A stretch of 64,000 nucleotides of DNA from a virus: positions 1-64,000 of IMG/VR virus record IMGVR_UViG_3300044620_001904; one strand, 5' to 3'. The stretch's first letter is position 1. The number at the start of each line of letters is the position of its first letter. The translations under genes and the position numbers were made by a program. This document shows positions 1 through 64,000 of the stretch, one piece after another. The notes beneath the pieces are model-generated. The model made no database searches. It saw nothing but the letters and a program-made list of their open reading frames with translations, and had not been told where the DNA came from.

Positions 1-405
1 GAAAGTGACTATTCATTTATAAGATTAATTAAATCCGGTAATTTAAATAACAAAAAAATATCAGATAATCTATATGAGATTGAGTCGTCAAATGAAAATA
101 TTTTTTCTATGCAAGCAACGATATGGAAAACAGAAGATTATATTAAAATAATGAATGGAGTTAAAGACCCTAAATGGTTGGAAAATAAAAATTATAATAA
201 TTTTATGATACAAAATAACATAAAAGGGTTGTATTATTATAATAATGAACCTAAAAGGGGTGGAGCTCATTATGATAGTGAAATATACCCATATATTGCA
301 ACTGCACTAGTTAAAGGTAAATGGAATCTCAGTGAGTATAAAAAAGAATTAGGTGATATTTTAGAATCAAATAATATTGATATAAATCAAAGAGGAAAAT
401 TTTGA
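1..405 (+). CDS. C-terminal part of an unrecognised protein, possibly a glycosyltransferase
   Basis: The frame is open from the first base, so the true start lies outside the window; 134 residues are visible. I do not recognise the family with certainty. The visible part has QATIWK near residue 38, a tyrosine-rich stretch, RGGAHYDSE near residue 85 and an amphipathic tail. This style is common at the ends of small phage and capsule glycosyltransferases, and the gene stands first in a run of glycan-modifying genes; both points are inference. It ends 5 bases before the FkbM-type methyltransferase, so the two are probably co-transcribed. Confidence 0.6.
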   Translation, partial: ESDYSFIRLIKSGNLNNKKISDNLYEIESSNENIFSMQATIWKTEDYIKIMNGVKDPKWLENKNYNNFMIQNNIKGLYYYNNEPKRGGAHYDSEIYPYIATALVKGKWNLSEYKKELGDILESNNIDINQRGKF

Positions 406-409
406 GGAT

Positions 410-1018
410 ATGTTATTAGATTTAATTAATTTAAGAGGTAGATACAATATGGAGATAACTGGAGTTATCCATATTGGCGCTCATTTCGGTGAGGAACATC
501 AAACTTATAAGAGTTTAGGTATTGATAATATTATATATTTTGAACCTGTGAAAAAAACCTTTTCTGTTTTAGAAGAACGAGTAAAGGATGCGAAGTTATA
601 TAATTACGCATTGGGTAATGAAAATAAGATGGTTGAAATGTTTATTGAGGAAGCCGATGCGTACGGATGCTCATCAATCCTAAAACCAAGTTCAAATTAC
701 GATAATGTACCGTTTAGTCCAAATGAAATTGTAGAAATGAAAAGACTTGACGATTTTAATTTTACCGAATTTAATTTTTTAAACATTGATGTCCAAGGAT
801 ATGAATACGAAGTTTTAAAAGGCGCTAAAAAAACGTTGGAAAATGTTGACTACATTATTTGTGAAATAAATAGAGAAACTCCTGAGAAAAAATTAGATTA
901 TATTGGTAGCACAACTATTGAAAAAATAATAGAGTTTTTATCTCCTTACGGATTCAAATTAGTAGAATCGAATTGGGCCGGTGTATCTTGGGGGGATGGA
1001 TTTTTTAAAAAAAATTAA
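410..1018 (+). CDS. FkbM-family SAM-dependent methyltransferase
   Basis: This 202-residue protein has the FkbM methyltransferase layout. A SAM-binding glycine loop IHIGAHFGEEH sits near residue 20, the acidic strand end YFEP near residue 43, a middle CSSILKPSS segment near residue 86, and NIDVQGYEYEVLKGA near residue 124, which is the family hallmark. FkbM enzymes O-methylate sugars or small acceptors, and here the acceptor is probably a glycan made by the neighbouring glycosyltransferases. A GAGG four bases before the ATG is one of few Shine-Dalgarno-like sites in the window. An internal ATG at 450 is an alternative start directly before the SAM loop. Confidence 0.85.
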   Translation: MLLDLINLRGRYNMEITGVIHIGAHFGEEHQTYKSLGIDNIIYFEPVKKTFSVLEERVKDAKLYNYALGNENKMVEMFIEEADAYGCSSILKPSSNYDNVPFSPNEIVEMKRLDDFNFTEFNFLNIDVQGYEYEVLKGAKKTLENVDYIICEINRETPEKKLDYIGSTTIEKIIEFLSPYGFKLVESNWAGVSWGDGFFKKN

Positions 1019-1032
1019 ATATATTTTTATAT

Positions 1033-1143
1033 ATGAACAAAACATATCTTAGCGATAATATAATAGAATTATTTCAATATTTTAAAAATTATTTTTACAA
1101 TAAACAACAATGTATTGAGGATACAAAATATCTTTTAAAATGA
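1033..1143 (+). CDS. 36-residue small protein, translationally coupled to the next gene
   Basis: A 36-codon frame (starting MNKTYLSDNIIELFQYFKNY) fills the gap between the FkbM gene and the next glycosyltransferase. Its stop overlaps the next start as ATGA, an arrangement typical of coupled genes. The product is rich in aromatic residues, Asn and Lys and has one amphipathic helix. I recognise no family. The overlap and exact fit are the support; with so short a frame in AT-rich DNA, chance remains possible. Confidence 0.45.
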   Translation: MNKTYLSDNIIELFQYFKNYFYNKQQCIEDTKYLLK

Positions 1144-1982
1144 TAGTTTATAATAACCAAGTATTTTCTGAAGACCCATTACATAAATTTCATTTAGAGG
1201 ATTTTCATAAAAATGATGATGTAATTATTCATTTAGGTTATAACCCATCTAATTTGATTAAAAAAAATCAAAACGAAAAACATATTTTAATAGAGTTAGA
1301 ACAACCAAATAGGTTCTTACATCCTGTAACACATGATAGTACTTTTATTTGTGAAAAGTTTTTTAACAAAATATTAACAATAAACCCTGAATTTGTTAAA
1401 AATAGAAATGAAAAATTAGGTTTTGAGTTATATACTTATGTTTTTTTTCCTTATAGTTTACGTTACGTATCGACAGATAGATTTAAAACAAATGATGTTA
1501 TCTATACAGGTAATAGAGATTATTATAACATTTGTAATAAAATAAATAACCGTAGTGTAATATGGGTCGGTCAAGGTGGTAACATACGTAATATAAGTTA
1601 TTTGGAAAAAATAAATTATACTAAAAATTCTAAAATATCAATAAGTCATAACATTGTTGAGTTTAGAGATTTAATTCCGTTTATGGATACGCAAAAGGAT
1701 ACGGTAAGTCACATAGATGGTATATTTGGACAACATAAAGCCAGAACTATTGAAGCTGCATTCAATAAATCAATAATAGTACATATAAATACCGGACAAA
1801 AATTAATAGAAGATTTCTTTAAAGAAGGTGAAGATTTTCTCTATTATAGAGAGGGTTTAATTGATGATATTTTGAATAATTATGATAGTTATAAATTTTT
1901 ATCTGAAAATGCATTTAATAAATCAATGAATAATTACACAACAGAACATTTCTATAATAGATATATAAAACCATTATTATGA
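1140..1982 (+). CDS. Glycosyltransferase-like protein (GT-B / CgeB type)
   Basis: The 280-residue protein resembles single-domain GT-B glycosyltransferases of the CgeB or GT1 type. It has a GYNPSNLI loop near residue 33, VFFPYSLRYV near residue 103, a strand VIYTGNRDYY near 121, and the C-terminal donor-site region GQHKARTIEAAFNKSIIVH near residues 198-216. The following FFKEGEDFLYY matches the usual donor-contact loop. It would transfer a sugar to a phage or host glycan; donor and acceptor cannot be read from sequence. It overlaps both neighbours by 4 bases, so it is part of a tightly coupled operon. Confidence 0.6.
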   Translation: MIVYNNQVFSEDPLHKFHLEDFHKNDDVIIHLGYNPSNLIKKNQNEKHILIELEQPNRFLHPVTHDSTFICEKFFNKILTINPEFVKNRNEKLGFELYTYVFFPYSLRYVSTDRFKTNDVIYTGNRDYYNICNKINNRSVIWVGQGGNIRNISYLEKINYTKNSKISISHNIVEFRDLIPFMDTQKDTVSHIDGIFGQHKARTIEAAFNKSIIVHINTGQKLIEDFFKEGEDFLYYREGLIDDILNNYDSYKFLSENAFNKSMNNYTTEHFYNRYIKPLL

Positions 1983-2911
1983 AAAAATTTATAGTAACAA
2001 CAACAATAAATAGTCCAACAATAGCCACAATTAAATTTGCCGAAATTGCCCAAAGAGATAACTGGACATTTATTATTGTTGGAGACACAAAAACACCACA
2101 TAATGAATATAAAGAATTAGAATCAAAGTATTCTAATGTTAAATACTTTTCACCTGAAGAACAAGAAATAGATTATAAAGAAATCAGTGATATTCTTGGG
2201 TGGAAAACTATTCAAAGGAGAAACATTGGTTTTATCAAGGCGTATCGAATGGGTGCTGATATTTTAGCAACTGTTGATGATGACAATATTCCTTACGATA
2301 ATTGGGGACAAAATTTATACATTGGTGAAACAATAAATGTTGATTTATATGAGCCTGAATTAAATGTGTTTGACCCATTGTCAATTACTATAAATAATCA
2401 AGTATGGCATCGTGGATATCCAATCGAATACTTACAAAAAAGACACAGAGTGGAGTATAAAGGGAAGACTAAAAGAAAAGTTTTGATACAAGCGGATTTG
2501 TGGGATGGGGACCCAGACATTGACGCAATGGCTAGATTAACCTTCAAACCTATCATCAAATATTCAGATATTAATTTTCCATATTGTTCTAACAAAATAT
2601 CACCTTTTAATTCCCAAAATACTTTTTTACATAGAGAAGTAATACCATATTATGCGGTATTACCGTTTGTTGGTAGAATGGATGATATTTGGGGTGCGTA
2701 TATTGTACAACATTATTTTCCTGATTCAGTTATATACTCACCTGCTAGCGTTTATCAGGATAGAAATGTCCAAGATTTAATAACAAATTTAGAAAAAGAA
2801 ATAATTGGATATAGAAACACATTAAGTTTAATAAATAATTTATTAAACTTTGAAAAGGAACTTCCTGAGGAAACCTTGTTTTTTTATGAGAAATATAAAA
2901 GTTTTTTTTAA
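1979..2911 (+). CDS. STELLO-like (DUF288) glycosyltransferase
   Basis: The 310-residue protein begins with the GT-A type strand KKFIVTTTINSPT and the TFIIVGDTKTP segment. It has an acidic metal-binding motif TVDDDNIP near residue 100, as in the STELLO/DUF288 and reversibly glycosylated polypeptide families. FDPLSITINNQVWHRGYP (residues 130-147) and the acidic QADLWDGDPDID (171-182), followed by LHREVIPYYAVLPFVGRMDD, match the conserved middle of that family. The enzyme would use a nucleotide sugar, but the substrate is unknown. It overlaps the upstream gene by 4 bases. Confidence 0.7.
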   Translation: MKKFIVTTTINSPTIATIKFAEIAQRDNWTFIIVGDTKTPHNEYKELESKYSNVKYFSPEEQEIDYKEISDILGWKTIQRRNIGFIKAYRMGADILATVDDDNIPYDNWGQNLYIGETINVDLYEPELNVFDPLSITINNQVWHRGYPIEYLQKRHRVEYKGKTKRKVLIQADLWDGDPDIDAMARLTFKPIIKYSDINFPYCSNKISPFNSQNTFLHREVIPYYAVLPFVGRMDDIWGAYIVQHYFPDSVIYSPASVYQDRNVQDLITNLEKEIIGYRNTLSLINNLLNFEKELPEETLFFYEKYKSFF

Positions 2912-2920
2912 TATAAAAAT

Positions 2921-3412
2921 ATGATAGACATAATTGAATTTAAAAATAAAGTTTACCCTAAGTTCCAATCAACCGGATTCGCATCTAAATTCTGTTTTCC
3001 GTTCGCATTAGAAGTTTGTAAAGGTATAGGGTATGATATTGGGTGCATGAAAAAAGAATGGTCACTACCTAACTCAATACCAATTGATTTATCATTTAAT
3101 GACGGGTACCATGCAAATAATTTACCGGAAGGTGAAGTTGACTATATATTTAGTTCACACTGTTTGGAACATATTAATGATTGGGTAACTACACTTGATT
3201 ATTGGTATGATAAGTTAAAAACTGAAGGTACTTTATTTTTATATTTACCAGATTATTCGCAAGAATATTGGAGACCGTGGAATAATAGAAAACACGTAAA
3301 CATACTTAAACCTGAATTTATTCGAGATTATTTGGAGGATAAGGGATATCAAAAAATTTTTGTATCAAATGTTGACCTAAATAATAGTTTTATGTGTATT
3401 GCTGAAAAATGA
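2921..3412 (+). CDS. Class I SAM-dependent methyltransferase
   Basis: The 163-residue protein has a degenerate SAM-binding loop YDIGCMKKEW near residue 38 and a strand end SIPIDLSF. The typical FSSHCLEHINDW segment (residues 74-85) corresponds to motif II of Methyltransf_11 enzymes and is followed by GTLFLYLPD. It is smaller than a full class I methyltransferase (about 200-250 residues), lacking part of the N-terminal helices. The target is probably a sugar or nucleotide sugar, judged only from its place between glycosyltransferase genes. It overlaps the next gene by 4 bases. Confidence 0.65.
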   Translation: MIDIIEFKNKVYPKFQSTGFASKFCFPFALEVCKGIGYDIGCMKKEWSLPNSIPIDLSFNDGYHANNLPEGEVDYIFSSHCLEHINDWVTTLDYWYDKLKTEGTLFLYLPDYSQEYWRPWNNRKHVNILKPEFIRDYLEDKGYQKIFVSNVDLNNSFMCIAEK

Positions 3413-4149
3413 AAAAAAAAATTCTAATACATCAACCCTACAAATATGGTGACTATCTTAATGTCATGCCATTAGTACAAAAATTATACAAATTAGGATA
3501 CGAAGTTTATTATCCGTATTCATCACATGTCTCCGATTTAATAGAATATTTCGATAACATAATATTTTTTGAGATAGGTACTGAAGATTTAAATTCGAGT
3601 AAAAGGTTTTGCGAAGAAAATAATTGTATTTTAATAAACTGTCAAAGTCCTAAAGGGTATGACGAACTATTTACAATACATGGTGGTAAATACTTCATAG
3701 AAGAAATGAAGTACTATGTTGCTGAAGACATATTAAAGTGCGGTATAAAATATGAAGATAAGTTTAATCTAAAATGGAATAGGAATTTTGAAAAAGAAAA
3801 TAAATTGATAGAATTATTGTCTCTTAATTTAACAACAGATTATAATATTTCTCACTTAGTTGGCGATAATGGAAGACGTGGGAACATACCAGAAAAATTT
3901 TTAAATCAAAAAACTATTGAGATTACTAAAATACCAGGGTTTTCATTATTGGATTGGTATCCAATAATAGTAAATTCAAAAAACATTTTAACAATTCAAA
4001 GCTCTATCCAATGTTATGTTGATATAATAAAAAAAGACATAAAACATAATAATTTTTATTTGTTAAATGACACATCAGAATACGATAGATTATTAGTGCC
4101 GGCCTACGGATGGAATATGGAATATTTCAACAATAAAAGATTAAGGTGA
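3409..4149 (+). CDS. GT9-like glycosyltransferase (GT-B fold), tentative
   Basis: The 246-residue protein opens with KKILIHQPYKYGDYLNVMPL, the pattern of heptosyltransferase-like (GT9) proteins in which a GD motif follows the first strand. Strands VYYPYSSHV and IIFFEIGTED follow. Near residue 190 PGFSLLDWYPIIVNSKNILT resembles the donor-site loop, and the TIQSSIQCYVD segment follows. It is shorter than a full GT-B enzyme (over 300 residues), so it may be reduced or divergent. The role is probably in the same glycan pathway as its neighbours. Confidence 0.45.
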   Translation: MKKKILIHQPYKYGDYLNVMPLVQKLYKLGYEVYYPYSSHVSDLIEYFDNIIFFEIGTEDLNSSKRFCEENNCILINCQSPKGYDELFTIHGGKYFIEEMKYYVAEDILKCGIKYEDKFNLKWNRNFEKENKLIELLSLNLTTDYNISHLVGDNGRRGNIPEKFLNQKTIEITKIPGFSLLDWYPIIVNSKNILTIQSSIQCYVDIIKKDIKHNNFYLLNDTSEYDRLLVPAYGWNMEYFNNKRLR

Positions 4150-4166
4150 TTAAAATTTAACGAAAA

Positions 4167-5168
4167 ATGATATTAGTTACTTACGGAACAAGACCTGAAT
4201 ATATTAAAATTAAACCATTGATTGATGAGATGGTTAAACAAAGAACACCATTTAAAACTCTTTTCACAGGGCAACATAAAGATATTGTCAATAATAATTC
4301 TGATTTTAGTTTAGAGATGAGAGAATTTGGTAACAACAGATTAGATAATATTATACAAAATTGCATGAACATACCTGAAAAATATTTTGAAGGTATCAAA
4401 TACATTTTAGTTCAAGGAGATACGACATCAGTAATGGGTCTGTCTTTATCGGCATTACATAGAAAAATAAAAATTATTCATTTGGAGGCAGGATTAAGAA
4501 GTTATGATGATGAAAACCCTTATCCCGAAGAAAATAATAGAAAAATAGTATCAACAATAGCGGACATACACTTATGTCCAACTGAAACCAACAAAAATAA
4601 TTTATTAAAAGAAAATATATCTGAGGATAAAATATTTGTTGTTGGTAATACATCACTTGATAATTTATTAGAATTAAAAAATAAATTATCATACACTGAT
4701 AAAGTTTTAGTTACACTTCATAGGAGAGAAAATCACGAAATAATGGATAAATGGTTTAATGAAATTAACAATATCGCATCTAAATATAAACATATTGAAT
4801 TTATATTACCGATACATCCAAACCCTAATGTCCAATTACATAAACACATATTAACTAATGTCAAAGTTATAAATCCATTAGTGCATGAAGATTTATTAAA
4901 TATTCTTATAGAGTGTAAATTGGTTATAACAGATAGTGGTGGGTTACAAGAAGAATGTTCTTTTTTGAATAAGAAATGTATTGTTTGTAGAAAAGTCACT
5001 GAGAGACCTGAATCTTTAGGATTAACGAGTTATTTGGTAAAACACAGTTATGAACTATCTGAAATATTTGACGTTCATTTAAATTCTTACGATAATATAA
5101 TTGGTGAATGCCCATATGGTGATGGTTATTCTTCTAAAAAAATATGCAATATTTTAAAAAAACTATAA
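4167..5168 (+). CDS. wecB: UDP-N-acetylglucosamine 2-epimerase
   Basis: This 333-residue enzyme interconverts UDP-GlcNAc and UDP-ManNAc. Its motifs are unmistakable: VTYGTRPEYIKIKPLI at the start, QGDTTSVMG near residue 85, HLEAGLRSYD near residue 107, PEENNRK near 120, VTLHRRENHE near residue 180, ILPIHPNPN near 210, and ITDSGGLQEECSFL near residue 250 with the catalytic acid and UDP contacts. The length is slightly below bacterial WecB (about 370). Together with the epimerase next door it supplies nucleotide sugars for the glycosyltransferases around it. The next gene starts 1 base after its stop. Confidence 0.92.
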   Translation: MILVTYGTRPEYIKIKPLIDEMVKQRTPFKTLFTGQHKDIVNNNSDFSLEMREFGNNRLDNIIQNCMNIPEKYFEGIKYILVQGDTTSVMGLSLSALHRKIKIIHLEAGLRSYDDENPYPEENNRKIVSTIADIHLCPTETNKNNLLKENISEDKIFVVGNTSLDNLLELKNKLSYTDKVLVTLHRRENHEIMDKWFNEINNIASKYKHIEFILPIHPNPNVQLHKHILTNVKVINPLVHEDLLNILIECKLVITDSGGLQEECSFLNKKCIVCRKVTERPESLGLTSYLVKHSYELSEIFDVHLNSYDNIIGECPYGDGYSSKKICNILKKL

Positions 5169-5169
5169 A

Positions 5170-6240
5170 ATGAAAAATATACTAATATTAGGTGGCGGTG
5201 GGTTCATAGGAGGACACTTAGCCAAAAGATTATTTAATGAAGGAAATTTCGTTAGAGTTGTGGATATTAAACAACACGAATATTTTAATATTGATGAGTT
5301 TTGTTCCGAATTTATTCAGGGTGATTTGAGAGACCCTCAATTAGTTAGTAAAATAATGTTCGCACCAAATCAAATATCAATCGACGATAAAGAAAATAGT
5401 TTTGATGAAGTATATCAATTGGCTGCGGATATGGGTGGAGCTGGTTATATTTTCACGGGAGATAACGATGCTAATGTAATGCACAATTCTGCGTTAATTA
5501 ATTTAAATGTATCGTATTATGCGTCTAAATTCGGAGTTAAAAAATTATTTTATTCATCCTCAGCATGTATGTATCCCGAACATAATCAATTAGACCCAAA
5601 CAATCCTAATTGTGAAGAATCATCCGCATATCCGGCAAATCCTGATAGTGAGTATGGTTGGGAAAAACTTTTTAGTGAGAGATTGTATTTGGCATTTAAT
5701 AGAAATTACGGACTAAATGTTAGAGTTGCCAGATTCCATAATATATTTGGACCTTATGGTACTTGGAGAGGTGGTAAAGAAAAGGCACCTGCCGCTATGT
5801 GTAGAAAAATTGCCGAGACGCCCAATGGAGGTGAAATTGAGGTTTGGGGCGATGGATTACAAACTAGGTCATTTTTATTTATTGATGAATGTGTGGAGGC
5901 AATATTAAAGTTAATGGAAAGCGATTTCAAAGGGCCTGTTAATATTGGTTCCGAAGAAATGGTAACCATAAATCAACTAGCTCAAATGGCTATTGATATT
6001 TCGGGAAAAAATATTAATATAAGTAATATATCAGGAGATGACTTTAGACAAAAATATGGATTTAAATGTCCTGTTGGCGTAAAAGGAAGAAATTCTGATA
6101 ATAAATTATATAAAGAAAAAGTCGGATGGTCGGTATCTGAACCATTGATTAAAGGATTAGAGAAAACCTATCAATGGATTAATGATAATGTTAAAAATGA
6201 TGACACAAAGAAAAAAACAAAACACACAGCCGAGACCTGA
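5170..6240 (+). CDS. NAD-dependent sugar epimerase, GDP-mannose 3,5-epimerase-like
   Basis: An extended short-chain dehydrogenase of 356 residues. The Rossmann loop GGGGFIGGHLA is at residues 8-18, and YQLAADMGGAGYI near residue 92 contains the AADMGG signature of GDP-mannose 3,5-epimerases. SSSACMYPE (about 131-139) is followed by the catalytic YGWEK. FHNIFGPYGTWRGGKEKAP near residue 183 is also typical of GME. The likely product is GDP-L-galactose or GDP-L-gulose, or a related sugar. Its last 44 bases overlap the PhoH reading frame. Confidence 0.85.
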   Translation: MKNILILGGGGFIGGHLAKRLFNEGNFVRVVDIKQHEYFNIDEFCSEFIQGDLRDPQLVSKIMFAPNQISIDDKENSFDEVYQLAADMGGAGYIFTGDNDANVMHNSALINLNVSYYASKFGVKKLFYSSSACMYPEHNQLDPNNPNCEESSAYPANPDSEYGWEKLFSERLYLAFNRNYGLNVRVARFHNIFGPYGTWRGGKEKAPAAMCRKIAETPNGGEIEVWGDGLQTRSFLFIDECVEAILKLMESDFKGPVNIGSEEMVTINQLAQMAIDISGKNINISNISGDDFRQKYGFKCPVGVKGRNSDNKLYKEKVGWSVSEPLIKGLEKTYQWINDNVKNDDTKKKTKHTAET

Positions 6241-6931
6241 ACAGGTTGATAGGAAACTAACCAAAAAAGAATATATTAATTCTTTGGTTAGTAAAAAAAT
6301 CAAAAATAAATTCTTAACGGAGAGTCAAAAAGAGTATTACGAGTTATTAACCAATAACCAAATTGTGTTGTGTTCAGGTCCTGCGGGTGTAGGTAAAAGT
6401 TACATCTCAATGAAAGCGGCGGTTGATTTATTGTTAGACCCTGCCAATTCATACGAAAAACTTGTGATTGTCAGACCGGCAGTTGAAGCGGAAGAAAAAT
6501 TAGGTTCACTGCCAGGAAACGTAGAAGAAAAATTGGACCCTTATATTTTCCCATCTTATTATCTTTTAAATAAAATTATTGGTAAAGAAGCCCGTGAAAA
6601 ATTAAAAGAGGCGGAAATTATTGAGGTGTTTGCATTGGCTTATATGAGAGGTATGAATATCGATAACACGATATTGATTTTTGAAGAAGCCCAAAACTCA
6701 ACACCAAACCAAATGAAATTATTATTAACACGTATTGGTTTTAACTCTAAATTTTTCATATCAGGAGATTTAGAACAAACTGATAGATATAAAGATAAAA
6801 AACAATCAGGATTGTGGGATGCCCTACAAAGATTTAAGGGGTTAAACGATGTTGGTGTATTTGAATTTTCAGATAAGGATGTTGTTAGGAATCCCCTTAT
6901 TGGTAAACTTTTAAAAAGATATGAAGAATGA
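6197..6931 (+). CDS. phoH: PhoH-like P-loop ATPase
   Basis: A 244-residue PhoH-family ATPase, common in marine and T4-like phages. After a basic N-terminal tail come FLTESQKEYYELL, the Walker A GPAGVGKSY, VIVRPAVEAEEKLGSLPG, the Walker B-like ILIFEEAQNSTPNQMK, and SGDLEQTDR with the conserved sensor region. The frame opens at 6182, deep inside the epimerase gene. I prefer one of the two consecutive ATGs at 6197 and 6200, which shorten the overlap and begin the basic tail. The phage role is uncertain; RNA metabolism is usually suggested for the family. Confidence 0.9.
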   Translation: MMTQRKKQNTQPRPEQVDRKLTKKEYINSLVSKKIKNKFLTESQKEYYELLTNNQIVLCSGPAGVGKSYISMKAAVDLLLDPANSYEKLVIVRPAVEAEEKLGSLPGNVEEKLDPYIFPSYYLLNKIIGKEAREKLKEAEIIEVFALAYMRGMNIDNTILIFEEAQNSTPNQMKLLLTRIGFNSKFFISGDLEQTDRYKDKKQSGLWDALQRFKGLNDVGVFEFSDKDVVRNPLIGKLLKRYEE

Positions 6932-7590
6932 GAATCGGTATTGAACTTAATGGTGTTTTAAGAAACACGATTGGCAAATTTACACAGATTTACGAAAAAC
7001 TTGTTTTGGAGCAATCAGAGTTGGATACTGTCCATAAATTTGAATCAACCATTGGTGATGATGATTTTCAAGAAGTTTTTGATGACACATCAAAAGAATT
7101 TAAATATGAAATCAAAAGTGATGTAACGTCGCTTAATTTGCTTGATCATTTTTCATTTGAGTCAAATGAAGAATTATATGAATTTATGTATGAAGAACAC
7201 GCAATGTCAATTTTTGGCCACGCATCTTCGGCAGAATATTCTACATTTCACGATTTACAAGACATATATTTAAAATACCGAGACAAACACGAATTATTGA
7301 TTGTATCAGATGAAATGGGAAAATCAAAACCCGCTTCATTATTTTTTATATCTAAGTTCGGTTGCCAAATTGAAAAAATAAAATTTTATTCACAATTAAC
7401 ACTTAATTCAATGTGGAATGAAATTGATATTTTACTTACGGCAAATCCTGACTTATTATTGAATTATCCAAAAAATAAAATTTTGGTAAAATATGAAACA
7501 AATTACAATAAACACGTTTCTTCTGAATTTACAATTAGTTCAATAAAAGAATTTGACAATGTATTAGAAGGAATATTAAAACAAAATTAA
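6928..7590 (+). CDS. HAD-fold-like protein with altered catalytic motif
   Basis: The 220-residue protein starts MRIGIELNGVLRNT, which aligns with the HAD motif I pattern (h-D-x-D-G-V-L-x-D-T) of 5'-nucleotidase-like enzymes. Both aspartates that do the chemistry are replaced (Glu and Asn). Further on, LIVSDEMGKSKPASLFF resembles motif II, and ILLTANPDLLL followed by ILVKYETNYN resembles the motif IV region. The fold is therefore likely HAD, but phosphatase activity is unlikely. It overlaps phoH by 4 bases and is followed at 2 bases by a small hypothetical gene. Confidence 0.6.
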   Translation: MRIGIELNGVLRNTIGKFTQIYEKLVLEQSELDTVHKFESTIGDDDFQEVFDDTSKEFKYEIKSDVTSLNLLDHFSFESNEELYEFMYEEHAMSIFGHASSAEYSTFHDLQDIYLKYRDKHELLIVSDEMGKSKPASLFFISKFGCQIEKIKFYSQLTLNSMWNEIDILLTANPDLLLNYPKNKILVKYETNYNKHVSSEFTISSIKEFDNVLEGILKQN

Positions 7591-7592
7591 TT

Positions 7593-7856
7593 ATGTTCAA
7601 AGTTTTTAATGAAAACTATTATGTTGATATAGATCAGATTGAAAAATATATAAATATAAATCAAACATCTGGCGATAGTGAGATTCACATTAACGTTGTT
7701 AAATATGAAGCTGTTAAAATGATGTTGGAAGTTATTATGACCGAGGATGAAGAAATTGATGAATCATTAGGATTAAAAGGAGGTAATGGTGTTACAATTC
7801 CTTTTAAAATTGCTTTTAACACTCTTTTAAATAAAAAATTAATAAATAAATATTGA
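7593..7856 (+). CDS. Hypothetical protein, 87 residues
   Basis: I recognise no family. The protein is acidic in its middle (MTEDEEIDESLG near residues 49-60), with a short N-terminal beta-rich part and a C-terminal helix. There is no signal peptide or membrane segment. It sits 2 bases after the HAD-like gene and 1 base before the next glycosyltransferase, so it is in the same operon. The tight spacing is the main reason to believe it is expressed. Confidence 0.65.
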   Translation: MFKVFNENYYVDIDQIEKYININQTSGDSEIHINVVKYEAVKMMLEVIMTEDEEIDESLGLKGGNGVTIPFKIAFNTLLNKKLINKY

Positions 7857-7857
7857 T

Positions 7858-8916
7858 ATGACTCAAGAACAAATCCAAAAATTGGAAAAATCAATTGAAA
7901 ACTTAAAAAACAAATCTGCGAGAATTTATTTCTTGGTTCAGGACACTAAAGGAAATGCAAGGGCTTCTATATCCTACATTTATAGGATTGCTCTTACTTT
8001 GAAAAGAAATGGTTTTAACTCAATAATATTGCATGAAAAACCTGATTATAACGGCGTTTCAAATTGGTTGGGAAAAGAATTTATGGAAGAAATTCCCCAC
8101 CGTGCGATCGAAGGTCAAAATTTAGAAGTATCTCCCGAGGATTTTATTGTGGTATCTGAGCTATATGGGTTTGTAATGCCACAATTAACAAATTTGCCAT
8201 GTGCTAAAATTGTTTTATGTCAAGCGTATGATTATGTTTTGGAAACTTTGCAGCCAGGTCAAACTTGGTTACAATTTGGTTTTACAAAATGTATCACAAC
8301 ATCAGAAGACCAAAAGCAATATGTTTCATCGTTTATGAAGGGAATATCTTTTGACATTTTACCACCTGTTGTTTCTGAAGTTTTCACAAAACAAGAATTG
8401 CCCGCTAAACCAATCATTGCAATCCACACAAGAGACCAAAGGGACACAATGACCTTAATTAAAACTTTTTATTTAAAATACCCCCAATATAGGTGGGTAA
8501 CTTTTAGAGATATGAGAGGACTGTCTGAAAAAGAATTTGCAAACGCACTTAAAGATTGTTTTTTATCTGTATGGATAGATCCTACTAGCGGTTTTGGAAC
8601 ATTCCCACTTGAATCAATGAAAGTTGGTGTTCCTGTTATTGGTAAAATACCAAATTTATTTCCAGAATGGATGAATGAGGATAACGGAGTTTGGATCAGA
8701 GAACACAATCAAATTGTAGATTTTGTTTCTGACTTTTTACATAACTGGCTTGAAGATAATATTAGTGATGAACTGTATCAGAACATTGAAAAAACTGCAA
8801 ACAAATATTCAGATTATTCAAAATTTGAAGGTCAGGTGGTTGAACTTTTTTCAAAATACATTGAAACTAGATTGGAACCGTTCCAAGAACAATTAACTAA
8901 ACTTGAAACAACTTAA
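7858..8916 (+). CDS. GT-B glycosyltransferase (GT4-like)
   Basis: The 352-residue protein starts with a short coiled coil (residues 1-25). A GT-B N-terminal domain follows (RIYFLVQDTKGNARASISY), with two central strands. The C-terminal donor domain shows IDPTSGFGTFPLESMKVGVP (residues 239-258), the acidic-loop motif of GT4 enzymes in variant form, followed by VIGKIPNLFPEW. It would transfer a sugar from a nucleotide donor. It lies 3 bases before a GT-A enzyme, so the two may act in sequence on one acceptor. Confidence 0.72.
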   Translation: MTQEQIQKLEKSIENLKNKSARIYFLVQDTKGNARASISYIYRIALTLKRNGFNSIILHEKPDYNGVSNWLGKEFMEEIPHRAIEGQNLEVSPEDFIVVSELYGFVMPQLTNLPCAKIVLCQAYDYVLETLQPGQTWLQFGFTKCITTSEDQKQYVSSFMKGISFDILPPVVSEVFTKQELPAKPIIAIHTRDQRDTMTLIKTFYLKYPQYRWVTFRDMRGLSEKEFANALKDCFLSVWIDPTSGFGTFPLESMKVGVPVIGKIPNLFPEWMNEDNGVWIREHNQIVDFVSDFLHNWLEDNISDELYQNIEKTANKYSDYSKFEGQVVELFSKYIETRLEPFQEQLTKLETT

Positions 8917-8919
8917 AAT

Positions 8920-9726
8920 ATGGAACAAAAATTAAATCTATCGGTTATTTTGCCGATAAAATCCGCGAGAGTAAAAGATTTTTCAGAGCTTTTTGATAAA
9001 GCGATAACATCTTTAAAAACACAAAAATTACCGTTTAACGAACTTATTATTGTTCATACCGATGAAGACACCTTGGTAAGCGCGATTGAGAGTTATGATT
9101 TTGGTGACATAAATGTTAAAAAACTTGTATGGACTGAAACCCCCAATTATGCGGCTCAGATAAATTATGGTGTAGAAAACACCGATTCTGAATGGATATC
9201 ATTTTTTGAATTTGATGATGAGTATTCAAGTATTTGGTTTAAAAATGTTCAGATATATGTTAACGCATATAAAGATGTTGACGCATTTTTGCCAATCGTT
9301 GTTGATATTGATGAGAAAGGAGTATTTGCCGGTTTCACAAACGAAGCGACCTTTGCGGCAAACTTCACGTCTGATATCGGAATTTTAAATAACGAAATTT
9401 TACAAAATTATCAAAACTTCCAATCTTCTGGTATGGTAATTAAAAAATCCATATTTGAAAGATTTGGTAAATTTAAACCATCATTCAAATTGACATTTGT
9501 TTATGAATTTATGTTAAGAATGACGCATAATTCAATAAAGATTATGTCTATTCCGAAAATCGGATATAAACATGTTAATCTCAGAGAAGGATCAATTTTT
9601 TGGAATTATAAAAATGGAACTGAAGTAATGGTTCCCGATGAAATCAAATTTTGGATTGATTCGGCAAAAAAAGAATATTTTTTCACTGTTGATAGACAAA
9701 TAAAATATGAACCACAAACTGTTTAA
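8920..9726 (+). CDS. GT-A (family 2) glycosyltransferase
   Basis: The 268-residue protein has the GT2 start LSVILPIKSARVKDFSELFDK, then LIIVHTDEDT and NYAAQINYGVENTDSEWISF. The metal-binding acidic motif is FEFDDEYSS near residue 99. A C-terminal acceptor region begins SSGMVIKKSIFERFGKF. This is a compact, soluble enzyme with no membrane segment, so the acceptor may be a protein or a soluble glycan. Its stop overlaps the ATG of the sigma-like gene. Confidence 0.78.
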   Translation: MEQKLNLSVILPIKSARVKDFSELFDKAITSLKTQKLPFNELIIVHTDEDTLVSAIESYDFGDINVKKLVWTETPNYAAQINYGVENTDSEWISFFEFDDEYSSIWFKNVQIYVNAYKDVDAFLPIVVDIDEKGVFAGFTNEATFAANFTSDIGILNNEILQNYQNFQSSGMVIKKSIFERFGKFKPSFKLTFVYEFMLRMTHNSIKIMSIPKIGYKHVNLREGSIFWNYKNGTEVMVPDEIKFWIDSAKKEYFFTVDRQIKYEPQTV

Positions 9727-10469
9727 TGACGTTAAGTGCAGACACGGTCAATGAAACAAAAAGAAAATCCAAAAAGAAAAATTCTGATAACTATTTTGAC
9801 GAAAAAGAAGAATCTGCTGTAAGGTTATATTTGTCAGCTTCAACATTTGAAGAAAAAAACAAAATTTATAACCAATCTTTGAGAAAACCTTTGGACAAAA
9901 TGATATCGTCAATTATAAGACGATATAAATTATACAGAAAAGATATGGATTTTAATGAAATTCATGCGGATACCCATTCTTTTTTGATGACAAAAATTGA
10001 AAAATTTAAACCATCAAAAGAAAAAAAGGCGTATTCGTATTTCGGAACAATATGTAAAAATTATCTTATGGGTCAAATTATAAAAGACCAAAAGGATATG
10101 AACCGAAAAATCTCATATGAAGACATTTCAAGTGATTTAGAAAATGAAGCAAGGGAGGATTTAATTTATTATCTTGATTCAGATACCATAGAAATCGAGG
10201 ATATTATAAACGGTTTTTTAGATAAGTTATATGAAATCTTACAAGAAAATGATTTAACAGACAACGAAAAAAAGTTGGGTGAATCATTATATGAAATATT
10301 CATAAACTACAACAATATCTTTATTAGTTCAGATAATAATAAATTTAATAAGAATGTTATTTTACTCTCACTTAGAGAAATGACAAATTTATCAACAAAA
10401 GAAATAAGAATTTGTCTTAAAAAATATAAAAAGGCTTACAACGATTTGTTGCAAAATATTGTAAAATAA
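9726..10469 (+). CDS. Late-transcription sigma factor (T4 gp55-like)
   Basis: The 247-residue protein resembles T4 gp55, the phage sigma subunit that directs host RNA polymerase to late promoters. The sigma region 2 signature is seen around residues 75-125: FNEIHADTHSFLMTKIEKFK, then KAYSYFGTICKNYLMGQII, where the aromatic YF, the RN-like KN and the basic helix match region 2.2-2.4. The C-terminal 40 residues (SLREMTNLSTKEIRICLKKY) look like a helix-turn-helix. The N-terminus is lysine-rich. The candidate late promoter motif is described separately. Confidence 0.78.
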   Translation: MTLSADTVNETKRKSKKKNSDNYFDEKEESAVRLYLSASTFEEKNKIYNQSLRKPLDKMISSIIRRYKLYRKDMDFNEIHADTHSFLMTKIEKFKPSKEKKAYSYFGTICKNYLMGQIIKDQKDMNRKISYEDISSDLENEAREDLIYYLDSDTIEIEDIINGFLDKLYEILQENDLTDNEKKLGESLYEIFINYNNIFISSDNNKFNKNVILLSLREMTNLSTKEIRICLKKYKKAYNDLLQNIVK

Positions 10470-10482
10470 GATATTTATAAAT

Positions 10483-10845
10483 ATGTCTAGACCTCAAAAA
10501 AAGAAAATAGAATTAACTAAAGAGTCAATGCTCTCGTTAATGCAAGAAATCTATAACGAACTTGTTGAACAAAGAAGTACAGCGTTAAGAATTCAAAATA
10601 AGATGTTGTCAATGATGAAAGATCCTGAAGATATGACTCTGATCGGTCCTGTAATTGAAAAACAACAAAAAATTATTAACGACTGTGTAGAAAAAAAACT
10701 TCAACTCTCAAAATTACAATCATCTATATGGGAAAAATCTTCAAACAATCAAGAAAGTTTTTCTATTTCAGATATGGATGATGATTTGATTGACGATTTG
10801 ATAAAAAAAGACATTGAGTCAAACAAAACGTTCAAACTAAAGTAA
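10483..10845 (+). CDS. Small helical protein of unknown function
   Basis: This 120-residue protein is almost wholly helical. A basic N-terminus is followed by a long coiled-coil-like helix (residues 12-95) and an acidic tail (DMDDDLIDDLIKKDIES). I do not recognise it. Size, helicity and location between the sigma factor and structural genes would also fit a small terminase subunit, but no sequence motif supports that and I do not claim it. A GATATTTATA motif at 10470-10479 ends 3 bases before its ATG. Confidence 0.65.
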   Translation: MSRPQKKKIELTKESMLSLMQEIYNELVEQRSTALRIQNKMLSMMKDPEDMTLIGPVIEKQQKIINDCVEKKLQLSKLQSSIWEKSSNNQESFSISDMDDDLIDDLIKKDIESNKTFKLK

Positions 10846-10846
10846 A

Positions 10847-12739
10847 ATGTCTGATCTTGCAAAAGGATATTTTGATGCTGGTAGTAAAATCGCCAGTTTA
10901 AAAACTTTTCGCCAAATAAAGGGGGATATTAAATCTTTATCCGCCAAGGCAAATAGTTCAACAGAGCCTGCAAACAAAAATATTTCAAACACTTTATCAA
11001 AAATTGAGGACCAAAAAAACAGATTACAAAAGGAAGTTGAAGGTCAATTTCAGCAATTAATAAAATTAATCTTAGCCAATAGAGGTACCGGTTTATCTTC
11101 AACAAAATACTTAAAAGGAGTATTATTGAAATCAATAAAAACGATACGACCTGAGATCGAACAAATAGTTGTTGATGAAATAGTCAAACTTTTGGGATGT
11201 TCGCAACAGCAAACCTACGATGGTAATCAAAGTTTATACATTAAAGTTAAAAACGTTGATTTTAAAGGTAATTTGAAAATAGACCCGGAATCTAAAGTTG
11301 GAAAAACAAAGTACGAAAGGCAGAAAAATTTAAATACCGGTGATTTAAAATATCCGATGAATCGTCAATTACGTCAAAGAATTTTAGATGAGGGCATTTC
11401 TTACAAATTTAAAGGGGCTTCAGGTCAGGATTTGTTTGATATAACATATGTACAACAAGATAACTTAGGACAGCCAGGAGATTTTTTTAAAATTGATTTA
11501 ATTAATAGACAAAATTCTGTTAATAAAATAGCATCATTTTTAAGAGATTATTACAAAAGGATGTCCTTTGTTGAATTTAATGTTGTTATTTCTGAACTAA
11601 TGAATGCTATTACAGGTTGCGTATCATCAGAGTTAAACTTAGGGGTTAACAATACTAAAGATAGCACTAAGTTTGGTAGAATAATGGCAAGAGTTCTTGG
11701 TTTATGTTTTGACACAAGACAAGAAATTGATGTAAGCGGTGTTGCTAAAACAGGCGAGTTAGACAACTTGGATGATGATTTTTTTGAATTTAACGAAGTT
11801 GATTTGTTGGCCATAGATCAAGAAGTATACAATATTCAAAATAGAGCTGTTGAGTTTGAGGGTTGCGATAATGTAAAATTTCCGGTTAATTCATTGCAGA
11901 TTGTAGAATCAATCGATCAGTTAAATTTTATTGATGATGAGAATGATGATGAATTAATTAACGCATTTGATAATATTACCAATACATTCACAAACAATTC
12001 AGGATTTGGGTTAGAATTAAACGCATCGTTCAAACTAAGTTTTGATTTTTCTGCAATATTTAAATTACCACTTTCTTTGATCACATCCATATTTTCACCA
12101 AAAGTATTTTTGGGTTTTATGATAATGTTAAAATCATTACAAACAAATTCAGAAATTGATATTACATCTATGGAGGATTTTACAAAAAAATATAAAGGTT
12201 TTTTTGTTGGAATCGTTTCAAAAATTGGAGGGCTATTCATAAGAGAACTGTTCAAAATAATTAAACGAGAAATTGTTACATTAATAAGAAGTATAGCATC
12301 CGATTTATCTAGAGAAAATTCTCTAAAAAAATATGCAATGATATTAAATTTGGTAGCAATTCTAATTCAAATTATAAAAATAATACAAGATTGGAGACAA
12401 TGTAAAAACATATTAGATCAAATATTGGCACTTCTTAAATTACCCGGTATTGGAGGAAACTTAATTCCCGCACCATTATTGGCCGCGGCACCTTTATTAC
12501 CGGGTTATTCGGTAGAAAGGTCATTTGTTAATTCTATTACTGAATTACAAAAATTGGGGTTACCTACAGGTCCATTACCAGATGGTAGCCCTAATTTAGG
12601 TCTTGTTGCAATGTATTCACAATTAAAGGGTCAAGCTACAGAATTATGGGAGAACGGTAAAAGTGAAATTTTAATACCGCCACTTATATCGCCAACAGGA
12701 CCCACACTTCCAAAAACATGGGCTGGCAAATTTGTTTAA
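10847..12739 (+). CDS. Putative virion structural protein, 630 residues
   Basis: I recognise no family. The N-terminal 100 residues are helical and coiled-coil prone. A mixed middle follows (residues 120-330), and an acidic stretch (FIDDENDDELINAF) lies near residue 365. From about 385 to 590 there are several hydrophobic helices (for example FKLPLSLITSIF and YAMILNLVAILIQIIKIIQD), and the C-terminus is rich in Pro and Gly. The hydrophobic helices could mean a membrane-penetrating tail or baseplate part. It is the first large gene in a baseplate-like cluster and starts 1 base after the previous stop. Confidence 0.65.
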   Translation: MSDLAKGYFDAGSKIASLKTFRQIKGDIKSLSAKANSSTEPANKNISNTLSKIEDQKNRLQKEVEGQFQQLIKLILANRGTGLSSTKYLKGVLLKSIKTIRPEIEQIVVDEIVKLLGCSQQQTYDGNQSLYIKVKNVDFKGNLKIDPESKVGKTKYERQKNLNTGDLKYPMNRQLRQRILDEGISYKFKGASGQDLFDITYVQQDNLGQPGDFFKIDLINRQNSVNKIASFLRDYYKRMSFVEFNVVISELMNAITGCVSSELNLGVNNTKDSTKFGRIMARVLGLCFDTRQEIDVSGVAKTGELDNLDDDFFEFNEVDLLAIDQEVYNIQNRAVEFEGCDNVKFPVNSLQIVESIDQLNFIDDENDDELINAFDNITNTFTNNSGFGLELNASFKLSFDFSAIFKLPLSLITSIFSPKVFLGFMIMLKSLQTNSEIDITSMEDFTKKYKGFFVGIVSKIGGLFIRELFKIIKREIVTLIRSIASDLSRENSLKKYAMILNLVAILIQIIKIIQDWRQCKNILDQILALLKLPGIGGNLIPAPLLAAAPLLPGYSVERSFVNSITELQKLGLPTGPLPDGSPNLGLVAMYSQLKGQATELWENGKSEILIPPLISPTGPTLPKTWAGKFV

Positions 12740-12740
12740 A

Positions 12741-12941
12741 ATGGAAAATTTAGAAGAAATATTATCAGATTATCAAAATAAACCAAATAAGGATTTGGTT
12801 AAAGCTATGGATTATTTAAATTCAGAGTTTGATAGAACAAAAAATGGTATAATAACTTTAACTCATCATCTAGATAATATAGAATCTAATTATAATAAAA
12901 TATTAAAAGAATATCAAAAAAGACAAAATGGTGCAGGGTAA
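12741..12941 (+). CDS. Small coiled-coil protein, 66 residues
   Basis: I choose the start ATG at 12741 (MENLEEILSDYQ), which follows the upstream stop; an earlier ATG at 12732 would overlap that gene. The product is one long amphipathic helix with Asn, Lys and Glu, probably a coiled coil. No family is recognised. Its last 14 bases overlap the next gene, which suggests co-translation with the spike-like protein. Confidence 0.6.
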   Translation: MENLEEILSDYQNKPNKDLVKAMDYLNSEFDRTKNGIITLTHHLDNIESNYNKILKEYQKRQNGAG

Positions 12942-14502
12942 AATAGTATATCAAGGTACAGTATTAGATAATGACGACCCTTTAAGATTAGGTAGGTTAA
13001 GAGTTTTACCTGAGATTGAATTACTTGACGATATTAAAGAATCAATACCCAATCAATGTAAAGACTTGTCAGATGTTGAAACAAACGTAAAACAAACTTG
13101 TAAATGGAAAGAAAATGATCCTTTTGTTATTTTACCTTTACTACCATTTTCAATGAATATAACACCTAAAAAAGGTGAATTAGTTTATATTTTATATCCT
13201 TATGTCCAAGACCCATCCTCTCAATCAAGATATCTTTCTGACAGAAATAGATTTTATTTACCAACAACACCATCAACTCCACTATCGGTTATTTATGAAA
13301 CTGACAATCAAACAAAAACTAATTCTATAGGCGGAGAAAATTACAAGCAACAAAAATCTTTAAAAGAAGTAGGCGGTCAAATACCAAAAGAAACTTTTGG
13401 AGTTTTTCCAGAGCCTGATGATAACGCTTTACTTGGTAGGGGAACTTCCGATTTAATTTTACAACAAGAAAGAGCATTATTAAGAGCAGGAAAAACAAGA
13501 GATTTAGTAGGACCTACAACAAATTTACCAACATCAAATGAAAAGAGGGCTTTTTTAGATTTAGCTAGATTTTTGACGACACAATCCAAAGGAGAACAAG
13601 TTTCACGAACAAGACTAGTCACTGATGTACAGAAAATAAAGTTACTTATTGAATATGATATTAGTAACCCTGAAAATCAACAAGATTCTTTTACAGGTAA
13701 CATATACATTTATAACATAGATAAAAAAGGATTACCTGATAATATTAACACCAAGGATTTTAAAATTGATACAAATGTAGATGATTGGAAAGGAGTTCAA
13801 TTAGCCGCTAGCGCGCAATTTAAAGCATTAACCAGCATTGGTGTTTCAAATCTAATTAACCAATACATAAGAGGATTAAACGAAGGATTAATTGATATAC
13901 CAAACGTTACATTAATACCTTTTAGACCTGAACAAGGAAAACAATTTCCGTTTGTTTTTAGACCACACCCAAATTTTTATAAAAAAATGGTTGACGCTGA
14001 AGGAGGTCCAGTTGAATCAAATAATTTACTATCAATATTTCAGAAAGTCGGACTTACAGATGGTTCAAATTCTTACGGATTTGGTATTGTTTCAGCAAAA
14101 GATACTTTGGGACCTTTAATCAAAATAAAAAATGAAAGATTCAATCCAATAACGGTAAATGATCAAGACATTACTTATGGAACTTTGGGAGCTCAAAAAC
14201 TTTATTTATTATCCCACGATTCACAAATTGGAGATCTTAGAATTAATTTAAAAGATACTATATACGGTATCACACCAGAAGTTTATTTGGATATTGAATC
14301 AAAAACAGAACCTATGGTTAGAGGAGAAAAATTGATGGAATTATTAGAATTAATCGTCAAGTTTTTAGTATCTCACGTTCATCCTTATCATGGATTGGCG
14401 GCTGTACCTGTTGGTCAAGACGGTACGCAATCATCAGAAATATTGCAAAAATTATTGGATGCTCCAAATACTATACTAAATCAAAACATTAGGATTAACT
14501 AA
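12928..14502 (+). CDS. Baseplate central spike or hub protein (gp5-like OB fold)
   Basis: The 524-residue protein begins with an OB-fold domain. GTVLDNDDPLRLGRLRVLPE (residues 10-29) is the pattern of gp5/VgrG-type spike N-termini, and WKENDPFVILPLLPF follows. The C-terminal part (residues 470-500) has EPMVRGEKLMELLELIVKFL followed by SHVHPYHG, typical of phage baseplate spike and assembly proteins just before the beta-helical or trimeric tip. No lysozyme domain is visible, unlike T4 gp5. It would form the membrane-puncturing spike of a contractile tail. Confidence 0.7.
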   Translation: MVQGKIVYQGTVLDNDDPLRLGRLRVLPEIELLDDIKESIPNQCKDLSDVETNVKQTCKWKENDPFVILPLLPFSMNITPKKGELVYILYPYVQDPSSQSRYLSDRNRFYLPTTPSTPLSVIYETDNQTKTNSIGGENYKQQKSLKEVGGQIPKETFGVFPEPDDNALLGRGTSDLILQQERALLRAGKTRDLVGPTTNLPTSNEKRAFLDLARFLTTQSKGEQVSRTRLVTDVQKIKLLIEYDISNPENQQDSFTGNIYIYNIDKKGLPDNINTKDFKIDTNVDDWKGVQLAASAQFKALTSIGVSNLINQYIRGLNEGLIDIPNVTLIPFRPEQGKQFPFVFRPHPNFYKKMVDAEGGPVESNNLLSIFQKVGLTDGSNSYGFGIVSAKDTLGPLIKIKNERFNPITVNDQDITYGTLGAQKLYLLSHDSQIGDLRINLKDTIYGITPEVYLDIESKTEPMVRGEKLMELLELIVKFLVSHVHPYHGLAAVPVGQDGTQSSEILQKLLDAPNTILNQNIRIN

Positions 14503-14515
14503 TTTAAGGTTTATT

Positions 14516-14525
14516 GATATTTATA
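14516..14525 (+). promoter_or_regulatory. Candidate late promoter motif GATATTTATA
   Basis: The motif ends 14 bases before the ATG of the next structural gene, in its direction. It is one of a recurring family discussed in the findings. Confidence 0.5.
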
Positions 14526-14539
14526 GATAAACTTTTCAA

Positions 14540-16033
14540 ATGTCTATAAATAATTCTTATTTCAATAAAAATAATACAATCTTTCTTAATTCATTTGTAA
14601 ATGCTGGTCAAGAACCTATTGCAGAACTTGTATATGGGTTAGAAAATTTAAATGAACCAAGATATACGTACTCAAGGTTTATTTTTGATATTAATTTAGA
14701 TTTGTTAAAATCTAAAATAAATGACGGTCTAATTCAGACAGGTTGCACAAGTTCAATGACGCACACATTGATAATAACAAATACCGCAACTTTTGAAAAA
14801 GACCTTATAAATCAAAAAAGGTTTTTTGATTATCTAACAAGAGCTACCTCATTTGATTTGTTTTTATTTAGAATACCCCTATCTTCAGGAGATACAGGAG
14901 ACCCCCAAACTTGGGACGAAGGTATTGGAAAAAATATAAACTTAGAAACGCAAGTTGATTTGAATTTATTGGATAATGATTTATCTAACTATTCTATAAA
15001 TCCATCAAATTGGTTTGCAAGAAAAACAACATATAGTTGGTCAAATCCGGGAATTTATGATAATTCAAATTCTTTGACCGCTCAAACTGGTTTAAATTAT
15101 TCAGCCCTTACAATCATTGATCATCAGCACTTTGAATTCGGAAATGAGAACATTTCATTTGATATGACAGATGAAATAAACGGAATTTTAAATGGAACAA
15201 TTACAGGTGTGACAGGTTGGGGAATTGCATACACCCCAAATATCGAGAACTTCACCGCAACCACAAATTATTATTCGGTTGAGTTTTTTACAAGACATAC
15301 ACAAACATTTTATGAACCATATTTGCTAACATCGTATGATGATTTAATTGAGGATGATAGAGATTTATTTGCCTTAGGAAAGGCAAATAAGTTATATCTT
15401 TATGCTTATGATGATGGAAATCCGGTTAATTTGGATTCAAATCCTTATGTTACAATTTTTGATAGTTCGGGTGATCCCATCTCAGGATTAACATCATTGA
15501 ACACTTGTAGAAAAACAAAAGGAGTTTATGAAGTTACAATACCAGCACTTTTGGGGTATAAAACACCTTGTACATTTACTGACGTATGGAGTGGAATAAC
15601 ATTAAATGGGGTATCACTACCAAATATAGAAAATGAATTGATTGTAAGACCTTATTCGTCATCAATAACGATAGGAACATCAACAAACGACCCTTCGGTT
15701 TATGGGTTTGATTATTATGGTATAAAACAAGATGAAAAAATACTTAACACCGACATAAGAAAAGTTGGTGTAATAATCAAAAAAGAATATACATCAAACC
15801 AACCTTTAAATAAAATTAACGCTTATTATAGGGTATATGTAAAGGAGGGTCAAACCGAAGTTCAAGTGCAAGATTGGACAAAAATAAATAAAACACCAAA
15901 TGAATATTATTTCATTTTTGACACCAGAGATAAAATTCCAAATGAATATTTTATTGACATAAAATTGAATATTAATGGTGAGGTGAATACTTATAAAAGA
16001 CAAATTAAATTTCAAATTGTTAATAAAAAATGA
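14540..16033 (+). CDS. Tail or baseplate structural protein, 497 residues
   Basis: I recognise no named family. The protein is beta-rich, with many Asn, Thr, Ser and Tyr residues, no membrane segment and no signal peptide. Segments such as LYAYDDGNPVNLDSNPYVTI and the later YYRVYVKEGQTEVQVQDW look like Ig-like or beta-sandwich repeats of fibre or baseplate proteins. It follows the spike gene and overlaps the next gene by 4 bases. A GATATTTATA motif stands 14 bases upstream, so it may begin its own late transcript. Confidence 0.65.
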   Translation: MSINNSYFNKNNTIFLNSFVNAGQEPIAELVYGLENLNEPRYTYSRFIFDINLDLLKSKINDGLIQTGCTSSMTHTLIITNTATFEKDLINQKRFFDYLTRATSFDLFLFRIPLSSGDTGDPQTWDEGIGKNINLETQVDLNLLDNDLSNYSINPSNWFARKTTYSWSNPGIYDNSNSLTAQTGLNYSALTIIDHQHFEFGNENISFDMTDEINGILNGTITGVTGWGIAYTPNIENFTATTNYYSVEFFTRHTQTFYEPYLLTSYDDLIEDDRDLFALGKANKLYLYAYDDGNPVNLDSNPYVTIFDSSGDPISGLTSLNTCRKTKGVYEVTIPALLGYKTPCTFTDVWSGITLNGVSLPNIENELIVRPYSSSITIGTSTNDPSVYGFDYYGIKQDEKILNTDIRKVGVIIKKEYTSNQPLNKINAYYRVYVKEGQTEVQVQDWTKINKTPNEYYFIFDTRDKIPNEYFIDIKLNINGEVNTYKRQIKFQIVNKK

Positions 16034-16521
16034 AAAAAGTTATAAAATTAACAGAATCAGATATTCAAAATATAATTAAAAGAGTTCTCAATGAAAGTCA
16101 CGAAGATCGTTCAGATAGATATATGTTCTTTTCAAATTTAGAACAAATCAGAAGACAATGTGATATGTTATTAGAGTTAGACCAAGAAACAGTAGAACAA
16201 ATTTTAGATGATGGGCATGATTGGGCACAAGACCATATTGCTGAGGCAAAAAATAATATGGACCAAGTTTTTGATTTTATAATGAATCACATTAAAGGCG
16301 ATGGTGTAGAAGATGTAGAGGAAAAATCATTTGTCGGTATGATGGAAGAAAGTTCTGAAATTACTGAAAAAAAGAAAAAAAATACACCGACAAACCCAAA
16401 ATTGTGGCAACAATCTTTAGCATGGGCCAGATCAAGATATAAAGTTTGTCCAAGTGCGTATTGCAATGGGGCTGCGGCAAAAAGATACAAAAGGTTGGGC
16501 GGTAAGTGGAAGAAAAAATAA
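16030..16521 (+). CDS. Tagged virion-associated protein, 163 residues
   Basis: The N-terminus KLTESDIQNIIKRVLNE (residues 6-22) is an amphipathic helix ending in L-N-E, the (I/L)-x-E cleavage consensus of T4-type prohead proteases, so it may be a capsid-targeting tag cut after Glu22. An acidic helical middle follows. The basic C-terminal module is PKLWQQSLAWARSRYKV, then CPSAYCNGAAAKRYK and GGKWKKK, a Trp/Tyr/Lys-rich motif seen in many phage and giant-virus virion proteins. The basic end could bind DNA in the head. Function is otherwise unknown. Confidence 0.7.
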   Translation: MKKVIKLTESDIQNIIKRVLNESHEDRSDRYMFFSNLEQIRRQCDMLLELDQETVEQILDDGHDWAQDHIAEAKNNMDQVFDFIMNHIKGDGVEDVEEKSFVGMMEESSEITEKKKKNTPTNPKLWQQSLAWARSRYKVCPSAYCNGAAAKRYKRLGGKWKKK

Positions 16522-16566
16522 TTTACATAATTACACACTTTATCCGAAATCCATATATTTATATAT

Positions 16567-17475
16567 ATGGAAACAAAATATTGTAAAGAATGTGATGAAT
16601 ACAAACCAATTAGTGAATTCCACAAATCACAGAAATCATTATTGTGTAAATTTCACCACAATTTATATGGAAGAGAATCTAAAAAAAAGTATAGATTAGA
16701 CCCTAAAAAAAAAGAAAAAGAAAAATTAAAATATCAAGAAAGAAAGATTAGATTGTGGAGTAACTTTTTACTCAGTAATTCAAAATCAAGAGATTGTGAG
16801 AATACATTATCTGTAAATGATATAGAAGAAATCTATAAAAAACAAAACGGATTATGTTATTGGTTTAATGTCCCCCTCATTCCAACACTAACAAAAAAAC
16901 ACCCCCAACAACCCTCATTGGATAGATTGGATAGATTAAAAGGATATACGATAGACAATGTGGTTTTATGTTGTTATGCCGCCAACATAGGTAGAAATGA
17001 AACTGATGTTGAAACTTGGAATAACTTTATTGATGTATTACTTAATAAAAGTAGTAAAACAGAAGAAAAATTCAAAACAGAATTATCCATTTTAGAAAAA
17101 AAATTAGAGGATATAGACGATAGAGACGAATATGTTATATATGATGAAAACTTAAATCAGACCGTAGTCAAGAATTTAAATGAATATTGTAGAAATAATA
17201 ACATAAGTTTCAATACTTTGAAATCTTTGAGGAAAAAAATAAGTAGGAAAACACAAAAAGGAATGATAATTTTGAATAGAACCAAAGGAGAAGAATTGGA
17301 AAAAAGAATTTATAAAGTTACTTCACCTGATGGTCGTGAATATACCCTAAATTCTTTAAGAGATTTTTGTGTAAAAAACAATTTGAATGATAGTGCCTTA
17401 CATAGAGTTGGTAAAGGAGAAATCAAACAATTCAAAGGATGGAAATGTGAATATTATACAATTGTTTTGAAATAA
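16567..17475 (+). CDS. HNH-type homing endonuclease with NUMOD-like tail
   Basis: The 302-residue protein has an N-terminal Cys/His finger (YCKECDEYKPISEFHKSQ, then LCKFHHN), a basic linker, and an HNH-like core. In the core, GLCYWFNVPL is followed by PSLDRLDRLKGYTIDNVVLC and NIGRNE. Two C-terminal NUMOD1-like repeats contact DNA; the second reads YTLNSLRDFCVKNNLNDSAL, followed by FKGWKCEY. It is a free-standing mobile gene inserted between virion genes. A TATATTTATA motif ends 3 bases before its ATG. Confidence 0.82.
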   Translation: METKYCKECDEYKPISEFHKSQKSLLCKFHHNLYGRESKKKYRLDPKKKEKEKLKYQERKIRLWSNFLLSNSKSRDCENTLSVNDIEEIYKKQNGLCYWFNVPLIPTLTKKHPQQPSLDRLDRLKGYTIDNVVLCCYAANIGRNETDVETWNNFIDVLLNKSSKTEEKFKTELSILEKKLEDIDDRDEYVIYDENLNQTVVKNLNEYCRNNNISFNTLKSLRKKISRKTQKGMIILNRTKGEELEKRIYKVTSPDGREYTLNSLRDFCVKNNLNDSALHRVGKGEIKQFKGWKCEYYTIVLK

Positions 17476-17492
17476 AAATCCAACCCACCTTA

Positions 17493-17522
17493 TTGTTAAA
17501 TAAAAAATTTTCCATACCTTTG
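17493..17522 (+). promoter_or_regulatory. Bacteroidota-type promoter (TTG-N19-TACCTTTG)
   Basis: TTG at 17493-17495 and TACCTTTG at 17515-17522 are 19 bases apart, matching the Bacteroidota primary sigma consensus. The next gene starts 20 bases downstream. Confidence 0.75.
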
Positions 17523-17541
17523 TATTTCCAAAATTCAAGGT

Positions 17542-17961
17542 ATGACAATCTATAAATTTTTTAAAAGAAAAATTAGTCGGTTAATCACCAAATACAATAT
17601 TTGGTTAAATAGAAGACCGCTTGACCAAAAAATGGATCCCGATATGGATAGGTATCAAAAGACCTGTTTTCATATCGCAAGAAAACTACTCAAACAAAAT
17701 GATTCGGAATTAATTTACGCCCCCATCTCAGATAAGAAAATTATAATTAATGATAGGTTGGGTATGTATGTAACTTTGCAATATCAACAAGCTTTTGTGA
17801 CAAATCACGTATATCATTATTCAATACTTATGACGGCGAGAACTTGGAGTAGGGTTAATTATCTATTTAATAATGAGATAGAAAAACGCAGAAAATCTTA
17901 TGAGACGGTAATACATTCTCAAATTACCTGCTCTTTAACAGATATTCTCAAGAAGATTTAA
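17542..17961 (+). CDS. Hypothetical protein, 139 residues
   Basis: I recognise no family. The N-terminus is strongly basic (YKFFKRKISRLITKYNIW). The middle has beta-strand character (IYAPISDKKIIINDRLGMYV), and the end is helical. There is no membrane segment. It has its own host-type promoter, so it is likely an early or middle gene, unlike the late structural genes upstream. Its end overlaps the convergent gene on the other strand by 14 bases. Confidence 0.65.
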   Translation: MTIYKFFKRKISRLITKYNIWLNRRPLDQKMDPDMDRYQKTCFHIARKLLKQNDSELIYAPISDKKIIINDRLGMYVTLQYQQAFVTNHVYHYSILMTARTWSRVNYLFNNEIEKRRKSYETVIHSQITCSLTDILKKI

Positions 17962-18655
17962 CTTCGTTAAGAATATTTTTAATTAATAACCTAAGACCTT
18001 CATTTTTGGAGGTCTTTTTTTTTGGTTTGTATGATACCATTGTTGGCTTATTACCCGTTCCTGTTTTAGGTTTTGATTTTTCCGCTTTTCTTTTTTGTTG
18101 GCAAGCGGATCTTTTTTGAGAATCAGTCATTTTAGCCGCAACTCCAGCAGCTCTACATTTTGGATAACCTTTTGATGAGGCATCGGGTCTTCCACAAGGG
18201 GGGTGCCCACCACCTTCCTTTTTACGACAAATATTTACCCAAGGACCTTTTGGTTGTTTAGACCCTTTTGGTTTTTTCTTTGTACCAAACCAAACTGCCA
18301 AATCTTCAGTTAATAAATCAACATCAGTGTTTTGATCAATCTCAACCCAACCTTCATTTGTTTGTATAGGACCGGTTAAAATATTACCATCATCATCACT
18401 TTGTATTGGATGATTTTTTATGTATTTTGATATTCTTCTTGCCATTTTCTCTTTCTTTTCAATTTCTTTTTTTGGTGTGCTCATTTTCTTGTCGTAACTA
18501 TCATATGCCAATTCAGCGTTATCATATTTTGAAGTCGGTATATAAAATGGTTGCATTTGCTGTTTATTAAACAATCTTTCTCCCGGAACTAAAGGAACGT
18601 TTGAATATTTTCCTGAAGAAAGTGAGCCTGTAGCTTCATTAATTTTATTTGTCAT
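17948..18655 (-). CDS. Cys-rich basic virion protein with terminal tags (DUF5872-like module)
   Basis: This 235-residue protein has a short N-terminus MTNKINEATG with an I-N-E site. A Cys-rich basic module follows at residues 128-190: GPWVNICRKKEGGGHPPCGR, then GYPKCRAAGVAAKMTDSQKR. I associate this with DUF5872-type phage proteins, from memory. The lysine-rich tail ends LRLLIKNILNEVKSS, like the N-terminal tag of the 16.0-kb protein but placed at the C-terminus. I infer a DNA-binding internal head protein. A late motif (TATAAATATC on the plus strand) lies 25 bases upstream of the start. Confidence 0.7.
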   Translation of the reverse strand: MTNKINEATGSLSSGKYSNVPLVPGERLFNKQQMQPFYIPTSKYDNAELAYDSYDKKMSTPKKEIEKKEKMARRISKYIKNHPIQSDDDGNILTGPIQTNEGWVEIDQNTDVDLLTEDLAVWFGTKKKPKGSKQPKGPWVNICRKKEGGGHPPCGRPDASSKGYPKCRAAGVAAKMTDSQKRSACQQKRKAEKSKPKTGTGNKPTMVSYKPKKKTSKNEGLRLLIKNILNEVKSS

Positions 18656-18678
18656 TTAAAAAAAATTGTTTATATTTG
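18648..18678 (+). promoter_or_regulatory. Bacteroidota-type promoter (TTTG-N19-TATATTTG)
   Basis: TTTG at 18648-18651 and TATATTTG at 18671-18678 are 19 bases apart, an exact consensus match. It faces right, towards the two small genes at 18.7-19.0 kb. Confidence 0.78.
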
Positions 18679-18680
18679 CA

Positions 18681-18690
18681 TATAAATATC
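18681..18690 (-). promoter_or_regulatory. Candidate late promoter motif GATATTTATA
   Basis: Read on the minus strand the motif is GATATTTATA, 25 bases upstream of the tagged virion gene that ends at 17948. It abuts the rightward host-type promoter, so this is a divergent control region. Confidence 0.5.
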
Positions 18691-18705
18691 TAAAAACATA
18701 TAAAA

Positions 18706-18867
18706 ATGAAAAATAAAAATGTAAATCCACCTTCTAATTTGTCTGAACAATTCAGTAAAGTGGTTTTGGATAACTATCAATATGTTAAAGATCTAAATCA
18801 AGAAATGATTTTATTTTTGAATTCAAAAAAAAATGGAAAACAATCAACCTCTAGCCGTACTATTTAA
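18706..18867 (+). CDS. Small protein, 53 residues
   Basis: The frame starts MKNKNVNPPSNLSEQFSKVV and runs 53 codons. It begins 27 bases downstream of a consensus promoter and has a hydrophilic, helical product. No family is recognised. Its end overlaps the next gene's start in another frame by 35 bases. The promoter position is the best evidence that it is translated. Confidence 0.55.
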   Translation: MKNKNVNPPSNLSEQFSKVVLDNYQYVKDLNQEMILFLNSKKNGKQSTSSRTI

Positions 18868-19045
18868 TAGATTAGAAATTAATTCTGAAGAACAATTAGA
18901 AACTATTTTGCAAACTATGGACAAAAGTATTGCATCAGTACTTTTGATTCATGCTGTGAAACACGCTTTTGAGAGGGGTGTTTATAATATAGGCGAAACT
19001 GAGGTCTTATCTAAAAGCATTAGAATTCTATCTAAAGAAACCTAA
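18833..19045 (+). CDS. Hypothetical protein, 70 residues
   Basis: The product (MENNQPLAVLFNRLEINSEE at the start) is a helical acidic protein with a hydrophobic middle (ASVLLIHAVKHAF). No family is recognised. It overlaps the previous small gene by 35 bases and shares its promoter. The convergent gene on the other strand ends at 19042. Confidence 0.6.
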   Translation: MENNQPLAVLFNRLEINSEEQLETILQTMDKSIASVLLIHAVKHAFERGVYNIGETEVLSKSIRILSKET

Positions 19046-19428
19046 TTATTCAACCCATTAAATCCGCCTAAAGCAACTGTATTATTTTGTCTAATCGCCC
19101 TATTTTGACCGTTTGTATAAATAGCTTGGTTAAAAGTGGTTGAGGTGAATGAGCCAGTCCCACAATCTTTACAGTCTCTAGCAGTAACACCTCCTGAGTT
19201 GGCTGGTGTTATGCATTGAGTGCAAGATGTGTATGGACCGAACGCTATGTTAGCTGTTTGAGCGCTTACTGTGGTTGCAGTTGAAATTGCGGTTATATTA
19301 ACACATAGTCCGCTATCAAATTGATATGCTCTTGATAACGGATTTCCCGCAGTTAACGCATCGTCAGCAACAAAAATTATTGTTGTATTTGGACCACATG
19401 TGGTTCCTGTCATTACTCTTAGTGCCAT
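19042..19428 (-). CDS. Putative small virion protein, 128 residues
   Basis: I recognise no family. It is rich in Thr, Ala, Asn and Gly with five Cys in its C-terminal half (TSCTQCITPA, then ARDCKDCGTG), which may form two CxxC metal or disulfide sites. The composition is like capsid decoration or fibre proteins. A GATATTTATA motif on its strand lies 15 bases upstream, which puts it with the late genes. Confidence 0.55.
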   Translation of the reverse strand: MALRVMTGTTCGPNTTIIFVADDALTAGNPLSRAYQFDSGLCVNITAISTATTVSAQTANIAFGPYTSCTQCITPANSGGVTARDCKDCGTGSFTSTTFNQAIYTNGQNRAIRQNNTVALGGFNGLNN

Positions 19429-19443
19429 AATATTTACTTTTAT

Positions 19444-19453
19444 TATAAATATC
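19444..19453 (-). promoter_or_regulatory. Candidate late promoter motif GATATTTATA
   Basis: It reads GATATTTATA on the minus strand and ends 15 bases before the start codon at 19428. Confidence 0.5.
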
Positions 19454-19486
19454 TTAATAAAGTAAAAAATTAGATGTATTCGTAAG

Positions 19487-20167
19487 TTAAATTATGTTAT
19501 TTGACTTACGAATATTTTCTTGACCCCACATAGGTTGGAGATTATTTAACGACCAACATTTCATAAACTCATCATCTCCGATTTCACTAATTTTAAAATA
19601 TGTTATTGGTTTAATATGGTCCACATGCCACTCACCGTAATTATCCCAAGTCATATTCTCAGTAAATTGATTTTCTAAATGGTTTATTAAGTCATTTGGG
19701 GTATATTGTAATATATTAAAATAATGACCGTTCTTCTGTACATTATTTTCTTTCAGTACTTGATATATTGCGGTTCTGAAATTGGCGATTAGTTTATAGA
19801 GGGGGTCATTATGTTTACGGGTTTTTTCGTAATTACGTTTTATACCTCTAATTTTATCTATATTTTTTTCTCGGTATTCTTTAAGATATTCTTTTCGATA
19901 TTCTTTGTTTTGTTCGTACCAAATTTTAGTATATTCATCTAATCTTTGTTTATTTTTTTGTCTGTATTTTTTATCTGAAATTTTTTTACCGCCAATAAAT
20001 CGTCTACCTGAAGGACCTAATTCTACACCATTTTCTTTAAGTATTCTCAAAACTTGTTGTTTGTTAAGTCCTATTCTTTCTGAAATAGTTTGACTACCTA
20101 ACAACTCTTCATTATACATTAATAGTATTTTATCTTTTTCTTCCTGTGTTGGTATATATTTTTTCAT
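19487..20167 (-). CDS. HNH homing endonuclease with N-terminal helix-turn-helix
   Basis: The 226-residue protein starts with a helix-turn-helix (GSQTISERIGLNKQQVLRIL). A long basic, tyrosine-rich helical linker follows. The C-terminal HNH core is EWHVDHIKPITYF, then FMKCWSLNNLQPMWGQENIR and KSNN. The HIKP and N-x-x-x-N pattern is a good match to phage HNH homing enzymes. It is a free-standing mobile gene between virion genes. A TATATTTATA motif ends 3 bases before its start, as at the 16.6-kb endonuclease. Confidence 0.85.
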   Translation of the reverse strand: MKKYIPTQEEKDKILLMYNEELLGSQTISERIGLNKQQVLRILKENGVELGPSGRRFIGGKKISDKKYRQKNKQRLDEYTKIWYEQNKEYRKEYLKEYREKNIDKIRGIKRNYEKTRKHNDPLYKLIANFRTAIYQVLKENNVQKNGHYFNILQYTPNDLINHLENQFTENMTWDNYGEWHVDHIKPITYFKISEIGDDEFMKCWSLNNLQPMWGQENIRKSNNII

Positions 20168-20218
20168 ACTTATAAATATATAACATTCATCCGAAAAACC
20201 AAGTGTTTTTACAATAAA

Positions 20219-20246
20219 ATAAAAAAAGGGACAATTTCTTGTCCCT
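20219..20246 (-). terminator. Intrinsic terminator of the capsid gene
   Basis: A 9-bp stem AAGGGACAA/TTGTCCCTT with a GAAA loop on the minus strand is followed by a T run. It lies 24 bases past the capsid stop. Confidence 0.85.
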
Positions 20247-20269
20247 TTTCGTTAATATTAATTAATTGA

Positions 20270-22132
20270 TTATCTCAATTCATTCAAATCAAATGTACGA
20301 ACTCCATCAACGGTAATGCGGCCATAGAAGCGGTTATTTACCATTTTTTTCGCGTATCTTGTCATAATCCCTTTAATTGGTGTGAAATTAAATGGATTGT
20401 ACATAGTTGGAGTTAATTGAAGTGGTACATACGGTGCGTAAATGTAACCTGTGTCAAGTAACGAAGTACCTTTATGACCAATCAACACAGTGTTTGCTGG
20501 GAAGTATGGGTCACGATAAACTTGGTAACGACCAGCTAAAGTACCTACTCTTTCAATACCCATGTTGTATTGATCTTGCTCAGGTGAAGCGTTTGATACG
20601 TGGAAATATTCCAAATCATCAAAAATTGCTGAAATTTCAGAAGACACGATAATCCAGTTTGCTCCACCACGAAGTGTAGATTTGTGGATTTGTGCCGAAA
20701 TTTGGTTGATCGCAGTAATCAACGTTTGGTTCCAGTCTTTTTGAGTGTATGGAGTAGTTCCTGAAGACAGTCTCTTCCATCCGTTGTAATCCCAACGTAG
20801 GTTCCAAGCCGCACCTTTACGTAAGTCACGTAAAATTTCACGGTCAATTTCTGCCGCAACTTGTTCAGAAAGTAATGCTGTTAATTCAGCCTCTGCATCG
20901 ATGTTGTGGAATGCCGCAACGTCTTGTGCAAGTTCAGGTGACCATTGTGCTCTTAATTTTCTTTCAGTTACAGAAACTGTTACTGATTCAAGATCAAATG
21001 ATACTTCACCGATTTTATCTTCGAATTCAAGTTCTTCGTAACGTCTGAAAGCCGCTTTGATTGGTGCATTTTCACCAGTACCTGACCATGCTGCCGTAGT
21101 GATTGTCGCCCCTGAATAACCATCTGGTGTTGACTGACCGCAAGAAACGCAAACAGGTACTTGAGCGTCAATTTCCAAATAAATAACACCTTCTTGGTTA
21201 CATACGTTGTCGAAATATCCACCATTTCCGGTAGAACCGAAAGAAGTTGGTACTGAAGAATATGTCGGTGCTACAATTCCTTTACCGTATCTCTGAGTCA
21301 CCACTCTAAATAAAAGAGGTGTGTAAACATTAGCCGTACTATCTGTTAGTTCATCAGCAACTGTTGAATTTGCGGTATAAAGAACCAAATTCGATAGAAA
21401 TGATTCAGTATCAATTTCCTGACCATCAGGTCCAATTAATTTACCAACACCAAGATTTGTGAATCCTGATAGCGCAACAATAATTTTTCTATACTCCCCA
21501 GAAGTTAATCCTGTTGGTACTAACACACCGTTTGTCCATAGCACAGTTTGTGTGTTAGCGGTAATTGTTACAAAACGACCTTTAGAATAATCAAAAAGAC
21601 CGCCAGGGTTCAATCCAGGTTCAGTTCCTTCATAGAACAAATCATAAAGATTTTTAGCAGCAGTTCCGAATGGTTGACCTGTACCTGAATTATATCCAGC
21701 GTTAGGATCACCAGGATAATTTCCAGGAGAACCTACAGGTGCATAGTGGTCGCCTGATGTGATATTTACACCATTAACAACTGAACCACCTGAGTAACCC
21801 TGAATTTTAGGTACAAAGTAGAACAATTTACCGATTGGTAAGTTCATTGCTTGTACAGAAACGATTTCGTTCGCTAACAATTTAGAAAAAACACGTCTAA
21901 CAATAGGAAATACAACAGTTTCAAAAGAACCTGAAGATGAGTCAGAAGTTGCTTCGTTTATTAAAAATGACGCTTGGTTTTCGTAAAGCTGCGCCACATT
22001 TTCTTTTAGGTGACCTCTTAGGCCTTCAAGGAACCCTAATTTGTCCCATTTGTTGATTGTGTCTTCTTTGATAACTTTAAGGTGTTTCAACCCTATGTTA
22101 CCAACAAGACCTGATTCTAATAATGCTCCCAT
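20270..22132 (-). CDS. Major capsid protein (T4 gp23-like)
   Basis: The 620-residue protein matches gp23-type capsid proteins. The N-terminal propeptide includes LRGHLKENVAQLYENQASF and LINE at residues 57-60. TVVFPIVRRVFSKLLANEIV (residues 72-91) begins the mature fold. Later, AELTALLSEQVAAEIDREIL and ANWIIVSSEISAIFDDL are conserved HK97-fold segments, and GRITVDGVRTFDL is near the end. The predicted protease cut after Glu60 (I-N-E then A) is close to T4's 65-residue propeptide. The gene ends at a strong terminator. It forms the hexameric head shell. Confidence 0.93.
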   Translation of the reverse strand: MGALLESGLVGNIGLKHLKVIKEDTINKWDKLGFLEGLRGHLKENVAQLYENQASFLINEATSDSSSGSFETVVFPIVRRVFSKLLANEIVSVQAMNLPIGKLFYFVPKIQGYSGGSVVNGVNITSGDHYAPVGSPGNYPGDPNAGYNSGTGQPFGTAAKNLYDLFYEGTEPGLNPGGLFDYSKGRFVTITANTQTVLWTNGVLVPTGLTSGEYRKIIVALSGFTNLGVGKLIGPDGQEIDTESFLSNLVLYTANSTVADELTDSTANVYTPLLFRVVTQRYGKGIVAPTYSSVPTSFGSTGNGGYFDNVCNQEGVIYLEIDAQVPVCVSCGQSTPDGYSGATITTAAWSGTGENAPIKAAFRRYEELEFEDKIGEVSFDLESVTVSVTERKLRAQWSPELAQDVAAFHNIDAEAELTALLSEQVAAEIDREILRDLRKGAAWNLRWDYNGWKRLSSGTTPYTQKDWNQTLITAINQISAQIHKSTLRGGANWIIVSSEISAIFDDLEYFHVSNASPEQDQYNMGIERVGTLAGRYQVYRDPYFPANTVLIGHKGTSLLDTGYIYAPYVPLQLTPTMYNPFNFTPIKGIMTRYAKKMVNNRFYGRITVDGVRTFDLNELR

Positions 22133-22166
22133 TTTTTATTGGATTTTTATTTTTTTAGTTTATTTT

Positions 22167-23678
22167 TTATTTTGAAATTTTTGCCATGATATCTTTCATT
22201 CTCAAAAACTGAGGATTTTCATAAGTTTTTGATTCGATCAAATTGGTCGCAGATCCCGATGATGGTGATCTGTCAATTTTACCTTCAATTGATTCACTTA
22301 TCGAACCTTTTGTTTGAGAAGGCGAAAGTTCATTTTTGATTGTACGATACAAATTTTTAGATTCTTTGATAGTTTCAACATCGTCAAATCTTCTTAAAAT
22401 GTTAATTTTTTCTTGTTTTGATGTTGAGTGTTCAGTGAATAATCTTGTAGCGTAAGCTAGATTAGAATTGAAAACTGCAACTTCATTAAGTTTATCTCTA
22501 AAAACATTTAAAGCTTTGCGATATTCTTCATTTTTCTCTCTAAGAACTTGAATTTGTTGTTCGTATTTTTGTTCGTCAATGTTAATGTTGGATTTTGAGT
22601 AAGCTCTTGGTTTTGGTAAACCTCCTTTTCTAAATTTACTTCCCATACCTAATGTACGAGCAGCTTCCTTAGTTTCTTCTTTTTTCTTAAAAGGTTTCAT
22701 TTCCTTTTTAACAACATCGGAAATATCTTTTTTACCTTCTTTGAATTCGAATTTCGGACCTTTGCCAATACCAACACCTTTTGTTCCTTGTTTCATTTTT
22801 TCTTTGAATCCACCTGATGGTTTTTTATATGAGAATTTAGGTTTTCCGATTTTAGCTCCTTTTCCAATTTTTGGTTTTGTGGATTCCATTTGGTAACCTT
22901 CATCCTCTTCTTCATCAATTTCAATCTCATAAACTACCTCGTCATCATATGATTCTTCCATTTTTTCGGAATCAGAACCAAAAACTTGATTAACAATAGA
23001 GTCGATATCCATTTCTTCTTCGTCCATCGTAATTGTTTCATCTTCTTCTTGATAGGATTCTTCCATTTCGTCATAAGATTCATCTATTTCTTCTTCGGAT
23101 TCTTCCATTTCGTCATAAGATTCATCCATTTCTTCTTCGGATTCTTCCATCTCGTCGTACATTTCATCCATTTCTTCTTCGGATTCCATTTGGATCATAT
23201 ATTCCTTATCAGTGTTTTCGTCTTTTAAATTAACCATGTTGTTGTCTTTTTTTACTATAACACCATCATTCTCATCCATTGCTAAGAAAACCTTTAATAG
23301 ATCTTCATCAGAAATTTCAGAACCTGATAAATCTATTACATCTTCATCATCAGACATTGTGGTATCTTCAATATCAGAATCCGTATCAAAATCCATTTCA
23401 TCCTCATCGGAATCAATATCCATATCCATTTCATCCTCATCGGAATCAATATCCATATCCATTTCTTCTTCATCAGAATCAGTGTCAATTTCTACTTCAT
23501 CATCTGTTTCAATCTCGTCATCTTCACCTTGTTCAGATACGATAGATTCTTTTACTAAATCTTTGATTTCTTGCTTCATTGTAGATGCAAGTATTCCTTT
23601 TGCATTTTCGGCTACCGCTTCTTCCAAATTCCTCATTTGTATAAGAGCGTCTTCGACTAAATTTTTTTCTTTTGCCAT
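22167..23678 (-). CDS. Prohead core / scaffold-type acidic protein
   Basis: The 503-residue protein is extremely acidic in its first half. It contains repeats of the type DSDEDEMDMDI (about residues 68-100) and of EESEEEMDESYDEM (about 165-215), followed by a basic linker rich in Lys, Gly and Pro. The C-terminal helical half starts near QKYEQQIQVLREKNEEYRKA. This layout and the position beside capsid and protease genes fit the T4 gp22 role, a core protein that is cut up during maturation. Many (I/L)-x-E sites are present. A TATAAATATT motif lies 23 bases upstream on the plus strand. Confidence 0.72.
   Translation of the reverse strand: MAKEKNLVEDALIQMRNLEEAVAENAKGILASTMKQEIKDLVKESIVSEQGEDDEIETDDEVEIDTDSDEEEMDMDIDSDEDEMDMDIDSDEDEMDFDTDSDIEDTTMSDDEDVIDLSGSEISDEDLLKVFLAMDENDGVIVKKDNNMVNLKDENTDKEYMIQMESEEEMDEMYDEMEESEEEMDESYDEMEESEEEIDESYDEMEESYQEEDETITMDEEEMDIDSIVNQVFGSDSEKMEESYDDEVVYEIEIDEEEDEGYQMESTKPKIGKGAKIGKPKFSYKKPSGGFKEKMKQGTKGVGIGKGPKFEFKEGKKDISDVVKKEMKPFKKKEETKEAARTLGMGSKFRKGGLPKPRAYSKSNINIDEQKYEQQIQVLREKNEEYRKALNVFRDKLNEVAVFNSNLAYATRLFTEHSTSKQEKINILRRFDDVETIKESKNLYRTIKNELSPSQTKGSISESIEGKIDRSPSSGSATNLIESKTYENPQFLRMKDIMAKISK
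23030..23190. repeat. Tandem in-frame repeats in the core protein gene
   Basis: A roughly 45-base unit encoding EESEEEMDESYDEM-like peptides recurs about three times. It is followed at 23390-23470 by a 36-base unit encoding DSDEDEMDMDI. The repeats keep frame, so they look like expansions of the acidic region and not a mobile repeat. Confidence 0.7.
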
Positions 23679-23701
23679 TTTAAAAATGTTTTATTTTTTC
23701 A

Positions 23702-23711
23702 TATAAATATT
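23702..23711 (-). promoter_or_regulatory. Candidate late promoter motif AATATTTATA
   Basis: On the minus strand it reads AATATTTATA and ends 23 bases before the core protein start. Confidence 0.5.
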
Positions 23712-23770
23712 GCTATTTTGAAAAAAAACCATTTTTAATACGTTTTTGCTAAAAAAAACTTAAATAAATA

Positions 23771-23797
23771 AAAAAAGGGAACCTTTTGGGTTCCCTT
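23771..23797 (-). terminator. Intrinsic terminator
   Basis: A 9-bp stem AAGGGAACC/GGTTCCCTT followed by a T run on the minus strand, just past the DUF4494-like gene. Confidence 0.85.
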
Positions 23798-23824
23798 TTT
23801 CATAGAAAAAATTAATTAATATAA

Positions 23825-24040
23825 TTAAATGACCTCTATAACTTCGTCAATTTTACTTTCAGCGATTGAAGTAATTCTCCAATCAAATGTTAAATCTTGA
23901 TATCTTTTTGTAATTTTCGCTTCAATATCGGTAGGATTATAACCCTTGACAAGCTTTTCTTCTTTTACTTTTTTTATTTTTCCAGTTTCTTGATCAGGAA
24001 ATTCATAATAAAGTTTTGCGATAAAATATTTTTCGTTCAT
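23825..24040 (-). CDS. DUF4494-like small protein, 71 residues
   Basis: The product starts EKYFIAKLYYEFPDQETGKI, continues KKVKEEKLVKGYNPTDIEAK and ends WRITSIAESKIDEVIEVI. A Y-F/Y-x-x-K start, a K-x-E-x-x-L-V middle and an acidic helix match my memory of DUF4494 proteins from Bacteroidota phages. The function of that family is unknown. It lies between the protease and core genes and is followed by a terminator, so it may end a head-gene transcript. Confidence 0.6.
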   Translation of the reverse strand: MNEKYFIAKLYYEFPDQETGKIKKVKEEKLVKGYNPTDIEAKITKRYQDLTFDWRITSIAESKIDEVIEVI

Positions 24041-24089
24041 AAATTAAGTTTTAATGAAATATGATATTTTTTTTTTAGAAAATCAAGTT

Positions 24090-24818
24090 TTATTTATTTA
24101 AATAAGTGTTCAAACGTTTCATTAAATCTAATGACTTGTTCGCTTCAGGTCCAACTTGCCTTTCCCTTTGAATTTGTTTCTCTTCTTCCAAATTCTCTTC
24201 AAAGTTACTTTTATCTTCAGGATTTAAAAATAAATAAGCTCCAGGTGTTGATGGAGAAGAAACTAAGTCAAAACAAATAAGTTCAAAATCATCCTGAACT
24301 TCATTTTGTTCTCCAATCTTTTTTAAAGATCCAACACCCCTTGATGAAATTCCCAAAGTTACACCTTGTCTTAAATAATTTGCCGCCAAATCACCCTTAG
24401 TGGAACAAACCCCCCTTTCATGAAATCCTGGTGATGTTAATAATCTTAATTTACCCATTAAAATCTTACCGTCCCACCATACATCAGTTATAATGTGAGA
24501 TACTCTATCCAAATCAATCAATGATGATTCCGGGTGATTTAATTCAGATAATGAAACCCCTTTATTGATTATTTTTTTGTAATTTTCAGCCTCCCTTTTT
24601 AAAATTTTTTCAGGGTAAATTCTACCGTTCCTATTAGGTGTGTCATATTTCTGTAATACCGCATAAAATTCAAACGGTTTGCTATAATCCAAAAAATTTT
24701 TCGATTCCTTTAAAATATTTTGATTCCCAAATTCTTTAGGTGATATATATCCGGCATCTTCTTCAATCAAAATACCCTTACCTGATTCGTAGGCTTTTAA
24801 AATTTTAAGTTCTTTCAT
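24090..24818 (-). CDS. Prohead core protease (T4 gp21-like, peptidase U9)
   Basis: The 242-residue protein has the gp21-type signatures: DTPNRNGRIYPEKIL near residue 59, SELNHPESSLIDLDRVSHII near residue 91 with the catalytic His, and TLGISSRGVGSLK near residue 153 with the catalytic Ser, then DLVSSPSTPGAYL. This enzyme cleaves scaffold and capsid after (I/L)-x-E during head maturation, and such sites occur in many proteins of this window. A GTATTTATA-type motif lies 13 bases upstream. Confidence 0.92.
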   Translation of the reverse strand: MKELKILKAYESGKGILIEEDAGYISPKEFGNQNILKESKNFLDYSKPFEFYAVLQKYDTPNRNGRIYPEKILKREAENYKKIINKGVSLSELNHPESSLIDLDRVSHIITDVWWDGKILMGKLRLLTSPGFHERGVCSTKGDLAANYLRQGVTLGISSRGVGSLKKIGEQNEVQDDFELICFDLVSSPSTPGAYLFLNPEDKSNFEENLEEEKQIQRERQVGPEANKSLDLMKRLNTYLNK

Positions 24819-24831
24819 TTTTATATTTTTA

Positions 24832-24841
24832 TATAAATACT
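24832..24841 (-). promoter_or_regulatory. Candidate late promoter motif AGTATTTATA
   Basis: It reads AGTATTTATA on the minus strand, ending 13 bases before the protease start. Confidence 0.45.
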
Positions 24842-24848
24842 TTGAACT

Positions 24849-25307
24849 TTATATTTCTACCTCAACCAATTGTGATTTATCTTTTTTGGTAATGTGAAAA
24901 TTAAAATAATCGTTATTTTTGAATATTTCTTGATGAATACAGCTTACTATTTTTTTAACAGATTTTTTTAGAGTTGTTGATTTAAAATCCATTTCCTCTA
25001 AAAGATATAGATTAATCTCTAAATTCATAAATGACCTTTTTTTGTATTGTATTCCACTTGTTCGTAAATCTAAATCAACAATAAATTTTTCGTCAAATAA
25101 ACTTCTGTCAATACAGTTATAAACTGAATGTTTCACTGATCTTGACATATTTAACACAACCCTCGTCCAATTATTAAAATCGTCTTTTGGTTCTACCCAT
25201 GTTTGAATGTTTATGTAAATTGATTTTAAACTTTTTGAATCTACTGTACCATAATTAACTTTTGATGATCTAAACCCGCTTATTTTTGCGGTTTTTCCTT
25301 TTTTCAT
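24849..25307 (-). CDS. Hypothetical head-module protein, 152 residues
   Basis: I recognise no family. The N-terminus is basic (KKGKTAKISGFRSSKVNYG), followed by beta-rich segments (YINIQTWVEPKDDFNNWTRV, EKFIVDLDLRTSGIQYKKRS) and a helical middle. The composition suggests an RNA- or DNA-binding fold, but nothing specific. It is placed between the protease and a tagged protein in the head operon, so an assembly role is plausible by position only. Confidence 0.6.
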   Translation of the reverse strand: MKKGKTAKISGFRSSKVNYGTVDSKSLKSIYINIQTWVEPKDDFNNWTRVVLNMSRSVKHSVYNCIDRSLFDEKFIVDLDLRTSGIQYKKRSFMNLEINLYLLEEMDFKSTTLKKSVKKIVSCIHQEIFKNNDYFNFHITKKDKSQLVEVEI

Positions 25308-25373
25308 TCTCTCATTTTTTCCATGTTTATTGTTATGAAAAAAAATTAGATGATTATTATCAAATTGTCAAAA

Positions 25374-26099
25374 TTATATGTTATTAACCAAGTTTTTCAA
25401 TCGGAAATATTCTAAACGATCAAATTTTTTTCTTTTGATGGTGTCTATTGTTTCTGAAATTGTATTTTTAACATTTTGGTCATCTTCATTTTCCATAGCA
25501 ACAACAAGTTTAACAACAGCCTCATCTTTAAAAGAATTATATTTTTCCATTAAAACCTGATCACTTTCGTTTAATAATGATGTAAGTTCTTTTTTTTCTG
25601 ATTCATTCAAAGTTGAAATAAAATCGTCAATTGTTTTATTTGCGATCTTAACCATAGAAGATATCGGAAGATAAATTGGAGTTTTTTCCTCAATTATCTC
25701 TTTTTTCATTAATGTCTCAACTATAGCATGTTTGCTTTTAACTTTATTTTCCAAAAATGCAACATCATATGAATTATAAAATAAATTATCAATTGTGATG
25801 TATTGATTATGCGAATTAATTCCAATTGTCCATTTTCTTATTCTATCCAAATCACTTCTATCTATTTTGTTTGATATGTTTTCAAACATAGTTATTGATT
25901 CAAAAACAAAATCTTCTGCAACATTTTTATCATATCCTTTGTTTGATGATAATTCATCATATAGATAAAATAATTTTGATATGTTTTTATTTGATAAAAC
26001 ATTCTTGTTAAAATTTTTTATTTCTTCTTTAAAAGTACCTTTTGTGTAAGCTTCAGATAATAATTTTTCAACTTTTGATTTTAATACACCTATTTTCAT
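25374..26099 (-). CDS. Head-module protein with N-terminal targeting-like tag
   Basis: The 241-residue protein is almost all helical. Its first 16 residues, MKIGVLKSKVEKLLSE, form an amphipathic helix ending L-S-E before Ala, a good (I/L)-x-E prohead-protease site. The rest has alternating acidic and basic helices (TLNESEKKELTSLLNESD near residue 163) and no enzyme motif. It sits directly downstream of the portal gene. Its nature suggests a head core or internal protein. A GATATTTATA motif is 16 bases upstream. Confidence 0.65.
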   Translation of the reverse strand: MKIGVLKSKVEKLLSEAYTKGTFKEEIKNFNKNVLSNKNISKLFYLYDELSSNKGYDKNVAEDFVFESITMFENISNKIDRSDLDRIRKWTIGINSHNQYITIDNLFYNSYDVAFLENKVKSKHAIVETLMKKEIIEEKTPIYLPISSMVKIANKTIDDFISTLNESEKKELTSLLNESDQVLMEKYNSFKDEAVVKLVVAMENEDDQNVKNTISETIDTIKRKKFDRLEYFRLKNLVNNI

Positions 26100-26115
26100 T
26101 TTTTTTCTGTTTTAA

Positions 26116-26125
26116 TATAAATATC
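26116..26125 (-). promoter_or_regulatory. Candidate late promoter motif GATATTTATA
   Basis: It reads GATATTTATA on the minus strand, 16 bases before the start of the tagged head protein; it overlaps the end of the portal gene. Confidence 0.5.
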
Positions 26126-29039
26126 AATCATTTAATAATCTGTCAAGTTCATCGCCAATATCACCCAAAGAATTTCTTGCCTTTGACAAATCAATAAAAT
26201 CATCGTCACTTAGCATATCATTTCGTTCAAGCAAAATGTTCATATTATCTCTTATTTTTGATTCTGGCGTTACACCCGCTTCACCACCTGGTTCAGGTGC
26301 TGGTGGTGGAGGTGGAGGTGGTGGAGCTTCAGATCCCAATCCTCCCATATCTCCCATACCACCAGGCGGTGGTGGTGGAGCGGTACCGGCAGCTGCAGTT
26401 GTCCCTGTTTGCTGACCGTATAATTTATCAACATTGTCAAATATTCCTGTATGAACTATAATTGTTGCAGTATTTGTTAATTCAGCACCAACCGCTTTTT
26501 CAATTCTTTGCTGTTGTAGATCAAGTTTAATTTCTTCATCAGAAAAACCTAACACATGTTTTTTAGCCCACGAAACTGATACAGGGGCAATTCCTTCAAT
26601 AGCGGTAACTGCATCTTTATAAAGCAACATTTTTTCCTTCCAAACATCTATACCTAATAAATCCGCTTGTTTTGAAGGATTATTTAATCCCAACGTAAAA
26701 TTACTTAATTCATCTTCAAATCCCAATAAAAATAAATGAATAATTGCAATTTTATTCATTTCAGATAACATACTTTTTTGAATCCTATTTATTGTTCTTG
26801 CAAAACGAATATCCATTAAAGATAAATTTTTTCCATCGCCGACTGGTTCCTCAAAACCTAAAAACGCTTTTGGCACCCGAAGCGCGGTTAATAATTTCTT
26901 TTGAATATACTCGATGTCGGCAATTTCTGATAAGTTTTGAGCTCCGGGTAAAGTGTCTATTGGACTCGCTTGAGCCGGATCTCTAACAGGAACAAAATAA
27001 TCTTGATCAACTGCCATTTGATTAAATCTCATATCAACATTTCCTGTTTTATGATCAACAACTTGTTGGCGTTTGAATTTGTTTGCAACACGATTAACAT
27101 AAGCTTCAACATCTTGATCATCCATATTTCCCACAAACACTTTAAAGATTCTTCTTTCGGGTGCTCTTGATGTACGGTAAATTAACATCGCATCCTCGGC
27201 CAAAATTAATTGTTTCCAAATACGTCTTGCTTTTTCCAACATTGAATTATGAACAACGACTCCATTTGCATAAAAATTATGATTTTCGTTTTCAACGTAT
27301 ATATCATAAGTTTCAAATTCACCAATATCTATTATTTTGGTTATCGGTTCTAAAATGTAATCGGAGCTTTTTCTATTAATATTATCGTGCTTTAAAGTTT
27401 GTTCTAATAAAGTGTCATAAAATGTTAAGCTATAGCTTGGATTAGAGGAATTTATTTCTCTACCTTCAATAACAGCGTTTTTCTTTCTTTCTCTTTTTCT
27501 AATAGAACCTGATTTATATCCGATTCTTTGACAAAGATTTTTTACATCTTTAACTAAAGATTCGTTACATAATTCTATATTTAAATGAGTTGACCATTTA
27601 TCCTGAACGACCCAACCATCAGCGTCGATAAGACCCTCAAGAAATGATTTTTGAATTTTTTTATCACAATAAAAAATCCATTCAGGTAATCTTTTAGTCA
27701 TGGCTTTACCATAAAATCCCATACGTTCTAAAATTGTTTTTAAACATTTTGACCATACAAGACATTGGGATTCTCTACCCTTATCATCTTCTATTATTTT
27801 AACAGGATTTTTAGAATATTTATTTAAAACTCCAATATAAAAATCATTCAAATCATCATATTCCGATAATGCAAAATAAACACCGTTACCGGAAATCCAA
27901 CCATCACCAATCATAAATCCAAAAAATCTAGCAAATTCTTCATCAACAAAGTCAGGTATTAAATCAACGCTGTTGAACCATCCGTTTTTATTTTCGTCAG
28001 GTAACGATTTATCAATTGCAACTGGTACGTGTTTATGTTCGGATTTATCTATTATCAATAAATCACCAACTTTTAATTCTAAAGTGTTTTTATAGATAAA
28101 TTCATTATTCTCAATTGTCAAAATTTTATGTTCTTCAGACGCTTCAATAAAATTATGTTTTGTATGAATTTGATAACAAGTTTTAACACCAGACTTTACC
28201 GTATCTAACACTTTTGATAGTACTTTTTTTTCTGTGTTTAAATCGAAAGACCACACCAAGTCACCCTTTTGTATGTGTTGAATTTCCTTTATACCAAACT
28301 CAGTGTCAATTTTTGTATCAAATTTCAAGCAAGTTCCATAGGGAAGTTTTCTATCATCACCCAACAATCTGAAATGTGCAATTTCCCAAGAATTAAATTC
28401 CATATCCCTCGCTTTCCAAGTAAATTTTAAACCAGTGTTTCTTGGATCTGTCTCCTTATTGTAAGTTTTAGATGCCATACCCATTTCTAATCTTTCAATT
28501 TCTATGTTAGGTAATTGCATACAACCAACGACACCTTTTTCGGGGTCTAATTTTAAATAAACGAAATTATCACCATACTTACATGTATTACGAGTCCACA
28601 TAGGTAAGTTGGTATTAACATCAAGGGCATTGTTAAATAAATCTGATAATATAGATTTAATTCTTTGCGAATCAGAATAAACCTGAACCATTAACCCATC
28701 TTGATTTACTGTTGTTGATTCTTCACCGTATATGTCAAGAGCTGCTGAAATTTCGGGTGTGTACTCCATACTTTCAAAATCATAAAAAGATGCCAATCTT
28801 GTTGGTTCGTAATATGTTGCCTGTGTATATAAATTGTTTTCAATTTTTGTCCATTGGTTGGCAAGATAATAAGTTTGCTGAGCTTGCAACTTCTCTTTTT
28901 CAAATTGATCTTTAGAAGTTGTTTTTAATAATTCCTTTTTATCGTATTGGTATGTTGGATAATCTTGACCCAATAATGAATAAGGTCCGAATGTTTGTGT
29001 TAGGCGCTGCCAAACTGTAAGATTTTTATTATTTTCCAT
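26124..29039 (-). CDS. Portal protein (T4 gp20-like) interrupted by an intein
   Basis: The 971-residue product is a gp20-type portal of about 609 residues carrying a 362-residue intein (residues 237-598). The N-extein has LYTQATYYEPTRLASFYDFE and SLLGQDYPTYQ. The C-extein restarts SMLEKARRIWKQLILAEDAM, then RAPERRIFKVFVGNMDDQD and VGDGKNLSLMDIRFARTINR, all typical of T4-like portals. The insertion is in the conserved LPYG(T)-SMLEKARR segment. A Pro/Gly-rich stretch lies near the end (residues 895-925). The portal forms the dodecameric DNA channel of the head and must be spliced to work. Confidence 0.93.
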   Translation of the reverse strand: MENNKNLTVWQRLTQTFGPYSLLGQDYPTYQYDKKELLKTTSKDQFEKEKLQAQQTYYLANQWTKIENNLYTQATYYEPTRLASFYDFESMEYTPEISAALDIYGEESTTVNQDGLMVQVYSDSQRIKSILSDLFNNALDVNTNLPMWTRNTCKYGDNFVYLKLDPEKGVVGCMQLPNIEIERLEMGMASKTYNKETDPRNTGLKFTWKARDMEFNSWEIAHFRLLGDDRKLPYGTCLKFDTKIDTEFGIKEIQHIQKGDLVWSFDLNTEKKVLSKVLDTVKSGVKTCYQIHTKHNFIEASEEHKILTIENNEFIYKNTLELKVGDLLIIDKSEHKHVPVAIDKSLPDENKNGWFNSVDLIPDFVDEEFARFFGFMIGDGWISGNGVYFALSEYDDLNDFYIGVLNKYSKNPVKIIEDDKGRESQCLVWSKCLKTILERMGFYGKAMTKRLPEWIFYCDKKIQKSFLEGLIDADGWVVQDKWSTHLNIELCNESLVKDVKNLCQRIGYKSGSIRKRERKKNAVIEGREINSSNPSYSLTFYDTLLEQTLKHDNINRKSSDYILEPITKIIDIGEFETYDIYVENENHNFYANGVVVHNSMLEKARRIWKQLILAEDAMLIYRTSRAPERRIFKVFVGNMDDQDVEAYVNRVANKFKRQQVVDHKTGNVDMRFNQMAVDQDYFVPVRDPAQASPIDTLPGAQNLSEIADIEYIQKKLLTALRVPKAFLGFEEPVGDGKNLSLMDIRFARTINRIQKSMLSEMNKIAIIHLFLLGFEDELSNFTLGLNNPSKQADLLGIDVWKEKMLLYKDAVTAIEGIAPVSVSWAKKHVLGFSDEEIKLDLQQQRIEKAVGAELTNTATIIVHTGIFDNVDKLYGQQTGTTAAAGTAPPPPPGGMGDMGGLGSEAPPPPPPPPAPEPGGEAGVTPESKIRDNMNILLERNDMLSDDDFIDLSKARNSLGDIGDELDRLLND
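27246..28331 (-). other. Intein with LAGLIDADG endonuclease inside the portal gene
   Basis: It starts at Cys237 (CLKFDTKIDTEFGIKEI, block A) and ends GVVVHN before Ser599 (block G). Block B-like TKHNFIEASEEHKIL is near residue 293. Two dodecapeptide motifs are seen: FFGFMIGDGWIS (about 372) and FLEGLIDADGWVV (about 466). The block F-like FETYDIYVENENHNFYANG precedes the end. All splicing residues are present (Cys1, His-Asn, Ser+1), so it should be active. Confidence 0.92.
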
Positions 29040-29101
29040 AATATAATATTAACTACAACAATAAATAGATAAACATCTATTTTGTAGCTAAAAAATAAAT
29101 A

Positions 29102-30877
29102 TCACCTCATACCACCAAAAAGCCAACCATATTTGACATAATCTTCTCTTGATGGTCCTGAATTAAAATTTGGATCTTGATATCGTGATGGTATGTTTGG
29201 TGACTGTGGATTAAATGCAATTGTTTTTGATGGTGTATCATCCACTTGAACTGTCCAAGAATTAATCATGGCCTTGGTCTGTTCTGTAACTTTTGTTAAT
29301 TGGCTAAAAGATGACTCGGCAACATATAACGCCATTGCAATTGACATAATTAGATCGTCGTGACCCCCCTTTTGATGATCCGGTCTTCCATTTATATACA
29401 CAAAATTATTCATTTCACCCCACAACCTTGAGCTTTTAACTACAAAATCGTGTCTGATGGCCTCCTCAAAAGAAGCAACAATTTGTACCCTTTTTGAATT
29501 GAAGTTAATTCCAGGAATTTTTTCAGCTTGTTTTGGATCGTATTTCCATTTATTTTGATAATCAACGCCATCAACATATAGGTTTTTGTAACCAAGTTCT
29601 TGCATTTTTCTTGATGTTGAAACTCCCATTCCTCCGGTTATATCAATAACAACAAATGCCGAATACATATTTGCCCATTTAAAACAAATTTCAGCCATAA
29701 CATCTGGAGGTATTTTTCCAACATATTCCGCAACCTGCTCCCTTGTATCAAAATCAATAATTTCAAATGTAGAATAATCATCACTATCTCCTCTTGAAAC
29801 ATCCACACCCATCACGTACTTATGTCCCATAACAGGTTCTTTCCATATCCATAATGAGTTTGACATCATTCTATTTTCAGGTTCAGCAATAAAATTTTCT
29901 TTTATTTTTTGAAGTATTTTTGAATCAAATACGTTGTCACCAGATCCAAGAAAGTTTGTTTCTAATTCCTGACTAACTTTTCTTTTATCGTATTTTAATT
30001 TTTTAACCATAGATTCAAACCAACTTGAGCTAGGTTTGAATCCCTCGTGAATATAATCTTTGATTTTTTGCTGATGTTCTAAATTTGTAACATCATAATC
30101 ATCAAATAGTATTATTTGATTTGGATTATAATTTTGTTTATTTAAAAAATAATCAATTATGTCTTCAGTTTTTACAAAATATAAATCTTTGGTGTATCTT
30201 GGATCTTTATACCAATACATCTCAGAGATTTTGAAATCGTTCATACCACGATTTGCCTGATCATAAATTTCATAATAAATCGGATCGTGACCGTTAGGTG
30301 TTGAAATAACGATAACTTTACCACCAGTTGATAACGATGCCATACAAGCTGACCAAAAATCTGAATCCGCCTCAATATAAGCAGCTTCGTCAAAAATTAA
30401 TATTGTTGGAGTGTAACCCCTTAACGCATCTTTTGATGTCGCGACCGCTTTTACCTCACACCCGTTTGTTAATTTATAATGTCTTTGTGAATTTTTTTCT
30501 TTTGTAAAACCAATATCAACCCACGAAGGCCATTGTTCAACAAAAGCCCTTATTTTATTTGCCATTTCTTGCGCAGTGTCAAGTTTATTGGCGATAATCA
30601 ATATTTTTTCAGGTTTTTGTTTTTTCGCAAATGCTAATTTTTTTGAAGCCCACGCCGCTGTAACTGTTGATACTCCGGCCTGTCTATATTTTAAGGCAAT
30701 GTTTTCATTATAATTTTCATAGTCGTCAAGTAAAGCTACTTGATCTGGAAATAACTCTAATGGAACGTATTTAGATACTGTATTATCGTAGGTCTGTAAA
30801 TATGTGCGAAGTGCGTAAGGGGTATCCTTTACGCACTTCACATATTCAATTAATACTTGTTCTTTTGTGTATGACAT
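29102..30877 (-). CDS. Terminase large subunit (T4 gp17-like)
   Basis: The 591-residue protein has the ATPase motor: Walker A variant KYRQAGVST (residues 63-71), IIANKLDTAQ, Walker B ILIFDEAAYIE (159-169) and the coupling motif VISTPNG. The RNase H-like nuclease follows, with GVDVSRGDSDDYS (357-369), VVIDITGGMG and the C-terminal HDDLIMSIAMAL. It pumps DNA into the prohead through the portal encoded next to it. No small terminase is recognised nearby. A GATATTTATT motif overlaps its stop and may serve the portal gene. Confidence 0.93.
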   Translation of the reverse strand: MSYTKEQVLIEYVKCVKDTPYALRTYLQTYDNTVSKYVPLELFPDQVALLDDYENYNENIALKYRQAGVSTVTAAWASKKLAFAKKQKPEKILIIANKLDTAQEMANKIRAFVEQWPSWVDIGFTKEKNSQRHYKLTNGCEVKAVATSKDALRGYTPTILIFDEAAYIEADSDFWSACMASLSTGGKVIVISTPNGHDPIYYEIYDQANRGMNDFKISEMYWYKDPRYTKDLYFVKTEDIIDYFLNKQNYNPNQIILFDDYDVTNLEHQQKIKDYIHEGFKPSSSWFESMVKKLKYDKRKVSQELETNFLGSGDNVFDSKILQKIKENFIAEPENRMMSNSLWIWKEPVMGHKYVMGVDVSRGDSDDYSTFEIIDFDTREQVAEYVGKIPPDVMAEICFKWANMYSAFVVIDITGGMGVSTSRKMQELGYKNLYVDGVDYQNKWKYDPKQAEKIPGINFNSKRVQIVASFEEAIRHDFVVKSSRLWGEMNNFVYINGRPDHQKGGHDDLIMSIAMALYVAESSFSQLTKVTEQTKAMINSWTVQVDDTPSKTIAFNPQSPNIPSRYQDPNFNSGPSREDYVKYGWLFGGMR

Positions 30878-30880
30878 TAA

Positions 30881-32116
30881 TTAAACTGTCGGTTCATCCT
30901 CATCATCATCATAGTCTTCGTCACCAAACATTCCTCTCTTGTTTTGTTCTTTAAGCTCCTCAACAATTTCATCAACCATAAATTGTAAAGCTTGTTTACC
31001 TTTAGGATTATCAGATAAAATAAATTGAGTTAGTTTGAAAAACTTTTTTGGATCCAAGGCTGAAAATCTTTGGAATAGATAATGTTGAATATATTTTTTA
31101 TCCTCTTCAAATAATTCGTCGGGGTAAGCGGCGGTGAATTTTTCCCAAAAAATCGGACCTAATCTTAGATCCCAAATTTCTGCAGGTAATGTATCTTGTG
31201 ACGCAATTACCATTTCAGCTTGACGAGGATCATCAGGTAATCCGTGAGTTCCTAACACCTCGAAAACACCTTTAACTAATTCGTGTAGTAAAATTGGAAA
31301 AGAAATACCTCTAGCTATAACAGTCGGTGGATCAGTTTCTGTGTCTATTTCAGATTGTCCCGCTTGTCCTGAACCACCTGCGGCCATCATAGATGACATA
31401 TCTTCGGGATAAATCCAATATAGGTGGTCTAAAATTGATTGAGACATACCGTATAATCTAATTAGCTCAGGGTGAATTCTATTTAATTCATCCGCTACTA
31501 ATTGATACATATAGTGACCCTTTTTTGATGCTCCACCAATTAAAGCGTTAATAAACCTTCTTTTTGCTTTTTGTTGGTCAAATTGTTCCATAGCATCCAT
31601 AAAGGCCTCTAATTCGTCAGCGTTTTCGTTAGCACTTGCAAAAGCGTCCTTAATTTCTTCAGGTGAAGGTTCTTCAGGTGACCCTTGCATGCCTTCAGAC
31701 GCTCCCATCATCCCTGAAACTAATTGTGCGTCAAATTGTAAAGATCCTTCAGGTATTGCTAATTCCTTTTTAACAAGTTCTACCGCCAAATTTTCCAAAA
31801 ATTCTTTATTATTGGATTCAATTTGAGATATTTTTGGAAATAATCTCATTGCAGATTGCATCAATCCCATGAGAACTCTTTGTGGAGGTCCTTGTATTGA
31901 TGATGTATCACCCATAAATCTTCTTACATTTTCTACAGATTGTTTAAACCTCTGAGAGGAAATTAACTCAACAACATCTCTGTCTAATTTAGGAAGTCCA
32001 GGGTGACCTGCGTAAGGAGTAGTTTTAGATGTAATTTTTCTTTCTATACTTGGATCCATTCTCTCTGGACCTTCGTAATCAATTGGTGCTTCTTTGATTG
32101 TTCTATATTTTGCCAT
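30881..32116 (-). CDS. Head-module protein of unknown function, 411 residues
   Basis: I recognise no named family. The protein is helical and acidic, with an M/G/S/P-rich linker (residues 150-170), conserved-looking segments FPKISQIESNNKEFLENLAV, LNRIHPELIRLYGMSQSILD and ISFPILLHELVKGVFEVL, and a highly acidic C-terminal tail. It starts 3 bases upstream of the terminase gene, and this pairing suggests a packaging or neck role, inferred only from position. Confidence 0.65.
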   Translation of the reverse strand: MAKYRTIKEAPIDYEGPERMDPSIERKITSKTTPYAGHPGLPKLDRDVVELISSQRFKQSVENVRRFMGDTSSIQGPPQRVLMGLMQSAMRLFPKISQIESNNKEFLENLAVELVKKELAIPEGSLQFDAQLVSGMMGASEGMQGSPEEPSPEEIKDAFASANENADELEAFMDAMEQFDQQKAKRRFINALIGGASKKGHYMYQLVADELNRIHPELIRLYGMSQSILDHLYWIYPEDMSSMMAAGGSGQAGQSEIDTETDPPTVIARGISFPILLHELVKGVFEVLGTHGLPDDPRQAEMVIASQDTLPAEIWDLRLGPIFWEKFTAAYPDELFEEDKKYIQHYLFQRFSALDPKKFFKLTQFILSDNPKGKQALQFMVDEIVEELKEQNKRGMFGDEDYDDDEDEPTV

Positions 32117-32125
32117 AACTATTAA

Positions 32126-32914
32126 TTAAAAATTAAGACCAAGATTATCCCACTTTAACCATGTCGGTACTGATTTTTTTCCCGCTTTAGGTCTTGGGTT
32201 CACACCTGGTTTTGGACTAAATGGTGTTTTAGGTTTAGTAGTTGGTGTTTTTGGTTTTACTATCGGCTCTGCAGTTTCTTGCTCATTTGTTTCCTTTTTT
32301 GACTTAGCTTTTGGATTTGGTTTAACTCCAGGTTTAGGACTAAATGGCGTTTTTGGTTTAACCTTTTCCTTTTCTTTTTCCTTTGGTTTTGCTGGTGCGG
32401 TTTCCGTTTCAGAAATCATTTGTAAAAATTCTCCTTTTGTTATTTTTGGTTGAATGTGTTTTTCAAGCAAAGATATGATTTTTTCTTCTAAAAACAAATT
32501 TACGGGATCTTTTCCCTCTTTAATTGATTTTTTAACATCCATAACACATCTCTCATACTTTTTCTTATCTTTTCTACCAACAGATGCGGTGCAGATAGCC
32601 CAAGGATTATATTTTTTTGATTTCTTTTTACCTTCTTTCATTTCACCCTCATTTGGCGTTGCTGACATAGTACCATCAGTATTTTTTGTCATCGAATACC
32701 CTTTAGGTGATGAAGGTAAATTTCCACCTTTAGGTCCTATTTTATAGGAAGGTTTAGACGGTTCAGTGATTTGAGTGACCTGCTCTTTAGGTTCTTTCTT
32801 TCCTTCGTTTAGTTTGTTATATAACAATCTTAATTGAGATTCAGTTAAATTTGCTAATGTTTCTGCTTTAAGTCCCATGTCAATTAATTTAAATGCTAAT
32901 TTATTCTTTTTCAT
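32126..32914 (-). CDS. Tagged Lys/Pro-rich internal protein, about 262 residues
   Basis: I choose the start at 32914 (MKKNKLAFKLIDMGLKAE); an earlier ATG at 32932 lies further inside the upstream gene. Residues 23-37, LTESQLRLLYNKLNE, repeat the tag seen at 16.0 kb and end L-N-E before Gly. A middle Cys pair lies in YNPWAICTASVGRKDKKKYE. The C-terminal third has two copies of a TPFSPKPGV-type repeat in a basic, Pro-rich background. It looks like a DNA-binding internal head protein delivered by a cleavable tag. Confidence 0.65.
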   Translation of the reverse strand: MKKNKLAFKLIDMGLKAETLANLTESQLRLLYNKLNEGKKEPKEQVTQITEPSKPSYKIGPKGGNLPSSPKGYSMTKNTDGTMSATPNEGEMKEGKKKSKKYNPWAICTASVGRKDKKKYERCVMDVKKSIKEGKDPVNLFLEEKIISLLEKHIQPKITKGEFLQMISETETAPAKPKEKEKEKVKPKTPFSPKPGVKPNPKAKSKKETNEQETAEPIVKPKTPTTKPKTPFSPKPGVNPRPKAGKKSVPTWLKWDNLGLNF

Positions 32915-33314
32915 AAACAACTTGTTTATCAAATTCTAATACTATATCTCTTTCATATAGTTTATTTTTTATTGTTTTTTCATCCTCACCAAACCTGAAT
33001 ACTAATCTTTTTTCAATGTCAAAATTAACATCGGAATCTTCACTTTCCCAAGCCAATGCGATCACGTCATCTAACGCATCGGTCATAGAAAAAAAATCGG
33101 AGTCCTGAATTAACGACAATTTAACTTCGTCATTTTTTAGAACTCCAACCTTTCTAATAAGTTCTATGTCAGGTGGTAAAGGGTTTCCGTTTGATGGTTT
33201 TGATTCCCAACTTTCATCCCAAACATCATCTTTAACATCAGAGAAAATAAATTCATAGATGTTGTCACCCTTATAATTCGGACCTAAACCATTAACATAA
33301 ATTAGATAACTCAT
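32901..33314 (-). CDS. Hypothetical head-module protein, 137 residues
   Basis: The protein is acidic and beta-rich (MSYLIYVNGLGPNYKGDNIY, LVFRFGEDEKTIKNKLYERD). I do not recognise it. It overlaps both neighbours by a few bases, so it is translated with them. Position between two core-like proteins suggests a small structural part of the head. Confidence 0.65.
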   Translation of the reverse strand: MSYLIYVNGLGPNYKGDNIYEFIFSDVKDDVWDESWESKPSNGNPLPPDIELIRKVGVLKNDEVKLSLIQDSDFFSMTDALDDVIALAWESEDSDVNFDIEKRLVFRFGEDEKTIKNKLYERDIVLEFDKQVVYEKE

Positions 33315-34735
33315 AGAATCGCTCCGTCAGGTGTTATTTTATATTGTTTTCCATTAACTTCAAAAACCAAATTTTTCTTATTTGTTTTTCCGACAAATGA
33401 AGCTTTTGAATATCTATCTAAAAATTTGGATGATGTTGATTCTTGAATATAAGTTTCTGAAAGATTTTTAACTTCTCTCATCGTTTTAATTTTTTTTGCT
33501 TTTTCGGTTAAAAATTTTCTTTTATTTTGTTCTTGCAAATATTTTTTTTCCGATTCAGTTTCAACAAAATAAGATTTTATAATACTATCAACTTTTGATT
33601 CTGAAAAAATGTCATCAAATACACCACCTAATCCTTCAATCTCATCTTCTTCCATCATTTCACCCATCTTATTTTTGATTTCATTTGAAAACCTTCTTTT
33701 AACATAGTTGTTGAAATTCATCTCTTTTGTTTCTGATTTTGGTTTATCACTAAATCCTAAATCATATTTACCACCAATTAAACCTTCGTATTGCTCTTCA
33801 GTGTCATCTTCATACATTTCCATTTCAGGTAATTGTTCCTCAGACCCTTCCAATCCATCTTCAGGTTGGTCAATTTCCATATCATCTGATGGTTCTTCCA
33901 TTTCAGGTTCTTCATCAGATTGCATTTCAGAATCTTCTAATCTACCGATAATTTCTTCCATATCTTCATCAGATAGAACAGACAAATCAAGCGCTGATAA
34001 AATAGAATTAATAACATATTTTGTATCATCGGCAGAAATTGGCTCATCACCTTGATTTAATTTCCTTAATTTTTGACCCAATTTACCTGTTAATTTTTGA
34101 ATTGTTTTAAACGTAACAGTTCCTTCTCCATCAGTTTCGTCTTCAGATTTAGAACCCATATCGGGTTCATCCATTGATAACTCGTCGTCCGGCATTTCTT
34201 CATCTGACGGTTCTTGCATTTGATCGTCCATCGGTGGAACTTCTGATTCAGCACCAGGAGCTGGTGGTAAATCTTCAGGTACCGGGGCAGAAGGTGTTTC
34301 AGCCGGAGCTGGTGATGGTTCAGGCATAGGAGCTGGAATATCAGGCATTTCGGGTTTTGGAGTTTTTAAAACAAACTTTTTTTGTTCTCCAAACAAAGAA
34401 ACCCCACCGTCATTTCCTGTTGCGGTATTTATTTCTTTTGCAATTAAATTCAATCGTTTAAATGCTTGAGAATATGATGAATAATATTTCCTATTTTTCA
34501 TAGGCTCTAAATATTCAGTAACACCTTCACTAAGGGTTCTTTTTATTACGTATCCATTTTTTTCCTTATCAATACGATATACATTACCATCAGTTAATTG
34601 AATTGAATACTCGTTTGAAGTGTTTTCATTAACAGAATTTGGTTCAGCAAATCTATATTTGGATATTTCCAAAATTCGTGCGATTTTATCCTGACCTTCC
34701 AATTTTTCACTTCCTATCGGTTTTAATTTTCCCAT
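33311..34735 (-). CDS. Acidic core-type head protein, 474 residues
   Basis: The N-terminal 120 residues carry a compact domain (YSIQLTDGNVYRIDKEKNGY). A Pro/Ala/Glu-rich linker (130-170) and a long acidic region (170-330) with EEPEMEEPSDDMEI-type sequence follow. The basic helical part (350-430) includes NNYVKRRFSNEIKNKMGEMM, and the C-terminus is a beta hairpin. Many (I/L)-x-E sites occur, for example RILE near residue 23. Composition parallels the scaffold at 22.2 kb, so it may be a second prohead core protein. A TATATTTATA motif stands 46 bases upstream. Confidence 0.65.
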   Translation of the reverse strand: MGKLKPIGSEKLEGQDKIARILEISKYRFAEPNSVNENTSNEYSIQLTDGNVYRIDKEKNGYVIKRTLSEGVTEYLEPMKNRKYYSSYSQAFKRLNLIAKEINTATGNDGGVSLFGEQKKFVLKTPKPEMPDIPAPMPEPSPAPAETPSAPVPEDLPPAPGAESEVPPMDDQMQEPSDEEMPDDELSMDEPDMGSKSEDETDGEGTVTFKTIQKLTGKLGQKLRKLNQGDEPISADDTKYVINSILSALDLSVLSDEDMEEIIGRLEDSEMQSDEEPEMEEPSDDMEIDQPEDGLEGSEEQLPEMEMYEDDTEEQYEGLIGGKYDLGFSDKPKSETKEMNFNNYVKRRFSNEIKNKMGEMMEEDEIEGLGGVFDDIFSESKVDSIIKSYFVETESEKKYLQEQNKRKFLTEKAKKIKTMREVKNLSETYIQESTSSKFLDRYSKASFVGKTNKKNLVFEVNGKQYKITPDGAIL

Positions 34736-34781
34736 TTTGTTTTTTTTAAAAAAAAGTTGATAATCCTTTTAGATTTTTTAA

Positions 34782-34791
34782 TATAAATATA
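34782..34791 (-). promoter_or_regulatory. Candidate late promoter motif TATATTTATA
   Basis: It reads TATATTTATA on the minus strand, 46 bases before the acidic core gene. Confidence 0.45.
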
Positions 34792-34808
34792 TCGTTGTTA
34801 TCAATTAT

Positions 34809-36773
34809 TTAGTTTGACCTATCATATTGATCTAAAAATTGTTTCGCATACCTTATTCTTTTTGACATATTAGCTTCAAATATACCCATACGTTCATATT
34901 TTCTCGCAAATGTTTTAACCATATCTTTAAGATTATCTTGATTTATAAAATCATTATATGCACTTTTTTCTGTAGTTTGTAATTCCTCCCAAATAAATTC
35001 CAATTGACCAATTGGATTTGATAATTCATACCCTTTTGATTGCATAAATTGTTTCAAACTATCAAAACGTGTTTTATACCATTGAGCGAGTCCGAAAGCT
35101 TTTGACCTTTTATTTACCGCTGATGGATTTAGATTTGATTCCTGAAACAAATTTCCAGCAATTGCCGCAGAATGTTCTTTAGTTAATCCTTTTTTAACGA
35201 AAAAGGAAATGACTTGATTAGAATTTATAGGGCCTGTTTGAGGTATTTCATTATAATCAATTTCCTCTTCATATTCTATTTGAGATAGATCACTTTGCTC
35301 AAAACCTTTCAAAAGTAACAAGACATACAATTTTTTTAAGTCATCAGGCGCCGCAACGCCAGTTGCCGAAATATTGTTATTTTCTTGAAATACTTTAACA
35401 GCTCTTTGCGTTTCTGGCCCGAACAATCCGTCAACACCCCATCTAGGTAATGAATATCCCAAAAATTGCAAAGCTATCTGTAATTTTTCAACCTCAGGTT
35501 GATAAGGAATTTTTTTTCCTTGTAATTTTTCGTATTTAAATTGTTTTGCTGAGTTTGCAATATCTTTGAATTCATTCATAAATTTGGATCTTTCCGCTTG
35601 ATCCATTAATTTTTGTAACTTGTCTGATTGAATTCCTTGACTTGAACTAACTGGACTTTTTTTACCTATTTGTAAATGGAAGTGTGGCGCGGTGGCGTGT
35701 TTTGAAGGTCTTGAATATTCGTCTATATAAGTAAATTCTGAATTTTTTTTCTTGTATTCATCCATCACTTTAATAAATTTATTTCTTTCTGATGGGGGAT
35801 CCACAGTTAAGTCAATTGCCAATCCTTTAGGATGTTTGCTATTCATTCCTTGGTGGTATTTATCATTACCACCAGTTACTCTAACCTTGGCATTTGGACT
35901 TACTTGTTTAAAAGCGGTCAATATCTCAGAAACAGCTGTTGATATTTCCTTACTTATTTCACCACCACTGGTTATTTCAGATCCTTTTTCTTCATACCCT
36001 AAATTATCTAGTGTTGATCTTAATTGTGATGAGCTTTCTGATAATGATAATTCTTTATCAACCTTTTTTGTTTTGAAATCGAACAATTTCTCGATATGCC
36101 CACTTCTTCTCAAGTATTTGAATACAAGATTTTCATATGACATCTCACCTTTTTTTTCTAAACCTGATTTGCGATATTGCTTTAATTTATCTTTTAATTT
36201 ATCAATAATTTTCTTTGATTTTTGAAGGTCTTCTTCTTCGTTTGCATCATTTAAAACAGTATCTATTTTTGATGCCCATTGGTCAATTTTAGTTTTCAAA
36301 ATTGATTTATTAACTTCAAATTTTTCTTTTTTTGGTTTTTCCAACCATTCGTTTTTTATTAACGAATAAACTCCAGTTGATGTGTGCTCTTCATTTTCAT
36401 CTTGAACATATAATTCAACGTCATATCCATATATTTTTATGTTTTGGTCAGAATTAAATATTGTTTTTTTTAATGTGAAAAGTTCCTTATATAAATCAAT
36501 TTGTTTTTTTGAAAATTGATTAAAATCAGCAATGATGTGTAAGTCAAAATCCGAATACTGTGACCAATTATAATTCGCTAAAGATCCGGTAAGATGAACA
36601 TCAGAAACAATAATATCAACCTTTAAAAATTGAATAAATTCATATGCAATCTCCAAAAGTTTTTCTCTAACCTTTGCGGATAAAACATAACTATTTTCAG
36701 CCGTTTTTTTCCAAATCTTTGAATTTAAATTATCTTGTAACTCAAAACTTTTAAGAATATTACTAGTTTCCAT
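34809..36773 (-). CDS. Four-domain protein: nucleotidyltransferase, M15-like peptidase, PG-binding, lysozyme
   Basis: The 654-residue protein joins four modules. Residues 30-140 are a DNA-polymerase-beta-type nucleotidyltransferase (LTGSLANYNWSQYSDFDLHI, with the G-S and D-x-D pattern). Residues 270-370 look like an M15-type peptidase (MNSKHPKGLAIDLTVDP, later HATAPHFHLQIG: SxHxxGxAxD and HxH). Residues 425-480 are a PG_binding_1 domain (VDGLFGPETQRAVKVFQ). Residues 518-650 are a phage lysozyme2 domain (AAIAGNLFQESNLNPSAV, FGLAQWYKTRF). It probably cuts host peptidoglycan during entry or release; why a nucleotidyltransferase is attached is unclear. Confidence 0.82.
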   Translation of the reverse strand: METSNILKSFELQDNLNSKIWKKTAENSYVLSAKVREKLLEIAYEFIQFLKVDIIVSDVHLTGSLANYNWSQYSDFDLHIIADFNQFSKKQIDLYKELFTLKKTIFNSDQNIKIYGYDVELYVQDENEEHTSTGVYSLIKNEWLEKPKKEKFEVNKSILKTKIDQWASKIDTVLNDANEEEDLQKSKKIIDKLKDKLKQYRKSGLEKKGEMSYENLVFKYLRRSGHIEKLFDFKTKKVDKELSLSESSSQLRSTLDNLGYEEKGSEITSGGEISKEISTAVSEILTAFKQVSPNAKVRVTGGNDKYHQGMNSKHPKGLAIDLTVDPPSERNKFIKVMDEYKKKNSEFTYIDEYSRPSKHATAPHFHLQIGKKSPVSSSQGIQSDKLQKLMDQAERSKFMNEFKDIANSAKQFKYEKLQGKKIPYQPEVEKLQIALQFLGYSLPRWGVDGLFGPETQRAVKVFQENNNISATGVAAPDDLKKLYVLLLLKGFEQSDLSQIEYEEEIDYNEIPQTGPINSNQVISFFVKKGLTKEHSAAIAGNLFQESNLNPSAVNKRSKAFGLAQWYKTRFDSLKQFMQSKGYELSNPIGQLEFIWEELQTTEKSAYNDFINQDNLKDMVKTFARKYERMGIFEANMSKRIRYAKQFLDQYDRSN

Positions 36774-36793
36774 TAATAGTAAATATCCTTTAT

Positions 36794-37036
36794 TTATGAT
36801 TTTTTATAAGGATATGATTTTGCTATTTTTGAACTAAAGAATTTTCCTTGAGATTCAGACATTCTAAACTGAGTATATATTTGATGTGGTACATTTTCAT
36901 AGATATATTTTAAATCATTATTGAATGTAACCTCTAACAATTTGGTTTCAGTGTCATATTCAGTGTGTTTGATATTAGATGACTGAATGTCATTTATAAT
37001 TTTTGTTCCTTTAATTTCTTCTTTTATAATTGCCAT
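36794..37036 (-). CDS. KTSC-domain protein, 80 residues
   Basis: A single KTSC domain. SSNIKHTEYDTETKLLEVTF is followed by LKYIYENVPHQIYTQF and SESQGKFFSSKIAKSYPYKK, the typical Y-x-Y-x-x-V-P and S-x-G-x-F pattern. The function of the family is unknown; it is common in phages and beside lysis or RNA genes. It lies 20 bases upstream of the lysin gene on the same strand. Confidence 0.85.
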   Translation of the reverse strand: MAIIKEEIKGTKIINDIQSSNIKHTEYDTETKLLEVTFNNDLKYIYENVPHQIYTQFRMSESQGKFFSSKIAKSYPYKKS

Positions 37037-37067
37037 AATTTTTTTGCAATAAAAATAAATATGACAT

Positions 37068-37100
37068 AAAAAAAGAAAACCCCTCTTTTTGGGGAGGGGT
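37068..37100 (-). terminator. Intrinsic terminator of the Hsp20 gene
   Basis: Stem ACCCCTC/GAGGGGT followed by a T-rich tract on the minus strand, 15 bases past the stop. Confidence 0.85.
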
Positions 37101-37114
37101 CTTGTTTTAAAGTT

Positions 37115-37498
37115 TTAAAGTAAAGAAATTTTCTTTCGGACTTCCTTTTCACTTGGAGTCGGTATAAAAATGGCTAAAATACCGTCCTCAATTGTTGCTT
37201 CAAGTTTAGAAGTATCAACTTTATTTCCTAAATCATAAATTTTATGGAAAACCTTAGTTTTTTCACCATTTGATGTTTTATAAACCCTTTTTCCGTCAAT
37301 GGTTAGTTTAGAACCCTCAACCTCTACTTTAAGATTTGATTTGTTAAAACCTGGCACTTCAAAAATTTGATAAAAACCATCCTCTGTTTTATAAAATTCA
37401 TAATCCGTAGAAAAATAATTTTTACGTGTCGATTCAAAAAATTCTTTTGATAAGTCCTCAAAAGTTGTTGGTGTGAATAAAGAAATTGTGTTAAACAT
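37115..37498 (-). CDS. Small heat-shock protein (Hsp20 / alpha-crystallin)
   Basis: The 127-residue protein has the alpha-crystallin domain. FYQIFEVPGFNKSNLKVEVE (residues 43-62) is followed by KLTIDGKRVYK, KVFHKIYDLGNKVDTSKLEA and DGILAIFIPTP. It ends with a short I-S-L tail resembling the I-x-I motif used for oligomers. Phage Hsp20 is usual in T4-like and cyanophages and probably protects assembling or host proteins. It is transcribed away from the ClpC-like gene across a shared operator region and ends at a strong terminator. Confidence 0.92.
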   Translation of the reverse strand: MFNTISLFTPTTFEDLSKEFFESTRKNYFSTDYEFYKTEDGFYQIFEVPGFNKSNLKVEVEGSKLTIDGKRVYKTSNGEKTKVFHKIYDLGNKVDTSKLEATIEDGILAIFIPTPSEKEVRKKISLL

Positions 37499-37564
37499 AT
37501 TTTATAATAATTTAAAAGTTTATTTTGATAAACCGATTAGCAATATCTGTACCAAAATTAAAAA

Positions 37565-37600
37565 CTGACAAAATGTCATATATGACCTGACAAATTGACA
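37565..37600. promoter_or_regulatory. Palindromic operator between hsp20 and the ClpC-like gene
   Basis: The 12-base perfect palindrome GTCATATATGAC (37575-37586) is flanked by two 14-base direct repeats, CTGACAAAATGTCA (37565-37578) and CTGACAAATTGACA (37587-37600), 22 bases apart. This spacing, about two helix turns, suits a dimeric repressor or activator acting on both genes. It does not match the CIRCE element. Confidence 0.6.
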
Positions 37601-37603
37601 CTG

Positions 37604-37633
37604 TTGAATTTATAAATCATATTACTATATTTT
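37604..37633 (+). promoter_or_regulatory. Bacteroidota-type promoter for the ClpC-like gene
   Basis: TTG at 37604-37606 and TATATTTT at 37626-37633 are 19 bases apart, one mismatch from TAnnTTTG. It starts 3 bases past the operator repeats. Confidence 0.55.
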
Positions 37634-37649
37634 ATAAAAAATTGTAATT

Positions 37650-39689
37650 ATGAACGAGACAATGGATGACGGACCGTCACAAAGAAAAAAATCTGAAAAC
37701 GATCACGGTACTCCTGTACTAGATAACTTTTCAAAAGATTTAATAAAATACGCAGAAGAAGGTAAATTAGACCCTGTTATTGGTAGAGATAAAGAAATTT
37801 TGAGAATCGCTCAAATTTTATCCCGAAGAAAAAAAAATAACCCCATTATAATTGGTGAGCCTGGTTGCGGAAAGACCGCAATTGTAGAGGGTTTAGCCAT
37901 GAAAATTCAACAAGGTGAATGTCCGAGAAATTTATTAGATAAAAGGATTGTTCTTTTGGACATGACATCAATTGTTGCCGGAACAAAATATCGTGGTCAA
38001 TTTGAAGAAAGGATGAAAGTTATAATCGAAGAACTTCAATCGCATCCAAATATTATTGTTTTTATTGATGAAATACATACAATAGTCGGCGCGGGTAATT
38101 CGTCAGGATCAATGGACGCATCAAACATATTTAAACCGGCATTGGCAAGAGGTGAAATACAGTGCATAGGTGCTACCACACTAGATGAATATCGCAAAAA
38201 CTTTGAGAAAGATGGAGCTTTGGAAAGAAGGTTTCAAAAAGTCATAGTAGATCCATCAACAAAAGAAGAAACATTACAAATTCTACGAAATTCAAAATCA
38301 AAATACGAAGAATATCACAAAGTGATTTTTTCTGACGAAGTTTTAACATTATGTGTTGATTTGGCAGATAGATATATAACTGACAGAGAATTTCCTGACA
38401 AAGCGTTTGATATTATTGATGAAGTAGGGGCAAGAAGTCAAGTTGATGTAAAGATGCCAGAATCAATAGAAAAGTTAAAACAAGAGGCTGCAGATATCAA
38501 ACAATTAAAAATAGATGTTGTCAAAAGACAAAATTACGAACAAGCTGCAGAATTGAGAGATAAAGAAAAAAAGGTTTTAAATAGACTAACCATTGAGAAA
38601 CAAAAATTTGAGGAGGAAATGAACATAAATAAAAAAAATGTTCAAATTGAGTTGGTTTATGAGGTGGTTTCCAATATGACAAAAATTCCTGTTGGAAAAT
38701 TAAACATTGATGACACCAAATCACTTATTAATTTGGAATCAATGATTGAAAGTAAAGTTATTGGTCAAACTGAAGCGGTGAGCAAAATCTCAAAAGCTAT
38801 TAGAAGAAATAGATTAGGAATTAAAGATCCAAATAGACCAATAGGGTCTTTTATCTTCCTAGGTAGTACTGGGGTGGGTAAAACACATTTGGCAAAACAA
38901 TTGGCAAGAGAAATTTTCGGAAGCGAAGATTCATTAATTAGGGTTGATATGTCCGAGTTTCAGGAAAAACATTCAATATCAAGACTAATAGGGTCACCTC
39001 CCGGTTATGTTGGTTATGATGAAGGTGGTCAATTAACAGAACAAGTTAAAAACAAACCATATTCTGTTGTTTTATTTGATGAAATTGAGAAGGCAAATAA
39101 AGACGTATTCTCAACTTTACTTCAAGTTTTAGACGATGGACATTTGACTGATGGACTCGGTCGTAAAATCAACTTTAAAAATTGTTTGATAATTATGACA
39201 TCCAATCTTGGTGTAAAAAAAATACAAGATTTTGGAACAGGTATAGGTTTTCAAAAAAAGGATTATATTGTTGAAGAACAAAAAAGGGATACACTAAAAA
39301 AAGAATTACAGAAATTTTTTGCACCTGAATTTTTAAACCGTATTGATGACATTATCGTATTTAACACGTTAAAAGAAGAACACGTTAAAGAAATTGTCAA
39401 AATTGAAATAGAAAAATTAAAAAGTAGATTATCCAAGATAAAATACAACCTATCATTTGATGATACAATTATTGATATGATATCAAAAGTTGGTTTTGAT
39501 GAAATGTATGGCGCTCGGCCTCTAAAAAGAGCAATACAAGATAAAATTGAGGATCATATTTCAGAAGAGGTTTTAAAAGGAAATATTTTAACAGATATCC
39601 AATATCTTGTTAAATCTGAAGATGATGAAATAAAAATTATTGAAGAAAAAAAACCAAAAAGGGGTAAATCAAAAAAGGAGGGTGAATAA
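37650..39689 (+). CDS. ClpC/ClpA-type AAA+ unfoldase lacking the N-domain
   Basis: The 679-residue protein has two AAA+ rings. D1 has Walker A GEPGCGKTAIVEGLA (residues 69-83) and Walker B IIVFIDEIHTIVGAG. An UVR-like segment is QNYEQAAELRDKEKKVL. D2 has GSTGVGKTHLAKQLA, SEFQEKHSISRLIGSPPGYV and VVLFDEIEKA. The loop GTGIGFQ carries the IGF tripeptide used to dock ClpP, so it may take over the host ClpP. The Clp N-domain is replaced by a short tail. A terminator overlaps its stop. It is divergent from Hsp20. Confidence 0.93.
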   Translation: MNETMDDGPSQRKKSENDHGTPVLDNFSKDLIKYAEEGKLDPVIGRDKEILRIAQILSRRKKNNPIIIGEPGCGKTAIVEGLAMKIQQGECPRNLLDKRIVLLDMTSIVAGTKYRGQFEERMKVIIEELQSHPNIIVFIDEIHTIVGAGNSSGSMDASNIFKPALARGEIQCIGATTLDEYRKNFEKDGALERRFQKVIVDPSTKEETLQILRNSKSKYEEYHKVIFSDEVLTLCVDLADRYITDREFPDKAFDIIDEVGARSQVDVKMPESIEKLKQEAADIKQLKIDVVKRQNYEQAAELRDKEKKVLNRLTIEKQKFEEEMNINKKNVQIELVYEVVSNMTKIPVGKLNIDDTKSLINLESMIESKVIGQTEAVSKISKAIRRNRLGIKDPNRPIGSFIFLGSTGVGKTHLAKQLAREIFGSEDSLIRVDMSEFQEKHSISRLIGSPPGYVGYDEGGQLTEQVKNKPYSVVLFDEIEKANKDVFSTLLQVLDDGHLTDGLGRKINFKNCLIIMTSNLGVKKIQDFGTGIGFQKKDYIVEEQKRDTLKKELQKFFAPEFLNRIDDIIVFNTLKEEHVKEIVKIEIEKLKSRLSKIKYNLSFDDTIIDMISKVGFDEMYGARPLKRAIQDKIEDHISEEVLKGNILTDIQYLVKSEDDEIKIIEEKKPKRGKSKKEGE

Positions 39690-39703
39690 CCCTCCTTTTT
39701 TTA
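39676..39703 (+). terminator. Intrinsic terminator overlapping the ClpC-like stop codon
   Basis: Stem AGGAGGGT/ACCCTCCT followed by seven T; the stop codon lies in the loop. Confidence 0.85.
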
Positions 39704-39707
39704 AAAT

Positions 39708-40541
39708 TTAAAATGGACTATAAAACCTATCAGGTTTTTCCATTTTGAACCTGTATTTTTGATTTCCAAGTCTTTCTATCATTTTCTTGCCGACCTCAAT
39801 ACCGTTATATACATCCTCTACAACAACATATTCATTTTTAGTATGATAATCATAATATCCTATAGAAATATTTATGCAAGAAAAATCAAATAATTCCTTC
39901 AGTGCGTATACATCAGTATATGGGTGTGAAAAATAAGTTAACTTAGATGGAAATGATTCAACCAAAACTTTATTACATTTTGAAAAAAAATCTGAATCTC
40001 TTTCAAAAAGGACTGTACCAAAACATCTTTCGGTTATCATCCAATTTTCAGGGGCATCAAACTGAATAGCATACCCTACATTACTAAAAAAAGACACATC
40101 GGCTTTCCTTGAGCCGTGACATCCAGTTTCTTCTGAAACAAAAAACGCAGCCTTTAAAAAGGGTAGTTCTTTTAATAGTTCTAAACACGCATACACGCCA
40201 CATTTATCATCTCCACCTATCCCTGTCGGATTTCCACTGTTATTGTAAGCTTTTAGTGATAATTTATATTCACCTTGAGCATTTAGTTTTTGTTCTTCAA
40301 CAACATTAATTGTGTCTATGTCATGAACAGTGTCTGTGTGTGATACAACGCAAGGGAAATAAAAATCATCATCAATATGTCCGCTTGTTTTTGTTGCATA
40401 AACATTCATATGATTATCAACCACATAATCAATTTTATTTTCGGCAAGCCAATTTACAATAAATTGAACCATCCTCTCTTCATTATAGGTTTTTGATGGT
40501 ACCGATAATACGTCCTTTAATAATTGATAGTTTCTTTCCAT
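39708..40541 (-). CDS. M20/M28-type zinc peptidase (peptidase T-like)
   Basis: The 277-residue protein has the metallopeptidase ligands in order: CVVSHTDTVHD (residues 64-74), TGIGGDDKCGVYACLELL (about 111-128) with the bridging Asp, FVSEETGCHGS (about 138-148) with the catalytic Glu, and YYDYHTKNEYV near the end. The dimerisation domain of M20 enzymes is reduced. It would trim peptides, possibly products of a Clp protease, as it is convergent with the unfoldase gene. An AATATTTACT motif lies 11 bases upstream. Confidence 0.8.
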   Translation of the reverse strand: MERNYQLLKDVLSVPSKTYNEERMVQFIVNWLAENKIDYVVDNHMNVYATKTSGHIDDDFYFPCVVSHTDTVHDIDTINVVEEQKLNAQGEYKLSLKAYNNSGNPTGIGGDDKCGVYACLELLKELPFLKAAFFVSEETGCHGSRKADVSFFSNVGYAIQFDAPENWMITERCFGTVLFERDSDFFSKCNKVLVESFPSKLTYFSHPYTDVYALKELFDFSCINISIGYYDYHTKNEYVVVEDVYNGIEVGKKMIERLGNQKYRFKMEKPDRFYSPF

Positions 40542-40581
40542 TTCACAAATTTAGTAAATATTTGTGACAAAAAAAAGTTTT

Positions 40582-41757
40582 TTATGATGGTGATATAGCT
40601 TTTGCCAATTTAGAAGTTTTATCAAAAACTTTTACCGCAGTGCCTAATCCAGGTGTTACATTGTTTGCCAAATTCGTAGATTTTTTTTCTATTGCTTTAG
40701 AAACTTCTTTAGTCGAATACTTTTCTACACCTTTTTCAGCCGCTTTAACAGCAGTTTTACCACTAAGAACCTCCAAATAGCTTATCGCCTTTAAGTAAAA
40801 ATTCTTTAATCCAATTATCAATTCTCCAAAAATTGGAAGCTTTTCTAAAAAAGAAACAACTTTTCCAATAGTGTTTTTTAAAACCGATTCGAAATTAAAT
40901 TTGGAAAAATATTTCATAACCTCAGGATTTCTCTTAACCCACAAAGATAGTTCTTGCAAAGTAGCAGTTTTTGAAATAGGAATTCGTTCGAATAACCCCC
41001 AAATATATTTACCTCCAGGCCCGAAAGTTATTACACCTGCAAGATCTGTCAATATATTGATTATATCAAAATTACCTTTGCTTGCTTGATAAACATCCCA
41101 TGATAACAATATACCCCAAACAATTTCAACGGCGATACCACCACCAAATAAATCAATAATCACCTGTGAGGCCGCTCCAACACCTGATGTCATCGCCTCT
41201 CTGATTGATCTAAATACATAATCCCAACCTTCCTTTTTAATTGTTTCAACAAATCTATCAATTTCATCCTTAGCTTTTGGGGTGGTCTTAACTAAATTAT
41301 ACATTTTGGTATAATCGACCGTATTATAGTCTCTAGCCATTACTGAGTAAAAACTATACCCTTGAGGACATTTCCAAGTTTTGGCTAGTAAGTTACTATT
41401 TAAACATATTTTATTATTTTTAATATCTTTACTTAATGACCCTGAAATTGTAGTACTACAAGCGTTACAAGGTTGTGACCCCCAACCCTTTTGGGATTTA
41501 ATTAACTCTAATTGATACCCTAAATAAATTGCCGCTTTCTCAATCCAATCTCGTCTATCTTTTGCTTTCAGATTTGGAAACCCTTGAGGGTAATTAAAAA
41601 TTTTTAAATCCTGTTGGGTTGGTTTATATCCGCTATATTTACCTAAGTTAGTTGGTATAATTTTTTGATCAGGATTATTTTGAATCGCTTGTTGCTCTAA
41701 CAGCCCATAAAGACCCAAAATATGGTTTTTTTCAGATTCAGAAATAACTAATTTCAT
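40582..41757 (-). CDS. Tagged putative virion protein with hydrophobic helices, 391 residues
   Basis: The N-terminus VISESEKNHILGLYGLLEQQ (residues 4-23) is an amphipathic tag with I-S-E and L-L-E sites. Residues 60-150 form a Cys-containing domain (CNACSTTISG, later TWKCPQGYSFYSV). Residues 195-330 hold several hydrophobic helices (VIIDLFGGGIAVEIVWGILL), and the tail is lysine-rich. I infer an internal or ejected virion protein that may enter the membrane. No family is recognised. It overlaps the next upstream gene by 4 bases. Confidence 0.62.
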   Translation of the reverse strand: MKLVISESEKNHILGLYGLLEQQAIQNNPDQKIIPTNLGKYSGYKPTQQDLKIFNYPQGFPNLKAKDRRDWIEKAAIYLGYQLELIKSQKGWGSQPCNACSTTISGSLSKDIKNNKICLNSNLLAKTWKCPQGYSFYSVMARDYNTVDYTKMYNLVKTTPKAKDEIDRFVETIKKEGWDYVFRSIREAMTSGVGAASQVIIDLFGGGIAVEIVWGILLSWDVYQASKGNFDIINILTDLAGVITFGPGGKYIWGLFERIPISKTATLQELSLWVKRNPEVMKYFSKFNFESVLKNTIGKVVSFLEKLPIFGELIIGLKNFYLKAISYLEVLSGKTAVKAAEKGVEKYSTKEVSKAIEKKSTNLANNVTPGLGTAVKVFDKTSKLAKAISPS

Positions 41758-42392
41758 TTATTACTATATCTCTCTTTAGTGAAAAGAATTAATTTTCTAA
41801 CAAGATAAACTATTAAAAACGCAATCATTGATACTATCAATGATACTGGAGGTGAAACCTTCAGATTAAATAAAAAATCAGTTAGTACCGATCCAATTAA
41901 CCCGAAACTTAACACATTAACCCCTAATATTTTTTGTAAAATAGCACCTACCTTTTGCACCAAACCACCTTCTATTTGACTTATTGGTGTTTCAAACCTT
42001 TCCGTACCAGATGAATAATCTTTTTTAAAAAAGTCACTCCAAAAACCTTCTTTCAATGAATCAGATTTAAGTTCACTTTTGATTATTGATTCTACCTCTG
42101 AAATAGGCATATCTAATACGTTTCCTCCAAAGAAATTATTAACATTATCAATTATCTTACTTGGGTTAGAAATTTTCATAAGATCTGAAGTTGAAATAGA
42201 TTCCACCTTATTTTTAAAACTTTTAAATAAATCCTTTACTGTATTTCCAATGTCTTTTGTATAATCATCACCCGGATAAAACATAGAATCCATCGGAGCT
42301 TCAGAAATTATAGTTTTATACCCCCCCTTTTTATGCATTTCCAAAATTCTTTTTTTCTCATTCTCATTAATTGAGTTGTATGTATTTTTCAT
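41754..42392 (-). CDS. Tagged membrane protein, about 212 residues
   Basis: I choose the ATG at 42392 (MKNTYNSINENEKKRILEMH), because it restores the tag pattern; an earlier ATG exists at 42437. The tag region runs through KTIISE at residue 31, an (I/L)-x-E site before Ala. The C-terminal third has two membrane-like helices (VLSFGLIGSVLTDFLF and PVSLIVSMIAFLIVYLV) and a basic end. It overlaps the 391-residue gene, and the two are probably co-translated and work together. An AT-rich late motif lies 15 bases upstream. Confidence 0.62.
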   Translation of the reverse strand: MKNTYNSINENEKKRILEMHKKGGYKTIISEAPMDSMFYPGDDYTKDIGNTVKDLFKSFKNKVESISTSDLMKISNPSKIIDNVNNFFGGNVLDMPISEVESIIKSELKSDSLKEGFWSDFFKKDYSSGTERFETPISQIEGGLVQKVGAILQKILGVNVLSFGLIGSVLTDFLFNLKVSPPVSLIVSMIAFLIVYLVRKLILFTKERYSNK

Positions 42393-42406
42393 AATATTTT
42401 TTTTTA

Positions 42407-42416
42407 AATAAATATA
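42407..42416 (-). promoter_or_regulatory. Candidate late promoter motif TATATTTATT
   Basis: It reads TATATTTATT on the minus strand, 14 bases before the tagged membrane protein start; one mismatch from the common form. Confidence 0.4.
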
Positions 42417-42485
42417 TTCAAATTGAAAAAACCTCACCTATTAATAAAAAAAGATGAGGTTTTATATCCTTGTGATAAATTTATT

Positions 42486-43217
42486 TTAGCTGAATTGTAA
42501 GTCCTCTCCGCACGATGGGCAAAATTTCCAAGATGTTTTTTTTATGGTAGAACCACATTCGGGACAATATTTTTTCAAATCCTTTGACGAATATACTTTT
42601 TCAGATATGGGTAATATTTTCCAATACGATTTTGTACAATAAAAAAATTCAAATTGTTTGTCTGAAAAACTAAATGATTGATCACTATACGAACCTTTTT
42701 CCACTGTTCCCGTTTCAATTTTATCACTAAACGTACTAGTGTTATACGAAAGATTGGTTGTCGTTCCAATATTTCCTGACATATTTAAACCATTGGTTGT
42801 AAAAGTATTAGTATTTCCACCCGTTGTTGTTCCAATATGTGGAAAAACAATATTTTTTGGATAAACTAAACTTTCATCATAAAATTCAACTTCAACATCA
42901 CCGTTATTTTGAATTGCTTGTTTTGCTTGATTTGAATTTTTATCGACCTGATAAGTTTCAAATTTAAATTTTTTTGGTTGATCCAAAAATCTTTCAATAA
43001 AAACTCTTTGACCTGGTTTTAAAACAATTCCACCATTTGAGATGTAATTTCCGTTTAATTTGATCTTTGCCAACACCGATATATTTTTCGGGTTAAAAAG
43101 CTCAATTTCAAATTCATCGTTGTTTGCCAAATAAACACGATCTGAATTTTGTTTTAATCTTTGTTTTGATTTTGTAATGTAGGCGCAAGGTGCCGCTGTT
43201 TGTGTTTGATAATACAT
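42486..43217 (-). CDS. Structural-type protein with C-terminal zinc ribbon, 243 residues
   Basis: The N-terminal domain (DEFEIELFNPKNISVLAKIK, GGIVLKPGQRVFIERFL) looks like a beta-sandwich found in large-virus surface proteins. A Thr/Asn/Gly-rich linker follows (140-170), and the last 40 residues hold a zinc ribbon (KKYCPECGSTIKK, KFCPSCGEDL). The function is unknown; a virion surface or attachment role fits the composition. The gene stands alone with a 110-base gap downstream. Confidence 0.6.
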   Translation of the reverse strand: MYYQTQTAAPCAYITKSKQRLKQNSDRVYLANNDEFEIELFNPKNISVLAKIKLNGNYISNGGIVLKPGQRVFIERFLDQPKKFKFETYQVDKNSNQAKQAIQNNGDVEVEFYDESLVYPKNIVFPHIGTTTGGNTNTFTTNGLNMSGNIGTTTNLSYNTSTFSDKIETGTVEKGSYSDQSFSFSDKQFEFFYCTKSYWKILPISEKVYSSKDLKKYCPECGSTIKKTSWKFCPSCGEDLQFS

Positions 43218-43328
43218 AATTTCCTTATTTTTTTAAAAGTTTATTTGAACTCCTTTTTGTTGGGTTTTAACCAACTCAAATGCCTTTAAGACACAAGGAC
43301 CTCAATCACAAGGTTTAATTTAAAAATA

Positions 43329-44660
43329 TTAAAATAATGATAAATTGTGAATAGTATTATAAAAATCCTCCAATGATAACTTTCTAGTTCCTGATTCCAA
43401 ATTTCCACCATACATTCTAACAACAAGTTTTGCCGTTTCCAAATCAATTTTAAGAATCAAAAATTGTTTGTTTTTATCGGCCGGAAAATCATACCATTTA
43501 TTGAATTTATATTTTTTGGTTATTTCATCATAAACCTCTCTTACTTCAGCGATATTGTCCTCCTCTACTTTATCTAAAGCTTTATCAATATAATAACCAA
43601 CAGAATTATTAAAACTTTCACTATCAAAATCATCTGCATAAGTTTCATATATATAATCATACCAATCTGAAACATCTAATGATTTTCCTATTTTTTTTAT
43701 TAATTCATAAATTGTCAGATCTTGCGAATCCGTTTTTTCATACAATTTAATCAAATTCCAAACTGGCGTTTTATAATTGTAAAAACAGTATTTTTTAAAA
43801 AAATTAAACTTTTCATATATATCACAATATTCATCTTTGATTCCTTGTTTAGCCTTTTCGTTTTTTGCTTGATTATCCAAATAATTGTATTGATAAACAG
43901 CGTCATCACCAATGTCAGGGTAAAATTGATCCAAAACTTTTGTGATTTGTTCATTTGTATCACCTTCTCCGCCAATTTGTAAATGAGGAGCGATAAATTT
44001 TAAAATCGTGTTAATTTTTTCTTTATTTTCATCGTTAAAATAATTTAACAAATAACCATCTTCCCTCCAAGAATAATCATCCGAAAGATCGTTGAATTCA
44101 AAACCCTCACCATAGTTGCTCATAATTAAATCAATCACCCAAATACTATCATCACTCATTTCAAATGTCTCCAAATAATCTTTAACAGAATCAAATTCCA
44201 ATTCAACAATTGAATTTCTTGGATTTCCTGCAATATATTTGAAATTTTCAATCATACCATCCGCATGTTGCATAGTCCAATCAGACAAAGGTTTAACCCC
44301 ATTTGCAATAGCTTTTAAAGCATAATATGACCCCATGCTAAAAGGATTAACTTTATCCATTATCGTATCATAAACAAAAGGATATTTTTTTAATAATTCG
44401 GTTAATGATAATTCATTATCTTTAAACGTGAAAATTTGTATAGTATTAACAGAAGGTATAAATATTGATATAGAATCATCATAATTAATCCTATCAATTA
44501 TGAAGTATAAGTCGCCGTTTCTATATTTTCTTGACCACGAATCATAAAAATCTTTACCGCCGAAATACTTTGCGGAGTTTGCGTCCAAGATTTCCATAAA
44601 AATAAAATTATTATTTTCAAAAATAACATTTCTTCCTTCATTTATTTCTTCTTCGGTCAT
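43329..44660 (-). CDS. Hypothetical protein, 443 residues, with short I-N-E N-terminus
   Basis: The N-terminus MTEEEINEGRNVI contains an I-N-E site, like other tagged proteins. Residues 20-90 (FMEILDANSAKYFGGKDFYD, NGDLYFIIDR) resemble a small domain often seen in phage and plasmid proteins, but I cannot name it. The rest is acidic and helical with many Tyr, Asp and Asn residues and no enzyme motif. The AATATTTATG motif 12 bases upstream suggests late expression. Confidence 0.6.
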   Translation of the reverse strand: MTEEEINEGRNVIFENNNFIFMEILDANSAKYFGGKDFYDSWSRKYRNGDLYFIIDRINYDDSISIFIPSVNTIQIFTFKDNELSLTELLKKYPFVYDTIMDKVNPFSMGSYYALKAIANGVKPLSDWTMQHADGMIENFKYIAGNPRNSIVELEFDSVKDYLETFEMSDDSIWVIDLIMSNYGEGFEFNDLSDDYSWREDGYLLNYFNDENKEKINTILKFIAPHLQIGGEGDTNEQITKVLDQFYPDIGDDAVYQYNYLDNQAKNEKAKQGIKDEYCDIYEKFNFFKKYCFYNYKTPVWNLIKLYEKTDSQDLTIYELIKKIGKSLDVSDWYDYIYETYADDFDSESFNNSVGYYIDKALDKVEEDNIAEVREVYDEITKKYKFNKWYDFPADKNKQFLILKIDLETAKLVVRMYGGNLESGTRKLSLEDFYNTIHNLSLF

Positions 44661-44672
44661 AAAACTTTTTTA

Positions 44673-44682
44673 CATAAATATT
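44673..44682 (-). promoter_or_regulatory. Candidate late promoter motif AATATTTATG
   Basis: It reads AATATTTATG on the minus strand, ending 12 bases before the start at 44660. Confidence 0.45.
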
Positions 44683-44689
44683 AGTTTTT

Positions 44690-44720
44690 TTTGGTTTTTA
44701 CAAAAACTTTCGTATATTTG
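44690..44720 (+). promoter_or_regulatory. Promoter of the tmRNA gene (TTTG-N19-TATATTTG)
   Basis: TTTG at 44690-44693 and TATATTTG at 44713-44720 are 19 bases apart, an exact Bacteroidota consensus. The mature tmRNA 5' end is 28 bases downstream. Confidence 0.82.
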
Positions 44721-44748
44721 TAAAAGAAAACAAGTTCTTTAAAATATT

Positions 44749-45138
44749 GGGCCTATAATTGGAATCGACTGGCGTAGTTAATTATAAAGAGCGTACCGAG
44801 GCTGAGTTAACCTTGTAAAACTGACTTATTAATTAGACGGAAACGTTATCAACAAACTTTCAGCAGTAGGACTTGTTCGTACTTCTGAAAAAGTAGCAGT
44901 AGCCTAAGGCAAACCTACAACGGGTCGGCGTACATTAAACCTTGGAACAGAAGTGCTTGCAAAGGGTGTGGTTTCTATCCAAAAAGAAACAAGTGGAGGA
45001 TTAGTTCTCAGTAAACCGAACCACTTTAAAAATAAGGGAATTGTGAAGTTTCGGATTGGTTAGAAAACCAATGTCCTATGTACGTAGAACTTTATACTTA
45101 GTATGAGCAGGACGGGAGTTCGAACCTCCCTAGGTCCA
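44749..45138 (+). ncRNA. ssrA: tmRNA (transfer-messenger RNA)
   Basis: The 390-nt RNA has a tRNA-like end. GGGCCTA (44749-44755) pairs with TAGGTCC (45131-45137), the discriminator is A, the CCA is not encoded, and the T arm is GGGAG-TTCGAAC-CTCCC. The 5' side has TTGGAATCGACTGG, matching the conserved CTGGATTCGACGGG of tmRNAs. The tag frame starts GGA at 44839 after TTAGAC, and stops TAA at 44905. It encodes 22 residues (start GNVINKLSAVG, end EKVAVA). The hydrophobic V-A-V-A end fits a degradation signal. It would rescue stalled ribosomes and tag proteins for proteolysis, perhaps by the encoded ClpC-like unfoldase. Confidence 0.9.
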
Positions 45139-45144
45139 CATTAA

Positions 45145-45175
45145 AACCTCATTCCTTATCGGAGTGGGGTTTTTT
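45145..45175 (+). terminator. Terminator of the tmRNA gene
   Basis: An 11-bp stem AACCTCATTCC/GGAGTGGGGTT followed by T5, starting 7 bases after the tmRNA 3' end. It overlaps the stop codon of the convergent gene. Confidence 0.85.
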
Positions 45176-45479
45176 AATTATTAGATATTCGTTTAGTAAA
45201 ATAATCAATTAAAGGTTTTTCGTATTTTAAATACGATTCCCAATATGATTGTTCATTACCATGCTCGTCAATATCAGGAAAATTTTTACTTTTGATAAAT
45301 TCTCTCACCGCATCATACATTGCGGTATATGGATCAGCCCCATATATTATTAATTCCTCTATATCATCCATTATAGAATCTAATTCTTCTTCATTAAATC
45401 TTCTTCTAAACCAAGGATCATAATCTTCACTTATCCCCATCATTTCTCTGATCCTTTGTATGTTTTCTTGTAAGTTCAT
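45174..45479 (-). CDS. Tagged small virion protein, about 101 residues
   Basis: I choose the ATG at 45479 (MNLQENIQRIREMMGISE), 4 bases past an AATATTTATA motif; an upstream ATG at 45518 would run back into the terminator of the large RNA. The first 18 residues are a tag-like helix ending I-S-E before Asp. The remainder is acidic and helical (DIEELIIYGADPYTAMYDAV). No family is recognised. By its tag it may be packaged in the head. Confidence 0.62.
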   Translation of the reverse strand: MNLQENIQRIREMMGISEDYDPWFRRRFNEEELDSIMDDIEELIIYGADPYTAMYDAVREFIKSKNFPDIDEHGNEQSYWESYLKYEKPLIDYFTKRISNN

Positions 45480-45502
45480 ATGATATAAATATTGTATAAA
45501 CG

Positions 45503-45534
45503 AAAAAAGGGTCATCACCGAAGCGACAACCCTT
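45503..45534 (-). terminator. Terminator of the large non-coding RNA
   Basis: On the minus strand a 12-bp stem (AAGGGT plus six further pairs, some G-U) is capped by a C(UUCG)G tetraloop and followed by six T. It is the strongest hairpin in the region and marks the 3' end of the large RNA. Confidence 0.9.
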
Positions 45535-45874
45535 ATTGGCTATTGGTTTGGTGGTTGGGTTTCCAATAGACCCAAGTTAATTTGTAGTGAGCAAATAACT
45601 CGAATACGTTCGACCACTTGACGGATGCGTTAAATAGAAGGCTAATTCTATTTTTTATTCGTTTTGCTGAACCCCAAACGAAAAGTGTGGTATCACATCT
45701 TCTCACACTATAAAAAGGTGGTCTATTTTTTCTGATTTCACGGGTTGGGGTGTGAAACTAATAACAAGACCAAGAACATAAACAAAATACCCCCGAACAC
45801 TATATTTTTTTTGTTTTTAAAACTCCCTAAAAATTAGGTGGCTTCATCCGATTCCACCGTAAAAGGGTCACTAG

Positions 45875-45950
45875 TTGCGTCGCTCTGGAGTTGAACCAAA
45901 TTTATGGAGTGCTTATGAGACACCCGCAGATCCGACCTGCCCGCCCGCAA
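45875..45950 (-). other. tRNA-like domain within the large RNA
   Basis: A 76-nt segment folds like a tRNA. It has a 5-bp outer stem TTGCG/CGCAA, a D-like arm GCAG/CTGC, an anticodon-like arm with loop CTCATAA (CAU), and a T arm TTTGG-TTCAACT-CCAGA. The outer stem is two pairs short, and the base pairs next to it do not form, so it is not a canonical tRNA-Met. Confidence 0.5.
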
Positions 45951-47068
45951 TATGGCTTACGCTGAGATTACACGTTTTATTGGAAATCTTTTATAGGATT
46001 ATGGGTTCCCTATGTATCCACCATCTTTTGAATGGTAATTTCCAGTGACGGTTAGTTAGACTAACCACTCCTTGAGGTACTAGTTACTCTTTTATTACTC
46101 AACTCTCCCCGAGAATGCCTCCCCAGTTAATCCTTGCGAGATTAGAGGTATTTCATAAAAATCTCATCAAACTTGCGGTTATCAGAGGCAATGAACGGCT
46201 CATTACTATGTAGTCACCTTTCACTAATACCTGACGGACACTTTTGCTCTTTTTTAAAAGTTGAATTTTAAATCGAAGTTACGTGTTGTGGATTATAGAA
46301 GTAGTGGTCCGCCACCGACTTAGTAATCTTTTGAATTACCAAATATCAAACTACTCCTTGAAGTGTCCCCACCTCCATATTTTAAGATTACTTCAAAAAG
46401 AGACTTTGGTAAGTCATCTTTAAGGATAATAGCGACACCACTCGTTCTTTATCATACCTTTGAGGTTGCCCCTTCGGTTTTAAGTATCCTTTCATATTGG
46501 AACTCGTAATAATATTATCGGATAATAACATTTTTTACAAAGTTCCTACGGGTTATTCTTATTGGTGTTCCCACCTCAACAGGACGACCCACATCGCCCC
46601 ATCAATAATCCATTTCCCTACGAAGTTATCCTCGGTACTACAGGTTTATTGATATCCCGCTTGTGTACTCGAGTTCAAAACAACCGAAGTTATTTCAAAC
46701 CGCAAACCCCTTACACTTGAGGATTCACTTTATCCCACTTTCGTGGTTTATTTAAGGACTATACACAGCCCATTATCGTTTACAAGTTATCATCATCCCG
46801 AAGGACTACTTTCACTTGATGGATAATCCATTATTTTAAAGAACATAATTCGAAACATGCTACCGACTCGCGTAAATGGTGAGTTTCCTCACACTATTTA
46901 GTCGGGTTCACACCAGACCTCCTTTTCGAATTGTTTGACAAAGTTACGAAATTTTTTTCACTTGTCAAGTTTTTTTTAAATTTTTTTTTCACTCGTTCCC
47001 CCCACCCTATCGAACTCAAATTAAATAACCTAAAAACTGATAGGGTGGGGTGACATCTAAATCTTTTA

Positions 47069-47100
47069 CAAAGATAAAACAACTTTTTTAATTTGCCAAA
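47069..47100 (-). promoter_or_regulatory. Promoter of the large non-coding RNA (TTTG-N20-TATCTTTG)
   Basis: On the minus strand TTTG (47097-47100) and TATCTTTG (47069-47076) are 20 bases apart. Transcription should start near 47062. Confidence 0.78.
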
Positions 47101-47257
47101 TTATTTTTAAAAAAAAATTGGAGAAATTGTTTTTCATTTAAAGAACTAATGTTTGACAAAATTAGTGAATTCAAGTAAACAAATCAATTTAAAAATCATA
47201 TTGACTTGTTAAAAAATGTTAATTATCATTAAACTCACAAATAAACAAACTTAATAT

Positions 47258-47425
47258 ATGAAAAAACTAATTTATTCTTTGGTGGTGGTTGTAGGACTAT
47301 CATCTTGCGGTGGTTCTCAAAGTGAAACCACTCAAACTGACTCAACTTCAGTTGATAGTTCTAAAGTTGATACCACAATTGTAGATACTGTATCAGCAGT
47401 AATCAAAAAAGATTCGGTTAAATAA
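47258..47425 (+). CDS. Small lipoprotein, 55 residues
   Basis: The frame begins MKKLIYSLVVVVGLSSCGGS, a complete lipoprotein signal with the lipobox L-S-S-C at residues 14-17. The mature part is about 39 residues, rich in Thr, Ser, Asp and Val with no domain. It would be lipidated and placed in the host envelope. Phage-encoded lipoproteins often block superinfection or act in lysis, but nothing here decides the role. A terminator follows 21 bases after the stop. Confidence 0.8.
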   Translation: MKKLIYSLVVVVGLSSCGGSQSETTQTDSTSVDSSKVDTTIVDTVSAVIKKDSVK

Positions 47426-47446
47426 TTTTTTATCTAGAATTTTTAA

Positions 47447-47480
47447 AACCTCACCTAATAAGTGGGGTTTTTTGTTTTTT
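47447..47480 (+). terminator. Terminator of the lipoprotein gene
   Basis: Stem AACCTCAC/GTGGGGTT followed by a T-rich tract, very like the tmRNA terminator. Confidence 0.82.
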
Positions 47481-47495
47481 AATGTATTTATCTGT

Positions 47496-48317
47496 ATGAA
47501 TATTGATTTATATAATGTCGCTAAAAGATTAGTAAGACTACTACCAGATGATCTTAAATTAAATAAAATATATGGTTATATATTATTGGATAATACTTTC
47601 AAACAATTGACAGGCCAATTATCAATAGAACAAAATTTAAAATTGACCTTTTATTTGGACGCAATAAAAAGAGGTCTTGATAGAAAAACAGTTGATTGGT
47701 CTATAAATAATAATTTATATGTCATTGATAAAATTTGTTTTGGTAGGTATCCTGCTGAGATAAATTGTCCTGACTGTAATGGAAATGGATATAAAAACTG
47801 CGGTAATTGCGGTGGGTCAGGTGATGAATCTTGTAATCAATGCGGTGGTGACGGGACTATTGAAGGCGATGAAGGTGAAGAAGATTGTGAATACTGTGAT
47901 GGTTCTGGATATGAATCTTGTGATGAATGTGGCGGAAATGGTTCAGATGATTGTGATACCTGTAAAGGCGATGGAACGATTGATGATGATGTAAATGTTC
48001 CCGAAATTACTGTAACTTCCTATATTTCTTATGATTTAAATTTATTAACTATTGCCGAAGAATATATGTCGGAAGTTAAAGACATTTCAGACCAACCTTT
48101 TTTAAGTACAAATTATCCAGCAATAATTACACTTGATATGGATTATAATTCAAATCATTTGGAGGTAGGCTCAATTGATGAAGACTTTTGGGATAAATGT
48201 TTTATAAATGATATCTACGATTTTCATTTTGATGATTTTTTAAGTAAAGGCGCGTATGGGTATAGATTACATAGAAAAAGACAATCAATACTCAAAATAA
48301 ACGATAAATTAACGTAA
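47496..48317 (+). CDS. DnaJ-type zinc-finger protein without J domain, 273 residues
   Basis: I choose the ATG at 47496, after the upstream terminator, with a GTATTTATC motif 4 bases before it. Residues 85-165 contain six Cys pairs of the DnaJ type (CPDCNGNGYKNCGNCGGSG, later CEYCDGSGYESCDECGGNG and CDTCKGDG), separated by an acidic loop. No J domain or peptide-binding domain is present. The flanks are unrelated mixed domains. The finger probably binds zinc and may mimic or recruit chaperone partners; this is inference. Confidence 0.78.
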   Translation: MNIDLYNVAKRLVRLLPDDLKLNKIYGYILLDNTFKQLTGQLSIEQNLKLTFYLDAIKRGLDRKTVDWSINNNLYVIDKICFGRYPAEINCPDCNGNGYKNCGNCGGSGDESCNQCGGDGTIEGDEGEEDCEYCDGSGYESCDECGGNGSDDCDTCKGDGTIDDDVNVPEITVTSYISYDLNLLTIAEEYMSEVKDISDQPFLSTNYPAIITLDMDYNSNHLEVGSIDEDFWDKCFINDIYDFHFDDFLSKGAYGYRLHRKRQSILKINDKLT

Positions 48318-48602
48318 AAACCTGTAGGTTATTACTCCTCCTGAAACTGCAAGTCCTACACCTACTCCGAAAAATAAATTTCTCGGATAAGTTCTAAAAA
48401 AATTTGGTCTATAATATATGGTTGGATAAGGACCGTAAAAATTATAGTCAAACATGGAAGCTCCTAACATCATAGTTCCAGCCGATATCATAAAAGTTGA
48501 AGACTTTAACTTTTTTTGGTATAAAATGGCCTGAGATTTGCCGATTTGACAAATACTCAGACCAATTATTAATGATATTAAAAATAATTTAAAGTTTTTC
48601 AT
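48309..48602 (-). CDS. Small membrane or exported protein, 97 residues
   Basis: The N-terminus FKLFLISLIIGLSICQIGKS is a signal-peptide-like helix. A second hydrophobic segment (STFMISAGTMMLGASMF) and a third near the end (LFFGVGVGLAVSGGVITY) follow. The middle is rich in Tyr, Pro and Asn residues. No family is recognised. It overlaps the RNA ligase gene upstream by 14 bases and the convergent zinc-finger gene by 9 bases. Confidence 0.65.
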   Translation of the reverse strand: MKNFKLFLISLIIGLSICQIGKSQAILYQKKLKSSTFMISAGTMMLGASMFDYNFYGPYPTIYYRPNFFRTYPRNLFFGVGVGLAVSGGVITYRFLR

Positions 48603-49650
48603 ATTTTGGTTTAATTAATTTCCATATTATTTGACTATAATCTTTTCTATCCCACATTGCAAACATTACAGAATGTAATTCTCTTTTATTAATATTAGTT
48701 TGAACGAACTTTGCAAATTCAGATTTGGTTGGTTCAGGATCGACATCATTATATTTTCCATATCTGAAATAATCGTGCATTTTACCACAATATTCAGATA
48801 TTTGAAAATGATGATATTTTAGATTTCCAACATATAATTTTATTTTTTTATAAAATTCGTCAGGAACATCTTTAAGTAAAGATTCTATATCGTCTCCATT
48901 TTTAAGACATTCCCATATTGAGGTGGTCGATATTTGTGTCATTATTTTATGTAATCTCAAATATTCATCACCTTTTATTTTTATTCTATCTCCGTTAGAA
49001 AACTTAACAACAAAACCTTCCTCATTATCTTTTATCATAGATTTAAGTTCTTTGTAGTCCTTGATTCCATCGTATTTTTTGGCCAATTTGAACCCCAAAT
49101 TTTTTATCATATTAGAAAATCTAACGTCATAATTGTCTGAGTATAAATCAACTTCTTGACCGGTTTTGGTGTTTATCATACCAAGTAGAATGACATCTTC
49201 AAAATCATATTGGCACACTATTCTATTTTGTTTGTATATGATTTCAAACAAATAAGTATAATCCTTATGTAAGGACGCGAAATCATATTTAAACATCATT
49301 TCATACCCCTTAACCGCTTGATCAGAAGTAAATGATCCGCGAGTTGCCATAATCCAACCACCGTTATAATAGAAAAAAATACCAAGTGAGCCGTCTAATT
49401 TATCATACACATCAAACTTTTCGGTTGCGGAGTGTTTTTGTTCACTAAGATTAAAAAATTTTTTAAACGGGCGAGCAACAACATTCCCATTGTCATCAGT
49501 TACCAAACCACGGCACATTAGAGTAATATCGTCCCACAGATTTTCATATTGAACCTTTTCATTATAGTTCCATATAGTTAATGGTAAAGTTGGATGTACT
49601 TGTTTATAAAGTAATCCCTCGTTATAATATTTCTCTAAGGTTTCTAACAT
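48589..49650 (-). CDS. RNA ligase, T4 Rnl1-like
   Basis: The 353-residue protein has the nucleotidyltransferase motifs of T4 RNA ligase 1. Motif I KLDGSLG (about residues 84-90) carries the adenylated Lys, preceded by RGLVTDDNGNVVARPFKKFF. YLFEIIYKQNRIV is motif IIIa-like, EGFVVKFSNGDRIKIK is motif IV-V, and KIMTQIS follows. Rnl1 seals broken tRNA anticodon loops after nuclease attack. It lies in a group of RNA-repair genes next to the tRNA array, so that role is likely here. Confidence 0.9.
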   Translation of the reverse strand: MLETLEKYYNEGLLYKQVHPTLPLTIWNYNEKVQYENLWDDITLMCRGLVTDDNGNVVARPFKKFFNLSEQKHSATEKFDVYDKLDGSLGIFFYYNGGWIMATRGSFTSDQAVKGYEMMFKYDFASLHKDYTYLFEIIYKQNRIVCQYDFEDVILLGMINTKTGQEVDLYSDNYDVRFSNMIKNLGFKLAKKYDGIKDYKELKSMIKDNEEGFVVKFSNGDRIKIKGDEYLRLHKIMTQISTTSIWECLKNGDDIESLLKDVPDEFYKKIKLYVGNLKYHHFQISEYCGKMHDYFRYGKYNDVDPEPTKSEFAKFVQTNINKRELHSVMFAMWDRKDYSQIIWKLIKPKYEKL

Positions 49651-49670
49651 TTTGCTAAATTACAAAAAAA

Positions 49671-50285
49671 TTATGACATATACAAAAGGGTGGGATTATC
49701 TTTTTGAACCGCAATTTTTTCACCGTGCATTTTTCTAAATTCTTCTAAATTGAAAGGTCTTGTGATTAGGTGAAAACCATTTTTGGTCGGAATTGTGGTT
49801 ATAGTATCATCTTTACCGGTTTGAAAAATTAAACTTTGGATGTTTGAAATTAAATTATTGTAAAATACATGTCTTTTAACCTCGCTCAAATCAAAATCTT
49901 TATGGTCAATATCAATAATCCATTTTTTATCTTTTTCATTTGAAAATGAACCGCAGACAGATTCGTAAGCCTTTCTAACCGATTTAAAATCCTTATTCAT
50001 AATTTGATCAGTAACCTTTTTTAAGGTATGAAAAGCGATTTTTTCATATGACCTACGATTAAGATTTATACAAGCCCTCGCATTATGGAAATTACAAAGA
50101 TGAATAATTTCATCAATTTTTGAATCCAAATATTCTATTGAATTGATGTAATATGTTTTGACCACATAAGAATTTGATCCAAGCTCAGGATTTTCTTTTT
50201 TGCGTTTCAAAATCTGAAGATGATAAAAATCATCCTCAGATTCAAAAGTTAGTAAATCTTTTATTGCAACTATATTATCTATCAT
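49671..50285 (-). CDS. Unknown protein with primase-like features, 204 residues
   Basis: The protein has NARACINLNRRSYEKIAFHT near residue 69, WIIDIDHKDFDL near residue 122 and PTKNGFHLITRPFNL near residue 165. The h-D-h-D pattern and the N-G-x-H-h-I-T-x-P-F motif recall the metal and nucleotide sites of archaeo-eukaryotic primase-type polymerases seen in phages. This is a tentative fold call. It overlaps the ligase C-terminal gene by 4 bases, so it may act with RNA repair. Confidence 0.6.
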   Translation of the reverse strand: MIDNIVAIKDLLTFESEDDFYHLQILKRKKENPELGSNSYVVKTYYINSIEYLDSKIDEIIHLCNFHNARACINLNRRSYEKIAFHTLKKVTDQIMNKDFKSVRKAYESVCGSFSNEKDKKWIIDIDHKDFDLSEVKRHVFYNNLISNIQSLIFQTGKDDTITTIPTKNGFHLITRPFNLEEFRKMHGEKIAVQKDNPTLLYMS

Positions 50286-50950
50286 TTTTCTGAAAGTAAA
50301 AATTTGTTTGAGATGACTTTGAATGAAACTGATTTGTCATAAGACCTAATAACGATACCTTCTCTATCAAAATTTTGATTTAATTGTGATTTATCATCTG
50401 CAAAGTTAATTAATTCATCAATAGTTTCAGGTAGTTTGAAATCCTCAGATAATACAGGTACGTAACTAAGACCTAAAAAAGCCATAACATAAATAAAATC
50501 CGCGAATTCGTAATATTTGAAATTATCAATATCAAATATATTAAAAAATTTAACAGTTTGACCGATAACTTTATATGGATTTCCTTGTATACCTTCACCT
50601 ATAAGTTCACCCTGAAATGAAATATTTTTATTCAAACTTTTCATTTTATTTTCTAAATCCAAAATTCTTGCAACTCTCCAAAATGTGTTGGTTTCACTTT
50701 CTAAAAGTTCCAAATTACGAGAACATATACCAAACTCACCATCTTTGACATAAAATGTTGCAGAGGAACCATCAAGTTTTTCTGTAACATAGTAGGTATG
50801 TTTTTTCATTTCTTCATACTCAGAAGATAAGTTCTGACAATTATGAACAAGCACACCATTAGCGTAAAAATTATTTACATTTTCAACCCCAACATCGTAA
50901 CGCTTAGATTTATTTTTTATTTTTTTTATTGTTTTAATCTTATCTAACAT
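50282..50950 (-). CDS. RNA ligase C-terminal part carrying the C-half of a split intein
   Basis: Residues 1-37 are an intein C-fragment ending YANGVLVHN. Cys38 then begins the C-extein, CQNLSSEYEEMKKHTYYV. Motif I EKLDGSSATFY (about residues 59-69) holds the adenylated Lys, and GICSRNLEL, FQGELIGEGIQGNPY and EGIVIRSYDKSVSFKV are ligase motifs III-V. After trans-splicing with the product of the gene at 51962-52714 it would make a complete DRB0094-type RNA ligase. On its own it lacks the N-terminal OB domain. Confidence 0.88.
   Translation of the reverse strand: MLDKIKTIKKIKNKSKRYDVGVENVNNFYANGVLVHNCQNLSSEYEEMKKHTYYVTEKLDGSSATFYVKDGEFGICSRNLELLESETNTFWRVARILDLENKMKSLNKNISFQGELIGEGIQGNPYKVIGQTVKFFNIFDIDNFKYYEFADFIYVMAFLGLSYVPVLSEDFKLPETIDELINFADDKSQLNQNFDREGIVIRSYDKSVSFKVISNKFLLSEK
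50840..50950 (-). other. Split intein C-fragment, 37 residues
   Basis: Blocks F and G are seen (RYDVGVENVNNFYANG, VLVHN), with terminal Asn37 and Cys+1. It is close in sequence to the end of the portal intein. Confidence 0.88.
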
Positions 50951-51912
50951 AATATTTCTTTTAATGCATTTAACAATTCAAAGTCACTCATATGATTAAT
51001 ATCACTTTCCCAAAGATAATAAACCTTATAGCCTTTTGATTCGATTAATTTAAGTTTTTTTTTATCTTTTTCCCAAACATCCTTAACGGTTAACCCATTT
51101 AGTAAAATATCAGATTCTTTATATAATTTAGGGCTACCATGCCAGAAGTCCCCCTGAACTTCAATTATGATTTTATTTTTAAAAATTAAATCCCAATTAT
51201 AACTATATAAAAAACCATTTGCCGTATAAGTAATATTTAATTCATTTAGAATTGATTGTATCCTTAATTCTTGTTTACTAACATATTTTAAATTACCTCT
51301 GGCCTTTTCAGTTAAAGATCTTAATTCATCTGTTGATAGTTTAGATAATCTATCTTTTTGAGATTTTGATATTTTTTCTTTAACCCAACCTAGTTGAGCT
51401 GGATTAATTATATTATCGCCATATCTTAACTTTAAAGTTTCTTTACTTTTTTTCAATACTTCGGTGTAGTTAATTTTTGAAATTGCATATTTTCTTATTG
51501 TTTCATTATTAAAATTGTTTTCATATCCATAGTTTTTAAAAAATGTGTTTTTCTTTTTTAATTTCACATCTTCGGATTGAGAAGGATTTTTAACACCGTA
51601 GCGATCAATTAAAGTTTTTTCAAATTTGTCTTTATATTGTTTAGTTTTTTTACTTTCGCTAGCAGTTCGTTTAATACCCAATAATAAAATATAATTACCA
51701 ACACTAACACCATATTTTTTTTTGATATCATCAATAGTACTCCCATCCAAATACATATTTTTAATATCGATCAAATTAATAGGTATTTTGGTTTCTAATG
51801 ATTTTAAATATAGAACCTCATTTTCAAGCTTATTATTAGGGTGATGATGATTAATATGTATTTTTAAATGATTTTTTTTTATAAACTCTTTTTTACAAAT
51901 TAGACATTCCAT
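50944..51912 (-). CDS. Vsr-like homing endonuclease in the split-gene gap
   Basis: The 322-residue protein starts with a C2H2-like finger (MECLICKKEFIKKNHLKIHI, then NHHH). A region with YGVKNPSQSEDVK-type repeats follows, as in phage homing enzymes. The C-terminal nuclease fold is of the Vsr/PD-(D/E)xK type: IIIEVQGDFWHGSPKLY, later WEKDKKKLKLIESKGYKVYY and LWESDI. Vsr-like endonucleases between split-intein halves are the known fractured-gene arrangement. It lies exactly between the two ligase parts on the same strand. Confidence 0.85.
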   Translation of the reverse strand: MECLICKKEFIKKNHLKIHINHHHPNNKLENEVLYLKSLETKIPINLIDIKNMYLDGSTIDDIKKKYGVSVGNYILLLGIKRTASESKKTKQYKDKFEKTLIDRYGVKNPSQSEDVKLKKKNTFFKNYGYENNFNNETIRKYAISKINYTEVLKKSKETLKLRYGDNIINPAQLGWVKEKISKSQKDRLSKLSTDELRSLTEKARGNLKYVSKQELRIQSILNELNITYTANGFLYSYNWDLIFKNKIIIEVQGDFWHGSPKLYKESDILLNGLTVKDVWEKDKKKLKLIESKGYKVYYLWESDINHMSDFELLNALKEILC

Positions 51913-51928
51913 AACATATTTATTTACA

Positions 51929-51938
51929 TATAAATATC
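51929..51938 (-). promoter_or_regulatory. Candidate late promoter motif GATATTTATA
   Basis: It reads GATATTTATA on the minus strand, 16 bases before the Vsr-like gene, so the invader may be transcribed apart from the ligase. Confidence 0.5.
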
Positions 51939-51961
51939 TAACTTTATATAAAAAACAGAAC

Positions 51962-52261
51962 TTAATCCGTTATTTTTACAACTTCATCACCTAAAAGTTC
52001 TTTAACTTCTCTATAACAATTAAGTTCTGGTAACCAAATTCTATGGTTACCTGTTAGTTTAAGAATTTTACCTGAAATTAATTCAATTTCATACCAATCA
52101 TTATTATTTTTTTGTACTGAGTGAGAATTTATGGTGTTCATTTCGTTTTTGTTTTCAAAAACATTAAAACTCAAAACTTTACCAATATATTTAGTTTCAC
52201 AAATTTCTTTGATTGTTTTAATACCATCTTCAGTTATTAATTCGGTTTCTTCAGATAAACA
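51962..52261 (-). other. Split intein N-fragment, 99 residues
   Basis: Cys1 and blocks A and B (TGNHRIW) are present. With the 37-residue C-fragment it makes a minimal intein of 136 residues with no LAGLIDADG domain. Confidence 0.86.
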
Positions 52262-52714
52262 TCTCACCTCGTCGGTTTTAGATATAAATGATGGAAACAA
52301 ACCTTTTACCTTACCAGCAAGTTCTGCCGGAATTGGAGGCTCGTATTTATTAATCCCCAACATCATAGTTACATCCATACCAACCTTAAAATCTAAGTTA
52401 GTGTAATTAATTAACGATAAAGGTAAAATCAAACCTTGACTAACCTGTCCGCGAAGTTTTACGGTTCTCAAACGAAAACCTTCAGAACCGTCGGCCATCT
52501 TTTTATATGATGATTTTCGCAAAAATTCGAATTCAGGTTTAATAGGTAAAAATGAGTCAATTTCGCAATAAACTACTTTGTCACCAACTTTGTGACCTAC
52601 ATCTTTTGCAACAACTACTTTCCATCCATCAACGATGGCCAATTCTATTTTATCAGCACCCTCAATTGGGCGCAAATCAGATATAATTCTAATACTTGCT
52701 AATTTTCTTTCCAT
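51962..52714 (-). CDS. RNA ligase N-terminal part carrying the N-half of a split intein
   Basis: Residues 1-151 match the N-terminal OB domain of DRB0094-type RNA ligases: LASIRIISDLRPIEGADKIE, GWKVVVAKDVGHKVGDKVVY, CEIDSFLP and FPSFISKTDEVR. Cys152 starts the intein (CLSEETELITEDGIKTI, block A), with a block B-like ISGKILKLTGNHRIW. It stops at residue 250 without a block F or G. These come from the gene at 50282-50950. The extein junction falls just before the conserved Q-N-L of the family, 21 residues before the catalytic Lys. Confidence 0.88.
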   Translation of the reverse strand: MERKLASIRIISDLRPIEGADKIELAIVDGWKVVVAKDVGHKVGDKVVYCEIDSFLPIKPEFEFLRKSSYKKMADGSEGFRLRTVKLRGQVSQGLILPLSLINYTNLDFKVGMDVTMMLGINKYEPPIPAELAGKVKGLFPSFISKTDEVRCLSEETELITEDGIKTIKEICETKYIGKVLSFNVFENKNEMNTINSHSVQKNNNDWYEIELISGKILKLTGNHRIWLPELNCYREVKELLGDEVVKITD

Positions 52715-52719
52715 TTTTT

Positions 52720-53094
52720 TTAAATTTTTTCAGTAAATAAACCATCTTTTATTGCCAAATCAAACATCTCTAAGATATCTTTATAAAATAGTTCATATTT
52801 CAAAATTTCAAGCTCACCTTCTTTTTCAATATCAATGTCATCAAACCATTCGGGTTTTAAGTCATATAGATTAATATTATCTTTTACCGCATGTTTTAAA
52901 ACAGGATAAAACTCATTCAACAACCATTTAGTATTATCCCAAATAAATTCATATGAAAAACCACCATTAGAGTTCTTACGATTGACGCAATTAAAAGAAC
53001 GATTATAAAAATTACCATCATTATCAACCAATGCCGATAATTCAAATTGAATATATTCAATTTGTTCTGAGCAATATTTAACTACTTTAAACAT
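52720..53094 (-). CDS. Hypothetical protein, 124 residues
   Basis: An acidic protein with Tyr, Phe and Asp residues (EYIQFELSALVDNDGNFYNR, KWLLNEFYPVLKHAVKDN). I recognise no family and see no membrane segment. It is 5 bases upstream of the ligase N-terminal gene on the same strand, so it is probably co-transcribed with it. Confidence 0.6.
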   Translation of the reverse strand: MFKVVKYCSEQIEYIQFELSALVDNDGNFYNRSFNCVNRKNSNGGFSYEFIWDNTKWLLNEFYPVLKHAVKDNINLYDLKPEWFDDIDIEKEGELEILKYELFYKDILEMFDLAIKDGLFTEKI

Positions 53095-53176
53095 TTTATA
53101 AAAAATCGATTTTCATCCCACAAACTAAATATTTGTCGGTTTTTCGGTGGGGTTATATAAAATTAATTGATAATTT

Positions 53177-53314
53177 CTAATTATCAAAATCATCTGAACG
53201 GAATTTTCCTTTTTTGTCCTGATTTTTTTTGTTTGACTTGTTTTTGTTGTGATTACCGTTTGAACTCTTAGATTTCGGCATATCACCTTTCTGATTACGA
53301 TACGTTTTACCCAT
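53177..53314 (-). CDS. Basic small protein, 45 residues
   Basis: The frame starts MGKTYRNQKGDMPKSKSSNG and is rich in Lys, Asn, Ser and Gly, with an acidic end (RSDDFDN). The start overlaps the upstream stop as TAATG, typical of coupled genes. The product looks disordered and may bind nucleic acid. No family is recognised. Confidence 0.6.
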   Translation of the reverse strand: MGKTYRNQKGDMPKSKSSNGNHNKNKSNKKNQDKKGKFRSDDFDN

Positions 53315-53559
53315 TAGTATTTTGTAACTGAATAATTTCCACAAACAATTTGTTCATTATCAAATATATCATTAAAGAAAATACAACCACTTTCTTGTTT
53401 GATAATGTTTTTTGCCTGATAACACCTTCCTATTTCGTTTGAAGTTATTTCATAATAAGTCTTGTTTGAACTTATATTTGTATTAAAAATAAAATTCATC
53501 GCAAATATTAGAACAATTGAAACTATAACAAATATTGAGTTTTTTTTCAAACCGAGCAT
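53314..53559 (-). CDS. Membrane-anchored or exported small protein, 81 residues
   Basis: Residues 7-28 (SIFVIVSIVLIFAMNFIF) are a membrane or signal-anchor helix. The remaining 50 residues, with three Cys, would lie outside the cytoplasm. No family is recognised. It is coupled to the 45-residue basic gene by a TAATG overlap. Confidence 0.65.
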   Translation of the reverse strand: MLGLKKNSIFVIVSIVLIFAMNFIFNTNISSNKTYYEITSNEIGRCYQAKNIIKQESGCIFFNDIFDNEQIVCGNYSVTKY

Positions 53560-53573
53560 TTTTTTACAAAAAT

Positions 53574-53795
53574 CTAAAACTTTACCAAAAAGTCAATATG
53601 TGCAAAACCTTTATTTGTATGAACTGTAATTTCATTTTCATCAATTCTAGGCTCAAAACTCAAAATTGTTGCAAAACCAGCTTCTTTATCTTCATGTCTT
53701 ACAACTTCTCCTACGGTAAAAATATTACCATATGAATTTATAGCTGTGTTATTATCAACAGATATGAAATTTTGTCTTTTTGATATATTTTCCAT
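53574..53795 (-). CDS. Hypothetical protein, 73 residues
   Basis: I choose the ATG at 53795 (MENISKRQNFISVDNN), 1 base after the stop of the phosphoesterase gene; an upstream ATG at 53810 overlaps it. The product is a compact beta-rich domain (GNIFTVGEVVRHEDKEAGFA, ENEITVHTNKGFAHIDFL), of the kind seen in small nucleic-acid-binding folds. No family is recognised. Confidence 0.6.
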   Translation of the reverse strand: MENISKRQNFISVDNNTAINSYGNIFTVGEVVRHEDKEAGFATILSFEPRIDENEITVHTNKGFAHIDFLVKF

Positions 53796-53796
53796 G

Positions 53797-54465
53797 TTAA
53801 CCAACAACATTTTTTAATTCATCAGTATGGTGATCAAACTCCATATCTGAAATGATATTACGTTTAATCATAATCGGAATAATCTCTTCAATTAAATTAT
53901 AAGGTCTAAATTCTGTGGAACCATCAATACCAACATCCATTTTGCGACCTTTACCAAATTTTTTGTGGTTTGGTAAATGAACATGCCCGTGAAGATGGAT
54001 CACACCTTTATTTAAACCATTCCAAGATGAGAGGGGGTAGTGCATTAAAACAAATTTTTTACCACCAACAGATAATTCAACATAATCATTTACGCTTTTA
54101 AATAATCCTTTACACCCACCTCTATTTCTTTCAATGTTATGATCGTGATTACCTAAAATCAAATGTATGTTTTTACAAACAATTCTATCCCAAAAATTAC
54201 GAATGTTCTCAAAACCTCCAAAAGACCAATCACCAAGATGAAATAAAATATCATCTTGATTAACAAATTCATTAATATTATTGACAATAGATGCATTCAT
54301 ACTATCTATGGATTCAAAATCTCTAGTCTGATCAATAGGAATTGATCCATCGTTTAACCTCCAATCTGTAACTCCACGACAAATATTTTTGTGCCCATAA
54401 TGAGTATCTGAGGTGATCCAAATATTTTGAGATGAACTTGATAGTTCTATTTTAATACTACTCAT
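53797..54465 (-). CDS. Calcineurin-like metallophosphoesterase
   Basis: The 222-residue protein has all metal motifs: WITSDTHYGHKNI (D-x-H, residues 16-28), LFHLGDWSFGG (G-D, about 73-83), LILGNHDHN (G-N-H-D), MHYPLSSW (H) and HLHGHVHLPNH (G-H-x-H). It would hydrolyse a phosphodiester or phosphate. Beside RNA ligases a role in trimming 2',3'-cyclic or terminal phosphates is plausible. A consensus host-type promoter sits 7 bases upstream. Confidence 0.9.
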   Translation of the reverse strand: MSSIKIELSSSSQNIWITSDTHYGHKNICRGVTDWRLNDGSIPIDQTRDFESIDSMNASIVNNINEFVNQDDILFHLGDWSFGGFENIRNFWDRIVCKNIHLILGNHDHNIERNRGGCKGLFKSVNDYVELSVGGKKFVLMHYPLSSWNGLNKGVIHLHGHVHLPNHKKFGKGRKMDVGIDGSTEFRPYNLIEEIIPIMIKRNIISDMEFDHHTDELKNVVG

Positions 54466-54471
54466 AGATTA

Positions 54472-54502
54472 CAAAGGTATAAAAAAATTTTAAAAAAACA
54501 AA
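54472..54502 (-). promoter_or_regulatory. Bacteroidota-type promoter (TTTG-N19-TACCTTTG)
   Basis: On the minus strand TTTG (54499-54502) and TACCTTTG (54472-54479) are 19 bases apart. It drives the phosphoesterase gene, with a very short leader. Confidence 0.78.
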
Positions 54503-54503
54503 A

Positions 54504-54911
54504 TCAAAATTGAAATTGTTCAAATGCTTTTAAGTATGATGAAATATTTTCAGCCCCTACCGGATTCATTGAATGGACGACAAATTTTGGTAATTTTAAA
54601 CTATTATCTAAGCAATAATCAACCAACCATTTGGCACAATCTAAACCTGTTTTTTCTTTAAAAGATTTTGACATGTCATCATAATTTGTCAAATACAATG
54701 ATTGATCATAATGTTCGTCAGCAAGATCGTGATCAAATGAAATTAAATAAGGTAATCCATTTGTTGATATGTAGTTAACAAATTCATCGTAGTTTTTAAC
54801 CACAATCCATTCTTCTCGGGTATACATTGCAGAATCCTCGGTTCTTAACCTCATATATGAAACGCAATGATCAGGATTTCTGAAATCGTCTAAAAATAAG
54901 TAAGTTTTCAT
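54504..54911 (-). CDS. Cyclic-phosphate-processing receiver-like domain protein
   Basis: The 135-residue protein matches the small receiver-like family linked to RNA repair: FLDDFRNPDHCV (residues 6-17), YDEFVNYI, LISFDHDLADEHYDQS (about 56-71), DCAKWLVDYCLDN and VVHSMNPVGAENISSYL (about 111-127). The family is thought to handle 2',3'-cyclic phosphates at RNA ends (established by comparative genomics, as I recall). It lies next to the phosphoesterase and the tRNA array. A TATCTTTG box at 54916-54923 on the minus strand may be part of its promoter, though the partner box is poor. Confidence 0.78.
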   Translation of the reverse strand: MKTYLFLDDFRNPDHCVSYMRLRTEDSAMYTREEWIVVKNYDEFVNYISTNGLPYLISFDHDLADEHYDQSLYLTNYDDMSKSFKEKTGLDCAKWLVDYCLDNSLKLPKFVVHSMNPVGAENISSYLKAFEQFQF

Positions 54912-54937
54912 ATTACAAAGATAGTAAAAAAATGATG

Positions 54938-55022
54938 CGGAGAACAGAGGAATCGAACCTCACACAAAATTTGTGCGTCATTCTTAGCAGGAAGGCCCCA
55001 TCGCCATCAGGGATTATTCTCC
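54938..55022 (-). tRNA. tRNA-Ser(GCU)
   Basis: Acceptor GGAGAAT/GTTCTCC, loop CTGCTAA, long variable arm as expected for Ser, T loop TTCGATT. Confidence 0.9.
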
Positions 55023-55028
55023 GTATTG

Positions 55029-55101
55029 TTGTTTAGGAGGGAATCGAACCCCCACCTTAGCGTCCGTTGCGCTAAATTCTAATCCATTAAACTACTAAAC
55101 A
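55029..55101 (-). tRNA. Atypical tRNA, possible Arg(ACG), lacking U33
   Basis: Acceptor TGTTTAG/CTAAACA, D arm and T arm (GGGGG-TTCGATT-CCCTC) are normal. The anticodon stem is 6 bp (TTAGCG/CGCTAA) with loop CAACGGA: position 33 is A, not U. The acceptor 5' strand contains the stop codon of the upstream gene. Confidence 0.65.
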
Positions 55102-55391
55102 ATAAATCCAACAATTTGGTTTTTTTCACTTTTATATTGTGTTAAAAGCATAAGTTCGGTAACTTCATCTTTAGTGCAGTATCCTTGAACATCTTCTTGC
55201 CAACTTGTCCAAACTTCAAAAGTGGTTTCACCATCACCATAAAGACCAGTTCCTCCTCCAACGACAGATATTGCATGGCCATTTGGAAATTCCATAACCG
55301 CATGAATGGCTCCCACATTAAAATAGTTACGATGCGGTTTGAAAACCAAATCATCAAATGTTTTTACTTTATATTTTTCAAAAAAATCCAT
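55095..55391 (-). CDS. Hypothetical protein, 98 residues
   Basis: A compact protein with KPHRNYFNVGAIHAVMEFPN, SVVGGGTGLYGDGETTFEVW and DEVTELMLLTQYK. The G-G-G-x-G-x-Y-G-D-G loop suggests a small alpha/beta fold, but I do not recognise it. Its last 7 bases, with the TAG stop, overlap the next tRNA, so transcript processing would remove its stop codon. Confidence 0.65.
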   Translation of the reverse strand: MDFFEKYKVKTFDDLVFKPHRNYFNVGAIHAVMEFPNGHAISVVGGGTGLYGDGETTFEVWTSWQEDVQGYCTKDEVTELMLLTQYKSEKNQIVGFIV

Positions 55392-55424
55392 AATATATTT
55401 TTTTAAATTGTTGGTATAATTTTG

Positions 55425-55507
55425 TGAGTAAGGTAGGATTCGAACCTACACGAATTTCTCCACCGGCTTCTAAGGACGGCGCGTTCTACCAGTTTCGCCA
55501 CTTACTC
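55425..55507 (-). tRNA. tRNA-Leu(UAG)
   Basis: Acceptor GAGTAAG/CTTACTC, loop CTTAGAA, long variable arm, T arm GTAGG-TTCGAAT-CCTAC. Confidence 0.88.
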
Positions 55508-55514
55508 AATTTTT

Positions 55515-55590
55515 GGGTGTTGTATGGGATTTGAGCCCATGACCTTCTGAACCACAATCAGACGTTCTCACCAACTGAACTAACAACACC
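55515..55590 (-). tRNA. tRNA-His(GUG)
   Basis: Acceptor GGTGTTG/CAACACC, anticodon arm TCTGA-TTGTGGT-TCAGA, discriminator C as required for His. The extra G-1 is not encoded. Confidence 0.9.
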
Positions 55591-55598
55591 ATATTTGG

Positions 55599-55683
55599 CG
55601 GAAAAGAGAGGTGTCGATCCCCACACCACGAAGGTGCCACTAGTTTTCAAGACTAGGTTTAGCGCCGGCTAAATTTCTCTTCC
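55599..55683 (-). tRNA. tRNA-Ser(UGA)
   Basis: Acceptor GGAAGAG/CTTTTCC, anticodon arm CTAGT-CTTGAAA-ACTAG, long variable arm, discriminator G. Confidence 0.9.
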
Positions 55684-55691
55684 ATTTGTTG

Positions 55692-55764
55692 TGGAACAGA
55701 AAAGAATCGAACTTTTATTGCTCGCTCTTCATGCGAGTGCCTTGACCAACTAGGCTACTGTTCC
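55692..55764 (-). tRNA. tRNA-Phe(GAA)
   Basis: Acceptor GGAACAG/CTGTTCC, anticodon arm CTCGC-ATGAAGA-GCGAG, discriminator A. The T stem has A-U pairs only weakly supported by G-C. Confidence 0.88.
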
Positions 55765-55796
55765 ATATATTTTACAAATATACAAAAAATATTTCG

Positions 55797-55869
55797 TACC
55801 GCCAACAAGAATCGAACTTGTAATTAAACCTTATGAGAGTTCCGTGATAAACCGTTTCACTATGGCGGC
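55797..55869 (-). tRNA. tRNA-Met(CAU)
   Basis: Acceptor GCCGCCA/TGGCGGT, loop CTCATAA, T loop TTCGATT. Elongator or Ile-type (modified C) cannot be told; Ile(UAU) is separately encoded, so Met is preferred. Confidence 0.85.
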
Positions 55870-55875
55870 ATTTAG

Positions 55876-55947
55876 AGCACCATGAGAATTTTGAAATCTC
55901 GACTTCTAGTTTGGAAGACTAGCGCTCTGCCTCTGAGCTAATGATGC
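55876..55947 (-). tRNA. tRNA-Gly(UCC)
   Basis: Acceptor GCATCAT/ATGGTGC, anticodon arm CTAGT-CTTCCAA-ACTAG, discriminator U. The T arm (GAGAT-TTCAAAA-TTCTC) has one mismatch. Confidence 0.85.
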
Positions 55948-55954
55948 TTTTATG

Positions 55955-56038
55955 TTACCGGGGTAGGGTTCGAACCTACACAGGGATTTCTCCCAACAGA
56001 TCCAAAATCTGCTCGCTTGCCAATTTGCATACCCGGCA
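55955..56038 (-). tRNA. tRNA-Gln(UUG) with a long variable arm
   Basis: Acceptor TGCCGGG/CCCGGTA, anticodon arm GCAGA-TTTTGGA-TCTGT, T arm GTAGG-TTCGAAC-CCTAC. The variable region has a hairpin GGGA-GAAA-TCCC, which glutamine tRNAs normally lack. Confidence 0.8.
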
Positions 56039-56181
56039 ATTTTGATGAGTCACGGACTTGTGTACCGTATGTCCCCCTTTAAATTATTCACTAACCCAGG
56101 GTGTGGGGAAACTCATCATAATAACCCCCTTGATCGGATTAACGGACCGACTGCCATATCGGAAGTGGGGGTTAGACTCCG
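56039..56181 (-). other. Structured spacer in the tRNA array
   Basis: No gene is evident. An 8-bp stem TGATGAGT/ACTCATCA encloses 60 bases with an ACGG/TCCGT hairpin, and a second unit has AACCCCC/GGGGGTT around a CCGA/TCGG hairpin. Both look like tRNA-sized folds without a proper anticodon or T loop. Comparable spacers are at 56269-56470, 56859-56947, 57022-57236 and 57325-57430, each with one or more 5- to 9-bp hairpins. Confidence 0.5.
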
Positions 56182-56268
56182 TAGTCCTGGTCGGATTCGA
56201 ACCGACACGGGCTTCTCAGCCCAACAGATTTTAAGTCTGTCGCGTCCTACCAATTTCGCCACAGGACC
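56182..56268 (-). tRNA. tRNA-Leu(UAA)
   Basis: Acceptor GGTCCTG/CAGGACT, anticodon arm ACAGA-CTTAAAA-TCTGT, variable arm GGGCT-GAGA-AGCCC, T arm GTCGG-TTCGAAT-CCGAC. Confidence 0.9.
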
Positions 56269-56470
56269 ATATAAAACACCCTAATTTATCCAACTTACAG
56301 GTGTTGCGGTTGTCCTCATTTCTGAGTTAGGAATAGTCATTTGTCCTTACGAGGTCGAGTTGACTTGCTCTGAAGTTATCCCCCTCCACTCCAATGTAGG
56401 TTCCCATACGGCGATCAAACCGTTTTTCATCGTATTGGGCGTACTATCCGTTGTCGTGTTTCGGAACGTG
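56269..56470 (-). other. 202-base structured spacer, no gene seen
   Basis: The segment between two tRNA genes holds a long imperfect hairpin (CCCAATACG with CGTATGGG on the minus strand) and no convincing protein frame longer than about 26 codons. It is probably transcribed with the array. Confidence 0.5.
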
Positions 56471-56576
56471 TAGTCAGGACAGGATTCGAACCTGTATGGG
56501 TTTTTGAGACATCACTTCCTCTCGGTGTTCCACCCAGTTTATTTCAACTTGCGTCTACCAATTCCGCCACCTGACT
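56471..56576 (-). tRNA. Aberrant tRNA-like gene with expanded variable region (106 nt)
   Basis: Acceptor AGTCAGG/CCTGACT, D arm (GCG/CGC with TTGG) and T arm ACAGG-TTCGAAT-CCTGT are sound. The anticodon arm is poor (AGTT-GAAATA-AACT), and about 40 bases between GGGT and ACCC form extra hairpins (GGTG/CACC, GAGA/TCTC). The anticodon cannot be assigned. Confidence 0.6.
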
Positions 56577-56581
56577 ATTCG

Positions 56582-56725
56582 TTATTTCATTTTTTGTACT
56601 TCTTCAATTAACTCAATAAACATTGATTTTGTTATATGTTCCTGCTTTACCCACATATAAATTACCCCCATTCTTTCGTGGTAATCTTTTTTAACTTGTA
56701 ATTTTTCAATCAAATCTTTTATCAT
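56582..56725 (-). CDS. Small helical protein, 47 residues
   Basis: I choose the ATG at 56725 (MIKDLIEKLQVKKDYHERMG), since an earlier ATG at 56788 lies inside a tRNA gene. The product is helical with an amphipathic C-terminal half (KSMFIELIEEVQKM). No family is recognised. It is nested between two related tRNA-like genes, which is unusual, and may ride on the array transcript. Confidence 0.5.
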   Translation of the reverse strand: MIKDLIEKLQVKKDYHERMGVIYMWVKQEHITKSMFIELIEEVQKMK

Positions 56726-56744
56726 AACCTCGTATTTTATTTTG

Positions 56745-56858
56745 TAGTCAGGACAGGATTCGAACCTGTAATGATATGCCCCGCACATATCTGGATGGTC
56801 TAGAATTAGTTGTATAATTCGGAATTCACCACAATGTTACCAATTACACCACCTGACT
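56745..56858 (-). tRNA. Aberrant tRNA-like gene with insertion before the anticodon arm (114 nt)
   Basis: Acceptor AGTCAGG/CCTGACT and T arm ACAGG-TTCGAAT-CCTGT are identical to the neighbour at 56471-56576. Between the D arm and a hairpin GATATG-TGCGGGG-CATATC lie about 42 extra bases with their own stems (TGGT/ACCA, GAATTA/TAATTC). If the hairpin is the anticodon arm, the anticodon would be CGG with G at position 33. Confidence 0.6.
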
Positions 56859-56947
56859 ATTTGAGGATGAGAAGTCCTCTGTGTTGTAAGTTTTAGAACC
56901 AAAGGAACCGCACTCATCCATCCTTTCTCAAGGGAACAACAAATTAG

Positions 56948-57021
56948 TAGTCAGGATTGGACTCGAACCTGTTTTTCCTCCTTCCCTTTGTCGGAAGTTG
57001 TGCTCCTTACACCACCTGACT
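56948..57021 (-). tRNA. Aberrant tRNA-like gene, possible CAA anticodon (74 nt)
   Basis: It shares the acceptor AGTCAGG/CCTGACT with its two neighbours. The anticodon stem CTTCC/GGAAG is perfect, but the loop GACAAAG has A at position 33. The D loop is only 5 bases and the T stem ACAGG/CCAAT has two mismatches, so it looks partly decayed. Confidence 0.55.
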
Positions 57022-57236
57022 ATTCACCCCACCTTGAGATTTGAGGTGAGTAGTTATTTCGGTTTTCTATTTCTTAAAAACCTGCGGGGCGTCCCCCATT
57101 AAAACAGCCAACACTACTGGGAGAGATTGTGTCAGTCCCTTTATCCCACGATGTCCCACTCTAGCCGTAGACATTCTGCTAGTCCATTGTTAAATGAGTC
57201 TTGGACAAAAGACTGCTGAGTATCTCTTACTCATTG
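57022..57236 (-). other. 215-base structured spacer, no gene seen
   Basis: Hairpins CACCT/AGGTG, GGGG-CGT-CCCC and AGTCTT/AAGACT are visible. No protein frame or tRNA is supported. Confidence 0.5.
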
Positions 57237-57324
57237 TGGGTAGGGAGGGACTCGAACCCCCGATGTTGTGTCTAAAGACCTTTGATTTACAGTCAAAGCC
57301 GTTCGCCGCTACGGTAACCTACCC
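57237..57324 (-). tRNA. tRNA-Tyr(GUA)
   Basis: Acceptor GGGTAGG/CCTACCC, anticodon arm TTTGA-CTGTAAA-TCAAA, long variable arm as expected for bacterial Tyr. Confidence 0.9.
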
Positions 57325-57430
57325 GACGATAAAATAGGAAAATAGAAGATGGGCGCGTGGACATCTATTTTTATGATTAGCATTACTATAAACACCTCCA
57401 CCAAAATGGTATTCCCTAATCAACCTATTG

Positions 57431-57504
57431 TACCCCCTCTAAGAATCGAACTTAGGACATATTGCTTGTAAAACAATCACTCTTAACCACTGAGTTAAGG
57501 GGGT
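57431..57504 (-). tRNA. tRNA-Val(UAC)
   Basis: Acceptor ACCCCCT/AGGGGGT, anticodon arm ATTGT-TTTACAA-GCAAT, discriminator A. The 106 bases upstream (57325-57430) hold one AGATG/CATCT hairpin and no gene. Confidence 0.9.
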
Positions 57505-57510
57505 GTATTG

Positions 57511-57583
57511 CGTACCTCCAAGGATTCGAACCCTGAACAAACGGGTTGGAACCGTTTATGATAAACCATTTCACCAGAGATAC
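57511..57583 (-). tRNA. tRNA-Trp(CCA)
   Basis: Acceptor GTATCTC/GAGGTAC, anticodon arm AACGG-TTCCAAC-CCGTT, discriminator G as expected for Trp. Confidence 0.9.
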
Positions 57584-57589
57584 GTATTG

Positions 57590-57662
57590 AGAGCAGTGAG
57601 GGATTCAAACCCCCGTGTTTCTCCTTTGCAGGGAGTTGCCTAATCGCTCGAGCCAACTGCTC
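57590..57662 (-). tRNA. tRNA-Cys(GCA)
   Basis: Acceptor GAGCAGT/ACTGCTC, loop CTGCAAA, discriminator U as required for Cys. Confidence 0.9.
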
Positions 57663-57667
57663 TTATG

Positions 57668-57742
57668 TCTTCAGGGGCGGGCTCGAACCGCCGACCTCTT
57701 GGATATCAGCCAAGGATTCTAAACCAACTGAACTACCTGAAG
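57668..57742 (-). tRNA. tRNA-Ile(GAU)
   Basis: Acceptor CTTCAGG/CCTGAAG, anticodon arm CTTGG-CTGATAT-CCAAG, T arm GGCGG-TTCGAGC-CCGCC. Confidence 0.9.
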
Positions 57743-57748
57743 ATTATG

Positions 57749-57822
57749 TAGTGAGGATGGGACTTGAACCCATGACTGCATGTGTATAAGACATGTATTC
57801 TAACCAACTGAATTACCTCACT
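57749..57822 (-). tRNA. tRNA-Ile(UAU)
   Basis: Acceptor AGTGAGG/CCTCACT, anticodon arm CATGT-CTTATAC-ACATG. A direct AUA reader; most bacteria instead use a modified CAU anticodon. Confidence 0.88.
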
Positions 57823-57830
57823 ATAATTAA

Positions 57831-57906
57831 GTGATTCCGGTGGGATTCAAACCCACGTTTACCATTTTAAAAGAATGGTGCCTACAATCACTCGGCCACG
57901 AAATCA
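57831..57906 (-). tRNA. tRNA-Lys(UUU)
   Basis: Acceptor TGATTTC/GGAATCA, anticodon arm CCATT-CTTTTAA-AATGG, T loop TTTGAAT. The discriminator reads C, unusual for Lys. Confidence 0.85.
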
Positions 57907-57950
57907 TTTTTTATACCAACAATGTCAAAGAACCTTGTTCTAATCTTTCA

Positions 57951-57982
57951 CAAAGGTAAATCAAATTTTTTAATCCAACAAA
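57951..57982 (-). promoter_or_regulatory. Promoter of the main tRNA array (TTTG-N20-TACCTTTG)
   Basis: On the minus strand TTTG (57979-57982) and TACCTTTG (57951-57958) are 20 bases apart, 45 bases upstream of tRNA-Lys. It could drive the array down to 54.9 kb. Confidence 0.75.
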
Positions 57983-58002
57983 TCTATGTGAAAGATTTTT
58001 TT

Positions 58003-58085
58003 GAGGAAAGGGTGGGAATCGAACCCACGTTGAGAATTAACTCGCAGATTAACAGTCTGCTGCCTGGCCTCTAGGCTACCAATCC
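58003..58085 (-). tRNA. tRNA-Asn(GUU) with a Tyr-like body
   Basis: Anticodon arm GCAGA-CTGTTAA-TCTGC, D stem GCC/GGC and a long variable arm (GAG/CTC) resemble bacterial tRNA-Tyr, yet the anticodon is GUU. The acceptor GGATTGG/CCTTTCC has two mismatches, and the discriminator reads U. Confidence 0.75.
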
Positions 58086-58101
58086 ATTTTATATTGTATT
58101 A

Positions 58102-58650
58102 CTAAGTGTTTTTTTTCAAAAAATTGTCCCTAAACATATCAACAATTCCAATAATTTCATTTTTGAATTTTGAATGTATATATAGATGATGTGTTGGACA
58201 CAAAGGAATCAAATTTTCCGGTGAGTTATTTTTTTTATTACAATCATAATGGTGGATTGCCACTATTTTAGATTCACCACATACCACGCATCGTTTTTGG
58301 TGATGTTCAAAACCTATTCTACGGTATCCATTTCTTTCTCTATTTTCAACAGAACCGACCCAATTAGGGTTATTAGGACCACTTCTGAAAAAACTATTTG
58401 AGCAAGAATAAGAACAAGTTGTTTTTTCATGTTTATGATTTGTAATAGTAACGAACACATTACCACAAATTGGACATTTTTTTTCCAAGTAATCGTATTT
58501 AGTTTTTTTCTTTTTCAAATGTGAAATATCTACACTATGAAGTTCTATAAACTCAAAAAATTTTTTTCTAGTTTTACCATTATCATAACCATAAATTGAT
58601 TTTATTGCGTCAGTAATAGTTTGAGAATTTTTTATTATTTCTGTTTCCAT
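58102..58650 (-). CDS. HNH endonuclease, free-standing
   Basis: The 182-residue protein has a zinc finger (KCPICGNVFVTI, later TCSYSCSNSFF) and the motif GPNNPNWVG, as in phage HNH_3-type proteins. A C-terminal HNH core follows: RCVVCGESKIVAIHHYDCNK, then NLIPLCPTHHLYIHSKF. It is inserted between two tRNA genes, a common home for homing endonucleases. A CATATTTATA motif ends 3 bases before its start, as in the two endonuclease genes at 16.6 and 20.2 kb. Confidence 0.85.
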   Translation of the reverse strand: METEIIKNSQTITDAIKSIYGYDNGKTRKKFFEFIELHSVDISHLKKKKTKYDYLEKKCPICGNVFVTITNHKHEKTTCSYSCSNSFFRSGPNNPNWVGSVENRERNGYRRIGFEHHQKRCVVCGESKIVAIHHYDCNKKNNSPENLIPLCPTHHLYIHSKFKNEIIGIVDMFRDNFLKKNT

Positions 58651-58712
58651 ACATATAAATATGTTAGAAATCGTAAAAAACTAATTTGGTCAAACTTTTT
58701 CAATACGACAAG

Positions 58713-58785
58713 TAGAGTAGACAGGACTCGAACCTGCACGCACTTGCTCCCAAAGCAAGGGACCTTCCAATTGGTCAACTACTCT
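58713..58785 (-). tRNA. tRNA-Pro(UGG)
   Basis: Acceptor AGAGTAG/CTACTCT, anticodon arm CTTGC-TTTGGGA-GCAAG, discriminator A. Confidence 0.9.
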
Positions 58786-58841
58786 ATATGAAAAACATAA
58801 TTTTGTAATTACAACACTTAATAACCAATATTTCAAAGAAC

Positions 58842-58876
58842 AAAAAAAAACCCCGAACTTTTTACGGTTCAGGGTT
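58842..58876 (-). terminator. Terminator of the 34-residue gene
   Basis: A 10-bp stem AACCCTGAAC/GTTCGGGGTT (one G-U pair) followed by nine T on the minus strand. Confidence 0.85.
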
Positions 58877-58899
58877 TTTATATGATAATTTTAACTATA

Positions 58900-59004
58900 T
58901 CAACTTTTAACTACTGAACCAATGAATGTACGAAACATCCCAGGATACCAACAATTACCTTGTGGTTTCGAACTAATGACGTTATGTAAATTTATTGTTT
59001 TCAT
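58900..59004 (-). CDS. Monocistronic microprotein, 34 residues
   Basis: The frame reads MKTINLHNVISSKPQGNCWY and on to FIGSVVKS. It has its own consensus promoter 21 bases upstream and a strong terminator 24 bases downstream, so it is an independent transcription unit. That is the evidence for a real gene. The peptide has one Cys and two aromatic residues in a Pro/Gly-rich middle. No family is recognised. Confidence 0.65.
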   Translation of the reverse strand: MKTINLHNVISSKPQGNCWYPGMFRTFIGSVVKS

Positions 59005-59024
59005 AGTTTGTTATATAAGTATTA

Positions 59025-59056
59025 CAAAAGTAGTAAAAATATCAATACAAGTCAAA
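59025..59056 (-). promoter_or_regulatory. Bacteroidota-type promoter (TTTG-N20-TACTTTTG)
   Basis: On the minus strand TTTG (59053-59056) and TACTTTTG (59025-59032) are 20 bases apart, just upstream of the 34-residue gene. Confidence 0.72.
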
Positions 59057-59064
59057 TATTTTTT

Positions 59065-59211
59065 TCACCACCTAAAATAAATTGTTGCTATTCCTATCGC
59101 AAATGTTAAGACTCTACGTTTTTCAGGATGATAAGGAGTTTTTTGATATGAAATACCAATATCAAACCACCATTCGCCATCAAAATTGTTCCAAACAAAT
59201 TCTGTTTTCAT
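59065..59211 (-). CDS. Small protein, 48 residues
   Basis: The product starts MKTEFVWNNFDGEWWFDIGI and ends RVLTFAIGIATIYFRW. It is rich in aromatic residues and ends in a hydrophobic segment that could touch a membrane. No family is recognised. It lies just upstream of the 34-residue gene's promoter, whose two boxes are at 59025-59056. Confidence 0.55.
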   Translation of the reverse strand: MKTEFVWNNFDGEWWFDIGISYQKTPYHPEKRRVLTFAIGIATIYFRW

Positions 59212-59227
59212 GTCTTATCGTTTAATT

Positions 59228-59407
59228 TTAAAACATTAAAGTTCTAACCAAGTATCCAATTAATTCATTAAGTAATGCAAAAAAACCAACTATGGATCCA
59301 ATTCCAAATACCGACATCAATATAAATTGTGTCATAATTGCAAAAGTTGATGGTTCCCTTTTGAATTGGTTTTTCTTGTAAAATTTTGAAAAAAAAGATG
59401 TTTGCAT
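59228..59407 (-). CDS. Small membrane protein, 59 residues
   Basis: A basic N-terminal half (MQTSFFSKFYKKNQFKREPS) is followed by one long hydrophobic helix (MTQFILMSVFGIGSIVGFFA) and a short tail. This is a typical single-span inner-membrane peptide. It is 16 bases upstream of the 48-residue gene on the same strand, and 12 bases after the 70-residue gene. The role is unknown. Confidence 0.6.
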   Translation of the reverse strand: MQTSFFSKFYKKNQFKREPSTFAIMTQFILMSVFGIGSIVGFFALLNELIGYLVRTLMF

Positions 59408-59419
59408 ATGGTTTTATTT

Positions 59420-59632
59420 TTAGATTTCGCTCAAATATGATTTCAGGTTAGCAAGTTCAATTTTTAATCTTACGATTTCATCGTTTTGCAATTTTATATC
59501 TTCCAGTCTTTCCTTTAAAACCTCAAAAGAATAATCGATAATTTGTTGTTCAATTTCGGTCAAATCTTCTTTTTTTACAAGAATTTTCTCCAAAATAAAC
59601 TCACAATATTTGTCTTTTTGAGATTTAAACAT
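59420..59632 (-). CDS. Coiled-coil small protein, 70 residues
   Basis: The product is nearly all helix (KEDLTEIEQQIIDYSFEVLK, LQNDEIVRLKIELANLKSYL) with a leucine-rich C-terminal heptad pattern. It has its own host-type promoter 17 bases upstream and leads a run of three small genes. It could be a protein-binding or host-takeover factor; nothing specific is visible. Confidence 0.65.
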   Translation of the reverse strand: MFKSQKDKYCEFILEKILVKKEDLTEIEQQIIDYSFEVLKERLEDIKLQNDEIVRLKIELANLKSYLSEI

Positions 59633-59648
59633 TTTGTTTTTTGTTGGG

Positions 59649-59680
59649 CAAAGATATAACTTTTATCTATCTCTGCCAAA
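59649..59680 (-). promoter_or_regulatory. Bacteroidota-type promoter (TTTG-N20-TATCTTTG)
   Basis: On the minus strand TTTG (59677-59680) and TATCTTTG (59649-59656) are 20 bases apart; it serves the 70-residue gene. Confidence 0.75.
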
Positions 59681-59685
59681 TTTTT

Positions 59686-59919
59686 TTAAAAAATCGTGTG
59701 ATCCCCAAAGTTATCGTCCCAAGGACAAGGGATGGACTTTCTATCATCATCACGAGTTGGTTGGATGATATCAGAAATTTCAGATAATATCTGTAAAGCA
59801 TCCGTTTGAGCATTATCAGATTGGAAGATAGTTTCAGCATAAGGATATTTTTTGAAATAATCATCAAGAACATTGATAACTTCAGATTTTTTTTCGGGTG
59901 TCCAATTTATTTTATACAT
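59686..59919 (-). CDS. Small acidic protein, 77 residues
   Basis: The product starts MYKINWTPEKKSEVINVLDD and ends WDDNFGDHTIF. The first two thirds are helical, the end is rich in Asp and Pro. I prefer this frame over an overlapping frame on the same strand (59667-59873) because its composition is protein-like and its start is close to the upstream tRNA. No family is recognised. Confidence 0.6.
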   Translation of the reverse strand: MYKINWTPEKKSEVINVLDDYFKKYPYAETIFQSDNAQTDALQILSEISDIIQPTRDDDRKSIPCPWDDNFGDHTIF

Positions 59920-59933
59920 ATTCTATTTTTGTG

Positions 59934-60019
59934 AGCCAAGGGCCGGATTCGAACCGGCGTGTGAGTAAACTCATCCTCATTACAAGTGAGGTGCAATCGA
60001 CCATCTATGCGACCTAGGC
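59934..60019 (-). tRNA. tRNA-Thr(UGU) with a long variable arm
   Basis: Acceptor GCCTAGG/CCTTGGC (one mismatch), anticodon arm CCTCA-CTTGTAA-TGAGG, T arm GCCGG-TTCGAAT-CCGGC. The variable region has a hairpin TGAG-TTTA-CTCA, not expected for Thr. Confidence 0.8.
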
Positions 60020-60029
60020 AAATTGTTGG

Positions 60030-60102
60030 TGACCCTGGCACGATTCGAACGTGCGACTGATTGCTTAGAAGGCAATTACTCTATCCTCTGAGTTACAGGG
60101 CC
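60030..60102 (-). tRNA. tRNA-Arg(UCU)
   Basis: Acceptor GGCCCTG/CAGGGTC, anticodon arm ATTGC-CTTCTAA-GCAAT, discriminator A and an encoded CCA (60027-60029). Confidence 0.92.
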
Positions 60103-60108
60103 TTATAA

Positions 60109-60285
60109 TTATATTTTCTTCACTTCATATCTATGACCACTGTCAGAATTTATCTCCATTAATTTTCTTGTGTTTTCTGCGTCTTCAAAAGTTTCAAACT
60201 CTAATACTTCCTCATGAGTGTCCAATATAATTACCGGCATCTCTACATTTCTGTCATTTTTTACAAATTTTACAATTACATACAT
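60109..60285 (-). CDS. Small protein, 58 residues
   Basis: The product starts MYVIVKFVKNDRNVEMPVII and continues LDTHEEVLEFETFEDAENTR, ending HRYEVKKI. The beta-beta-alpha-beta pattern looks like a small ferredoxin-like or DUF-type fold found in phages. It lies between two tRNA genes with 6 and 20 bases spare, so it is part of the array transcript. No family is named with confidence. Confidence 0.65.
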   Translation of the reverse strand: MYVIVKFVKNDRNVEMPVIILDTHEEVLEFETFEDAENTRKLMEINSDSGHRYEVKKI

Positions 60286-60305
60286 AATAATTAGTTTTTT
60301 TTTGG

Positions 60306-60377
60306 CGGTCTATAAGGGAATCGAACCCTTACCATATCATAGACAGTGATATATCCTTGCCGTTAGACGAATAGACC
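60306..60377 (-). tRNA. tRNA-Asp(GUC)
   Basis: Acceptor GGTCTAT/ATAGACC, anticodon arm TATCA-CTGTCTA-TGATA, discriminator G, encoded CCA (60303-60305). Confidence 0.92.
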
Positions 60378-60389
60378 AATTTTGTTTTA

Positions 60390-60420
60390 CAAAGGTAGTA
60401 TAAACTTTTCAATTATACAA
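60390..60420 (-). promoter_or_regulatory. Bacteroidota-type promoter upstream of tRNA-Asp
   Basis: TACCTTTG (60390-60397, minus strand) is preceded at 20 bases by TTG (60418-60420). Confidence 0.6.
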
Positions 60421-60437
60421 CACATTTATTTTTTTTG

Positions 60438-60513
60438 TGGAGAAGATGGGAATCGAACCCACCACAAAAACATTGCAAGTGTTTCTCGCCAAAGCCTTGG
60501 TACATGCTCCCCC
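60438..60513 (-). tRNA. tRNA-Ala(UGC)
   Basis: Acceptor GGGGGAG/CTTCTCC (with G-U pairs), anticodon arm AAACA-CTTGCAA-TGTTT, T arm GTGGG-TTCGATT-CCCAT. The D arm is irregular. Confidence 0.82.
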
Positions 60514-60524
60514 AAATTATTTTG

Positions 60525-60610
60525 TAGTGCCGATGGGATTCGAACCCACGATTATCCTTTCGGATTCCAGATTGAAAGTCTGGTAGCCTAAACCACTAGC
60601 CGACGGCACC
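60525..60610 (-). tRNA. tRNA-Glu(UUC) with a long variable arm
   Basis: Acceptor GGTGCCG/CGGCACT, anticodon arm CCAGA-CTTTCAA-TCTGG, T arm GTGGG-TTCGAAT-CCCAT. The variable region has ATCC-GAAA-GGAT, which normal Glu tRNAs lack. Confidence 0.8.
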
Positions 60611-60650
60611 ATTTATGATACAAAATTACAAAATATATTTCAAAGAACCA

Positions 60651-60683
60651 AAAATAAAAAACCCACCTTTTTGGGGTGGGTTT
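60651..60683 (-). terminator. Terminator of the 25-residue gene
   Basis: A 9-bp stem AAACCCACC/GGTGGGTTT followed by T-rich sequence on the minus strand. Confidence 0.85.
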
Positions 60684-60706
60684 CAATATTTTAGAAAACT
60701 ACAATA

Positions 60707-60784
60707 TTATACCACACCCCGTAGAGTAAGTTCTGCTTCCGTTCTATCGGCAGTGGTGATATATATGTAGTTCAAATTTTTCAT
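60707..60784 (-). CDS. Monocistronic microprotein, 25 residues
   Basis: The frame reads MKNLNYIYITTADRTEAELT and then LRGVV. It is placed between a TATCTTTG promoter box 5 bases upstream and a strong terminator 24 bases downstream, the same design as the 34-residue unit at 58.9 kb. The alternative is that the unit makes a small RNA and the frame is chance. Confidence 0.5.
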   Translation of the reverse strand: MKNLNYIYITTADRTEAELTLRGVV

Positions 60785-60788
60785 AACA

Positions 60789-60818
60789 CAAAGATACAAA
60801 GAATTTTTATAAAATCAA
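60789..60818 (-). promoter_or_regulatory. Bacteroidota-type promoter of the 25-residue unit
   Basis: On the minus strand TATCTTTG (60789-60796) is preceded at 19 bases by an ATTG (60816-60819 region). Confidence 0.6.
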
Positions 60819-60830
60819 TACCCTTATCCT

Positions 60831-61352
60831 TTATTTTCTTAATTTAGGTTTAGATTTCATTTTATCATATATCCTAACGAAATAATAAGGATCTTCCATC
60901 ACATAACAAAATTCATTCCTTGTTGTCGCGTTAAGGATTTTAACTTCTTTGATCGGATATTTTGACAATAAATCCATATCTTTGTCGTTATATCTAAACC
61001 ACATATCAATTCTACATGAAATACCAGGTCTAATATTCCACAAAGCAACGGAATCATTTTCTAAATAGAATGTAACACGACTTATTCTACTGCAAAAATG
61101 ATCGTCTTTGTAGGTTAACCTAAATTCGTGTAAATATTGATATTTTTTATCCATATCAACATTTGTTATTACCGGTTGGATTTCAAATAACGAATCCGAA
61201 TGGATATACGGCTTTGGTTGAAGAGGATCGGTCTCGGATCTTTCTTCGTACTTAGCGATGTGCTCACAGTGAGGACATGGTTTGTCTGTTTCAAATGGTG
61301 TGAAAGCCATAAACACCAATAAACAGATTGCGATAATTATAGAAGTTTTCAT
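60831..61352 (-). CDS. Exported protein, 173 residues
   Basis: The first 20 residues (MKTSIIIAICLLVFMAFTPF) are a signal peptide or anchor. The mature part has a CPHCEH motif at residues 26-31, is beta-rich and has several Cys, Tyr and Asp residues (FRLTYKDDHFCSRISRVTFY, GISCRIDMWFRYNDKD). No family is recognised. It would act in the periplasm or at the surface, perhaps against superinfection. An AATATTTATA motif ends 3 bases before its start. Confidence 0.65.
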   Translation of the reverse strand: MKTSIIIAICLLVFMAFTPFETDKPCPHCEHIAKYEERSETDPLQPKPYIHSDSLFEIQPVITNVDMDKKYQYLHEFRLTYKDDHFCSRISRVTFYLENDSVALWNIRPGISCRIDMWFRYNDKDMDLLSKYPIKEVKILNATTRNEFCYVMEDPYYFVRIYDKMKSKPKLRK

Positions 61353-61549
61353 ATCTATAAATATTTGATTATTTTTAATATTTACATTTTTAAAAAAATA
61401 TTTATTCTTCTAAATTTTTAATTTCTTTACATTAAAATTACATTAATTTAAAACTAAAAAAAAGTTATTTGATATTTATTATAGTGACTTTAATTTTTTT
61501 TTATTGAAAATTTTATTATATTTGTATCTAATTTGTAATGATTATTAAC

Positions 61550-62050
61550 ATGGAAAGAGTTTTAGTTTTAAATTCTGATTATAGTCCTTTGAACGTAACG
61601 ACTGTCATTCGTGGTTTTAACTTAGTTAATAAAGGAAAGGCCGAGATATTAAAATCGGGCGAAAAACCGATAAGTGCTGGTTCATTATCATTTGCTCGCC
61701 CTTTGATAATAAGACTATTGGTTTATGTTAAATACAGGGTTAAAAACTTAAAAGTTAATAGGGCTAGAATTTATAAACGTGATGGTCATAAATGTGTATA
61801 TTGTGGGGCGAATAAAAATCTTACAATAGACCACGTTTTACCAAAATCTCGTGGTGGAACAAATAGATGGACTAATTTGGTTACATGCTGCGGTACTTGT
61901 AATAGAAAAAAAGGTGATAGAACTCCATATGAAGCAAATATGACTTTAAGTGTAAAACCTTATGAACCATCATTGTTTTCTGATGTATTTCATAATCACA
62001 TAAGTGATCTGTGGGATGAATTCAAACAAACGATGGGGTTGAATTATTGA
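61550..62050 (+). CDS. HNH endonuclease of bacterial type
   Basis: I choose the ATG at 61550 (MERVLVLNSDYSPLNV), the standard start of this family; an earlier ATG at 61538 adds four residues. The HNH core is VNRARIYKRDGHKCVYCG, then LTIDHVLPKSRGGTNRWTNL and TCCGTCNRKKGDRTPYEA, with two zinc Cys pairs and D-H. Such proteins are common in Bacteroidota chromosomes and phages as DNA-cutting enzymes, sometimes linked to packaging. A TATATTTG box at 61517-61524 may be its promoter. Confidence 0.9.
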   Translation: MERVLVLNSDYSPLNVTTVIRGFNLVNKGKAEILKSGEKPISAGSLSFARPLIIRLLVYVKYRVKNLKVNRARIYKRDGHKCVYCGANKNLTIDHVLPKSRGGTNRWTNLVTCCGTCNRKKGDRTPYEANMTLSVKPYEPSLFSDVFHNHISDLWDEFKQTMGLNY

Positions 62051-62068
62051 TTCACAAATATACCAAAA

Positions 62069-62098
62069 ACAAAAGAGAGTCCGAAAACTCTCTTTTGT
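62069..62098. terminator. Inverted repeat, probable bidirectional terminator
   Basis: A perfect 12-bp stem ACAAAAGAGAGT/ACTCTCTTTTGT between two convergent genes; each arm supplies a short T run. Confidence 0.75.
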
Positions 62099-62165
62099 TA
62101 GATTTGGAACACCCCCTTTTTTTAGATGTTTATACTAAACAGGACTCTCGTCCCGAAAAGTCAAT

Positions 62166-63806
62166 TTACTTACTTAAAGCCTTTGATTTCATTTCTTTAG
62201 CTTTATTTTCCATTTTATCTTTAATACCTCCTAATATTGAACATACACTTCCTGATATTGATGATTGTATGCTTTTCATAAATGATTGCTCATAAAGTAA
62301 ATCTGTTAAAGAGTTTCTAACAGCATCAGGAACGATACCACTTGCAACATACTTATCACCTAAAGAACCAATAATCGATTCTACGATGCTTTTTGAAAGT
62401 AACTCGCTTACATAATTGCAATCTGTAAATAGTTTTGGTATATCAGAAAAAGATTGAATGTTACCTAAAGATGTAATGAATAATCTTCCAATAGCGCTTT
62501 TTGGATTTAAACCTAGTTTCGATAATAGAGTTTTAACCGCAAATTCAACCAAAGTACCTCTTAAAGTACCCATTAGATTTTTTTTAACACCTGATCCACC
62601 AAATATACCACTCAATAAATTAACAAAAGACTCCATCTCACTTAATATTACCTTATTATCAAAACCAACTTCACGTAACTTTATTGTCTCTACTAAAAAA
62701 TCTAAAAATGAAATTTCAATATTATTATGTAATTTTGAAGATTCTATAATTAAATTAAAACGGTTTTTAATTATTGATTGCTCAACCAAAAATGATTTTT
62801 TATTTTCTTTCATTTCCAAAAGATTTTTCTTCACGGTTTTTGATAAATTTGATTCTTGCAATGAATATTTTTTATTTGAATCTTTACTCAAATTATTTAT
62901 AATTTCTAAATTTTTTAATGTACCAAAAGAAAATTTGTGAATTTTATCGCATCTTTGAATCAATTGTTTGGCCGTCAATAACATTGCAGAATTTCCAACC
63001 GGATAATCGTTACTAATCGCATTTGCATAATTATTAATTAATTTGCGACAATATGATTTCTGTGGATTTGCCAGATTTTTCCGAAAATTATCCTTCTCAG
63101 TATTAAGATAATCATTCCATTGATTAGAATTTCCTGATTCACTGAAATCTATTTTTTGTACTAAACAAAAATCTGTAGTAAATACTGATGGATATTTTTG
63201 TTTTAGATTAACAATAGGACCCGCAAAATCATCAGTGTCTTGAGTTTTACAATCTATTACAGTATAACCGGCACCTGTAAATTTGGCGATAATAGGATCT
63301 TGTTCAGAAGAAATTGGTGTCAATTCTGTTTTTTTTAAATAAAGAAAATCTTTTCCTGGTTGTGGAAATGCGTCAGGGTTTCCATATTCAGGATGTGAAT
63401 TAAGGTCTATTTTTTCATATTTTCCTGCTCTGATATCCACCTCTGACACATTTTCAGGACTTACGATACCCTGATTTCTTTTCATCACCGCGGCAATATG
63501 TTGGTTTTGTTTTTCTTTTAAAGGTGTTATTTTATTTTGATCGGTAACATCAGGAGTGGTTAAAGCTTCGCAAGACCATCTTTTTTTTACTTTTGTTACT
63601 GCGTTTATAACTATTCCATCATCAAAAAACAATATACTTTCGTTTTTTCCATTCTTACCCGATATAACCAATTTACCTGATTTAGTTTTTTTTGGTTGTC
63701 TTCCAGTATCTTTGGTAAACCATTTGTAGTTATCGAAACATTTTTTTTGGTCGGCAACCACTAAATCTATTTCTTTTTGTGACTGCTCATTAATATTTTT
63801 TTTCAT
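62166..63806 (-). CDS. Putative internal or ejected virion protein, 546 residues
   Basis: The start MKKNINEQSQKEID has an I-N-E site at residues 5-7, as in other tagged proteins. The N-terminal 290 residues are a mixed domain with TKDTGRQPKKTKSGKLVISG and several Cys. From residue 310 there is a dense run of (I/L)-x-E sites (SLQESN, LLEMKEN, FLVEQS, LIIESSK), then hydrophobic helices (VNLLSGIFGGSG, GRLFITSLGNIQSF). The layout resembles the 391-residue gene at 40.6 kb. I infer a protein processed by the prohead protease and delivered with DNA. Confidence 0.6.
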   Translation of the reverse strand: MKKNINEQSQKEIDLVVADQKKCFDNYKWFTKDTGRQPKKTKSGKLVISGKNGKNESILFFDDGIVINAVTKVKKRWSCEALTTPDVTDQNKITPLKEKQNQHIAAVMKRNQGIVSPENVSEVDIRAGKYEKIDLNSHPEYGNPDAFPQPGKDFLYLKKTELTPISSEQDPIIAKFTGAGYTVIDCKTQDTDDFAGPIVNLKQKYPSVFTTDFCLVQKIDFSESGNSNQWNDYLNTEKDNFRKNLANPQKSYCRKLINNYANAISNDYPVGNSAMLLTAKQLIQRCDKIHKFSFGTLKNLEIINNLSKDSNKKYSLQESNLSKTVKKNLLEMKENKKSFLVEQSIIKNRFNLIIESSKLHNNIEISFLDFLVETIKLREVGFDNKVILSEMESFVNLLSGIFGGSGVKKNLMGTLRGTLVEFAVKTLLSKLGLNPKSAIGRLFITSLGNIQSFSDIPKLFTDCNYVSELLSKSIVESIIGSLGDKYVASGIVPDAVRNSLTDLLYEQSFMKSIQSSISGSVCSILGGIKDKMENKAKEMKSKALSK

Positions 63807-63821
63807 TTTATAAGAAAATTT

Positions 63822-64000
63822 TTAAAGTCCGTTATCAGTATTAACTTCAGGATCTAACTCAAGATCAGGGTCTTTAGTTGACAACCCTTGACTCAAATAT
63901 TCATTTTTATGAGATTTCCATGCTTTTTGTGTTCTAGGTCCGAACCTACCATAACCTTTACCTCTCTCGACTTTACCTGTAGGATAAATTGAACCATAGG
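63822..64000 (-). CDS. C-terminal fragment of a peptidoglycan-binding-type protein
   Basis: Only the last 58 or so codons are in the window. The visible part has YPTGKVERGKGYGRFGPRTQ followed by KAWKSHKNEYLSQG. G-x-F-G-P-x-T-x-x-A is the core of PG_binding_1 domains, as in the lysin at 34.8 kb. An acidic tail follows. The gene continues past the window edge and probably encodes a cell-wall hydrolase or a structural protein with that domain. Confidence 0.65.
   Translation of the reverse strand, partial: YGSIYPTGKVERGKGYGRFGPRTQKAWKSHKNEYLSQGLSTKDPDLELDPEVNTDNGL

Follow-up and report, generated by a model that had tools for sequence, protein, structure and literature searches.

Known RNAs with tRNA-like ends

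The nearest precedent for the RNAs described here is the species 1 RNA (RNAC) of bacteriophage T4, a late RNA of unknown function which has been seen by Northern blot (PMC9697503). Like the family of X1, X2 and X3, the three genes analysed below, RNAC is a phage RNA encoded in a tRNA cluster, and around a long middle in which no canonical anticodon arm is apparent it has acceptor-like ends and the T arm of a tRNA (CCGGG-TTCGAAT-CCCGG). Its accumulation as a stable late RNA is known for T4 only. However, RNAC has a different acceptor with two T-T mismatches, it has no sequence homology with the family in shell (the tRNA-like ends and arms) or cargo (the sequence that they enclose), and in the T-even relatives examined it keeps one conserved middle, no exchange of cargo being seen there. 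A homologue was found in Enterobacter phage AS6 (OR753410.1, 75090-75243; L268), where it overlaps a short annotated ORF. Compared by eye with T4, its T stem reads CCTGG/CCAGG in place of CCGGG/CCCGG, and an acceptor pair is G-C where T4 has A-T; these compensatory changes support a tRNA-like fold of RNAC.

Three further systems resemble the family in part. In the engineered tRNA scaffold, the anticodon stem-loop is replaced by a chosen RNA, which is then processed and protected, while the acceptor stem, T arm and D arm are kept as in the family (PMC3753655). That scaffold is man-made and derives from human tRNA-Lys3, whereas the family is natural, has a Leu-type D arm and carries hundreds of cargos exchanged by recombination. 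A tmRNA, too, encloses a long insert between tRNA-like ends and has no anticodon, but X1-X3 gave no Rfam tmRNA match at the gathering score and the tmRNA of their phage is a separate gene. Finally, GOLLD is a large structured phage RNA found near tRNA genes; it differs from the family in being one conserved cage-forming RNA and not a tRNA shell with variable cargo.

Genes without an anticodon arm also occur in two cultured phages of Bacteroidota, with acceptors other than the AGTCAGG type. The annotated tRNA-Cys of Flavobacterium phage immuto 2-6A (MW353175.1, 20246-20331; L262) has no canonical anticodon arm and provides a cultured model for an anticodon-less tRNA-like RNA, and Tenacibaculum phage pT24 has two near-identical anticodon-less tRNA-Undet genes (LC168164.1, 192032-192110 and 192399-192477; L159). 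The tRNA-Pro of pT24 (192195-192267) has the loop CGCGGAG, without U33.

X1, X2 and X3 in their tRNA array

The window, that is the whole stretch of 64,000 nt analysed, belongs to a virus record of 95,261 bases. Judged by its Gp23 capsid and its T4-type terminase and portal, the source virus is a T4-type myovirus; the nearest named relatives of the portal include the Flavobacterium phages vB_FspM_immuto, and the phages that bear anticodon-less tRNA-like RNAs are probably phages of Bacteroidota. X1, X2 and X3 lie in a minus-strand array of 24 tRNAs (ARAGORN). The first-pass annotation had placed three tRNA-like genes here and described their anatomy, and both the coordinates and the anatomy were confirmed on the sequence. 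The features are as follows.

56472-56576, minus: X1, anticodon-less tRNA-like gene of 105 nt (Rfam tRNA, 38.4 bits)
56570-56576, minus: X1 shell, 5' strand of the acceptor, AGTCAGG (sequence)
56551-56569, minus: X1 shell, positions 8-9 and Leu-type D arm, TGGCGGAATTGGTAGACGC (sequence)
56496-56550, minus: X1 cargo of 55 nt, without anticodon arm
56472-56495, minus: X1 shell, T arm and 3' strand of the acceptor, ACAGGTTCGAATCCTGTCCTGACT, identical in at least 120 viral contigs
56746-56858, minus: X2, anticodon-less tRNA-like gene of 113 nt (Rfam tRNA, 40.9 bits)
56852-56858, minus: X2 shell, 5' strand of the acceptor, AGTCAGG (sequence)
56834-56851, minus: X2 shell, D arm, TGGTGTAATTGGTAACAT, of the GGTG type found in 16 of 266 elements
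56770-56833, minus: X2 cargo, with the hairpin GATATG-TGCGGGG-CATATC, no U33 (predicted fold)
56746-56769, minus: X2 shell, T arm and 3' strand of the acceptor, same as in X1
56949-57021, minus: X3, short tRNA-like gene of 73 nt with a decayed T stem (Rfam tRNA, 27.0 bits)
57027-57236, minus: conserved spacer of about 210 nt upstream of X3, between tRNA-Tyr and X3
56273-56486, minus: conserved spacer directly downstream of X1, the match taking in the end of X1
57012-57021, minus: end of homology between the window and L122, the BLAST block stopping inside the 5' shell of X3
44749-45141, plus: tmRNA, near the tRNA array (Rfam)
45959-46358, minus: GOLLD RNA, near the tRNA array (Rfam)

All three genes begin with AGTCAGG and finish with CCTGACT, and they keep the acceptor, D arm and T arm of a tRNA while the anticodon arm is missing. 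As had been noted, the T arm is identical in X1 and X2 (ACAGG-TTCGAAT-CCTGT) and decayed in X3 (ACAGG-TTCGAGT-CCAAT), where two pairs are broken, and none of the three has U33 in a clear anticodon loop: the X2 loop TGCGGGG has G33, the anticodon-like hairpin of X3 (CTTCC-GACAAAG-GGAAG) has A33, and the loop of X1, GAAATA, is only 6 nt long. The 40 extra bases that the annotation had assigned to the variable region of one gene are one possible placement, but in the family the whole segment from D arm to T arm is replaced. X3 may be decaying; its score is below the Rfam gathering score of 29, and it is the only one of the three that ARAGORN lists (as Leu-CAA). Exact 20-mers from the cargos of X1 and X2 were not found elsewhere in viral_contigs, so that the case for a function of these two genes rests on the family.

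The spacers that flank the genes are conserved as well. The one upstream of X3 has 96% mean column identity with L122 (660-881) and BLAST matches of 74-82% in L154, L043 and L096, and the one downstream of X1 has matches of 72-76% in L151, L080 and L050 (BLAST). Each is probably a conserved structured RNA, in the case of the spacer upstream of X3 an undescribed one, and the Rfam search gave no credible family for the conserved spacers near X1 and X3. A stretch similar to the upstream spacer precedes an element in L010.

Several other features of this region were recorded. The tmRNA and GOLLD RNA of this phage both adjoin the tRNA array. A tRNA-Ser with the anticodon TGA (55600-55683, minus) is absent from the ARAGORN list, its best Rfam match being tRNA-Sec with 44.0 bits, under the tRNA-Sec gathering score. 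By eye, a small ORF of about 47 codons (56582-56725, minus) lies between X2 and X1. The spacers at 56040-56150 and 56860-56920 contain 7-bp end pairs that resemble acceptor stems without a T arm (GATGAGT/ACTCATC, AACCCCC/GGGGGTT and GGATGAG/CTCATCC).

The shell family and its cargos

By their sequence, X1, X2 and X3 are members of a large family of tRNA-like RNAs which phages carry and which lack an anticodon, built from a 7-bp acceptor, usually a Leu-type D arm, a T arm and A73-C74 around a variable cargo. Our catalogue of this shell contains at least 342 elements (306 distinct) in at least 204 mostly viral loci; the statistics given below refer to different stages of the catalogue (272, 266 or 342 elements), and it is conservative, some members of cargo family A with the acceptor AGTTAGG having been missed. 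The median length was 102 among the first 272 elements. The 25-base T arm and acceptor of X1 and X2 occurs in at least 120 viral contigs, and in 257 Gb of bacterial and archaeal genomes in only four contigs, all from metagenome-assembled genomes. Scanning with a pattern for the 5' half, AGTCAGGTGGCGNAAN{1,4}GGTANACGC, gave at least 120 matches, and the 3' half still reads ACAGGTTCGAATCCTGTCCTGACT-AC in loci that were picked only by their 5' half, most columns being 81-100% conserved (the exceptions are 69%, 55% and, at position 73, 76%); this conservation is thus not produced by the search. A strict tRNA-like scan of the same loci, made without regard to the acceptor, found 165 distinct anticodon-less elements of the AGTCAGG acceptor class and 12 with other acceptors, a ratio that is no census since the loci were mostly fetched through the AGTCAGG-type acceptor. 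The same scan found none in shuffled DNA and the shell recurs in hundreds of viral loci, so that X1-X3 are not a product of chance. Among 40 element-bearing contigs, the Gp23 capsid gene was found in 19 and GOLLD RNA in 9, both lower bounds because the contigs are often incomplete. No shared protein partner emerged: the commonest ORF cluster near the elements was present in only 17 of 170 loci, and the factors that act on them are therefore probably those of the host.

The elements resemble ordinary tRNAs in their acceptor stem, in their T arm and in a 3' end of the C74 type, and lack the anticodon arm with U33. A correctly placed 5-7-5 arm with U33 was seen in 29 of 266 elements and in 10% of shuffled middles, whereas 308 of 315 ordinary tRNAs of the same loci, taken as a control, have a canonical anticodon arm. 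The middle, from D arm to T arm, has a median length of 52 nt (25-90 nt from the 10th to the 90th percentile) compared with 22 nt in ordinary tRNAs. In the T stem, compensatory and G-U changes preserve pairs 49-52 to a degree that none of 500 shuffles reached, evidence of selection on the shell at the RNA level. Next to the discriminator, 259 of 266 elements have C74, much as 297 of 331 ordinary tRNA genes there end with a C. The acceptor sequence is nearly invariant across elements while the T stem varies, which suggests that something reads the shell itself, although the detection limit for the acceptor (Hamming distance of at most 2) contributes to its low variation. The Leu-type D arm, as in X1, is the commonest D-arm type of the family (145 of 266) and A73 is present in 242 of 266 elements; this combination would suit leucyl-tRNA synthetase, and suggests that the RNAs could be substrates of this enzyme. 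In E. coli, this synthetase is not known to depend on the anticodon. Another short shell (GGCTATG/CATGGCC, 67-70 nt) was observed in L112, L174 and L205, with three different short hairpins in the place of the anticodon arm.

Unrelated RNAs in the same tRNA shell, as a tRNA scaffold would have them, are what we found: the first 272 middles fall into about 212 unrelated cargo groups, including 170 singletons and 28 pairs, and a Chao1 estimate suggests several hundred further groups. One large family among them, cargo family A, has a 20-mer that occurs in 27 contigs and always inside a shell of the AGTCAG or AGTTAGG type. Its structure, with 30 predicted pairs, is kept in 98.5% of pair cells over 16 distinct sequences, with two-sided changes at seven pairs, and its covariation (0.188, against 0.096 in shuffles) was reached by none of 500 shuffles.

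Other cargos are not confined to one shell. Cargo F (GGGCAGGGCACAA...GAGGAACTTCCATTAC) was found in 12 contigs, mostly inside an AGTCAGG-type shell, and in L009, L278 and L273 it lies outside a complete tRNA shell, with a closing stem of its own in L009 and only the 5' shell remaining in L273. Another cargo sits in the shells TGTCAGG/CCTGACA, TGTATCG/CGATACA and TGTAGAG/CTCTACA (L012, L059, L069). One cargo can thus occur in several shells or in none, so that shell and cargo are separable. Cargo F was also noted as a highly conserved motif of about 75 nt (L009 8457-8519, minus; L063, L073, L270-L278), for which, as a stand-alone RNA, Rfam has no credible family.

Judged by folding energy, which by itself is weak evidence, the cargos are on average a little more stable than shuffled sequence (mean z of -0.58 alone, SEM 0.09, and -0.1 within the shell), and many of them may therefore be poorly structured or neutral. 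Matches of cargos elsewhere in the DNA examined were mostly further shell-borne copies of the same cargo, and apparent antisense matches were mostly shells in reverse orientation. Antisense action on the own phage was considered and rejected, the longest exact match at the own locus being 9.78 nt against 9.75 nt in shuffles (234 cargos).

Cargo exchange and the proposed role of the shell

Cargos are replaced as whole units at fixed sites. Over 97 contig pairs with homologous sequence on both sides of an element, cargo identity was bimodal: the cargos were at least 95% identical in 55 pairs, less than 60% identical in 38 and in between in 4; the swapped cargos make up 27 distinct pairs. When ordinary tRNAs were handled alike, only 5 of 156 pairs were below 60%, and with flanks of at least 97% identity the cargo was swapped in 6 of 50 element pairs compared with 0 of 65 ordinary-tRNA pairs. 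Contigs with flanks that are 99-100% identical carry unrelated cargos at the same site. At one site, shared by L010, L244, L027 and L250 (flanks 98.7-100% identical), three unrelated cargos were found, all of which keep the variant end CCTGACG of that site. There L010 has tandem elements with cargos C7 and C8, and L244 and L250 have a single element with C7 and with C8, respectively, as expected from recombination in the 3' or 5' shell. Cargos C3, C5 and C8 recur at different sites in different phages. In swapped pairs with flanks of at least 95%, the shared sequence reaches 10-15 nt into the element on the 5' side and 15-26 nt on the 3' side, which places the breaks inside the shell or at its edge. 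The window itself provides an example: the blocks that flank the genes are 92-96% identical (two of three) or 79% identical (the third) to those of its close relative L122, and, contrary to the possibility raised earlier that relatives have ordinary tRNAs at these places, L122 has a single element with a different cargo (882-999) where the window has X3, X2, X1 and Leu-TAA. Metagenome assembly error seems an unlikely source of the swaps, since the same swapped allele was found in contigs of separate metagenomes (L010, L244), the repeats that an assembler would have to confuse are mostly 24-31 nt long, and a typical read is long enough to span an element of about 100 nt.

We propose, with somewhat more confidence than doubt, that the tRNA shell is a natural tRNA scaffold, a cap by which interchangeable small RNAs are matured and kept stable. 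The host would mature the RNA like a tRNA, with RNase P forming the 5' end, and the CCA enzyme together with RNase Z or exonucleases forming the 3' end; the shell would then protect the RNA while the cargo acts. The short homology between shells could let general phage recombination swap, delete and duplicate cargos, which might be trans-acting phage RNAs whose diversity is kept by conflict with hosts or rival phages. More speculatively, and as a possible rather than a probable reading, the family may form a phage-wide pool of exchangeable trans-acting effector RNAs in a standard tRNA shell, traded by recombination. Such trading would keep phages ahead of host defences or rival phages and would resemble that of surface antigens or anti-defence gene islands, with the difference that the traded units are non-coding RNA.

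A rather unlikely alternative is a decoy, in which a tRNA-acting enzyme of the host, or a defence protein that targets tRNAs, is engaged by the constant acceptor and T arm; the middle would then vary either because it does not matter or because it has to escape recognition. The first-pass annotation had raised it, and was correct on the anatomy: acceptor and T arm are kept, the anticodon is gone, and the near-frozen acceptor beside a varying T stem agrees with it too. We nevertheless favour the scaffold, because a shell holds many cargos and one cargo occurs in several shells or outside a tRNA shell, because the middle is longer than that of a tRNA and has not been trimmed, and because one large cargo family covaries.

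It is unlikely that the shells are punctuation, i.e. RNase P and RNase Z signals that release the conserved spacer RNAs, with the middle as filler. Spacers conserved between diverged phages beside X1 and X3, and tRNA-like ends with C74, would suit this role, but 171 of 266 elements are on loci without a predicted ordinary tRNA and the covarying cargo is not expected of filler. Moreover, some elements appear to have a promoter-like motif of their own: TAnnTTTG ends within 10 nt of the first base of the element in 20 cases, against 1-6 per other 10-nt bin, a position which suggests direct transcription of a subset of elements.

That the elements are neutral relics, duplicated tRNA genes which lost the anticodon and were shuffled by recombination without function, is in our view quite unlikely. 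The earlier suggestion of decaying duplicates fits X3 alone, with its broken T stem and sub-threshold score, and most cargos are indeed singletons. However, across the family as a whole the shell is preserved in diverse phages, over hundreds of contigs, and C74 is retained, and the compensatory changes in the T stem and in one cargo family are not given by decay. The loss of constraint on shell and middle that marks a tRNA pseudogene is thus not found in the family, and X3 alone could qualify.

A DNA-level recombination site or cassette-insertion element that resembles a tRNA by accident would explain why exchange breakpoints fall in the shell and why many mosaic contigs have only one flank in common; it is very unlikely, given the compensatory and G-U changes of the T stem, a signature at the RNA level, and the lack of a protein family common to the loci. 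Finally, tRNAs with small removable introns, also suggested at first, are hardly credible: the extra bases sit where tRNA introns can occur, but canonical anticodon arms are no more frequent than in shuffled middles, and on inspection X1-X3 still have no canonical arm when these bases are taken away.

No description of an anticodon-less tRNA shell family was found in open-licence PMC papers, and within these papers a natural tRNA-scaffold system in phages seems to be undescribed. The family would be the natural counterpart of the tRNA scaffold that biotechnologists built by hand, and would supply many naturally selected RNAs, possibly stable in bacterial cells. It also offers a handle on a long-open question, the role of species 1 and 2, the stable RNAs of T4 that are not tRNAs. 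If the proposed scaffold is true, the "undetermined" tRNAs and pseudo-tRNAs of phage arrays are at least partly an expression system for hundreds of small RNAs.
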